NCBI RefSeq assembly: GCF_000003815.2
Contig: NC_049988.1
Location: forward strand, 9,245,900 to 9,309,899
Direction of reading: 5' to 3'
Length of the DNA: 64,000 bases
From: Branchiostoma floridae
Lineage: Eukaryota > Chordata > Leptocardii > Amphioxiformes > Branchiostomatidae
Shown here piece by piece: positions 1 to 64,000 of this stretch; position 1 is the stretch's first letter, and each line of letters opens with the position of its first letter. The notes below the pieces were generated by a model. The model was not told the DNA's origin. It did no database searches and was given only the letters and a program-made list of their open reading frames with translations. The translations under genes and the position numbers were made by a program.

Positions 1-375
1 ACTTTTAGCTGGACAATGGGTTATGTGCCAGTTGATTTTTGGGACATGAACAAAATATGTCGAAAATTTTCATGGGCTCTTCTGTATGAGTAAAATCATT
101 TGTGACTCAATTTACAACCCATGAAAATGTTTTGTAGTCACAATCATTATCATATTAAAATCATGATGTTGTCTCCTGAAACCTCTTGTTGTCAGGCAGA
201 CTCATGACTGTAGGCGTAATTTTTACCATCTCCCATGCCTGATCCTAACCAAGCAATTACAATTGGACTTCTTATTCATTACAAATGTGGGAATGAAAAT
301 TCTCAATGCTGTAGTGCAGTAGTTGTAAGCACCTTGCTGATCATGACTGAGTTGTGATGTTATGTTTTTCCTCAG

Positions 376-1856
376 TGCGGAGGAGGAGGGAGCCACAGGA
401 CCTGAGCTGACCCCAGAGATGGTGAACGCTCAGTTCAGCACCAGTCTGGAACAGATCCCAGAGGAACCTGCCAAACTGGAAGGGTGGGTACAGTTTAGTC
501 TCTACCAGACCGACTAAGCTGGCTGTTATAGGGAGAATAATTTGCCAGGAGAGTTTTGGTACCAGAGTGACTATTGTCCATATAGCTAGTAGTTGTTATT
601 GGTTGCCATACATTGTACCTTGTGTGATTGTAGAGCAATAAAATTCATTCATTCATTTCCACTGTATTTATTTTTAATTATTGACTAACCTAAAACATGT
701 ACACGTACACTGTTGCAGGTCTGAGTTCCCCCATGCAGGAAAACTGCCCTCTACAAACAACCCAGTATCAGCTGCAGGCCCTATCACCAGGTGGGAAGAT
801 TTCTATCTTAGTTCCTATCATCTAGTACCGAATTAGTTTTCACGTCCTGACAAGGAGAAACAAAAGCCAACTTGAATTGGTAACCAAACAGTTTCATTGT
901 AATATTGCCTTAAAAACAACTGTTTTTTTAGTGCTTAAATGCTCATCAGGCTAAAGTATCCTTATAATATTACTATTATGATGATAGCTAAAACCTGATG
1001 CCACTTCTTGTTTTCTGCATGTGGCTATATTTTTGTTGGCCAGGCTGTATTTTGTGTGTTTAAGCTGTTATTGTGCCATTTCTGACAGTTTTCCATTTGT
1101 TGTTTTCTGTGTCACCATGCCATTCGTGATATTTGTTCTCTGTGTCATTGTGCATTCCTGACAGTTTTTCTTCTGTATCACTGCGCCATTCCTGATACTA
1201 GTGATAGTTTTTCTCAATGTTACTGTGCCATTTCTGACAGTTTTCTGTCTGTTGTTTTCTGTGTCACTGTGCCATTCCTGATAGTTGTTCTCTGTGTCAC
1301 TGTGCCATTCCTGACAGTTGTTCTCTGTGTCACTGTGCCATTCCTGACAGTTGTTCTCTGTGTCACTGTGCCATTCCTGACAGTTGTTCTCTGTGTCACT
1401 GTGCCATTCCTGACAGTTGTTCTCTGTGTCACTGTGCCATTCCTGACAGTTGTTCTCCATATCACTGTGCCATTCCTGACAGTTTCCCATCTGTCTGTTG
1501 TTCTCTGTGTCACTGTGCCATTCCTGATAGTTTTCTGACTGTTGTTCTCTGTGTCACTGTGCCATTCCTGACAGTTTCCCATCTGTCTGTTGTTCTCTGT
1601 GTCACTGTGCCATTCCTGACAGTTTCCCATCTGTCTGTTGTTCTCTGTGTCACTGTGCCATTCCTGATAGTTGTTCTCTTTGTCACTGTGCCATTCCTGA
1701 CAGTTTCCCATCTGTCTGTTGTTCCCCAGGGAACAGCGTGAGCAGGAGTTAGAGCTGTATCTCCAGCAGAGGTACAACAGGCTGGGCTCGCGGGTTCAGA
1801 CCAAGGTGGACGACATGGAGCGCCTGGTCACCAACAAGGACCTACTGCTGAAATAG
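376..1856 (+). CDS. 3' part of an unidentified gene (last three coding exons)
   Basis: Three phase-compatible exons (376-483, 719-790, 1730-1856) join into about 100 residues ending at TAG 1854-1856; the 5' part lies outside the window. The encoded tail begins AEEEGATGPELTPEM, passes a proline/serine-rich linker, and ends in a charged, probably helical segment (EQREQELELYLQQRYNRL ... DDMERLVTNKDLLLK) that looks like a coiled coil. All three junctions have AG acceptors and GT donors, and the carry-over phases match (2, 2). I do not recognise the family and assign no function. The last intron is largely a minisatellite that reaches the acceptor at 1728-1729. ABCF2 starts downstream on the same strand. 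Confidence is good that this is a real gene end and low on identity. Confidence 0.75.
498..565. repeat. Fragment of a dispersed repeat (LSS-intron type)
   Basis: The stretch beginning GTCTCTACCAGACCGACTAA and running through the GGGAGAATAATTTGCCAG core closely resembles the left part of the repeat at 47424-47500 and the middle of 27425-27690. It lies in an intron of the upstream gene, starting just after the donor of exon 376-483. Only the left portion is recognisable here. Confidence 0.6.
1070..1729. repeat. 33/48-bp minisatellite abutting a splice acceptor
   Basis: Tandem copies of a unit of about 33 bp contain TGTCACTGTGCCATTCCTGA and end in CAG. Some copies carry an extra 15-bp TTTCCCATCTGTCTG segment, giving 48 bp. 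The left part (about 1070-1260) is more divergent. The right end merges into the polypyrimidine tract and AG of the final exon of the upstream gene. Because the units are multiples of three, long repetitive open frames appear on both strands; these are a by-product of the repeat, not genes. Confidence 0.9.
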
Positions 1857-2980
1857 AGCAGCTACTTCTTCTGTACACCCCAAGACAATCAAGTTCACAT
1901 CTCACATCCTGTTACAAAATATTCCCAAAGTCTTTTGTCTGCCCCCCTCCCCCACTCATGCACCTGTCTGCTGTTATTGTTCAGGTCAATATATAGATAA
2001 ATCTCATTATAGATCATATTGTCATTTTCAATAAAATACAAAATTTTCAATGAATACTACATAGGGAGTCCCTTATGACTGTTAAAAATGTTTAGGACTC
2101 TACAGGAATACTGTGACTATACTGTAAGTGCTTAGTTGGTCTGAACTACAGTATCAAAGCTTCACATAGCTCTATGGAAATACAGTTCAATGTGTTGGCA
2201 CGATGCATTAGAAGTGTCTAATCTGCTGCAGGTAGACCATGATTAATTAACTGTTTCATTGCTTTAAAAGAAAACTGACTTCTTAAAAAAGAAGACCTAC
2301 TATCAGACATGTACAAATGTAGACACAGTCTGAAGCTTCAAGCTGTTTCCTCTGCAGATGGGGTATCTATACCTTTAGAGTTGTTTTATTGAAAGTCCTT
2401 TATATGGGTGAATTCTTCTTGTCAATAAGTATTGGTGAGAAGTCATTGCTTGAAGTGCTTGGCACACATGCTGAAACATACAAACACAGACGGTTGGTGA
2501 ATTTCACTCGCACATGTGCACCCTTATGGTTAAGGTACCTTTCCCTGTCAACCCATGTTCAAAATGGTGCATCAAGAGTTATAAAAACACAGTTTTAACA
2601 GTGTGAAGGATAAGTTATTTCTTCAGAATGTAGATTGTGGGCCAATATTATCATGTTATCCATGTTATCTGTTGTCTTATGTCTAAATTGCATACTTTCT
2701 TTACATATTTGAACTTTGTACACCTTATATGATTATATGAATAGTTTTTCATTGCACAGTGTTTTTAAATGAGCTCATGTTGAGTGATCTTGTGTGATGC
2801 TGTAGAAATAAATTTAAAAGTGTAAAGTTAAGATAAATGATGAAATATGTGTGTAAAGACTTGGCTTTATCAACTGTACAATGTTGGCTTCCACTGGGGA
2901 ATTTTGTACATACTGCTGTAGATAACAAAAAGAGCTATTGTCTTCTCGAAACTTTCTAAAATAAAATTTTCTACACAGTT
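1857..2980 (+). other. 3' UTR with alternative polyadenylation signals
   Basis: AT-rich, non-coding sequence follows the TAG stop. AATAAA hexamers occur at 2030-2035, about 2809 and 2960-2965, so short and long 3' ends are plausible. No conserved open frame was seen here. Confidence 0.5.
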
Positions 2981-3584
2981 AAATCTGGATTCTTTTTTTA
3001 CATCTGGCATGTGCCTGATAGGGGAAAACAGACAATAAACCAGGTTGAAATGGATAATGAGTAAATGTGTGTGTTCAAGGAGGTCATATTATTAAACCTC
3101 TTTCTGTGGGATAATACATTTATGTATAGTACGAAGTTGTGAACCTCGTGTTGAAATGGTAAGACTGAAAGGGATATAACTTTGCTCACGGGTAGCAAAT
3201 GCCTGGAGCGGACAAGGCTGGATTCAAAAACATGTTATGATGAAGGTGAGGCCAAATATCACAGGCTGAGAGTAGGGATCATGTCTCAAGTACATGAATA
3301 ATTGGTGGTAAGGTTTCACAGGCCAATTAGTCAAAATTTGCGCTTTAAACAAAGCCACAGAACTATGCAGTTGACTCGCAACCACAGAATTCTGAGGTTA
3401 GTACTTGTAGTATCGCGTAAATACGCAATCACTTGGCTTAGAAAAAAGGCCAAATCAACTCACATGTCAATGAGGACCTCTAGCGATCTCTGTAATAATT
3501 GCAGCACACTGACCGCAATTTGCTGCAGTGATATTTTTATCCGCTAGTCGGAGCTTTTGATCCATGAAGAAAATCGTTCTGGAG

Positions 3585-3830
3585 TGACGTCACAGTGACG
3601 TTGCTAAGACGTCACGTCCGGTCGGTTTCATCACTGTACAGTCATTCTTTCCTTTCACATGTGTTCCTGTGTTGTAGCGACAGTTCCAACCGGCTTTTTG
3701 TCCCACCGACTACAGTAAGGAAAAGTCCCCCGTAAAAACGCCACAAAAAGACACCAAAGCATCTTATCTTTCATTCTGCGGGAACAGACCGGTCGATTCG
3801 GGACGATTTTTGCATTCCAAGGACGAAAAG
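3585..3830 (+). promoter_or_regulatory. ABCF2 promoter CRE/ATF cluster and 5' UTR exon
   Basis: A perfect CRE palindrome TGACGTCA lies at 3585-3592, followed within 25 bp by a half site TGACGT (3596-3601) and a GACGTCAC site (3608-3615). Downstream is a GC-richer stretch ending in a strong donor (AAAAG then GTAGGA at 3831). This fits a non-coding first exon of ABCF2 that splices to the acceptor at 4760-4761, nine bases before the start codon. Transcript boundaries are inferred. CREB/ATF binding is established for the motif, not shown for this locus. Confidence 0.6.
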
Positions 3831-4770
3831 GTAGGAGTTGTGCCAGTAGGGAAAATGTGTCGTTGCGACATCTTTACAAAGAACTCGCGCCAAATTTTGG
3901 GATCTCATTTCGAAAATTTGCCACAATCGGTGCCAGTTGGGCTATCTCATTTATTTTTTCTGTACCCCGACTAAGCCTTCCATCTTTCAATGTTTGTAAG
4001 CTGCATTTGTATAGATAAATCCGTAGTAAGTTACTTTGAGACTGATTTTTGTATCGACTTGCGCCCCCCTCCCCACCTTAATTTTTCAGATCAATGTTTC
4101 CTTGATCTCACCCAACAGTTACGCAGCGAGAATCTTACCAGTCGAAAAATCGTTTTTTACTCAATTTATGACCCATGAAAATGTCGTTTTCCAGTCGCAA
4201 TCGTTATTACATTCAGTTCGCAGTTCAGCGACCTGAAGAATGCTTTTGTCAGCTGTGAGTTTCTATATTTATGTCCCTGCGTGTCAGAGAATATCGTATG
4301 GTGCGCTATTTTTGCGGCTCCACACATGCATACATGGTCAATACGGGAGTGTTTCCTGGAAAAACTCCTTGGCAGAGACACAGACATAACTAGATAAAGT
4401 AATTACTGCTCATATCTGTCAAATTTATGAAATATGATGTCTGACGCCTGACAACTCCATTTATCACATCATTGGTTTCCATAGAATCACGATTATATTC
4501 AATACTGGAGCAATCCAAGATCAATTTGCAAGTGTCTAGTTTATTATCACCATCAGTGTTGGACCGAAAGAAGCCGAACACCACTGAAAATACTTTGAGA
4601 CATAACAGAGTGAATATGACTTCTCTTACTTTCCATGACTTGATGGTCTTTTTTTTTTTTTTTGTATAAAAATCTGAGGAAAAGTACTGAAGACACATTT
4701 TATTGTCATCACACAGACCAGATCCAGTGAGTTACAATTTACAAAAGACATTCTCTCTCAGTTACCCACA

Positions 4771-7700
4771 ATGCCCTCTGACGCTGCCAAGAAGCGCGCT
4801 GCGAGGAAGAAGGAGGCAGCGAAGCAGAAGGGCGGGAAAAAAGCCGAACCCAAACCTGAGCAGAACGGCACGGCTAACGGGGTAGAGACCAACGGTGTAG
4901 CCAATGGGGGTGAGTAGATCAACTTCTTTTTGTGTTTTCATGTACAAGAAAGTGTACCCTGGTTGCCAGAGAACAGCGCTCAGTGGCTAAAAGTTTTTTC
5001 CAAGCCCCTAGCAACATGCCCCGTAAATCAAATTAGCCAGCCCAAAGAGTTATGCTGCGTAACTCCCTTGGCCAACTGTACTCTGATGACAAGGGTGAAT
5101 AAACTGTTGCCAACACAAAAAGCTGTTTTAGAACATGAGCCATGACTGTTTACCAAACAATATGAATTTGAAAGTGTCACAATATTAAAGACTTTAAAAG
5201 CCTGCCATAGACTTTAAAAATTTGTATATTTCAAATGCAACAATTAGATAAATCCTGTCATAAGACACCTGTAGGTTTCTTTTTATTTGTAAAAAGTTAT
5301 GATATGAAGGAAGCTAATACTTTGCTGCCTTCACTATAGTCATGGATGACCTGAGCGCGACCATGGACAAGTTGGACATCGAAGCCCAGGCCGCCGCAGC
5401 TGCACGCTCGTGTACCGGCGTCCTGTCCTCCCATCCGATGGGGCGGGACATCAAGTTCGAGAGTTTCACACTCACGTTCCACGGGCACGAGCTGTTCCAT
5501 GACACCAAGGTTGAGCTGAACACAGGCCGGAGGTACGGGCTGGTCGGACTCAACGGATGTGGTGAGTACACAATGTGTTCAGTTTGTGTGAGTTACTGTA
5601 AATACATTTAAGTTTGTGAGTATTTACGGTAGCGGGAAAAAATGGCTGTTCGTGGTGGTTTTAAGTTTGCAGTAGCACCATTCGCTGTAGCCTGTTGCTG
5701 CCATAAAAAAATGTTTGCGGTGGTTTTAAGTTTATAAGCATTTACAGTATTCCGATTGTTACTTAACATTTTCTATCCAAGAAAAGACTTGAGTTGCGCT
5801 GCCCATACTTGTAGCCTAGGTTTACGTCCCAAATTTGGAAATGATTGTGATCGTTTCATCTTATAATTTTTGTGAATATGCGTTTCTATCAAGCATTTAG
5901 TACTGTACATATATTACAGAACTGTTTGAAAACAAAAGGAAAACCTCCTTTGCCACTCAACTGCAGAGTTGAGTCCCCTTAAAAATAAAACAATATTTTA
6001 TTCAGGTTTATGAAGGAATGAATGAAAGACCTTTATAATTAGTTTATTGTACATTTATGCTCCAACAAGCTAAGTGCAGGTCGTAGCGATAAGGCACAAA
6101 TTCATCTACCGAGACTACTATGTGCTAGTATGTACAGGTTCAACTTCTTCTCGCTTCTTAAGACAGTTGTAATCATAAGGGCAGATGTAATCAATAATAC
6201 AGGATTCATCTAGTTGCACAAAGAATATGAATTTTTCCTTATTATTTATATAACGGAAATTAGGAAACATATCTTGCATGCAATCGAAGAGGACGTTTCT
6301 TTCGTTGGTGTATAAAGTATAATGTATAAGCAGCTAATGACTGAGACACAAAAGAAAAATGTGGTATGTGATTCCGTTCCCCAGGAAAGTCGATGTTGCT
6401 GAGCGCCCTGGGGAACAGGGAAGTGGACATCCCGAGTCACATCGACATCTTCCACCTGACACGGGAGATGCCCGCCAGCGACAAGACAGCGCTGCAGTGC
6501 GTGATGGAAGTGGACGCAGAGCGCGTACGGTTAGAAACGGAGATGGAACATTTACAAGGCAAAGCAGACGAAGGTGAGAAACATCATCCAAATCTTTAAA
6601 CATTCTCCCTGCTACATGTACCTAACCTCATATCATAACGATAGAGAATGATTTGGAAATCACGTGGCTACTTCAGTGTTCTTGAGCCAATAATGAATAA
6701 AGAGGGTCTGCATGTCCTTTTCTATCAAGCGATACGAGCCATTTTAGGTCACTGTTACTTGTAACCAACCCACTCTGATTCAACGTTATTTGTATGTTAC
6801 TCCCACGCAGGTTGAAAAGAGTCTTTTCAACCTCCTTGGTTACTCCTGAAGCATTATTGGATGTTTTTATTCTATGTAAAACATTATTTCATATTTGTTA
6901 TCCTGAATCCATCGTTGACCATAATTGAGACATTTCATGAGTAGACCTGTGAAGGCAACGTCAGATAACACTCAGAGATCATAGTCCTGAATACACGCAG
7001 TGACTGGATTCAAGAGGATGTTATTGTCACCAGCTTTGTTACTTTCATATTCAAGCAAATTTTGTGGGACTATCTTCAATTCCAGCACATGTATTATGTA
7101 CATGTATTATGCTCTGTGCATGTGTAAACTTCAGGTTATCAGATGGAAATTAATACATAATCGTATGAAACAAATCAAACAAATACACCAATAAACTCAC
7201 ACCCAGAATGCAGTGAGAATTGACCTGCAGTGTTTGCCCCCCTCCCCCAGAATCAGCAGAGAGACTAATGGACATCTACGAGCGGCTGGAAGAGCTGGAC
7301 GCTGACAAGGCAGAGATGAGGGCTGCTGCCATCCTGCACGGTCTCGGCTTCTCACATAAAATGACGGTGAGAAATAAAAAAATTTTGTCATACAGTAGAA
7401 GCCAGTCAATTGCACAATGGATGACCGCACACTTCTGTTAATTGCAAAGAATCCCCAAATCCAAAACTAGTGCAGTCCAGCTGTATAACTTCGTATTATT
7501 GCACCAGCAGGATAAATGCATGGAATACGCTGGCAAATGGTGTATGCAATTAAACGGCTTCTACTGTTCTTTCTTTCAAACAGGACTCAGTTAACCGTAC
7601 ACACGGATTCCACATGGTACTTGCAGAAACTTTCCCCAGCATTTACTTTGTACCGTACATAACCCTGCCTGTCCACTCCACAGCAAACCAAGGTGAAAGA

Positions 7701-10700
7701 CTTCTCAGGAGGCTGGCGGATGAGAATAGCACTGGCTCGAGCCCTGTTTGTCAAACCTTCCCTCCTCATGCTGGACGAACCCACCAACCACCTGGACCTG
7801 GACGCCTGCGTCTGGCTGGAGGAAGAGCTCAAGAAGTAAGCATGTTAGATGTCTTAGACTAACCATTCCTGGTAGTAATGTTTGTTAGGTAGTAATGTTA
7901 GCTATATACATCAGGGCACTCCAGCCATCACTGAACAGAGACGGTTCCTGGCACATTTGACCAATTGCTGACCTGACGTATCTGCAAGATCACGTGTTGA
8001 TGAGATCACGTGTCTGTAACTCTTGTGAGTTTCATCCTAAAGTGATTGGTCATCAGTATTGATCATGTGTGCGTGAGTATGCGTGTGCGTATGTGTGTTT
8101 TGGACCTACATGAGGGGTGTGAAGTCTACCATCTCTGTTTGCCTTCTGGTAACTTTGCTATATCATGGAGTCAGTAAATACCTGAGTTAACATACACCAA
8201 AGGAATACCTGTTTGCATCAACAAGACGATAAAACAAAAAAAACTGTGATACCATTGTAAAACCAAACAATCTAACATGTATTCCCAATTCTTTATCCAG
8301 CTACAAGAGAATCCTGGTGCTGGTGTCCCACTCCCAGGACTTCCTGAACGGTGTCTGTACCAACATCATCCATGTGAACAACTGTAAACTGCACTACTAT
8401 GGTGTAAGTACTGTACCAACATCATCCATGTTAACAACTGTAAACTGCACTACTATGGTGTTAGTACTGTACCAACATCATCCATGTTAACAACTGTAAA
8501 CTGCACTACTATGGTGTAAGTACTGTACCAACATCATCCATGTTAACAACTGTAAACTGCACTACTATGGTGTAAGTACTGTACCAACATCATCCATGTT
8601 AACAACTGTAAACTGCACTACTATGGTGTAAGTACTGTACCAACATCATCCATGTTAACAACTGTAAACTGCACTACTATGGTGTAAGTACTGTACCAAC
8701 ATCATCCATGTTAACAAATGTAAACTGCACTACTATGGTGTAAGTACTGTACCAACATCATCCATGTTAACAACTGTAAACTGCACTACTATGGTGTAAG
8801 TACTGTACCAACATCATCCATGTTAACAACTGTAAACTGCACTACTATGGTGTAAGTACTGTACCAACATCATCCATGTTAACAACTGTAAACTGCACTA
8901 CTATGGTGTAAGTACAGTACCAACATCATCCATGTTAACAACTGTAAACTGCACTACTATGGTGTAAGTACAGTCTTTTGTCTCCAGTTAGCATACAATA
9001 TGCTTCCCTAGGAAAAAATACTTTTCATGTAGTATTCTTATACTGTAAATCCATTTATTTTCATGGGGCTTAATTTTATGACAAAAGGGAAAATGAGGTT
9101 TTTGCTGTGCTGTTATACAGTAGTAATACATTAGAAACATGTATTGTCATTGTCGTGAACTTGAGAAGAAGTTAACGATGGTGTGCATAGTCCAGTAGTT
9201 AGAGGCCTTGACTCTGGAACTAGGAGCCGTGCGTTCGATTCTGGCTGTGTCGCTCACACGACATGCACGCTACCGGAAAGGGTTGCAGTCCTTCGGATGG
9301 GACGTCAAGCCATTGTCCACTGTTCATTGTGCTTGCCGAAAAGAGCTTGGGGAATTTCCCAGCACATTGAACCTGTAAATACTGTACATAGCGTCTTTCA
9401 GTAGTATGTAAGACAAACCTAGTATGTGACATTCTAATAACCTATGTAAGAGACAGTATCATGGTAAGCACAATATTCTTTATATTCAAATTGATGGCCT
9501 GCATCCCTGTGACCTGACCTTTAATCTTTGACCTTTAGGGTAACTACGACGTGTACGTGCGTACACGGCTGGAACAGCTGGAGAACCAGGCGAAGCGGTA
9601 CAAGTGGGAACAGGACCAGATCAAACACATGAAGGTGAGGTCTTACTTCACCTGTATGTCACTTGTCCTGCACAGTTTCATTATCCACTCCTCTTTCCGA
9701 GTTTGTTTGTGTTGGCGTGTGTCTGTAGTTGTTTGTCAGTAGAGTGTCAGGAAGTCTTGTCGTAAATGCAAGAAGTAGAGGAGGTAGAACTAGGTAGAAC
9801 TAGAACATTTGGTATGTGTTTGTTTTTTTACCATTTTCTGTTGTACTTTCAGAGTTACATTGCCAGATTCGGCCACGGTAGTGCCAAGCTTGCCAGACAA
9901 GCACAGAGCAAAGAGAAGACCCTGAAGAAAATGGTGGACGGAGGACTGACAGAAAAAGTTGTTCTAGATCAGGTGAGAGTCTTTTTATCCCTAGTAGTTG
10001 AAGTTTAACTGTTGGAGGGTGTTGGAGAATTGTTATAATAAGTTGTAAAAGATTTTCAAAGCCATACTACAATAACATCATTTCCAAAGCCAGAATCCAG
10101 TATTCAATATTTTGACTGCGGTGTTTGAATTACATTTTGTGGAAGCGCGCCTGATACAAATAGAAGCCCGTGGGGTGCCTTAGGTTACAGATTGGTCCTG
10201 AGTACTCATATTGAATGTTAATATTACAGCATATGCATGACATTCTGAAGCGGGTTTAGAATATAAGTTAACTGAAATGGTTTGTGTTCCCCCCACAGAC
10301 GCTGACCTTCTACTTCCCTGAATGCGGAAAGGTCCCGCCGCCCGTCATGCAGGTTCAGGATGTCAGCTTCAGATACGCCGATGATCTGGTAAGTCATCAT
10401 CATCATTGTCATCTTGTCACCTAGTCTCGTGAGGGCGTGTCAATAACTTTGACAAATTGTCTTGGTAACATTGGAAAGTTGCTCATTTTTACTATGGTCT
10501 GCAGCTTAGAAAGTGATTTACCAGTACTAGCGATGATGAAAATGTTGATGCTGCATTCTGTATTTAGCGAAATGCTAAGTGCTACTTCTTTCTTTCCCTA
10601 AACACAAGCAATGTTACAGTAAGAAAACCACATCTTTGCTAAGCATAGATAACTTTCGTACTATTTCTTGACTACATACAGGTATGGCACTTTTATGTGT

Positions 10701-13277
10701 AAATAATATAGAGAGACACTGTAGGGTAATATTTTTTTCTGTAAAAATGTATGCAAAAAGCAAAAGTTTGTCTCATGGCTGAAAACACTCTTTTGACACT
10801 TTTGCAGCCATGGATCTACCGTAATCTGGAATTCGGAGTGGATCTGGACTCTCGGATCGCTCTGGTGGGGCCAAATGGCGCAGGAAAATCCACGCTGATG
10901 AAACTCCTGGATGGAGAGCTGGTGCCGACAGACGGACTGATCAGGAGAAACTCTCACCTGCGCATCGGCAGGTTCCACCAGGTGGGTACCAGGAGGTGTT
11001 ACAGGTTACAGGTGGGCTGGAGTGGATGGGGTTTTAGGGCACAGTCCAATGTTCCAACACATTTATGTCCCGACACCCCTGGGGGATAGTTTGTGTTATG
11101 TAGTGCCAAAACATAGGGGTGTCAGAACATAGGGTGTATATGTTACTTTCTTGTGTTTGACTAGAGACAATAACTGCAGAATTTATGTTTTTGTTATGTA
11201 CACTTGTAAGTTGTTACCTTTCCAATAGCATCTACAAATCATATAGTCTTTCATAGATATTGTGATGCATGGTATAGCTGTTTTTGCCTGGAGTTTATAA
11301 ATTCTGTTGAAGGCTTCTGCTGAGAGGCCTTTATTTGTAGGTGCATGCTAAGTTTAATTGCTGCCTATTAGTATGATTTTATCATCTTAATAACTGAACT
11401 TCCAGTCTTGGGGCCAAGCTTCGTCATGCTTGACTTTAGGCTCCAACGATGTAAGTGTGGCTCGCCACGCCTGCACTGGTTCTCGGTAGAGGTCACAAGT
11501 ACATGTAGTCTCACAAGATTCCGAAACATAACAAAGGAAAAAGTCAAAACTCTTAAGAAACTCATTGAGGACGAAACAGGGCTGGAAGGGAAAGGGCTTC
11601 TCTCTGCAATAAAGACAAGCAGTTCTGGAGGATTAACTTCATCTGCTCCACCTCACAAGAGGATGAAAGATGATGATGATGAATAACTGAACAATGTCTT
11701 TCTTGTAGCATCTTCAAGAGAAGCTGGACCTGAACCAGTCTGCAGTGGAGTTCCTGATGGCGAGTTACCCTGAAGTGAAGGAGATTGAAGAGATGCGTTC
11801 CATCGTGGGGAAGTACGGGCTCACAGGCAGGCAACAGGTCAGGATTTCTGCCTTATAACTCATGATCATAGTTGTCTCACTCTGTGGAAGTAGTTTTATT
11901 CATGTGTGTGTTTGTAAATACTGAGGTTGGAGGTTTGATGTATTAACCCTGTAGCGTGCGCAGTCCAGTGGTTAGTGGCCCTGCCTCTGGAACTAGAAGC
12001 CGTGAGTTTGATTCTGGCTGTGTCGCTACATGCACACTACTGAAAAGAATTGCAGTCCTTAGGACAGAACATTAAGCTGTGGTTCACTGTTCATTGTGCT
12101 TGTCGAAAAGAGCTACATGTACGAGAATTTCTCTGGTACAATAAACCTGTAAATACTGTACATAGCATCTGTCACGACCTGTAGAAGACTTCACTGAGCT
12201 TAAGCTGGATCGAGATCACTTTCCTTTCGCTGTGCTAACATCTCCTTCCCCTCCCCCCAGATGTGTCCGCTGAAGAACCTGTCCGACGGACAGCGAGCGC
12301 GGGTGATCTTCGCGTGGCTGGCGTGGCGGGCGCCACACCTCCTGCTACTGGACGAACCCACCAACCATCTGGACCTGGAGACCATCGACGCGCTCGCCGA
12401 CGCCATCAACGCCTTCGAGGGCGGCTTGGTACTCATCAGCCACGACTTCCGACTCATCAACCAGGTTAGTTAACGAGTTATTGATTAGCCAAACTTAACA
12501 AGTTCTACATTTATCTGGTTAAGTTATCTATCAACCTGATCAAGTTAATAAGTTATCCATTAAACTGGTTACATAAGACTCACTGGGGCTGATCAGACAT
12601 GACTCAACTATCAGCCAGGTTATCTATTAACCGTAACAAGTTAATAGGTTAAGTGGAACATGATTGCTGCTCATTAAACAGTTTTAAACTCATGAACCAT
12701 GTTAGTAAGAAGTTATCTATTAACAAGATCCAGTTAACAAATTATCCATTAACCTAGCAAAGTTAACATGCTTAGTGGAACATTACACTCACTTATGATC
12801 AGACATTACTTCAGACTAGATTAGTTTACAAGTTACTCATAAACCAGTTTAGGACGTTAACTCATCAAACTGGTTAAGTTTGCAAGCTAATATCATTCTC
12901 ACTGCTGCTGAGTGACCACAACAATTTGTCCTTACCGTTGATGTAATCGGAACAGATTGTTTTCAGTTAAATGAACTTGCTGAAGCTCAATGTTTCTGAC
13001 TTAGGGACAAGAGATGCTGCTACAGTGAGCGTAGTTCGGTGCCCAAAAGTGGTCAATGGCCTTGCACTGAGCAAACTTGTTAAAAAAGATACTTTGCACC
13101 GAGGACTGTTCTAACCGTAGAACCAATATTTTCCCCCAGGTTGCGGAGGAAATCTGGGTGTGTGAACACGGCACGGTGCGGAAGTGGAAGGGAGACATCC
13201 TGTCCTACAAGCTGGACCTGAAGGAGAAGATCATGAAGGAAAACTCCAGGTTTAACAAGATCAAGTCTGTCATCTAA
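4771..13277 (+). CDS. ABCF2: ATP-binding cassette sub-family F member 2
   Basis: Thirteen coding exons: 4771-4909, 5340-5561, 6385-6573, 7251-7366, 7684-7835, 8301-8403, 9539-9634, 9853-9972, 10299-10388, 10808-10981, 11709-11837, 12261-12464, 13140-13277. They join without a frame break into 623 aa, the length I recall for human ABCF2. The N-terminus is lysine/alanine-rich ([20 protein letters not shown]). Two soluble ABC cassettes follow and there are no membrane segments. Cassette 1 has Walker A GLNGCGKS (split by intron 3), signature FSGGWRMR and Walker [13 protein letters not shown]. Cassette 2 has Walker [10 protein letters not shown], signature LSDGQRAR and Walker [13 protein letters not shown]. 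The inter-cassette ABCF linker includes [22 protein letters not shown] proteins act in translation and ribosome-linked processes in the cytosol; ABCF2's exact role is less settled. Introns contain a 56-bp repeat, two SINEs and an odd open frame. Confidence 0.97.
8404..8963. repeat. 56-bp x10 tandem repeat of the ABCF2 exon 7 / 5' splice site
   Basis: Ten near-identical 56-bp units begin at the real donor (8404, GTAAGT). Each unit consists of intron start, a copy of the last ~43 bp of exon 7, and a new donor. Donor-like sequences recur every 56 bp at 8404 + 56k up to 8964; the second is GTTAGT and the others GTAAGT. All intronic copies carry CATGTTAAC where the exon has CATGTGAAC, so one variant founder copy was amplified. 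Confidence 0.97.
9180..9405 (+). repeat. tRNA-derived SINE (copy 1)
   Basis: Box A-like TAGTCCAGTAGTTAGAGGCC and box B-like GTTCGATTC are spaced as in a tRNA. A non-tRNA body follows, containing GTTCATTGTGCTTG and ending near TAAATACTGTACATAGCGTC. It lies in the ABCF2 intron between exons 7 and 8, and the same element recurs at 11953-12180. The internal Pol III promoter layout is what marks it as a SINE; subfamily is not assigned. Confidence 0.8.
11408..11686 (+). other. Open frame in ABCF2 intron 11, possible relic coding segment
   Basis: A 92-codon open frame lies wholly in the intron before exon 12. Its second half looks protein-like: [20 protein letters not shown], then a Ser/Gly linker, then [12 protein letters not shown] and a TAA stop 22 bp before the next acceptor. 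The first half is unconvincing. It could be the tail of a transposon or retrocopy fragment, a nested gene's 3' exon, or chance. I do not recognise a family. Confidence 0.25.
11953..12180 (+). repeat. tRNA-derived SINE (copy 2)
   Basis: Second copy of the element at 9180-9405: box A-like CAGTCCAGTGGTTAG, box B-like GTTTGATTC, and the same 3' body ending CTGTAAATACTGTACATAGC. It is more diverged in box B, so probably older. It lies in the ABCF2 intron before exon 13. Confidence 0.8.
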
Positions 13278-16200
13278 ATATCCCACCATCTCAGGGCCTT
13301 CCCTCCAAACTGTGGTCATAGCAATTGGGGTTTATATTTGACATCCTTATGCATGTGAATTTCCTCATAAAAAAAGGTAGAAATGGCCATTTGATATATA
13401 CATCCATTTTTAATAGAAAGTTGCAAGGAATCGAAAGATTGAACCATATATTGATGTCTGCGAAGTTGTGAATCCTTCAGAAAACTGCTGTAAAATGAGA
13501 GAAAAGACAGAAAACTGAGTTTTGAATGATTTTCACCAAAAATTTTGGATCTTCAAACTAAGAAGAATGTCACCTATAAAACCAAGCTATTTGACCTAAT
13601 CAGTATTATAGAATGCTAAATACTGTAATCATAAATGTTACACCTACGTATGAAACAAAGAAGTACTAAATTAAAAGACTACCATTAAAATTCCTACGGA
13701 ATTTGCAGCCACCACCACTCAGGTTTAGTCGGGATAGAGTAGAATTAGAATGTAAGGGTTAATATTATCAAGGATGTAATATATAATGTCCTTGATATTA
13801 TTATGCCAAGGTTACACAGTTAAGGATACTCACTCACTTCTACCAAGCTGCAATACCATGTATTACAGAATGGGGGCAGTGTTACACACAGTCAATGATG
13901 CACTATTCACCTGAAATGTTTTTGTGGCCTATGATAACCACTGCTTTTTGCAAAAGTATAGCCAAACACTAGCATTAAAGTCACGCAAGACAGCAAATAT
14001 ATTATAATAGAATGCTGCAGATAGATGTGCAAAGGTTAGCTGTGACAGGTCACTCAGTAGTATAACCAGCTGCTGTCACATGCCTGTGAAGCTGTTACGC
14101 TGAAGGGCGGGTATACTGGCTATACAGACACAGACACAGAATGGGGTAATTACAGTAAGTTATCTAAAGAGGGTCAGGCAAGATAATTTTTCCTCCCACT
14201 GTGTCAGTTACATAAAATAGATTCTTCCCTTTAGCATGTATATTGAAATAGCCCTTAGAGGCAACATGTATAAGGAACATTATAGACACACTACATTACA
14301 AATTTAAAGCAGGCTTATTCAGACAAGCAGAGATACTAACTGTAAACTTTGCCCATTCAATTGCCTTAAGGTATTGAAGTCAATGAGTAGATTTTTTTCT
14401 ATATGTAATTAGTGTCAGAAAATGTCAGAAAAGGAAATGTCGTCAGTTCTGTATGTATAATGCCCGTTGTAATATTTCCTTCCTTCTAAAGTTGTGGACT
14501 CAGCTGGTATAATGCAGTAGGGGCTGTCCATTATATATATTAGGAGGGTACAGAACAATTGATGACGAGACGGACAGGCCAGTACCTTATTTGGTCATTT
14601 GGGGAATGGTTCGTGCAGTGTTGAAATGTTTGTAGTTTATCGTGAATATTTTAACATTTTTTTACATACAATTCACACTTTGTACAGTCTTGAAAAAAGA
14701 TGACAGAATAAGTGAAGTATGTTCTCTCCATGTGTATAATTGCTATGTGTAAGTTTAGAGTATTTAACTTTGTTATATCTGGACTTTGAATTTACCCATG
14801 TAAACTGATATATGTTGCATTAATGTACATCTATTGGGTAACTGCCATCAAGTCCTCTATATTTCAATGTTATTTATTTATATACTGGTTACTGATAAAT
14901 TAGTCTACATGAAAACGCATACATGTGTATTATTAGTCTGGTATATTTTCTTTGTGTCACATGTTTTCTTCATAGAAGGATTTATGGAAGGTGTGTTGTG
15001 AAAAGGCAGAATAAAAAGGAAAAAAAGTCTTTGTTGCTGTCTTTGTTAAGGTTTCTTCACGAATTGAAGTGTGCCCAGAGAACACACGTGTATTTGTATG
15101 CCAAAGATGCCAATATCTGCACATTTGACACCGAAAGCCATCAATTTTATCTTCACTAAGCCATATTGATTTGATTACTAGTATATGGATGACATCAGTA
15201 TGCGCATCAATATTTGGCTGTTTCCAAAGAAAAAAAAAATCCCTGCTGAAAATTGTACAAAGCAGCTGCAAAATGAGCAAATATATACCATACATTTTTT
15301 TAAAAATATATCGGAAAGCATATACTACCATCATAGAATGGCAACTGTTCAGTGTACCGTACTCTGTGTCTTTGTTCAACCTTCCTGACCACATTGAAGG
15401 CAACCATCCGTTTTGGGATTCCATCATCCATATAACAATGTAATCTGAATGTTTATGGACATGTGTGTACAACACATGAGAATGTACACACTACCAGATA
15501 GATGTTAGGCAAATCAGTTCAATGTTTAGAGCTAGAGAATTCTCTGAAAGAACAGTACTGCAAACACGTATCTCGGAAAAAAATGTTGTGTTTCCTGACC
15601 TACCCTGGAAAAAAAACTGGCAACCCTAGACTTTTTTGTCACATAGCTATAACGTTAGTTTCCAATTAGAATTTTTATTCAGTCTGCTTAGTATTGAAGT
15701 AAAGTTACTTCCTGTCTTATCTAATGAAGGATAAATGTCTCCATTATGCACAGAATGAAAGTTTGACATTGAAAGATACATGTAAGTGTCCTCATGCATT
15801 TCAGTTCAACAAGACCTTTGGCCAGTCTTTATAAAACTACAAGAGAAAAAGATAATCTCTACCTACCGACCCTAATTTTTTCAGGATTTTTTTTCCTCGG
15901 TATTTTGGGTTGGAGATAACGTTAACGTCACCAAAACGTTTCAACGGATCAATCAGAAAACGGCACAACGTTCCCTCCCAACATCTGCTTGGAAGCCAGT
16001 GTTAATGACCTCATCTTGTGGTCTTGTCCAGGTGTTAATTACATGATAAGTAGAGGAACATTTCAGTAAAAGATCAAAGTTGTCATATACTAGTATAGTA
16101 TAGCGGATAAGGTCTCCAAGCAGACGTCTGGTGTGAGAGATCTTAATGTTTCTGTGACGGCTGGGCTTCTCTGACAGTTCCTTACTCCACAAAAGAAGAT

Positions 16201-16299
16201 GAACAGTTAAGTTAAAGGTTAAACTCGTGAATGGAAAACTGTTGACATGTCCGCGTTCCCCATAACTTACTCAAAACGTAAAAGATATGATGTATACAG
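13278..16299. other. ABCF2 3' UTR and AT-rich spacer, no gene seen
   Basis: No exon-like segments with splice signals or recognisable protein were found. The ABCF2 3' UTR must begin here, but I cannot place its end with confidence. A 172-codon minus-strand open frame (14957-15475) overlaps plus-strand frames of similar quality and has no familiar motif, so it is not called. Confidence 0.5.
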
Positions 16300-16655
16300 T
16301 AATGTAGGTGGCGCTTCGACGGGCGGACATGGTGTAACATGGGCTCCTCGCGTAGCACCTGGAATCGATCCTTTTTATGTCAACTTATGTTTTAAAGGTC
16401 ATTCTAGATGTATGTAAAGATGTCAGGGCCTATTTGGGAAGGTTTTTATCTGCTTTAAGTCTAATTTCTAGCATATCTTTACATTTTCAAGTCAGGACTA
16501 TAAACCCTATCATAGCCTTTTCTGCAGTACCGCTCCCGGCCGTCCCTGAAAAGTGGCTAAGACGACCGTCAAATTGCCAAATTTCCCTCTTTTCGGGAAT
16601 TTGGAAATCATGAAAGGCTCGCAAAGGGGTTTGAATTTTAAGGCTTACTTGACAT
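16300..16655 (+). repeat. Left copy of an inverted repeat pair
   Basis: The segment starts near TGTAGGTGGCGCTTCGAC and ends near CTCGCAAAGGGGTTTGAATT. Its reverse complement recurs, diverged but clearly alignable, at 19215-19605. Shared landmarks include ACATGGGCTC, TTTTTATGTCAAC, CTATCATAGCC/CTATCACAGCC, GCAGTACCGCT, GAAAAGTGGCTAAG and GTCAAATTGCCAAATTT. The two copies flank about 2.6 kb. Confidence 0.75.
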
Positions 16656-19214
16656 TGTTTTGAATAATGCGACCATCTGAAACCAAGAATAACAATATTT
16701 AAGACATTTCAGAAACAGGATCGTTGGATTTTAGGTCATAAATGACACGTTGCCTTTAGAATTTACCAATAGAGGTCGTTGAGTGTAATGTTCTGTGGAC
16801 TATCACTTTGTGAATCTGAAGGACTATCCAAGCGTTATTTTTATTTTGCGAAACAAGAAGATGTTGAACAAATGTAACGATGTTTCTCTCTGTTCGCCTG
16901 TGAATAGATCCAATTTTCTTTCCAAATGCTATAGGATGTGTGCATGGAGCATGGGGCGCATGGGGGGAGAGGCGAAGGCGTTTATTGGGCTTTCGGTTGA
17001 AAGAACAAGACTTAGTGTAAACGTTCAGTTACACCGTCTTCTGAGTCAATACAATCAACCAATGATAAAGGGTTTATTTTGCTTATCATATCATGTTTTG
17101 AGAATTTTCATAACCTTTCGACTTTTCAAGCGAACTGTCCTATCACTTTTGGAGCATGCAGGGGATGTCATCCGGGACATTAAGTCAGAGTGGCCTTTCC
17201 TGCTTATCTAGCAATGATAAGATTGAACTGAATGTTTCTCAAGTGTTCAAAAGGAGTTAACATGCTAGGGAATCTCTAACTTTGAAACAGGCAGCTGTAT
17301 CTGAGGAGAGGCAGGTGTGATGTTATTCATTATCATAATTTATCAATGTGTATTTGGCATTCTGCTTATATATGCTAACGTTTATGAAATAACGTTAACT
17401 GGAATACATGTAAGACACTTTTGTGTATGCTATAATGTATTGGATGTATTAGTGTAACATTGTGTAATCTACTGGCTGTTAATTGTTGTTGGAAGAGTTA
17501 TAATTGTATGTACATTATATGTCTGTCTAATAAACCACGAGTAAAAGTTTCTGAGTAATTTTTCATTATGAAGTCATGATTTCGATAGGATGTACTTTCC
17601 CCCCTAAAATAACAGCACTGAGCACATGCATTGTCTTACAGTGACTTCAGATAGATAAGAGAACTTCGAGTCTCAAGCAACTGAGGACATCTTAAGTTAA
17701 TCACACCTATCTCTAGAACATCCTGTTAAGAGAACTCACTATATAAAGAGAACCAATATAGCATAGATACAAACATGTTCTGCAACTTGCCAACAAAATA
17801 ATTGTCGTCGCCATGTAGATCTATTATTTCAATTTCGAGTTGAACCTTTCTACTATACTTTTCAGGTCATCCCTCAGAGAAAGGTTTAATGTCGCATGAT
17901 AAACCTTGGGTGGCAGGCGTAATAACATCTTGCCAAACTCCTGTCAACAAACGTTCAAGGTAGTTCCACATGCTGACTCTTTTACTCGTGGTTCTGACAT
18001 CAGATAACGAGATTGTATTCATTCAAGGTTCTCTTTTTATTTATTTCTCAACAGTGTGACAATACAGAAACATCTGAATTGAAATTGTAGCATTTTCAGT
18101 ACATGTTTTAAAGCTATAAATGCTTCAAGCTGTTTAGTTTCGCTGTTTTGAACGTATGAACATAAATAGAAGGAGTAGGATGAATTATGCCCATGAGCAC
18201 CCATGATGCAAGTGATGGTAATCAAGCTTGATATTTACAGCAGAGCATTCAATCAAACTCATATCTATTCATAAAGTTAGAGTAATACCGTTATGGCAGA
18301 CGTTAACAACAAATCTCACAAACGGATCAAAGATACGTCAACTTAACTATGTTGAAACCCGAACCTTTTTAGTAATACTTACGACACATGTGAGTAAATG
18401 TGTACATAATGCTTACAACTCTGAGCACTGATTGATTGAATCAAGGTTCCCTAATCACACGTATAAAATAGCTGCTATTCATTGATTTTACATATCGAAG
18501 GTGCCAAACCAGAGACTACAGAAGCTTTGAAATATGCCGGCATTCATGATACATACACACCATGTTTTACTATGTGTGTTATACTTTTTATAGATGATGT
18601 CAATACACTAGCGGCCTCCAAAAACATGTTTTTGAGCTTATATAAGTCTTAATTCTTGTTGGTTGTCCTCTCGTGCGTTTTTGCCAGCATCTTGATTTCC
18701 ATCAGTTTTAGCTAGTGTAAAACAATACCATTAAGCTTGTAACCCCTCCATAGCATCTCACCAACTTGAAGAAGGGCCTGCAGAAAGAAAGAAAGAAAAG
18801 AAAAGAGAATGTTGAAAACAATCCTTAGGGGGATATGATCAAAGTTCTCATCATTGGTAACGTACACTGATTTGATTTCGTGGATACCCAAGCAGCTCCT
18901 CCCGGCGTTCGAGTGTATATTACACCGTTGAGTGGTCACAACATATTAAAGCATTTAAACCGAAATTTGGAGCCTTTGATAAAGAAACAGACACATGCAC
19001 GGTTGCATTTGTTTGACATCTTCTAGCTCTACAAAATAGGCTTGTAATTTGGATGCGGTATCCCTTCAGAAAGTGACAATTTACCTAACAAGCACACACG
19101 ATCACTTCCATCGGTAAAATGCAAAGGAAATATACGACTTAGGACCTACTATTCCATTTTTTTGTTTGGGAAATGACTTACACATTACCATTCGGCACTC
19201 TAAATGGCCGTATT
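16656..19214. other. Spacer between the inverted repeat copies, no convincing gene
   Basis: A 138-codon plus-strand open frame (16795-17211) lies here, but it has no recognised motif and no clear splice partners. An AATAAA at about 17529 could mark a transcript end. If the flanking inverted copies are the ends of one element, this would be its interior, but no transposase signature is visible. Confidence 0.4.
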
Positions 19215-19605
19215 TTCCGAATCAAAGCCACACAAGCCCCAAAAAGTTAAAACCCTTTGCGAGCCTTCTGCGATTTCCCCATTCCCGAAAAGACCGAAAT
19301 TTGGCAATTTGACGGTCTCCTTAGCCACTTTTCAAGACGCGGCCGGTAGCGGTACTGCAGATTAGGCTGTGATAGGGTTTGTAGTCCAAATTTGTAAAAA
19401 TGTGAAAATAAGCGAGAAATTAAGCTTAAAGCCTATGAATGCTTTCGCAAGCAGTTCTAGATGTCTTAACGCACATTTAGAATTACCTTAGAGACTTTCA
19501 AACACACGAGTTGACATAAAAATGATTTATTTTAGTCGCCATGCGAAGAGCCCATGTAAAACTATGGCCGCCAGTCGAAGCGCCACCTACATTCATGTAC
19601 GCAGA
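19215..19605 (-). repeat. Right copy of the inverted repeat pair
   Basis: Reverse-complement partner of 16300-16655. Its outer edge reads GTCGAAGCGCCACCTACATT, matching the left outer edge in inverted orientation. Divergence between the copies is substantial, so the pair is old or represents two separate insertions of one family. Confidence 0.75.
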
Positions 19606-21845
19606 GCTTTTTGTACTTTATGAGTAGATTTAAGATACATGTTGACATTTTCAATTTTTCTTTGGCAGCTCTAACCTTTTCCTCAACTGTTTATCAGCTA
19701 GCTTGTATGACAAAAATCTGAACGGCAGACCGCAAAATGGGGTAACAAAAACATACTCGTTAGATATGGAAGTTTACTGAAAACACTGCACTATGTATGC
19801 ATGTGCCTAACAACTTCAATCACGTTGGCTCAAATGATTGGGGATCTAAGGTACCCGTTGAGTCAACAATAGCTATCTTTTCTAGCCTCGCTCCATTCCA
19901 AGCTCTCTGGCTCTTTTTCGATTTTTTGTCTTTCAGGAGGCTCATTTACACGTTTGCTAACCATTTCCCTTTGTACTGAGTCGTTTTTGCCACTGTCGTA
20001 CACAAAGAAATAGCCAGCAAAAATGTATCATGACGAGAAAAAGGCCTATAGATCCTGTTATGGAGGCTATAGCTTCACTATCTTGTAGACGTCTGTATAT
20101 GACGTATCCCGGTAACAAGGGTCAGTTCTCTCTTAAATATCAACTATTAACAACACTGACAACCACAGCAACAGATCAATCCGATTACTTAAACAAACGG
20201 TCGTTCAGTCGGACTCTTCAACGTAAAATTCATATTACAACATGGTTAACGTCGAACTTGAAAAAAATCTTATGGCCGATTTGCAAACCATAACCTTCCT
20301 TGACCCCCAACCCTCAAACTACGAAACAAGTATAACAGTAAGCGTCCATAGCACTGACATAGAACAATGTTCAACTAACAATTAACATTCCAGTGAAACA
20401 TGCTAAGCCTAAGGTTAAGAAACCACGCCCATGGTAATCCCGCTATTTGACTTAACAAACTGTGCAGGTGTGTGACTTTTCTACACACCTCTCATTACCG
20501 TAAACCCGCTTTTAGTAAAGTACCATTATGTGATAAAACATAGTAATTAGACTACTCGGGAAACCGGGAATCTCACTATTGAGGTTATGCTGAGTTTGTT
20601 GGTTGGGATAATGACAATTTTCCCTCCAAATATCTGCTCGGAGGTTTGATATCTAATCCGAGTACTAGAGCGTGTTCAAGGGTGGTAAAAAGGCGGGAAG
20701 TTTCTACCAGACTCCGGCCTAGCCGAATAGTAATAGAGGAATTTGTCAGGAATAAAGGTCTAGCAGGAGTTTATTAGCCTAGGAGTGAACTGACTGGCCA
20801 GCGGTGATAGCTGGATAGACTGCAAAAGACTGACTGACTGAACAACTTATATTTGTCCCTATTTGGCCAACTTCTTCTCTTTTGTTATCCAGCTGACACG
20901 TCTGCTTGGACACTAGAAGTTTCCTTCACATTACAAGTGACAACCACACCCAGGATGTTTGTTTAACATTAACGTTACAGGAAAAAAAGATTAGCAAGTT
21001 CGAACTTGTGCTAGTTCAATATTTGACGGTCAATAGTCAGATTCAAGAGGTGTACACGTATCTGTCGTCTGAGTACATATCCAAGACGTGACCAGCGTCG
21101 CTTTCTTAACAATTAAGCTGTCAATTAAGGCGTAGTCTGTTTCTTTACAGTTCAGCCTAGTCTTCCGGGGATCATTTTACAACCCACGCGAAATGTCTCA
21201 CAGTTTACTTTTTGTTACTTTACTGGTATTTGTTCTAATTTAGTTGACGACTGTGCGTACTTAGAGCTGGCCAAACTACAATGCAACAGTTATTTGAATA
21301 TGTACATTGCACGTGTATTTGATGTTTACGCAATTGAAAGATAAAGAGGTGTGCAAAAATGCCAAAATAACTTATGTATGCACAATGTATGTTCATATTT
21401 ACCCTATGGACTTACATAGCATACTTGTCTTTCAAAGAAGAACAACAAAATATCTTCCCTAGCTACGTATGGGATCGCCCAATTTCCGTACCCTATTTGA
21501 CACGCGCGTATCTATCTCTGAGACCATAAAACGTCTGACGCAGGGGGGTGAAGACTATCAACGGTAATTGTACATCAAAACGTGCTGGACAAACTATCAA
21601 ATAGCACTAACGTCCTAACGACGTGTATTTCATCATCATAAGGTCTTTAAGACCTTTGGCACTTTTTGGGCAACACCCAGAGACCAATGATGGCAAGGGC
21701 ATGTGTTGTTGGGTTGCTAACGTGGTCAGTATTTAAGCTGTAGGTTCGCTCACGTACCGTCTATAGGTGTGCTCACGTAGCGTTTAACGGACTTAGCCGC
21801 CATCACTTTCTAGACAGAGGAAAGTTGAAGAAAAATTTCTCGAAG
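19606..21845. other. Spacer upstream of the von Willebrand A gene
   Basis: No gene is supported. At 19883-20069 a degenerate foldback is visible (TAGCCTCGCTCCATTCC ... TGTTATGGAGGCTA) resembling the element at 35385-35576. The promoter of the gene starting at 21846 presumably lies at the right end, but I could not place a TATA box or initiator. Confidence 0.4.
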
Positions 21846-24800
21846 ATGCGGCAGTTTCTGATCGTGTCTGTGTGTCTGTTGGTGTCCGCTTGGGCGGACG
21901 ACACACCTGTGGACCTGACGCTACAGGTAACGTAACCGTCATCAGCAAGTTTTTACCGTTATATATCTAAGTAGTGGCTAAGACGGTGAAAATTGTCAAA
22001 CTTGACGAGTGTATCTTTTCAGGATTCTGTTCACTAGCACTTCCGAACTTCTTTTTGTTTTCTCGACAATCAAGAAGTGTCGAATTCAAAATGAAATCTT
22101 TCAATCAATAGTATAGCTATTTTTGCTGGATCAGCAATGATAAATTTGCACACAGAATTAATTGTTGATATCAATAAATTGAGCATAACTTCAGATATAA
22201 CATCTTTGTAAATACGTCGTAAAAACAAAATTTGTAGGTATATATGCATGCGTTACGTCGACAGATAGTCCTGTTTTTCAACTTTTGTCCGTTGGTTTCG
22301 CACTTCGTACATGCAAGTATGTCTAAAGCAAACATTTATCGAATGACAATGTTTCTGTCTTTATAATTTTTAGTCGCCTTTTGAAAGTGTATTTGCTGTT
22401 GCAAAGAAGAATTCTATGACGTAGTCTGTACATGTCCTACGTGCGTTCTGCGTGGTCTACTGTGATAAAACCAAGCAACCAACCAAACAAAAAATCTAAC
22501 GCCAAAAAAAAGCTGTAAATACCTGTATTTTAGATATTCTAAACTATTTTCGATGAATATAATGTTCTCTCATTACAAATGATGAGAAATGATAACAATC
22601 ACTTCTGCTACCGCACAATAGTTCAAAATGCCTACGGTGGGCTCGAGTAAAACCCATGATATCACATTATCGTCAGGCGATCGATAATCTAGCCTTCTGT
22701 GTAGACCCCCCGCCCAAATAAAAACCGGCCCCGCTCGAAGTCTGCGAAGGAGGCTAACAAATACAATAACTATCTAATGTTCTTTCTCACACAGGCGGGT
22801 GAGAAGGGGAAAGACATAGTTGACGCCTGTATCGGACGGATCAACCTGGCCCAGATCTTCGAAGATGATGCGGGCATGCTGCGCAGGATCGGTAAGATCA
22901 GTAACATTCTGTTTACTATAGCCTGGAGTCCAGCCTTGTTGGCGGAAGCAGACCTTTCGGAGAGCGACTAAAAGCACAACGAGGCTGGACTCCAGGCTAG
23001 GCTTGCAAGCAATTACAAACTAGGAAAAAAATTAGATGCGATGCTTAACATACTTCACAGTACTGAAAGTACTATTCGTCACTGTCGACCAAACAGGCAT
23101 CAGTATCCGTATGTGACTCCAGTGCAAGAAACATTCAACCAATCAAACAACAGAATACGTATGTCAATATACAGGTATGCGTAGAAACATCCAAATATCC
23201 ACTCGGTTATAAACGTCCTATATGTACTAGTAAAAGCCGAATGGAAAGACTATCCGAATTAATAATTCAAAATGATATCTCTCGAAAGAGAGTTTGTGTA
23301 GTATACGCTACTCAGTGAAGAGACTCAGATAGATCCTTGCCTGTGTTTAAAGTTAAAATTTACTTATTTTCAGCGTGGGTGGAGACCCAGTTCGGAGAGG
23401 CAGAGGGCGCTACTACATGTATCTGGGGCGTGACGCCGGAAATGTATGAGAGAGTCTCCCCCAGTCAGTCTACCAAGGACGCCATTTTGGTGAGTATGTT
23501 TCCATGGCAACAGATATCAATCAAACGCCTGACATGACATACTGCTTGAGAATAAAGATACAAATGGTTATTTCAACACTTAACTTGTCTTTACGTATAC
23601 ACAGATCATATACTTTTTCTTCAATTTTACCCCATGATTTGGATCACCAACCTTTCATATTAGTGGGCACGGGATTTAAAAGGAAAAGGTATGATGGAAA
23701 TTCAGTTTGGTGTCCTATTCATCATATTTTGTCTCCAAAAGGTGCCCGGTCGGGTCCCAATTTGGAATATAACGTAGGTCTGATCGTAATGATGTTTAAC
23801 GTTTGTTTTCCAGGTGGAGTTGGGGATCGACTGGGACCAGGTGGACGTGTCGGACCTGCAGAAGCCCCTGTACTGCGCCCTGGCCGCCAGGATTCTGTTC
23901 GCAGGCTGTCAGACGGACCTGCCGCTTAGCCTGGACCTCCAGGCCGACCTGTGGGTCACCTGCTACAACACGCAGGGCGACAAGCAGACATACATCGACG
24001 CTGTCAATGAGCTAGAACAGGAGTCAGGTCAGAACTAAATTATTTCTATAAAAGGCACAAAACGTACAGACCTTTAAATGACTTATTCTACTTGTGCATA
24101 CGGAGATTTTATTATTTTGATTATTAGTGTGTTTGTACGTTTGTTTGTGTGTCCGTTCCCGTAGTTATTTGAGTGCTGTAGAGTGACTGGTTTTCATAAG
24201 GAACTGTTTTTCATCTAGACACTGAGAGGAAGTTAGGTCAAAGGTCCAAAAAGGTTCCAGAATAGTTTATTTCATTTCCTGTCTCCATTTTCCCGCTATA
24301 TGCATGTTTGTTACCTTATGTCAGTTATGAGAGCCACTGGAAAATGTGTCAAACAGAATGAGTAAAACATTCACATTAATGAATGAAACAAGACATTCAC
24401 AAAAGTGAAAATATTTCACTGAAATATTTATGAGATCTTATCATTCTTGGCACCTTATTCATATATAATACCTCTACCGGTAAAGGTCAAGGAAAAGGTG
24501 TAGCAAACTACGTTTACAAAGCTAAGCTTAGTTTAAGATATATGAGCTTCAACGTGGTCCTGACAGCTTACAGTTAACGTTTGATTTGCAAAAGGTGGAG
24601 TTCGTTTGGTTTTAAGGCGGGGTTGCCTAGTTCTCGCACACTGCGTATTATACAGCGTTAGCAACCCTGGCATGTCTAATGAAAAGGACTGAATTTTAGT
24701 CACTTCAGCTGCGTCATCGTTCTTGTTATCCTGACAACGTGCAACGTTAACAATCTGTACTTTGACCGCTAAGATTTGAATAGTAACTTTTGATTAGCTT

Positions 24801-27800
24801 AATGATACGTTGATTTCGTGAGCACAACGCTCTATTATGTTTGAGCACCAAGTTCGGTTCATTTTCTTTTGTTTAACGCCTTGTATTGTAAACGTCGTTC
24901 AAAACAATGAAAATGACACAAACACAACAATTGAATAGATTTACACTTTGCTTGGCAGTTCATGGCGTTTAAATGCTTGAGTGAATAGTTACGTTACAAG
25001 CCTTTAAGACTAACACACGATATATTTTCCTTCTTTTGTTCTTTCCTCGTCATTTTTACCTATAGGAGGGGAAAACTTATTTGGGTCATTGGGTGATTTT
25101 ATAGTACTGTAGAAGCCTTCCTTTAACTCTGAATGTACGTTTACGGTAAACTGCCTTCTTCACAGAGTGTAAGATCCCCGGTATGGACATGGTGTTTGTA
25201 CTTGACGGCTCCGGTAGTGTCGGGGCGGACAACTTCGAGACGGTGAAAGACTTCGTGGTGTCTGTAGTGGACGGGTTTGAGATCGGACAGTCCCGTACCC
25301 GTATCGGTGTGGTACAGTACAGGTATGATGATGTATTATATACTATTCATTTTTCATCTCCGTGAAAGAGATTGTGTTACCGAAAACATAAAATTAACTT
25401 AGAAATTGAATTGAGTTTCATGGCTTTTGTATATATAGGTCTTGACTAAGCCAAAGTGATTGGATGTTTCTCCCCCCCCCCCTCCCCGACCCACTAGCAG
25501 CTCTCTTTTAAAATGTAGTCATTACCTTTGCCAGAATGGCTAAGGTTATGTTTTAGGCTTGTGGGTCTGTGTATCTGTCTGTGTGTGTGTGTGTGTGTTA
25601 ACAGCATAACTCGAGAAGCCTTGGATGGATCCCGATGATATTTGGTAGGTGGATAGGGGTCGGGAAAACGAAGGTCAAGTTCGATAATGGGCCCCCTAGC
25701 GGCTTGCTAAGGTACTGCAGCAGAACCTCAATTTTTGATATCTCGTGTTCTGGACATGCTGTGGTTATGATTTTTGAGTGGTAGGTAGCCCTTGGGGCAG
25801 AGAGTAAGTATTTTAGGTTTGGACCCCCTAGCGGCTTGTTTGGAACTGCAGTCGCCGATTTCCTTCCAAACTTTGGACGAGAATAACTCGAGAACGTGTT
25901 GATGGATCGTCACGATTTTTGGTTTGTAGATAGCCCAAGTAACAATGTACATTATGAAATACTAATTATGCAAATCAGTAACTTATTTGCATAATTAATG
26001 AGGAAAGTTTATAAAACCACTGCATTTCATGATAGGACTTTCAAACTTGTCACATATATAGATGAGAAAGAGAGAAATATCAATGCATATTAATTATGCA
26101 AATGATGACCTCATTTGCATAATTAATGAGAAAATATAAACGTGTTGACGGATCGTCATGATTTTTGGTATGTAGATAGCCAAAGGAAAGACTTACATGA
26201 TGGAATTCTAATTATGCAAATTGACAGCTAATTTGCATAATTAATGAGGAAAGTTTGTAAATCCACTGCATTCCTTTATAGGTCTTTCAAACTTGTCACA
26301 CTTGTAGCTGAGAAAGAAAGAAATATCTATACATATTAATTATGCAGATGATGATCTCATTTGCATAATTAATGGCAAAATATGAACATGTTGACGGATC
26401 GTCATGATTTTTGGTATGTAGATATCCTAAGTAAAAACTTTCATAATGAGATACTAATTATATAAATTAAATTTGCATAATTAATGCGGAAAGTTGATAA
26501 ATCCACTGCATTCCGTGATAGGACTTTCAAACTTGACACATATGGAACTGAGAAAGATGGCAGAGAGTAAGAGGTGTATGTTTGGGTCCGGTAAGGTCTT
26601 TTCTTGAACTGCAGGAGCCGGTTTAGTTTCCTACTTTGAAAGAGAATAAGTCAAGATGATGAAAGGGTCATCAAGGGATGAAAGGGTCATCATGATTTTT
26701 GGTATGCTGATAGCTTAAGTGATGCTTGATACAATTTGATATCATCATGTAAATAGGGATCTAATTTGTACAAGCAATGGCGAAATGTTATGAACCAACT
26801 CCGGGCATATAAAATAAAATGTAATGAGTAACACATTTATGTCTACAGACATCATTCTACATAACAAACCTGGTTTATTTGGCAAAGGTATGTGTTCGTG
26901 GAACTCTAGTTTTTTATGAGTAAAATGTTTCCGTTTCAGCACTTCATATTTTAGGGTTTGCGTCCTAGAACCTTTGTGTGGGAAAGGTAACGGTATCAAA
27001 TGATTCTAATTAACGTAGGCCACGTTGATTTGACAATATTTGGATGACATTCCCTGGGATCCGGATTAAAAAAAACGTTTTGCAAAAAGAAATTTTCTTC
27101 GTGGTCAGGAAGGTTGAACAAATGATTGAACTCACGGTGTATGGTATATTGAACAATAGATTCTTTATTTTTGTTCTCTCAAATCTTCTTCTTTGGGGGT
27201 TGACTTTGGCATTTTGCAACATATACACTATATATTTCGACAGTTTGGTCGAGACAATGTTTTAGGAAACGGTCGAAAATTGATGTGCTCCCGGATGTCA
27301 GTCATATAATCAACCCGGGCCTTATTTTGCTCTCAATTTCCTCCTGCAGCGACGAGGTACAGAATGAGTTCAACCTGACTGAGTATGGCAACAAAGCTGA
27401 TGTTCAGGTAGGACCTTGGTGTTCGCTAATCTCCAAGCAGATCTACCGGGGGCCAGACAGTAGCCTCTCCCAGACTGACTTCTCTGGTATCAATTTGTCA
27501 GGGGAGAATAATTTTCTAGGGGATTTTCATTTGTTATACTAGAGGATTTGGCAGGGAAAACATTTACATTAGCGTGGACTGACTCCCCTAATCAATTTCC
27601 CGATTTCTTGCCAACTTCTACGATCCCCGTACCCCATAGGAAGGTCTGGTGGAGGCTAGCCGGACAGTATCAAAAGCCCAAGGAGGTTTATCTTACTTAA
27701 CCTCCTCGTACTAAATACATGTACATGTACTATCCAATTGGCCCTCATGTATATGATATCAGCTAACCAGTATAGACGCATATGAAATTTTAGTCACCTT

Positions 27801-30586
27801 TTAAAACATTTCAGTGACCTCAATGATTATTTTATTACCCACTCAGTCAGCTATCAGCAACATCACATACCTACAAGGCAGGACGTACACGGGCGCCGCC
27901 TTGCGGTACATGACAGACGTCAGTTTTTCTGAGGAGGCAGGTGCCAGGCCTCCGTACCAGGCTATTCCTAAGGTATGTCACGTTCTTTGTTGTTTTGCTA
28001 GTACTGTAAATACTAGTAGCCTTGTATCCAGCCGTATTGTAGCTCCCCAGATATAATACGGCTGGATACCAGGCTAAGATACTAGCGCTATGAACCTTCT
28101 CCTCTTGTTAGTTCACGTTCACTCCGACAATTACTCCTGGCGACTATCGGAGACAGAGCGAATGTTAACAAATTTGGATGGCTCTATGGGGCATTGGTAG
28201 ATTGGTATTTCATTTTAAGAAGGAAATACTAGTAATCCTTTTCCACGAAGATCAAGTACTGGGCCACAGGTGTTGTGGCTCACATGCTCCGTTGAGGTGC
28301 ACTACACACAAGATTCAGCCCATAACCACATCTACCTATTCACACAGGTTGGTATCGTAGTCACGGATGGTGAGGCTACCGACAACGTTCAGGGGCCCGC
28401 CTCCAGCGCGCACGAGGCCGGGGTAAACGTGTTCGCCATCGGTATCGGGGGCTACGATGTACGGGAGTTGAGGCAGATTGCCACAGACCCTGACGCCACG
28501 CATGTCTTCGCTGTGGACAACTTCGCCGCCACGGACTACATCAAGGACGCACTGGAGGGAAGGACTTGCAAAGGTACCGAAAGTATCATTCATAAAGTAA
28601 CTATCAACAAATAAACAAACAAATAGATAAATAACGCACGTCATGTACTGCCCACAGGTACCCGAAAAAAGAAAACCTGACAAAATGAAATACCAATACA
28701 AACTTTCAAAAAGATGCCCAAACCTAACCTCTATTGGAGAGTGCGATAAAAAGACTTCTTGAATTCAGACTTCAGTTCGAAGTTTAGAAGCGTCTGACAA
28801 TGAGGTGGCTATTTGACCTTTCTTGTCATTAGAAGATATGTTTGGCAAAGAAGTTGGCTCCTTGGTTCATCAGAAAATATCACCCTTGTACCGGAAGACA
28901 GCTAGTTTCTAATCACTTGGTGTTCTTGTTTCCGTTCTCCCATAGAACCGGCTGAGGTGGCAGTGGGGCAAACCGTGCAGGGAGACCTGCCACAGGGGAC
29001 GCTGCAGTTCCTGTCCTTCAGGGTAGGAGGCACTTTTTATGCGCGATGTCAGAAAGTAGCACTTTGAATGAAATTATCCTTCGTTTTATCCAGGAGGATA
29101 AAAATAGGCTATTTTAACCTTTATGGAGTCGAGCAAAGGTGACTGTGCATAAATTACTGTATTTCAGTAGAACCAGACCAGTTAAACACAAACTTACATA
29201 TCACTTTCGTCTCCATAGGTTAAGATCCGCCGTGGTATGACGTTCAAGTTGAAGATGAGGGTCGGCAGTGTCAACTTCTTCCTGTCTATCCGCATCAGGA
29301 ACCCAAACAGCGCTCTGTACGACTTCCGGCTGCGCACGCGGCCGAACAAGATGAGGTCAGTGAGTTCATACCTGATGATTCCCGATGATAGATCATGATA
29401 GTCTCCAAGCAGACCCTACGGTGCCTAAAGAGATACTATCAAAGCTGGCAAAGGAGTATAGCCGGCCAAAGGGAGATAGCCGGCCAAAGGGAGTCAAACG
29501 GGCCGCTATACTAAGTCCCTTGCCAGCTTTGATACTATTTCTAATGCACCGTAGGGTCTGCTTGGAGACTAACCCGATTACTTCTAGGTGAAGTAGGCGG
29601 CACTGCCTGTGGTGTCACCCTCCTGTCACTCACAACACTTCCTCTTCCGTCAGCACAAATCCAACTGTGTTTTAAAGCTTTTCACTGCCTCTGCTATCAC
29701 CTTCTGTTGGTTATAAGTTCCATTTCTGTACTGTTCTAAATGCAAAAGACTGGTGACGTACAGTAGATTTGGCCTGTGGCACAGCGAGCTTTAAATAATG
29801 ACCTCTCGTTGACTGGTGCTGACCCGTATAGAAGCTATCTACTTGTGCCATCTCCTTGCCTGTGAGGAATTTGAGGGTCATCTTCACGAATACAGTGGCA
29901 CTCCTAGGCCGGCTACACTACTTTGCCAGCTTTTGATACTATCTTGTGCTACCATAGGATCTGCTTGGAGATTTGAGGTCAGTAATACCAAGCAGATATC
30001 TGGGTGAAATACTAGTACTTAATGGGGCGTTTTCCAACAGACGCCGTTTTTTTTAGGTGTATCCCCAAGTAGGTGTTTGGTAGGTTGATCGTATCGTTTT
30101 CCATAGCGTTTCCCAACATCTATTTGGAGCTTATGCTATTGCTAACATCCGAGAAGTAACATATACCCATTTTGCCTGCTCAACACACCTATTCTCCTGT
30201 TCAACATACCCATTTTACTAGATTAACACACCTATTTGACCTGTCCAACGCGCCAATAATTTGACTGCTCAACACACCCAGTTTGCCTTGTTATCCCCCT
30301 TACCCCCTTTCTCCTGTCCTGCCCCAGGCTTGACATCTTCATCCCGCCGAGCCGTCTGCGCGAGCTGCTGGGGCGGGAGCGGCGCCAGGCCGTGTCCGAT
30401 GGCGAGGACGAGGAGGTGGAGCTGTTCGCCGCTATCGAGGGCGTGGACGGGACCAACCAGTTTGACCTGGAGACAGACGAGGGCGACACGGCAGACCCCG
30501 CCTACCTGGATAACAGTTCTCCCCGCCGGGCAGCTGTTGGCGTGCTGACACTCGTCATGCTGTTCATCACGGCGATCATGCAGTAG
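21846..30586 (+). CDS. Secreted/GPI-anchored von Willebrand factor A domain protein
   Basis: Eleven exons: 21846-21926, 22795-22891, 23374-23489, 23814-24027, 25166-25322, 27350-27407, 27847-27972, 28348-28573, 28946-29022, 29219-29355, 30328-30586. They give 515 aa with matching phases. A signal peptide (MRQFLIVSVCLLVSAWA) comes first. A cysteine-containing N-terminal module of about 140 aa follows (RIAWVETQFGEAEG ... CIWGVTPEMYERV), vaguely like lysozyme-type folds. The vWA domain (about residues 170-355) has an intact MIDAS: DGSGS, the threonine in TYTGAAL, and VTDGEATD. Then comes a beta-rich region (VAVGQTVQGDLPQGTLQFLS ...) resembling pre-peptidase C-terminal modules, an acidic linker, and a hydrophobic C-terminus (AAVGVLTLVMLFITAIMQ) typical of a GPI signal. 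vWA MIDAS domains bind ligands through a divalent metal; the ligand is unknown. Introns hold several mobile elements. Confidence 0.9.
22919..22999. mobile_element. TAGCC-type foldback element, no clear target duplication
   Basis: 81-bp palindrome starting TAGCCTGGAGTCCAGCC and ending GGCTGGACTCCAGGCTA, 27 bp into an intron of the vWA gene. Termini match the family at 28017, 38553, 47509 and 58105. Flanks show no convincing direct repeat. Confidence 0.8.
25518..26905. repeat. 1.4-kb octamer-rich repeat, copy A (vWA gene intron)
   Basis: Starts near GTCATTACCTTTGCCAGAAT and ends near TATTTGGCAAAGGTATGTG. A second, highly similar copy lies at 33281-34645 in the same orientation. Inside are about three sub-repeats of roughly 250 bp, each with GATTTTTGGTATGTAGATA and paired inverted motifs AATTATGCAAAT / ATTTGCATAATT, which contain the POU octamer ATGCAAAT. 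No coding capacity is visible, so it is probably non-autonomous. Confidence 0.9.
27425..27690. repeat. Dispersed repeat in vWA gene intron
   Basis: Contains CTAATCTCCAAGCAGA at its left, a GGGGAGAATAATTTTCTAGG core, and GTGGACTGACTCCCCT then CTACGATCCCCGTACCC on the right. The same modules occur in the same order at 47424-47725 in an LSS intron. Confidence 0.65.
28017..28076. mobile_element. TAGCC-type foldback element with 9-bp duplication
   Basis: 60-bp palindrome (TAGCCTTGTATCCAGCCGTA ... TACGGCTGGATACCAGGCTA) flanked by AAATACTAG (28008-28016) and AGATACTAG (28077-28085), which match at eight of nine positions. Lies in an intron of the vWA gene. Confidence 0.85.
29399..29571. mobile_element. 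Foldback element with TAGTCTCCAAGCAGA ends
   Basis: Terminal inverted repeats TAGTCTCCAAGCAGACCCTA / its complement, plus inverted subterminal CTTTGCCAGCTTTGATACTA-type modules and a short internal duplication (ATAGCCGGCCAAAGGGAG). A partial relative sits at about 29895-29975 and a full relative at 49162-49316. No target duplication is clear here. It lies in the last intron of the vWA gene. Confidence 0.8.
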
Positions 30587-30599
30587 TGTGGTTCACTGC

Positions 30600-30795
30600 T
30601 GTCCGATTCAGTGGCAGTGCTGTTCGATTCAGCACTATCCGATTCAGTGCTGTCCGACTCGGTGCTGTCCGATTCAGTACTACCCGATTCAGTGCTTCCG
30701 ACTCAATGCTGTCCGATTAAGTGCTGCCTGATTTAGTGCTGTCCGAGTAATTTTAATACAGTCTGATTTCGTCCTGTCCGATTCAGTACCATCCA
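30600..30795. repeat. Degenerate ~15-bp tandem repeat in vWA gene 3' UTR
   Basis: About a dozen imperfect copies of AGTGCTGTCCGATTC start just after the TAG stop at 30584-30586. The likely polyadenylation signal is AATAAA at 31103-31108. Confidence 0.8.
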
Positions 30796-31280
30796 ATGGC
30801 AGCTATCTAGTGGTTGCTGACTACTAACGTCTACGTAGATATCAAAACACTAAGATATTATCATTTCCCACGGTTTTCTTAAAACAGCAAAAATAAGTTT
30901 TAATACTTTACAGAGTTTGTATCTGTGTGTGTGATGAATTTGCAACCACTAAGTTATGATACAGAAAACGATTGATTACGAATACGGCCTTGTATTCAAG
31001 TTGGTTGCTAAAGACTCCCATTTCGACCAAGAGGTTATACTGCGTGTTTATAACTCATCTTGTTTTTCTTTCTGCAAACCATTGATATTGTTTTGTTTTG
31101 ATAATAAAACACAGGCAGCAACTAGTTCTTGTGACTTCCCGTGTTTTCCTGTATTTCTTAAATATAGTTCCATAGGTGGTAGCTGAATACTCGCATGTAC
31201 AATGGGGGCAATGAAGTATTGTCTGTTAAGAGTCTGTAGATGATTCATTTTAAAATGTTCCGGAGAAAAAGTCTGATGGG

Positions 31281-32357
31281 CACTGGCGGATCCAGAAATT
31301 TGGCAAGGGGGGTGCCGCGCAGCGTAAGCTGCGCGGGGGGTTGAGCACGAGAGGGGGGTTCCCCCCTCTCGTTGGGGGGGGTATGGGGGGCCTCCCCCAG
31401 AAAATTTTTAAGAAAAAGAGGCTCTCTGGTGCATTTTAGAGCCATCTCTGAGCAAATTTGAGAAACAAACTAACACTGACTTTTTGTCATGTCAGTGGCT
31501 GTCTAGTTAACGTTAAGGAATTTTTAGCAACTACCACTGAGGACAAACCTAACGAAGGCTAGTTCTTCCTTCTTAATATTCATAAATGACGCCACGCTAC
31601 ACAAAAAATATCGCAAAATTATTTGTACCTGGCTGCCGATTTGCCTTTCTCCGGCTCGCGCTCCTATAATTTGTATAAAATCGCATAGAAATCTCGTGGG
31701 GTCCGAGCGGCTTGCCGGAGACTATTTTGAAAGTGTCTTACGCATTTGAAATTGCATATATTTCGGACTCTTTTTGCTTCTGTGGTGGCAATTGATGACG
31801 GTTAATAGGGGGAAAATGACAACAAAAACGTCAGCACGATCATCACGGCGTCACTGATCAAAACTGTAGTGGGGAGGGGGGTGCCGGCGCACGACGCCGA
31901 TTTTCCCAAGGCGGGGTCGACCGGTCGCTTCTCTCTAGCCGATGACGGACGATAGAAATCATCAGTTTATTAAAAATATATAATTAACTTCCGCTGATTT
32001 TCTGGAGATCTTACAAAATTTCCACGCTCTTTCTATATCTTTAAGCGCCGATTATGGCTTACAGCGAACCACCAGTTTCATGGGGAAAAATTGACGCGGC
32101 CGCTAACTGTCCCCGGGCTTTTACCGTAAGTTTACGTGACTCCGAAGACCCACTAGTAGTTGCAAACTGCAAATTTCTCTAAATAATTACCAGAAAATCT
32201 CCTTTCAAATAAGCGAATTAGTTTTATAACGTTGTCAATATTATTGGCGTAACTTCCGAAGACCTCTAGTAGCCTGGGGTTATCTTGCCAATTTTTTTTG
32301 GCCAGCTGAAGGGGGTCAGGCGCGCGCCTGGCGCGCACCCCCCTGGATCCGCGCGTG
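31281..32357. mobile_element. ~1.08-kb element with CACTGGCGGATCCAG ends
   Basis: The left terminus CACTGGCGGATCCAG (31281-31295) is mirrored by CTGGATCCGCGCGTG (32343-32357), 13 of 15 positions complementary. Subterminal regions are GC-rich with short hairpins (GCGCAGCGTAAGCTGCGC). No transposase frame is present, so it is probably a non-autonomous DNA transposon. No confident target duplication. Confidence 0.65.
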
Positions 32358-33280
32358 ATTTGGGGGAGAAATTAAAGGTTGATGGTTCCTCAAGATATGG
32401 TTTTAAGCGATTTCTGGGTTTAACTTACCCCATGAAAAATTTAGGTATAGTTTATGTTTGTCTGTGATCAGGTGATTCTTTGTGTGTCCGCGTATTTCTT
32501 TTTGACGACGCCTCAGGGGAGTCGTCAAGTGGTATATATTGCGATCAGTCTGCAAAAATTCTAGGAATTGCACAGGCATTTTTCCAAGAATGCTAGTACT
32601 CCACAGTATGCTTGGTATGTAAGTCCCCCCCCCCCCTAAATCTGTTCCAGATGTATCTCTGGTATGCAATGGTGGAATGTAGGTCACACTGGCTCCCTGG
32701 AGGAATTTGTCCTTTGAAACTAGTGGTAACACAGGGAAACTCTGCACAATGGCTTACGTTGTCTTGGTTGTTATGTTATGTTATGAAGGATACATTTTCT
32801 TTTCTAGAGCTTGTTCAAGCCATACGCCACAGGCAGACAGGAAATACTTCTGTAGTGCTCAGCTGTAGGTTTAGGTCACTGGCAGACCATTGTGCTGTAC
32901 CGGGGATAGTACATTTCTGCTGGCTGTAGGTTTATGTTACAGGTGGGCTAGTATATTGTGCCAGTTATAGTGCGACAGGGAAGTTCCAGTCTATTTCTGA
33001 TTTGAGCTGTATTGTTGTACCCTCAATCGTCGTCATGGCAATGATACATTTTTATTGCCAGTCTTGTTCCAGATGTATTTGCCAGCATAAATTTATCTGG
33101 TCGATTATGGGCCTCCTGGCGTCCTGACTTCGGTACTGCAACAGGAAATCCGGTTATTGTATCTTTTGTCCTGCATGCGCAAAGTTTGATTGTATGGTAA
33201 CTGGAAGTTTTTGATACAAGGAAGAAGTTGTATATGTTTGGTACACATCGATATCCAGGCATGGATTATGTAAATGTGCA
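32358..33280. other. Spacer, nothing recognised
   Basis: Non-coding sequence with short open frames only; no splice-supported exons and no repeat that I could match elsewhere in the window. Confidence 0.4.
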
Positions 33281-34645
33281 AGTCATTACCTTTGCCAGAA
33301 TGGCTAAGGTTATGTTTTAGGCTTGTGAGTCTGTCTGTCTGTGTGTGTGTTAACAGCATAACTCAAGAAGCCTTGGATGGATCCCGATAATATTTGGTAG
33401 GTGGATAGTTGTCGGGAAAACGAAGGTCAAGTTCGATAATGGGTCCCCTAGCGGCTTGCTAAGGTACTGCAGCAGAACCTCAATTTTTGATATCTCGTGT
33501 TCTGGACATGCTGTGGTTATGATTTTTGAGTGGTAGATAGCCCTTGGGGCAGAGAGTAAGTACTAGTAGTTTGGACCCCCTAGCGGCTTGTTTGGAACTG
33601 CAGTCGCCGATTTCCTTTCAAACTTTGGACGAGAATAACTCTAGAACGTGTTGATGGATCGTCACGATTTTTGGTATGTAGATAGCCCAGGTAACAATGT
33701 TCATTATGGAATACTAATTATGCAAATCAGCAACTAATTTGCATAATTAATGAGGAAAGTTTATAAATCCGCTGCATTTCATGATAGGACTTTCAAACTT
33801 GTCACATATATAGATGAGAATAGAGAAAAATCAATCCATATTAATTATGCAAATAGAGACCTCATTTGCATAATTAATGAGAAAATATAAACGTGTTGAC
33901 GGATCGTCATGATTTTTGGTATGTAGATAGTCACAGGGAAGACTTACATGATGGAATTCTAATTATGCAAATCGACAGCTAATTTGCATAATTAATGAGG
34001 AAAGTTTGTAAATCCACTGCATTCCTTTATAGGACTTTCAAACTTGTCACATTTGTAGCTGAGAAAGAAAGAAATATCTATACATATTAATTATGCAGAT
34101 GATGATCTCATTTGCATAATTAATGGCAAAATATGAACATGTTGACGGATCGCCTTTTTTTGGTATGTAGATATCCTAAGTAAAAACGTACATAATGAGA
34201 TACTTATTATATAAATTAACAATTTGCATAATTAATGCGGAAAGTTGATAAATCCACTGCATTTCGTGATAGGACTTTCAAACTTGACACATATGGAACT
34301 GAGAAAGATGGCAGAGACTAAGAGGTGTTTGTGTGGGTCCGGTAATGTCTTTTCTTGAACTGCAGAAGCCGGTTTAGTTTCCTACTTTGAAAGAGAATAA
34401 GTCAAGAAGGGATGAAAGGATCATCATGATTTTTGGTATGCTGATAGCTTAAGTGATGCTTGATACAATTTAATATCATTATGTAAATAGGGATCTAATT
34501 TGTATAAGCAATGGCGAAATGTTATGAACCAACTCCTGGCATATAAAATAAAATGTAATGAGTAACACATTTATGTCTACAGACATCATTCTACATAACA
34601 AACCTGGTTTATTTGGCAAAGGTATGTGTTCGTGGAAATCTAGTT
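33281..34645. repeat. 1.4-kb octamer-rich repeat, copy B (intergenic)
   Basis: Second copy of 25518-26905 in direct orientation, collinear throughout with scattered substitutions and small indels. It ends about 260 bp before the orphan Reeler exon. A fragmentary relative (ATTAATTATGCAAAT with TTTTGGTATATG nearby) appears at about 36975-37050. Confidence 0.9.
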
Positions 34646-34904
34646 TGTATAATCAAACTACTTCATGTAGGTATAAGAGGTCTGTAAACCCTTCCACAAT
34701 TGTAAAGAATCTGTTCACACAGACCCCTTATTTGGACAATCCATGGACTTTATAACACAGAAAGAGCGCCCGGAGTGACCTTTTCTCAGGCCAATCTGAT
34801 GTTAAGGCTCGAAGGTCGGACGCCTCATGATCAAGTGTGAGACGTAGTAACTCCTCTTCTTTACATCTTTGTCCTATCCGTGTGAGTCGGACATCAGGAG
34901 AAAC

Positions 34905-35103
34905 ATGTACGTACTTCTTGTGTTAGTCGGAGCCCTGTCTCTGTGTAACGCGTTCCCTAACGGAGCACCCAAGGCTGCTTGTGTCAACATGACGCCTCAT
35001 CACATCTACTTCAATCTGACAAGGGTACAGGCACAGACCACGCCGAGCCCCTACAGCGTCACTGTAGCATCCAACCTGTACACTGCTGGAGGCACGGTCA
35101 AGG
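34905..35103 (+). CDS. Orphan first exon of a Reeler-domain protein
   Basis: 199-bp exon with a signal peptide (MYVLLVLVGALSLCNA) and the start of a Reeler domain (FPNGAPKAACVNMTPHH). It ends in the same phase and with the same AAGGGTGAGTACA donor as the first exon of the intact gene at 37845. No matching second exon was found before that gene, although the N-gap at 36059-36422 could hide one. Either it is a tandem duplicate that lost its downstream exons, or an alternative first exon that splices in frame to the exon at 39648. It has no stop or frameshift, so it is not obviously dead. Confidence 0.7.
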
Positions 35104-35384
35104 GTGAGTACAAGTGTGTCGTTGTCAGCAGTCGTCTGTTCAGATGTCTAAATCTTCTCTTAGTGTACAATTCATGTATAATTCAACAATATATTACAGC
35201 CGAAATCTTAAGACGTTTAAAGCGATCAATATTGTATAACTGCTTAGCAGCTTACAGCTACTCCTTGATTTCCTTGCAACAAGAGTACAGAAAGCACGAG
35301 ACTTTAGAAGTACAGATAAGAAGGAAATGTTCTAAGTTCTCGATTTGCTCATCGGTAGTATAGGTGTCTTACGTAGTATTCAGC

Positions 35385-35576
35385 TAGTCTCCATAGCAGG
35401 CTCTCTGGGGCCTTTTTTTGGCTCATAATAAACGCCGTTTCCATGCAGGCTCCGCGGGGCCGGCAGTCAGAGAAGGCCAGCAACCCAGTACAAAATGAAA
35501 TGGCCAGCAAAGGTGTATTATGAGCCCCCCCCCCCCCCCAAAAAAAAAGGCCTCAGAGAGCCTGCTATGGAGGCTA
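35385..35576. mobile_element. TAGTC/TAGCC-type foldback element with perfect 9-bp duplication
   Basis: 192-bp element with ends TAGTCTCCATAGCAGGC / GCCTGCTATGGAGGCTA, flanked by GTATTCAGC at 35376-35384 and 35577-35585. The interior has a long C run next to an A run and a copy of CAGGCTC modules. No coding capacity. Confidence 0.85.
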
Positions 35577-36058
35577 GTATTCAGCTGTTTATTAGCTATG
35601 GACTTTGAACGACTTCCTCTCTTTAAGATTTCATCTCTGCAAACATCTGGCATGATCTGCGACTATGATCTTAGAGAGATGTCAGAATAAATGTATTCAA
35701 GTACATACCCATAGCTGGCTTATATGCTATCCGTTGGAATATATCAACATCAGATAAAGTAAGAGTTAACATGTATTGTCGTAACGTGCAATTATTTTGC
35801 AGACTCATTTTTCTGGATTGGTAACGTTACAGTTAAATCTAGCAAAGTTACAGACGAAAGACAAAAATATTTACGTTCATACGAAGGTCCTGTAAACACC
35901 CCCTTACTCACATGATTGACTAGTTTACTAATTAATTAACAAGTGGTCTCAAGTCAAATCTCTTACTCTAAACAGTTGGACCGTGGTATATATATATATA
36001 TATAGCACAAGCAACACTGCAGGAAAGATCTATTACATAACTAGTGCATCATCAGATA

Positions 36059-36422
36059 NNNNNNNNNNNNNNNNNNNNNNNNNNNNNNNNNNNNNNNNNN
36101 NNNNNNNNNNNNNNNNNNNNNNNNNNNNNNNNNNNNNNNNNNNNNNNNNNNNNNNNNNNNNNNNNNNNNNNNNNNNNNNNNNNNNNNNNNNNNNNNNNNN
36201 NNNNNNNNNNNNNNNNNNNNNNNNNNNNNNNNNNNNNNNNNNNNNNNNNNNNNNNNNNNNNNNNNNNNNNNNNNNNNNNNNNNNNNNNNNNNNNNNNNNN
36301 NNNNNNNNNNNNNNNNNNNNNNNNNNNNNNNNNNNNNNNNNNNNNNNNNNNNNNNNNNNNNNNNNNNNNNNNNNNNNNNNNNNNNNNNNNNNNNNNNNNN
36401 NNNNNNNNNNNNNNNNNNNNNN
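36059..36422. other. Assembly gap (364 N)
   Basis: Run of N of non-round length, preceded by a TA microsatellite (about 35985-36003). It may hide sequence relevant to the orphan Reeler exon. Open frames crossing it are artefacts. Confidence 1.
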
Positions 36423-36518
36423 CATAAAGTTGGATAAGGGGTAACACAGTAACAAATTAGAACCCATCCCGCTGTAGGCACATGGTCTACAGTGTAAACA
36501 CACGCGCACAGGTGGACA

Positions 36519-37653
36519 AGCGATCTCGCCCCCCCGTGATCTCGCCCCCCCGGGGCGAAATCACTAGCGATCTCGCCCGCCCGGAAGAGCGGAGCGGCGA
36601 TCTCGCCCTCCCCGGCTAGTGATCTCGCCCCCCTACCTCGCCCCCCTTTAGCGATTTCGCCCCCCCCCAAAAAAACGGGTTTACATGACATTTTAGAAGT
36701 TGATTGGTATAAATCACAAAATGCAGTTTCATAATGATATAAGTACACGAGTTTGATACATAAATCCATTCATAGTATCAATATTAACGTAATTACATGG
36801 TAATAAGATAGTTGAACTTGTTTCAGACAAGGAGGGTTGGGTCCCTTGTATTCCCATTATTGCATATACCTGAGTCTTGACATAAGATGTATTTCATTGT
36901 ATTCACCTGTCCTCAAACAACCTATGTATCTCCAATATGAAGTCTCTACCATGAAGTGACCACAAAAGAACTATGTAATGTCTTTATTAATTATGCAAAT
37001 ATTAGGTATTAATTAGAATAACGCACATTTTGGTATATGCACCTGGCCAAGGGATATCTTCACCTCCAACATGACTGTTTTTTCTATAGTATTTAGGAAC
37101 TGATGCATTTACCCGTGTTTCTTAAGACTGGTACTTTACCAGTGTTTGTGTAGCATTTAGCAACAGCTATATCAACTTGCGCGTAGATAGTGTTTATAAT
37201 GAGAAACTATTATTCACGTGTGTTTTTGTTAGTGCTTTGGAAATGTTTCCAGCACAAGAAAGAAAACACTGTGACAAATTGAAAACATATAGCTGACGTA
37301 TTCCGTACCATAGACGGTGTTGATTTATGCGTTCGCAGTAGCACTGTTTTTATGCCACCTCAGCTGCAAAAATTGTCTTTTTCATTTCAATGTCATGTTT
37401 GCACCGAACAATATAGTATCGACTTTCGAGGTATGACAGGCATCTTACGGTACGGTAATAAGGTGCCATAAGGTACCAGGTAACACACCATACACGTTAC
37501 TCCCCAGGTGCAGTATAGTACCAGGTAGCGCACCTGTAATATGTAGTAACCAGCTGCTCTTGGGGGGGGGGGGGCGAAAACGCTAAAAGGGGGCGAAAAC
37601 GCTAGTGATCTCGCCCCCCGGGGGGGCGAGATCGCCGGGGGGGCGAGATCGCT
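36519..37653. mobile_element. GC-rich foldback element with iterated AGCGATCTCGCC ends
   Basis: The left end carries at least five degenerate copies of AGCGATCTCGCCCCCC within about 150 bp. The right end carries the same motif in inverted orientation (GGGGGGCGAGATCGCT). Variant CTAGTGATCTCGCC and GCGATTTCGCC/GCGTTTTCGCC copies occur in mirrored order at both ends. The interior is ordinary AT-rich DNA without a gene. The G runs could form quadruplexes. Confidence 0.75.
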
Positions 37654-37844
37654 GTCACACCGGTACCGTTTCACCCGAGAGATAAACTATGGACTTTCCC
37701 CTGTCCTTACACCATTAAAGTAGTAGACTGAACCTCGCCGGGTCATTTCGACTGAGGAGGTAACGTCGAAATTGCGAAACTTTCCGCCTCGCTTCGCCAT
37801 AAATTTCTTGCCACCACATATCCCAGTCGTAAACCAGGACGAAT

Positions 37845-40594
37845 ATGTTTGTAGTTGTAGTGTTAGTCGGAGCCCTGTCTCTGTGCAGCGCCTACCCTAA
37901 CGGTGCTCCTAAGGAGGCATGTGTGACCATGATGCCTGGACATAAGTACGCCAATCTAACGACTGTGCACCCAATGACCACCGCAAGCCCGTACCAGATA
38001 ATGGTCGCGTCTAACCAGTATAGTCCTGGGGCCACGCTTAAGGGTGAGTACACCTGTTTCACCACTGGTAGTCAGTTATTGTGATCCACAAACGTTTGGA
38101 TGGGGAGGGCGGCTATTTCAGACAATAGAGATGTAAAAGAGGTTCTATATGTATAGGGTATTGCCGAACTGCCATTGTGACCCCTCTGTCACTGCCTTTG
38201 TGGAATAGTCCTTAGGATATGATTAGGAACATTGTTTATCACTAAAAAGTCCCATTTTCATACCTTTCTGGTGTCGTATAAATGAAAGATGTGGCGTGGA
38301 ATGGCAAACAAACGAGCTCGAGTGGTTATGATAGCGGACATGGGATCGAGCGGTCACGAGTTCGGTGCCTGCATTGCTAGCTAGACGTTTCGTCCATATC
38401 AGGAAAGGCACTTTACACGACTTTCCTCACTCCAACCAGGTGTAAGGTTAGGTACCATTGACTTCGGTTGGGGAAGAAAAGGGCGATAGAATGCATGAGA
38501 GGGATGGGCTCCGCCTTCCAATACCGTACCATATACACGATGAATAACAACCTAGCCTGGGTACCATCTGATTTCTACCGGGGCTCCTTACACTCGCTTC
38601 CCTAAAAAAATACTATATACTAATATTTTTTAGGGAAGCGAGTGCAAGGAGCTCCGGTAGAAATCAGATGGTACCCAGGCTAATAACAACCCACTGCCCC
38701 TACACCCATAAAGGCTAAGGGGCTACCTTCAGATTTTACAAATATAGGAACGCTAAATGTCACATTTTAACCGCGTATTGCTAGATGCTTTACTCCGTCA
38801 ATAACACAATCTAATGCCCCCCTCCCCATGTGTGGTAACCTCAGTAGTCACTGTGACTCAGCAGATCACTCGGTCAAATTTGTGAGACTGATCATGACAC
38901 TTCACATCAGTTTCAACGTACTTCATAACAGACTTTGTCTTACCTTGTGTCACGGGAACCGCCAATGATAGCAACAGGTGATTGCATTATGCAATCGGGG
39001 GCGAAAGGTCGACGTGTTTACATGTGAAGACTTTGTCTTTGATTCAGCACATAGGTCCATAGTACAGCAAAGGTCATCATGTCAGTGGTGTATTTGTAAT
39101 TAAGCATACCATACCTACAAACCTATTTATATACATCGCAGATTCAATAAAACCGTTATTTTGAAATGTACACAATTGCAATAAAACAAATAGAATTAAC
39201 TGGTATGTACATGTCAGAAAGAACAACGTTGAACGTCCACCAGACAATATGTGGTGCAGATATCTTCAACCCAACTTCTAGTCTTTTGTTTGTTTGCTTA
39301 TCTTTGCTTCTAGCGCCCTTCAGTAGGATTTAGAAGACTGCAATCTGAAGTTTGAAAGAAAGCTGCTAGGCAGCTCGAGCTCCCCTTGCAATGGAAAATA
39401 ATCATTAAAGTCACCGATATTTGCCATATGATTGTAACTTTTGCGTTGTATGCCTGCCGCTGGCTGAAAAGATAGAAATTCGTCTATAACGTTTGTATTA
39501 CATCATACATGTATTTCATTATACAATCACCCAACCGACCATCCAACTAATCAACAGATGTTCTCATGTTTAATAAGGCCTAAAAATGATCAACGTACTG
39601 GTATTTTTATGTGTGACCGTCTGAAGATTTTTATTGTCTTGTTCCAGTCCAAATCGTTGGCCCACAGTTTGAAGGATTCCTGCTGCAGGCTCGCCATAAC
39701 GGTAACACGGGTCCGGTTGGTTCCTTCTCCAACCCGCCTACTAACACCAAAGCCGTGACGTGTACCAGCGGCAGTGACAGCATGACCCACGCCAACCCTA
39801 ACGCCAAACAGAACATTACCCTCACCTGGACCGCGCCCACCGACGCCAGGGCTGACGTCATGTTCATGTGAGTATTGCTGACAAATGAAATATTTTTTAT
39901 AACTCTAGCATATACTTCCAAACATCCATACATCTGTATGATAGTCTGGTCTATCGGAACACCATACTGTAAAAGATGAACTGAAATTTACTGCAAACAT
40001 TTTGGTTCAGTCTACCTTCTACCCGGCTTGCGCCTACCTCCTTGTTAAATGGTGTCAGAAGTGGGATCCGAAACCAAGCCCTGAAGTCTGTAGCAAGATT
40101 AAACTGTATGAATTCCAACGCAAGGGGAAAAACGGGATTTGTTACACAACATCTGTGTTTCAAATAGGATATCATAATGCTCATACTGGCATACATACTA
40201 AGCTAACCCTTGTTTGTGGTTAATTCTATTAACATATGTGCAACGATGTCATTAACATAAAATCATATTTTGTACCCCGTCTTAACAAATTACGACTTTC
40301 CTTCCCCAGTGCCACCGTTGCGCAGGTCAAGAACGTGTTCTGGCTGAACAACAAATCTCCCATGGTCACCCTGGCTCAAGGTAAGTCAGCATACCAACTC
40401 TTCTAGTTCTTATGTTCTCACGAAATGAACGGAACTACTCATTTGGTAATGCTGTTATGCACTTTGCTAATGGAATGGAAAACTTGACTAATGACTACTA
40501 TGAAGCAAAATAGCAACTCTTTATATTGACTTTTGCTGACGATTCTTTTCTAAACATTAACCCAGGCCATCAGAAGGAAGGAAACCACGTATGA
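37845..40594 (+). CDS. Secreted Reeler-domain protein (putative defence-protein type)
   Basis: Four exons (37845-38043, 39648-39867, 40310-40380, 40566-40594) give 172 aa. A signal peptide (MFVVVVLVGALSLCSA) is followed by a single Reeler domain: YPNGAPKEACVTMMPGH, then the diagnostic GPQFEGFLLQAR and a conserved later cysteine (KAVTCTSG), ending ITLTWTAPTDARADVMFI ... FWLNNKSPMVTLAQ. The last exon adds only nine residues (GHQKEGNHV). Length and layout match the small secreted insect/invertebrate Reeler proteins linked to immunity; there is no DOMON or cytochrome b561 region. Function here is inferred from family only. Exon 1 is duplicated upstream at 34905. LSS converges from the right. Confidence 0.87.
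38553..38682. mobile_element. TAGCC-type foldback element with perfect 9-bp duplication
   Basis: 130-bp near-perfect palindrome with ends TAGCCTGGGTACCATCTG / complement, flanked on both sides by ATAACAACC (38544-38552 and 38683-38691). It lies in intron 1 of the Reeler gene. Confidence 0.95.
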
Positions 40595-41627
40595 GTCTTT
40601 GATGTCCACATGGCTACGTACAATACCAACACATCCGCTACTATTGTCGGATTTACATGGACTCTAACAACAACAATACAATCGCTTCTGTAATCCCACA
40701 TTTACAATTATCAACCATTTTAGACACATTGTGTAAAATGTTACTTATCAGTGTTTGCCTTTCCGGATATTAAAGATAGATATAGATTAGAATTTGATCT
40801 ATAATCGAATGTTTGACTTGTCCAGCCTGATAAACAAGCCTGTTGATCGAAGTCATGTATTCTTTTCTTACATACTGCAAATTTCGAAATGTCCGTGGTG
40901 GTTTTCTTATATACGCGGCGAATGTGTTTTACAATTCTACTGTACTATGGAATCTCTTTTTCTCGCCTACCATGAAATAACACGACCGCAAAAGTAAACG
41001 AATTTACAGTATTCCTGGTTTGTTTTGCAACTCCACGATTATTCCTATGGAACCCAGTTCGTAGATGACTACAAGTTAATAAACTTGCCAGACGAGTCAA
41101 TACCTTACAGCAATGCTTACCTTTATTGCTCTTATGTTACAGTTTTCTCAATAAAGAATATTGAAACGGTTCTCTTTTACACCTCTTACCTTTTTGCCTT
41201 ACCCTTTGGTCCGAATTTCCACAAAAGAGGTGGAGTAGCTATAGGAATGAAGTAGAGTTTGTAGCGGCTGTTGTATATAAACTTACAACAACAAATTCTA
41301 CAAATCACTTATGACTCAAGGTATTGAGCCCAAATAATTGAATACAGGCACAGATTAGTTGAAAAAAGATGATAGCTGTTTTCTGGTCAATTTTGTATTA
41401 TTATGTCTGTATTTCAGCTTCCCTGCAAAAAGCAAGCGCAGCTGTCTAATCTAGACAACAGATTAATTTTTAACGTAATTGCAAACATCTATTTGCCACA
41501 GGCTCCTCAACTAATCAACGAAGCGAACAATTTGAACAAATATTACTAAGCAGAAGTCGTAAACAAAGTCATTGCTCTGCAATGCCAGGGGTATCAGTTT
41601 ACTGTCGATGGTGTAGTTCGGACCTTG
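40595..41627. other. Convergent spacer between Reeler gene and LSS
   Basis: Holds the 3' UTRs of two genes on opposite strands. An AATAAA occurs at about 41150 on the plus strand. No exon-like sequence found. Confidence 0.4.
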
Positions 41628-51379
<9,752 letters not shown>

Positions 51380-51848
51380 GATCTTTTTAGTCTGGTCAGT
51401 ACCGATGTGCTAGTGGTCACGTACAGGTGATCAGGTGACCCACTTTTAATTTTTCTCTACATTTTAGTCTACGGGTCAGGAAGATGAGCTGACTCTGGCG
51501 CGATGGACGTCTGACCAATCAACGACTGCCATTACCGGCACCATGTGAACAGGCGTGTATATTCATCCGCCGGGTCAGGTATACAGAAAGTAAGACTCGT
51601 CAGATGATCACCTGAAATTACGTTTGTCTACTCTAAAACTTCACACTATATCAAAACGTATAGTTTTTACTTCATTTGTGCAGTTTTAAGTCTTAATTCT
51701 AACCATAAATCAACGTGAAATCTTGACCTTTGCGCACTTACATCAGGTCAACCTTGGTGTAAACAGGCGGGAGGTAAATTCGACACGAAACCGCCGAAAA
51801 CCTGTGCAAAAATCGTCTGAAACTAAATTTCACGGCGATCCAACAACC
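51380..51848. promoter_or_regulatory. Shared divergent promoter of LSS and CYP51
   Basis: 469 bp separate the two start codons, including both 5' UTRs. Visible motifs: ACCAATCA (51514-51521, NF-Y type); GATCAGGTGACCCAC around 51429-51443 and its mirror ATCACCTGA at 51607-51615 (SREBP/E-box-like); GGACGTCT at 51505-51512 (imperfect CRE). SREBP with NF-Y is the established control of vertebrate LSS and CYP51A1, and CYP51A1 also has a CRE. Binding here is inference. Confidence 0.65.
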
Positions 51849-54800
51849 ATGCTTGTGGAAATGGGTAACCTACTGCTGGAGAACGCGTTAGAGACAGTAC
51901 AAGAGCTCGGTTCTGGCACTGTGGCGCTGACAACGATCGTCGTGCTGTTGGGTGTCACGTACTTCGGCAGGCAGTTCGTCAGCAGTGTCGGCAAGGCAGA
52001 GGTAAGGGACAGTTCATTTGATCCATCATGTAGGGTTTGGTGTGAGAAAATCATGAGAAGAAATGAAGATATGTCGCCTTAAACTTTAATGTAAAATGTA
52101 ACAAAAGAGATCGTTAACTAGTTATAGAATTATAGTAATAATTTCATAGGGACAGTCCATTACTGTAATACTGGGATAGGTTTGGGTTGCTGCTATTTGG
52201 CATCTGAAAACTTGTACAATGTATATTGAATTTGAACGCTTGTTCTTCGTGTTTGTATGTTTCAGAAGTTGCCACCTGTAGTGCCTCACACTATCCCAAT
52301 ACTTGGTCATGGTTACAACTTCTACAAGAACCCCATCGGATTTCTTGAGGAGGCATACAAGAAGGTAACGTTAGCTTGTTATACCTCAATCACTTATACC
52401 AAGGAGGATAACCTCCTTGCTTATACAATTACTGTTGTATGTACATTAAAAGAATGACATGTTCCTTTAAAAATTGAGACTAATGTTATGAGTTAAGTTA
52501 TGACCTACTTAGATATTTGCAACTTTTTATTTGACTGTTGTTGGAAAGTCTTTGTCAACAAGTACTGGGTATTTGTCTTAAACTTTTATCTTACTGTTAC
52601 TTTGTGCTCTAAATTACTGTTAGTATGTCAGCAAACTGTTTTTTTTTCTCCTACACCTTTCCAGTATGGCCCAGTCTTCACCATCACCATGGCAGGGTCA
52701 AAGTTCACATACTTGGTAGGGTCTGACGCAGCAGCGACTCTGTTCAACAGTAAGAACGAGGACCTGAATGCTGAGGAGGTGTACTCACGCCTTACCACAC
52801 CTGTCTTCGGCAAGGGTGTGGCCTATGATGTTCCCAACCCTGTAAGTTGAAGAGACTTTATTGATGATTTCACTCTCACTCAGTCACTAACCGGGATAGC
52901 GTCCGTTGTTCCCTGTCTTGCAAGGGTTAGACATTTGCATGAAGTCATTTCGGTCTGATTGCTGATTTCCATCTTGCAAGTCCAGTTTTCTAATATGGAT
53001 TCTAATCCAGATTTCTTCTGTACAAATCACTCACTCATTTACACACACTCACTATCCGGTTTAGCGTCCGTTTTTTTCTGTCTTACAAGGGTTGGACGTT
53101 GTTCAGGTCTCATAACTGATCTCCATCCTCCTAATGCCCGGTCCCCAACGGCACTACCTTATGGGGCCCTGCTGTCCCAGGCCCTACCTACGGGTATTAT
53201 GATTGTCGCCACAAACAAGCTGTCAACCAATCAGAGAACAGGCCTTCCTTGGGCTTGTTGTTGTCGCAAGCTGTCTCGCAAAGGCCGCTGGGAAGCTATC
53301 AGCCAATCATGTTACGTATTACCATGACTTTGTTTGCTCACCATGCCAACGCCCGATCCCCAACGGCTGACTGCCCATATAAGGGAAAGCTCATTAGTAT
53401 TCATAAGCAAGGCACCCCTAATAACCGAATACTGTGGCTGATTTGTCAGGGTTGATATCATAGGCTTTGCCATGATTGTCAACCCTGAGTGTGAGGGTGC
53501 TGATCTCCAGCTGCCTCTGTCAAAGGGGTTGGTCTTTTGGAGGTTCAGTTTGCGAGTATCTTCCTTGTCATTACAAATAACGCCAATGATCGACATTATT
53601 ATACCATTAATGTCAATCCTTTTTTTTTATATTTGTGGCTCTTCTTTAAACTATCAGTGTAAATAATAAATGTAATAAATTGTAATGTTTCAGGTGTTCC
53701 TTGAGCAGAAGAAAATGTTCAAGACCGGACTGAACATCGCCAGGTTTCGCACTCATGTCTCACTGATAGAGGAGGAGACTAAGGAGTACTTCAAACGGTG
53801 GGGAGATAGTGGGGAGAGGGGTAAGTCTACCATCAAGGATCCCCCCAACATTTCTACTCTTTCTTCTGGATGTTTTGTATCTTCTCTGGTATTCATTATC
53901 TGCTTGGTAGTGATTTAGTTTAGGGACATTTCAAAGGACAGGCTCTTAATGATTTTTGCTAAGTCTACCATCAGGGGATCCCTCCAAAACATTTCTCTTC
54001 TTTCCACTTGATATACATGTATTATATATTCTGTGATATACCGACCTATCTATACCTACCGATATATCTATCTATTAAATGCTCAGCAGTATTAAGTGTA
54101 AACATTTAAAAAAGGTCTGAGACTTCACTTTTCATCTGTAACTTTATCTTGTGTTTGATGTTATGTTTTTTACATCCACTACAGATCTGTTTGAGGCCCT
54201 GGCACAGCTGACCATCCTTACAGCAAGCAGATGTCTACATGGTAAGTTTTCATTGGTATCACCTATACAAAAAACTTGCCACTAACTGAAATAGCAGTGT
54301 TCCATCTTTAACTCACAACATTGACGCTCATAATATTATGTCTTGTGACTGGCTTAATAAACATGTATGAAATTATTTCATTTCATAAGTAATTTCTGTG
54401 TTGTGATAGGTAAAGAGGTCCGTTCTATGCTGCATGAGGGGATAGCACAGCTGTATGCTGATCTGGACGGAGGTTTTACTCAGATGGCATGGCTGCTCCC
54501 AGGCTGGCTGCCCCTCCCCAGTTTCAGGTAATAAAATCATGTACATGTAGCTAATAGTACAATGGATATAGCTAATACTACAATGGTAATGGTGAAATAT
54601 TCCTATGTAATATCTGTAAGTTGTCTGGGTTACTATCAATTTTTCTTCTAACAGTGACTGTTTATTAAAGGTAGAGAACGTACCTCCAAATTTTCAATGT
54701 CTACCAGTACATCTTGTGTACTCTAGTTTTTGTCTTGATTTTTCCTCCAACAGTTGCCTAAATATGCACGATACATATATTTTGATTTGACTAATAAGAT

Positions 54801-57800
54801 AAAACATATCCCCCAAAGCCTGGACTGTAGTCAAATTCAATCTTGATACCTGTTTAGTTAAAAAAAATTGATAGTAGATTACAATGTTTCACAGGAAGAG
54901 AGACAGAGCCAACAGGGAAATGAAGAAAGTCTTCAAAAAGGTACCTCTTTTTTTTATTACCACCTATCTACTTTGTTCTTTTGGTACAATTTTCTGAAAA
55001 ATCAGTGAGATTCTGAATATACTTACCTTATATATATATATATGGCCTCCTTCTGTCAATATTGACCATGGTAAAATTCTTATTGATTAACCTTACTGCC
55101 GTAGATTATCCAACAAAGAAGGGAGTCTGGAGACTGTGATGATGACATGTTGCAGACCCTCATGGAGTCCACCTACAAGTAAGGTCACAAAATCACTCCT
55201 GCCATACGAGCGATCGCGATGATGTCACCGTGACGCAGTGGTAGGCAAAAAGCAGGTGTTTGGCAAAAGATTGATTTACATATTAACCAGTAATTTGAGT
55301 CGCTAATTTGAATATCAATTTTTTATCCAATCTACTGATGTCCTGGTAGGCAACAACCGTCCAATACCCCGGATATAAACAACAACAGCAATCGCTCGTA
55401 TTCTTCAACACAGACACTGCTGTGTTGCCAACAAACAAGTCTTTAAATTAATGGTAGTTGATAGTCAAGAAAGGTTTAGGAGTTAACCACTTTTGTAAAA
55501 GTTGGCCGGCACCAAAGTGCAATGGCTGAAAGACTGATGATATCAAGAACATCATTCAATATGTGGTAAGATTTGATAAGACTGGCAGGTAGCGCCCCCC
55601 AACACGATACCCTTGAACTGCAGATAAGAAAACTGTTTTGCATATTTGTGGCAGGGATGGCAGACCCCTGACTGATGATGAGTGTGTGTATGTTTGTGGC
55701 AGGGATGGCAGACCCCTGACTGATGATGAGTGTGTGTATGTTTGTGGCAGGGATGGCAGACCCCTGACTGATGATGAGTGTGTGTATGTTTGTGGCAGGG
55801 ATGGCAGACCCCTGACTGATGATGAGTGTGTGTATGTTTGTGGCAGGGATGGCAGACCCCTGACTGATGATGAGTGTGTGTATGTTTGTGGCAGGGATGG
55901 CAGACCCCTGACTGATGATGATTGTGTGTATGTTTGTGACAGGGATGGCAGACCCCTGACTGATGATGATTGTGTGTATGTTTGTGGCAGGGATGGCAGA
56001 CCCCTGACTGATGATGAGTGTGTGTATGTTTGTGGCAGGGATGGCAGACCCCTGACTGATGATGATTGTGTGTATGTTTGTGACAGGGATGGCAGACCCC
56101 TGACTGATGATGATTGTGTGTATGTTTGTGACAGGGATGGCAGACCCCTGACTGATGATGAGTGTGTGTATGTTTGTGACAGGGATGGCAGACCCCTGAC
56201 TGATGATGAGATAACGGGGATGATGATTGGTCTCCTGATGGCCGGTCAGCACACCTCGTCCACTACCAGCACCTGGATGGGCTTCTTCCTGGCCAAACAC
56301 AAGGACATCCAGGCCAGAGCTTACCAGGAACAACTGGACATCTGTGGAGAGGACCTGCCACCTCTTAACTATGATGATGTAAATATTCTATTATTAGACA
56401 CTTAAGAACCAGGAAGCCCTTGGAAATTTGAAAATCTAATTTCATATATGTGCATTCATATCAACTTGTGTCTGATAAAGTTTAACTTGTCAACTAAAAG
56501 AGCATATAGCTCTCCATATCATGGTATAGTAACTTTCGTACTTGATCAGATAGTTAACTCCAAGTTTATTTGATTTGATTTGTCAACTTTCTGGTATTTT
56601 TTAAAATTCATGACTAGTGTTTTCTTAGTACTAACATTACTACTTTCTGCAGGAAGATTGAGTTTTTAAGTGGTTTATTGATAAGCAATAAAAGTTACAA
56701 AGTTACAAAAGTAATTTCATGAACTAGTTCTCAGTTTGAGATTGAAGACTTCGATGTAGCCCTGACTCTTCATGAACAGTATCATCCTTCCCCTACAGCT
56801 GAAAGAGATGGCCCTGTTGGACAAGTGCCTGGCAGAAACCCTGCGCCTGCGCCCCCCGATCATGACCATGATGAGGATGTGCAAGACCCCCCAGCAGGTC
56901 AAAGGTTACACCATCCCGGTCGGCCATCAGGTGTGCGTGTCTCCGACTGTCAATCAGAAACTGGAAGACACCTGGGAGGAGGCTGGGACTTGGAACCCTA
57001 ACAGGTCAGCTTGTTTCACTGGTGTAGTCACCTGTATCTGTATCTATATAGCTGGTATAACCACTCTTCAGCATTATACACCAGCTCTAAATGCCTACTG
57101 TATCTGTTGGCAAATAGTTCTACACATGTACTTTAATAGTTCTAGGAAAATAGGAATTTTTAAAACATCAATCCTTGGTTGATGACTGTGGTACTTGAAG
57201 GCATGACTATTTCTTGTTCTTTCCTGAGCTGGTATAAGAGCCTTTAGTAGTCAGCAAGACATACAGATTCTCAATGCCTTGTAGCAGGTTTCAAAGTTGT
57301 TGAAGTTTCATAGTTTATTTATGCCATGTGTAAACTGGGGATGGCTCACTCTACATTTCATCTGCTTTAACAGGATGCTTTGAAAAGTCTTGTTCTATCT
57401 TCTTAGATTTGATTTTGTTGGGTCCTATTCTCTTTAATACAAATAAATACCCATACTGTGTCTTGAATATGTCGTTATCTTATCTTAGGTTTCTGGAAGG
57501 GAATGCCAGTACAGGGAAATTCTCCTACGTGCCATTTGGTGCAGGTAAGTTGATGAACACTCATTACGACATTGACTTATGTCCTATCTGTGGCTGACGT
57601 CGGAGGTTTAAAAAAAAAGACACTTAAAGCAGCTTTCAGACTTAAAATATTGTTTTAATTCTTTGTACTATACATGAGGTAAATGAATCATAATCCAGAG
57701 ATATCTAGAATATTTTGCAGTACTATAGATACAACTGTTGGACATTTGAAGGGGGGATGGATACAAAAAGCTGTGACTCACTAGTGTACAAAATTGTTAC

Positions 57801-58087
57801 AACTTTGTTGATATACTGTAACCATAAAGTGGTTTCTGCTATCTCAGTCATAGAATATAACTGATTCTCCTTGTAGTATGGTTATATTTGAATTGTTATT
57901 TACTGTTTACCCAGGCCGCCACCGCTGCATTGGTGAGAACTTTGCGTACGTCCAGATCAAGACCATTTGGGCAGTGCTGCTGAGAGAGTTCGAGTTTGAA
58001 CTGATCGACGGACACTTCCCTTCCATCAACTTTGAAACCATGATCCATACCCCATCACAAGCCATCATCCGTTACAAGAAACGATAA
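51849..58087 (+). CDS. CYP51: Lanosterol 14-alpha-demethylase (cytochrome P450 51)
   Basis: Exons 51849-52001, 52266-52364, 52665-52841, 53694-53820, 54185-54241, 54410-54527, 54895-54940, 55105-55178, 56183-56378, 56799-57004, 57489-57544, 57915-58087 give 493 aa (human about 500). This ER-anchored P450 removes the 14-alpha methyl of lanosterol, the step after LSS. The N-terminal membrane anchor is [15 protein letters not shown]. The I-helix is [11 protein letters not shown], the ExxR motif is ETLR, and the heme-cysteine loop [11 protein letters not shown] is split by intron 11. CYP51 hallmarks include [10 protein letters not shown] and [15 protein letters not shown] use the last of twelve possible exon 9 acceptors because it restores the normal family sequence. 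Start 51849 is chosen over an in-frame ATG at 51723, whose extra residues look non-coding. Likely polyA signal at 58771-58776. Confidence 0.97.
52401..52419. mobile_element. Tiny palindrome between near-perfect 8-bp repeats (CYP51 intron 2)
   Basis: AAGGAGGATAACCTCCTTG lies between CTTATACC (52393-52400) and CTTATACA (52420-52427). Similar palindromes without checked duplications occur at about 27682-27710, 48805-48825 and 51107-51125. Confidence 0.6.
52870..53120. repeat. Local direct duplication in CYP51 intron 3
   Basis: Two diverged copies of a block of about 90 bp (TCACTCAGTCACTAACCGGG... and CACACACTCACTATCCGG...), each with AGCGTCCGTT, CTGTCTT and CAAGGGTT followed by a TCAT/TGATTTCC-type end. 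The second copy continues into unmatched sequence. Confidence 0.5.
55204..55401. mobile_element. Foldback element with ATACGAGCGATCGC ends (CYP51 intron 8)
   Basis: Left end ATACGAGCGATCGCG, right end GCAATCGCTCGTAT, with inverted internal GGTAGGCAA modules. A second copy of one end, including the CCCGGATGTAAAC-type segment, starts at about 63656. No clear target duplication. Confidence 0.7.
55655..56210 (+). repeat. 48-bp x12 repeat of the CYP51 intron 8 / exon 9 junction
   Basis: Twelve units of exactly 48 bp start at 55655 + 48k (last at 56183). Each has a 28-bp exon-start part encoding DGRPLTDDE or DGRPLTDDD and a 20-bp intron-end part finishing in CAG. There are no stops: read through, each unit encodes a 16-residue block such as [16 protein letters not shown]. 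Minor variants (GAG/GAT at the exon edge, GGCAG/GACAG at the acceptor) distinguish copies. The antisense strand is also open because the unit is a multiple of three. Confidence 0.97.
57030..57100. repeat. Dispersed repeat family, copy 3 (truncated)
   Basis: CTGTATCTGTATCTATATAG then CTGGTATAACCACTCTTC and a TATACACCAGCTC end, matching 46249-46340 and 48584-48672. It starts about 25 bp after the donor of CYP51 exon 10. Confidence 0.6.
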
Positions 58088-58104
58088 AAGTTCATACCAC
58101 AGCT

Positions 58105-58213
58105 TAGCCTGAGTACCATCCTTGTTGGTTTAAACTCACTCTCATATTAGTATGTTGTCAAACACTAGTGATATAGGAGCAAGCCTAAACTAACAGGTAT
58201 GGTACCCAGGCTA
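58105..58213. mobile_element. TAGCC-type foldback element in CYP51 3' UTR
   Basis: Ends TAGCCTGAGTACCATCC / GGTATGGTACCCAGGCTA with a stem continuing into GGTTTAAACT/AGCCTAAACT. It begins 18 bp after the CYP51 stop codon and so would be part of the mRNA. No clear target duplication. Confidence 0.75.
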
Positions 58214-59001
58214 AGACAAGTTGTTTTTATGATGTATTATGATTATGAATATACTTCATACACTTCATCTGTTAAAGTCTTATGTCTGCCATAGACAAAA
58301 CTTCAATACAGCCTAGCAAAGATGACAATATTGTACTTTTAAGTTGACTGATACATTTTCATACAGAAAGCAATTGAGATCACTAGTATGTTACCATTCC
58401 ATCTTCCAAGGGAAGTTCTAGATAGCAATGTTGAAATGTTTTGAGATTGATGCTATTTGTTACATAGAACATTCAATTCTGCTTCTCTTTGCAAAAAAGT
58501 CACCACTATCTACAAATGGATCTTTAGAAAATTTTTGATATTTGAAACATTGTCCAATTGACATACAGATACACATAGTTCATGCGTATAAACTATAACC
58601 CTACCTGATCGGGAACAACAGACGAGAAATCGGTCAGTGAAGTTTGTGGTAATATTATTTTCTAGCTGCAACAGTTGTGATCTTGCAACTATTGTGACAA
58701 TTCACGAAACATGCATTTCCAATTCAGGGCTGTGCATGACTCACCAAAAACGTTATTGCAACAATAGACCAATAAAATTCAGCAATCAATGCATTTTGTC
58801 TTTCATCATATAGTAGTAGGGCCTACTTTGTGTTGGGTAAAATGACTACAGAAATATATTTCTCTAATGTAAAGTTACTAGTATCAGAAAATTGAACCAC
58901 TAATGGAGACAAATATATTTTTATTGGGTACAAAAAAAAAAGGAAGTATCGTACATTATCTACCCGGTGTAATGTTTGTAGTTTTGTCATGGTAACAGTC
59001 G

Positions 59002-62000
59002 CTATGGAGACAGTCGTTCATAGACCCATCCATTTTCTCCTGTGTGGGTGGATTTCTCGTCTGGTGTCTCTCCTGCGTGTGGGCGCCGAAACACGATTCG
59101 GTCGTGGAGCCGCGTCGTCTGACCTTGCCAGAATTCAATGACCTCTGGGATGACATGGAATCCTCCCCTGAAAAAGCAATCGCAAAGACTGAGTTACTAC
59201 TGGCAGTAGTGGTGCATACCTAAAGCCCGGACTTGGAATTGGACCTTAAAATGTTTAGGTCCAAGTCCAAAACAGACCTAAATGTCTGGAGCCAAGTCCG
59301 GACTTGTAAAAAGCTATCTGTCACTTATATTACATTTTTTTGGTTCAAAACCATCTAAAACCTTCCATAGACAGTGAAATTTGCACTGGAAAAAGACAAA
59401 AAACATTTTGTGTTTACAATGCCTGTATATGATTTGCATGTATCTTTCACATTGCATTTCAATTCATGCTAACATGCAATTTTAAATGCACCCTCCCCCT
59501 CAAAAAATTTTTTTCTAACTTGCACTTGATATGCAATGATGGGTTCAGGTTCGGACTTAAACCGGAACTGCTGGACCTAAATCCGGACCTGAACCTGAAT
59601 ATGAGTTAAGATATGCACCACTAACTGGCAGCAACATTTAAATAATCATGGTCATTTTTACGCTCATGGCCACAACATATAATTTCTTGGTTTGCACAAT
59701 TTTAGAAATGAAGCTGATCAATATGGGAACCAAGAAATAAAATTGGTGACACTGACATCAAGAGCCATAGATTTGTATACTTCATTGTAGTATAAAATGT
59801 GTAAGGCTAGCATTCTTCAATCCTGTTGAATAATACAATACATACCATACACCATTTCACAACAAGTAGCACAACACACAGTATGACTAGATTACTCTAC
59901 AAGTTCTTGTATTCAGGGTGTTATTTATGTAACATTGAAACTTTGGCTGTTTCTTGCATATTAGATCATGAACAGATTATCAAGTGAGTATAAATGTAAA
60001 GAAAGAGAGATTATGTTTGAGCTCACCAGTAGTCAGGTTTGGGGATTTCTACTTTCTCATCAGCATACTGTTCTTTGAGCTCCTTCTCACGTTGGTCTAG
60101 AACCTGACAGGACAAATGAACAATGAAACAACACAGATTCTTCACAAGAACATTATCTTAATTTACATCTGCCCTCTTCTAAGTAAAAAACTCTGATTGT
60201 GAAATTAGTCATATACGAATATCTGAACAAGGACCTTCATACATGTACCAGTGTTAACCTGTACATATGAAAATGCAACAATGCATATCTTGAAATAGAA
60301 AAATTGCTTAACCTACATTTCTCATGGAATAGTTCTTGCAAAGTAAATCAGCAAGTTAAACATAATGTATATAGTAGCTGCTGCTTGAAGAGACATTGCT
60401 TGAACATTGTGAAGGTTACAAACTTTAAAATGTATTGGTTAAGTCCATAATCTAGACACATCACAACTTCAATAGATACTTCTTGAGGAAGACAAGTTCT
60501 TAGACTAACACCTACATGTCTGCCTTCTATGACTGTACTCTGGTGACTGACTGCCGCCCCTATCTGACTGCCCCGGGGACGAGAGTGGAAGTACTCTGAC
60601 GACTGTTGGTCCGTCAGCCTCTCTACTGGACCCTCTATTCTCACCTGGGATACAACAAAACAAGGTGCTCATCAAACCCTGTCAAACAGCACCAATTTTG
60701 GCAACGTCTGAAGTACCAGTAATATGCCTGGCGTTCTCTTGATCATCAAACAATTTTTACGCACATTGTCATGAGTTCACTTATTCTCTCCCTCAATCAC
60801 TCAGTATAAAACATTCTGAGATAAAATCTAAAAATCTGACTTACCGATCTGTTGAGTGGCTCCCAGTAGAAGCACAGAGAAGCAAAGGGGTTTGCAGCCT
60901 AAAGTTGAAAAAACACCATATCATTAATTATAATTATAACATCAACTTTAGATTAATGCTGTTTGCACAATACAATGTATAATATTTCTCAAGAGTCTGC
61001 ATGTTTAAAATATGGTATTATCATTTATAGTTTTACCTGGGCAAAACCAGCTCTACATTTTCTTCAGTCCCACTTTAAAAATACATTTTGGACAGGGTGA
61101 AATTTTTCTCTGTGCCAACAAGCGAATTTACATCCACAACATTTAAAAAAAAACACATCTATAAAAACAGTACATACCAATTCCCTCCCCTTCCTGCTCT
61201 CAAAGTTGGTGAAGAAACGGAAGCCTTCATTATTGTAGCCCTTCAGGAGAAGCATACGTGCTGAAGGGCGGCCTTCCCTGAGATAACAATAACATCTCCT
61301 TTAGACACATCTTATCAGTCGATTTATGATTCATTATTAAGGTTGAACTCTGTGCACACTACTTTTGGGCAGTGCAGTTTTTAGGCATGGAGTCTGTGCA
61401 ACCATCAGCTATTGTAAATGCTCTTTTAAGTTTGCAGCGATATAATTTCTTGGTAAGTAGAAAAATGAGTGTCTTTAGCATGATAGTGACATACTGCTTC
61501 AGTAATTGAAACCCTGTTGCCTTTACATATACTGATATAGACAGTCGGAAACCATTTACTAGCCACTCCGTAACCGAGTGACACAGACAGAAAAAACAGT
61601 GGCGTTTGGCAGTGCCAGCATGTATATGATCAACTGTCACTGGTCTAACTTTATCTGCCCTCTGGATACATAGTACATTTCTTCTATAGTGTTGGCAGTC
61701 AATCTTGCACTGCTAGTATAAGAAAGGACCCTGTGTAGTGTGCAGTACTGTATTTCTTTCAGTTACCAGTTTCATGATTATTTTGTAAGGACAGGTTTTG
61801 TCAGGAAGAGTAGGGCAATGATCAAAACTGAAAATTTCCAACTACAGGTGTACAAACACAACAGGTGTATAATGCCATGTGGTAAGTTCAATATTTATGT
61901 CATTTTCAGATAGATTCTATTTACTTGTATAATACATGTGGCAATACTAACGGTGTGCAAGTAGCCAGGCACATAGCGTTGGCCTCTCCGACACCTGGGT

Positions 62001-63128
62001 GTTTGGCAGCTTCTTCAAACCAGGCTGCAAACTGCACAATGGGGTCACGGGACACCAGCTGGTCCTCTGTGTAAACCTCCTCATTTCCCTGCAAGAGAAA
62101 TGTTGGTTAACCCTCTCTCTACTACCTATTAAACCCCATAACCCCCCAAAATGGTACCAATGAGCTACCTTANNNNNNNNNNNNNNNNNNNNNNNNNNNN
62201 NNNNNNNNNNNNNNNNNNNNNNNNNNNNNNNNNNNNNNNNNNNNNNNNNNNNNNNNNNNNNNNNNNNNNNNNGTCCCTCAGATAGGATGTTAGATGGTCC
62301 TGTGTTTGATGAGAGACTACACCTCAAGCACGTTTAAAAACCAACCATGCTTATCGAAAAGACTATGGGTCTTCCCCAACTTGTGATTGTTTCAAAACCT
62401 ACATTTACAGTCCTATGGCCACACATGGGGCAATAAGCTCCTTCAGAGATCAGGACGCATGTGCGGCGACAGGGATTCTACATAATATGTACATAATACA
62501 TAAACCGCACGTTGACACTGCTTTGGTTAAATGAGAGAGAGGTCCGAGAGTGCGGTCAGCCCTTAGGCAGTAGGCCAAGGTATTGTTGTCGGATCGCCCG
62601 TGCTGAAGCACCCGGGTCGGTGTTCCGTGTGTGATCCAAAGAACCCGAGTGAAAGCGGAAAGTTCCGACGGCGAGTTCCGACAGATGTGGAAGGTACCCG
62701 AAGTGCGATTTTGCGACAAACGACGACTGAGGGCACGAACTCGGCACGCGCTGCACACGTCACCAAAAGACCATGTGGCCCCACCAACATCTCACAGGAC
62801 CTATGAGATAAGTGTGCCCGTGCTGCACATATTCTGATCTCTGTGAAAGGGGTTATTACAGTTGTATTGAGGTCACTCGAGTTTGCTCCTTTGCTTATAC
62901 ACTGTACAATCCACTAAAGGCATGTAACTGTAACCAAGGAGCTTTTATATCAGATATAAAAGCTCCTTGCTGTAACCTAAAACAAACCTTGTACGCCTTG
63001 CGCATTGCTGCCACGTTGATCCCGTTGGTGTCCACGGTGCTCGCCATCTTGGCTGTTGACAAGTAGAAGAAAGAGGGGGTTCGAGGAATTCCAGTGAGTA
63101 AGAAGCGAAGAGCGTGTCTAGAAAACAT
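59002..63128 (-). CDS. PNPO: Pyridoxamine 5'-phosphate oxidase
   Basis: Seven exons, 5' to 3': 63128-62988, 62088-61952, 61277-61178, 60898-60845, 60644-60516, 60103-60027, 59167-59002. They give 267 aa (human 261). The enzyme uses FMN and oxygen to convert pyridoxine or pyridoxamine 5'-phosphate to pyridoxal 5'-phosphate. Conserved blocks are complete: [90 protein letters not shown], and the terminal YERLSP. The N-terminus is basic and hydrophobic ([21 protein letters not shown]), possibly a mitochondrial presequence. A second Met (MASTVDTNG) could start a cytosolic form. The gene is tail to tail with CYP51. A 100-N gap lies in intron 1. Confidence 0.96.
59207..59623. mobile_element. hAT-like non-autonomous element, perfect 8-bp duplication
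   Basis: 417 bp with 12-bp perfect terminal inverted repeats TAGTGGTGCATA / TATGCACCACTA and flanking ACTGGCAG at 59199-59206 and 59624-59631. The interior has many GGTCCAAGTCCGGACTT-type inverted motifs, and no transposase. Eight-bp duplications and TAGTG-type ends are typical of the hAT superfamily. It lies in the last PNPO intron. Confidence 0.93.
62173..62272. other. Assembly gap (100 N)
   Basis: Exactly 100 N, the conventional placeholder for a gap of unknown size. It lies in PNPO intron 1 and does not touch an exon. Confidence 1.
62936..62969. mobile_element. Tiny near-perfect palindrome between perfect 8-bp repeats
   Basis: Arms AAGGAGCTTTTATATC and its near-complement around a 1-3 bp centre, lying between CTGTAACC (62928-62935) and CTGTAACC (62970-62977). 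It sits only about 10 bp from the donor of PNPO exon 1. Confidence 0.85.
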
Positions 63129-64000
63129 CAAGTTGTGACAGCAGAGTGTCAGGAAAATAGCTCAAAGATCAAACTGTTTGGATGAGAGCCGGTTGGGAGG
63201 GGGGTTAGCAGAAAGAAAGGAGCAAAATTTTGCTTCCGTAACTGCAATGAAAACGAACAAAAACGTTACAGCTAAATGAATAGGCAGATAACAGTTTGTT
63301 TTGAGCATTCAATGGCACACTTAACCATTATACATGACAGTAAAGTGTGTTATACAAGCGATTATACAAGATTCAAAGTGTTACAAAACCCACCAGTGCA
63401 GCGCCACCGTGTTTTCCCTCACGTAGCTACAGAAGTGACCTATGACCTTCGACCTTTGAGACTTTATTACCAATGTAGTGTCACAAGGTAATAGTATTGG
63501 CTGAAGTGTAGAGGATGTCAGTGATTGTGCGTGTATTGGTACTGATGGTTGAGGAGATAGATGACAAAGAACGATCAGGTTGTTATGATTCTGCAAAGCC
63601 TCATAACTCTTCAAGTAATAGGTAAACCTGGGGATTTCTTGCCCAGGGTAAGAACAATACGAGCAATCGCTGTTATTGTTTACATCCGGGGTATTCGGCG
63701 CACGAGCGCTGACTGGTAGGCAAAAAGCGTTAGGAGATCAGATTACTAATTAGCATACCGGCGCGGAAGCAGATCGTACTGTTTACGCGAATTTGCGCAT
63801 TTTCAGCCACGTTTTTATCGCATCCATGGGATTTTTTCAGATTTTGTATTTTTTTCACTACTTCTTAGTCTTTTTTTTCTTTTCTTGTGTAATATTTTGG
63901 GAGAAAATGACCCTTGCCCTCTTGACTTCCGTCATGTGTTTCCGGTTGTTTTGATTTTCCCGCCGTACGGGCTTTCTGTCATCCGTTCCGGGCTGTTATG
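63129..64000. other. PNPO upstream region
   Basis: Presumed PNPO promoter (minus sense) and spacer. At about 63656-63730 there is one end of the foldback element also seen at 55204-55401 (CAATACGAGCAATCGCTGTT, then CCGGGGTATTC and GGTAGGCAAAAAGC). No gene is supported before the window ends. Confidence 0.4.

Follow-up and report, generated by a model that had tools for sequence, protein, structure and literature searches.

A mirage-type minisatellite with twelve in-frame acceptors at exon 9 of the lancelet CYP51 gene

Lancelet genes carry mirages, minisatellite-like tandem duplications of exon-intron boundaries (PMC3087553). In the globin gene BflGb6 the unit combines the 3′ end of an intron with the 5′ part of exon 2, measures 150-160 bp and occurs in 6 and 3 units in two haplotypes, while BflGb9 has a 157-bp mirage and Adh3 one with units of 10-72 bp that shows somatic instability (PMC3087553). 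Further mirages are described in PGBD5, with units of 60 and 108 bp whose counts vary between assemblies, and cited for TnC (PMC3902484). What do such duplications do to splicing? In the globin study, Adh3 data and globin RT-PCR suggest that regular splicing is undisturbed, and Ebner et al. consider that mirage repeats with AG/GT signals could serve as cryptic splice sites (PMC3087553). In the JGI model of PGBD5 the repeats formed an exon of 57 residues, but the authors excluded it, finding no EST or mRNA support (PMC3902484). Two human systems are also comparable: UBC, in which splicing over a tandem array of splice sites is stochastic (PMC10809524), and genes of segmental duplications, which have internal tandem repeats at exon-intron boundaries (PMC2812944).

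The window analysed here is a stretch of 64,000 nucleotides from the lancelet Branchiostoma floridae, in which the sterol enzyme gene CYP51 carries a 48-bp array at the start of exon 9. The repeat unit includes the exon-intron boundary and the host gene is a lancelet gene, its protein being 95% identical to that of B. belcheri and a BflGb6-like array lying in the same genome; the array is a new, well-formed member of the mirage class. We found no report of it in the open-licence literature; an Adh paper, Canestro 2002 (NAR), is cited in both lancelet studies (PMC3087553, PMC3902484). As in Adh3, BflGb6, BflGb9, TnC and PGBD5, the CYP51 units are tandem, highly identical and each span one splice junction; mirages occupy 5′ or 3′ junctions, and 48 bp is of the reported order (10-72, 60, 108 and 150-160 bp). 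What sets CYP51 apart from the published mirages is the gene itself, the twelve acceptors, a spacing that is a multiple of three and an open frame, such that a wrong choice of acceptor would lengthen the protein rather than truncate it, although the PGBD5 units are also multiples of three. As in UBC, tandem in-frame splice sites give the potential for proteins with variable repeats; the UBC sites, however, are AGGT, donor and acceptor within coding repeats (PMC10809524), whereas the CYP51 copies are presumably intronic. The segmental-duplication repeats share with CYP51 minisatellite units at boundaries, averaging about 30 bp and able to alter splicing, but they belong to recent human paralogs with transcript support, and the likeness to CYP51 is one of description (PMC2812944).

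As a positive control we searched globin exons in the genome, and one of nine loci (L030) has a 158-bp array of 4.2 copies over its 3′ splice junction, overlapping the start of the matched globin exon and with acceptor-like copies 158 bp apart. By its description L030 is probably the BflGb6 mirage. In three other globin loci the repeats are confined to 2 copies of 20-25 bp and lie beyond the matched part.

The array at the intron 8 / exon 9 junction

The gene and its array comprise the following features.

51849-58087, plus strand: CYP51 (lanosterol 14-alpha-demethylase), 12 exons, 493 aa, from the gene model, Pfam, PDB and B. belcheri alignment
55179-56182, plus strand: intron 8 when it ends at the last acceptor, 1004 nt, donor CAA/GTAAGG, from the gene model
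55645-56210, plus strand: acceptor-type mirage, a 48-bp minisatellite of 11.8 copies spanning the end of intron 8 and the start of CYP51 exon 9, from TRF and unit alignment
55655-56182, plus strand: eleven extra copies with acceptors ending at 55654, 55702 and so on to 56134, each adding one in-frame 16-residue block if used, from splice-join translation
56183-56378, plus strand: true exon 9, which via the last acceptor (56182) yields the 493-aa protein, from splice-joining and B. belcheri alignment

The gene had been named CYP51 in a preliminary description made from the letters alone, and three comparisons agree: the product matches the Pfam P450 family, its best PDB match is the lanosterol 14-alpha-demethylase 8yqo (E 1.5e-226), and it aligns with a predicted B. 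belcheri CYP51 (P0001). All introns are GT-AG, exon 8 ends in TAC AA at 55178 and exon 11 ends at 57544. With the last acceptor, 493 of 493 residues align with P0001, 466 of them identical (95%), with no gaps and no insert at the junction, bearing out the earlier statement that only this acceptor gives the normal protein; P0001 is a prediction from another species and says nothing on the transcripts of the sequenced animal. A P450-family search of the genome gave 118 matches. CYP51 is adjoined by lanosterol synthase-like exons on the minus strand (48386-49872), which match PDB 1w6j (E 1e-19); their Pfam SQHop_cyclase matches are weak and below the cut-off, with none for the piece at 49693-49872. 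The two genes are apparently consecutive sterol-pathway enzymes arranged head to head.

TRF reports the array with 98% matches, 0% indels and a score of 1076. The string CAG followed by GGATGGCAGACC occurs 12 times, with exon-side starts at 55655, 55703 and so on to 56183 and every spacing exactly 48, and in each unit 20 bp come from intron 8 and 28 bp from exon 9. These results confirm twelve 48-bp units, each with the intron 8 acceptor and the first 28 bases of exon 9, as first described; the 28 bases match exactly in 8 of the 12 copies, and in the other four base 28 is T instead of G, which changes E to D. One further site varies, G/A at unit base 45, and both variable sites are nonsynonymous in the frame of the block (consensus DGRPLTDD[E/D]CVYVC[G/D]R). 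Because only these two unit positions vary, we infer that the array is young or homogenised. The upstream flank of copy 1 differs, with GTTTTGCATA in place of TGTGTGTATG. An Rfam scan of the window gave 0 matches at the gathering threshold.

Could the copy number be an error of assembly, by expansion or collapse? At 566 bp the array is longer than short reads, the genome draft contained an aberrant assembly of the BflGb6 mirage (PMC3087553), and the PGBD5 counts differ between assemblies (PMC3902484). Against this, the two variable sites make some CYP51 units distinguishable, the array is not at a gap (the N runs of the window are at 36059-36422 and 62173-62272), and the mirage class is established elsewhere in lancelets (PMC3087553, PMC3902484); we consider such an error very unlikely. 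The array DNA, searched against the 513-Mb assembly (431 contigs), had 1 match, its own locus on a 23.9-Mb contig. Its copy number probably varies between animals.

Twelve acceptors in one frame

Joining exon 8 to each of the twelve acceptors keeps the frame with 0 stops, adding 11 to 0 extra blocks and predicting proteins of 669 to 493 residues. The splice-join translation thus agrees with the preliminary description, in which every choice was in frame and stop-free and inserted 0 to 11 blocks of 16 residues with 2 Cys each. It had further raised the possibility that the twelve acceptors compete and yield graded isoforms of CYP51, with 0-11 of these blocks inserted just ahead of the I helix. 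The location suits this proposal: in an AlphaFold model of the insert-free P0001 (20 sequences, mean pLDDT 73.3) a helix at 274-280 is followed by a loop and a second helix at 291-322, and the exon 8-9 junction falls after K284, within the loop, where residues 281-290 average a pLDDT of 89. The insertion point does therefore lie ahead of the second helix, the two helices being taken as H and I.

That the frame is open says little about function, because chance gives open frames fairly often. No stop occurs in four of the array's six frames, namely all three on the minus strand and one on the plus strand. Mock 48-bp units, made by joining 20 bases of intron to 28 of exon, stay open at 7 of the 10 other CYP51 acceptors, or at 8 of 11 with exon 9 included. 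By our estimate (7/10 x 1/3) an in-frame open array would be expected in roughly a quarter of such duplication events, assuming that one in three unit lengths is a multiple of three. For these reasons we rejected a special meaning of the open frame as weak.

Which acceptor would the spliceosome choose? Our matrices for scoring splice sites are small, trained within the window on 18 hand-picked acceptors (from CYP51, an ABCF2-like gene and a gene at the left edge) and 16 hand-picked donors (from the first two). As acceptors, copies 2-12 score 5.08-6.22 and copy 1 reaches 9.65; real acceptors, scored leave-one-out, range from -2.03 to 9.37. The matrix is unspecific, in that the score of the last acceptor is equalled or exceeded by 201 of the 3758 other AGs that the window contains. 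Acceptor strength as the selector of the last copy was rejected, the upstream copies scoring within or above the range of real acceptors. Copies 2-12 are also alike in a further respect.

56148-56156, plus strand: branch-point-like CTGAC/CTGAT, whose A residues precede the last acceptor by 31 and 27 nt, a consensus match only

Both motifs lie 31 and 27 nt upstream in each of copies 2-12, in the exon-derived part of the preceding copy. The duplication itself may thus have turned copies 2-12 into self-contained acceptor modules, since their branch-point-like motifs come from the copy before. Upstream of copy 1 no YTNAY was found at 15-50 nt, where 14 of 18 real acceptors have one. That the copies score like real acceptors, and that 11 of 12 have branch-point-like motifs, speaks for graded isoforms; equally, upstream copies that look as usable as the last one count against regular use of the last acceptor.

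The choices differ in the exon they create. With the last acceptor exon 9 measures 196 nt, with the others 244-724, while CYP51 exons are 46-206 nt. Under exon definition the spliceosome pairs an exon's donor with its acceptor and favours an exon of normal size, which would favour the last copy, as it alone is joined to a normal-sized exon. A search of the open-licence literature on exon definition and the duplication of splice sites found no papers.

Units used as cassette micro-exons, or as seeds of new introns, were also considered and rejected: the best GT in the 48-bp unit scores 1.51 as a donor, against 3.88-11.97 for the 16 real donors on the small matrix. Lacking a donor-like site, the copies are unlikely to be micro-exons. 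The same scores separate CYP51 from UBC, in which the site of each unit is usable as both donor and acceptor (PMC10809524).

A mirror-image array and other repeats

A second mirage lies within 50 kb of the first, at a donor.

8355-8971, plus strand: 56-bp array of 11 copies over a donor (GGT/GTAAGTA) in an ABCF2-like gene, whose normal protein results from the first donor (8403) alone, from TRF and translation

The nearest solved structure to the product of this ABCF2-like gene is yeast ARB1 (E 9.1e-9). Use of any of donors 2-11 adds between 1 and 9 stops over the part translated, and a normal protein would therefore require the donor copy joined to the whole exon. The correct site in each array belongs to the copy at the exon-side end, the first in the donor array and the last in the acceptor array, and the ABCF2-like array is the mirror image of that in CYP51. 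Copies 2-11 of the ABCF2-like array have GTT in common at a place where the true exon copy reads GTG, and the boundary copy therefore appears to have escaped homogenisation.

The window also holds repeats of other kinds.

1072-1728, plus strand: 33/48-bp minisatellite that extends to the acceptor of the exon beginning at 1730, with no clear exon sequence in its units, from TRF

The best ungapped match of these units to the first 40 exon bases is 17/40; we counted 12 CTGACAG motifs at 1041-1729. Arrays at 25893-26557 and 33644-34308 have 2.7 copies each of a unit of about 245 bp, with 84% and 81% matches, and by eye their consensus units are apparently related. A TAG that may close a coding exon is followed, some 30 bp later, by a degenerate 15/45-bp repeat at 30615-30746. 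TRF on 20 x 10 kb of the genome at hand-chosen places gave 7 arrays with periods of 20-200 and at least 3.5 copies, counted irrespective of splice junctions; one sampled stretch (L017:3518-4386) has a 46-bp array of 18.9 copies with 97% matches.

Splicing outcome and significance

Among 181 fetched proteins (the best 120 of 2324 from a CYP51 search and 61 from a search with the exon 9 array) the block motif occurs in 0, and 117 match a loose pattern for the uninterrupted junction; the searches scored only those candidates with the most words in common, and each entry is a cluster at 90% identity (P0001 stands for 7). This absence, together with the ABCF2-like mirror case, the published mirages and the insert-free B. 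belcheri CYP51, favours use of the last acceptor. We infer the acceptor used, the reason for its use and the history of duplication as follows. A 48-bp segment straddling the junction, 20 bp of it intronic and 28 bp exonic, would have been tandemly duplicated and its units homogenised by minisatellite turnover. The spliceosome would pair the exon 9 donor with the acceptor on the whole exon (196 nt rather than up to 724 nt), removing the eleven upstream copies as part of intron 8, and the mRNA would chiefly encode the ordinary 493-aa enzyme. Judging from the DNA, the array is very probably a mirage whose other eleven copies normally leave with intron 8, with the ordinary enzyme mainly made, despite a JGI model of PGBD5 that did include mirage copies (PMC3902484).

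The graded series of protein lengths, by contrast, went unsupported. The UBC precedent of stochastic splicing over tandem sites speaks for it (PMC10809524), and so do the twelve open, in-frame choices, but the frame is of a kind that chance often supplies, the ABCF2-like array is of the same type yet destroys its frame, the published mirages are inferred to splice normally (PMC3087553, PMC3902484), and the block is missing from the proteins fetched. Competition among all twelve acceptors is thus very unlikely, and a biologically meaningful series, which the sequence would allow, seems highly improbable. Were the frame-neutral acceptors, variable in copy number, a genetic dial on CYP51, stochastic choice would give a ladder of 493-669 aa whose spread would shift with each animal's repeat number and possibly between its tissues; we regard this, too, as highly improbable. 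Rare use of upstream acceptors is a different matter: minor neutral isoforms could be tolerated since they are in frame, the acceptor scores of the copies are similar, and Ebner et al. allow for cryptic use of mirage AG/GT signals (PMC3087553). The 181 proteins without the block tell against such leakage, as would exon definition, which we hold to be possible but doubtful, and which can coexist with predominant use of the last acceptor.

The CYP51 array extends lancelet mirages to an essential sterol enzyme. Within 50 kb lie two mirages of opposite polarity, one at an acceptor and neutral to the frame, the other at a donor and destructive of it. The CYP51 and ABCF2-like arrays thus form a pair in which nature tests how one site comes to be chosen by the spliceosome from a dozen that are almost identical, and whether selection against mis-splicing limits such arrays.
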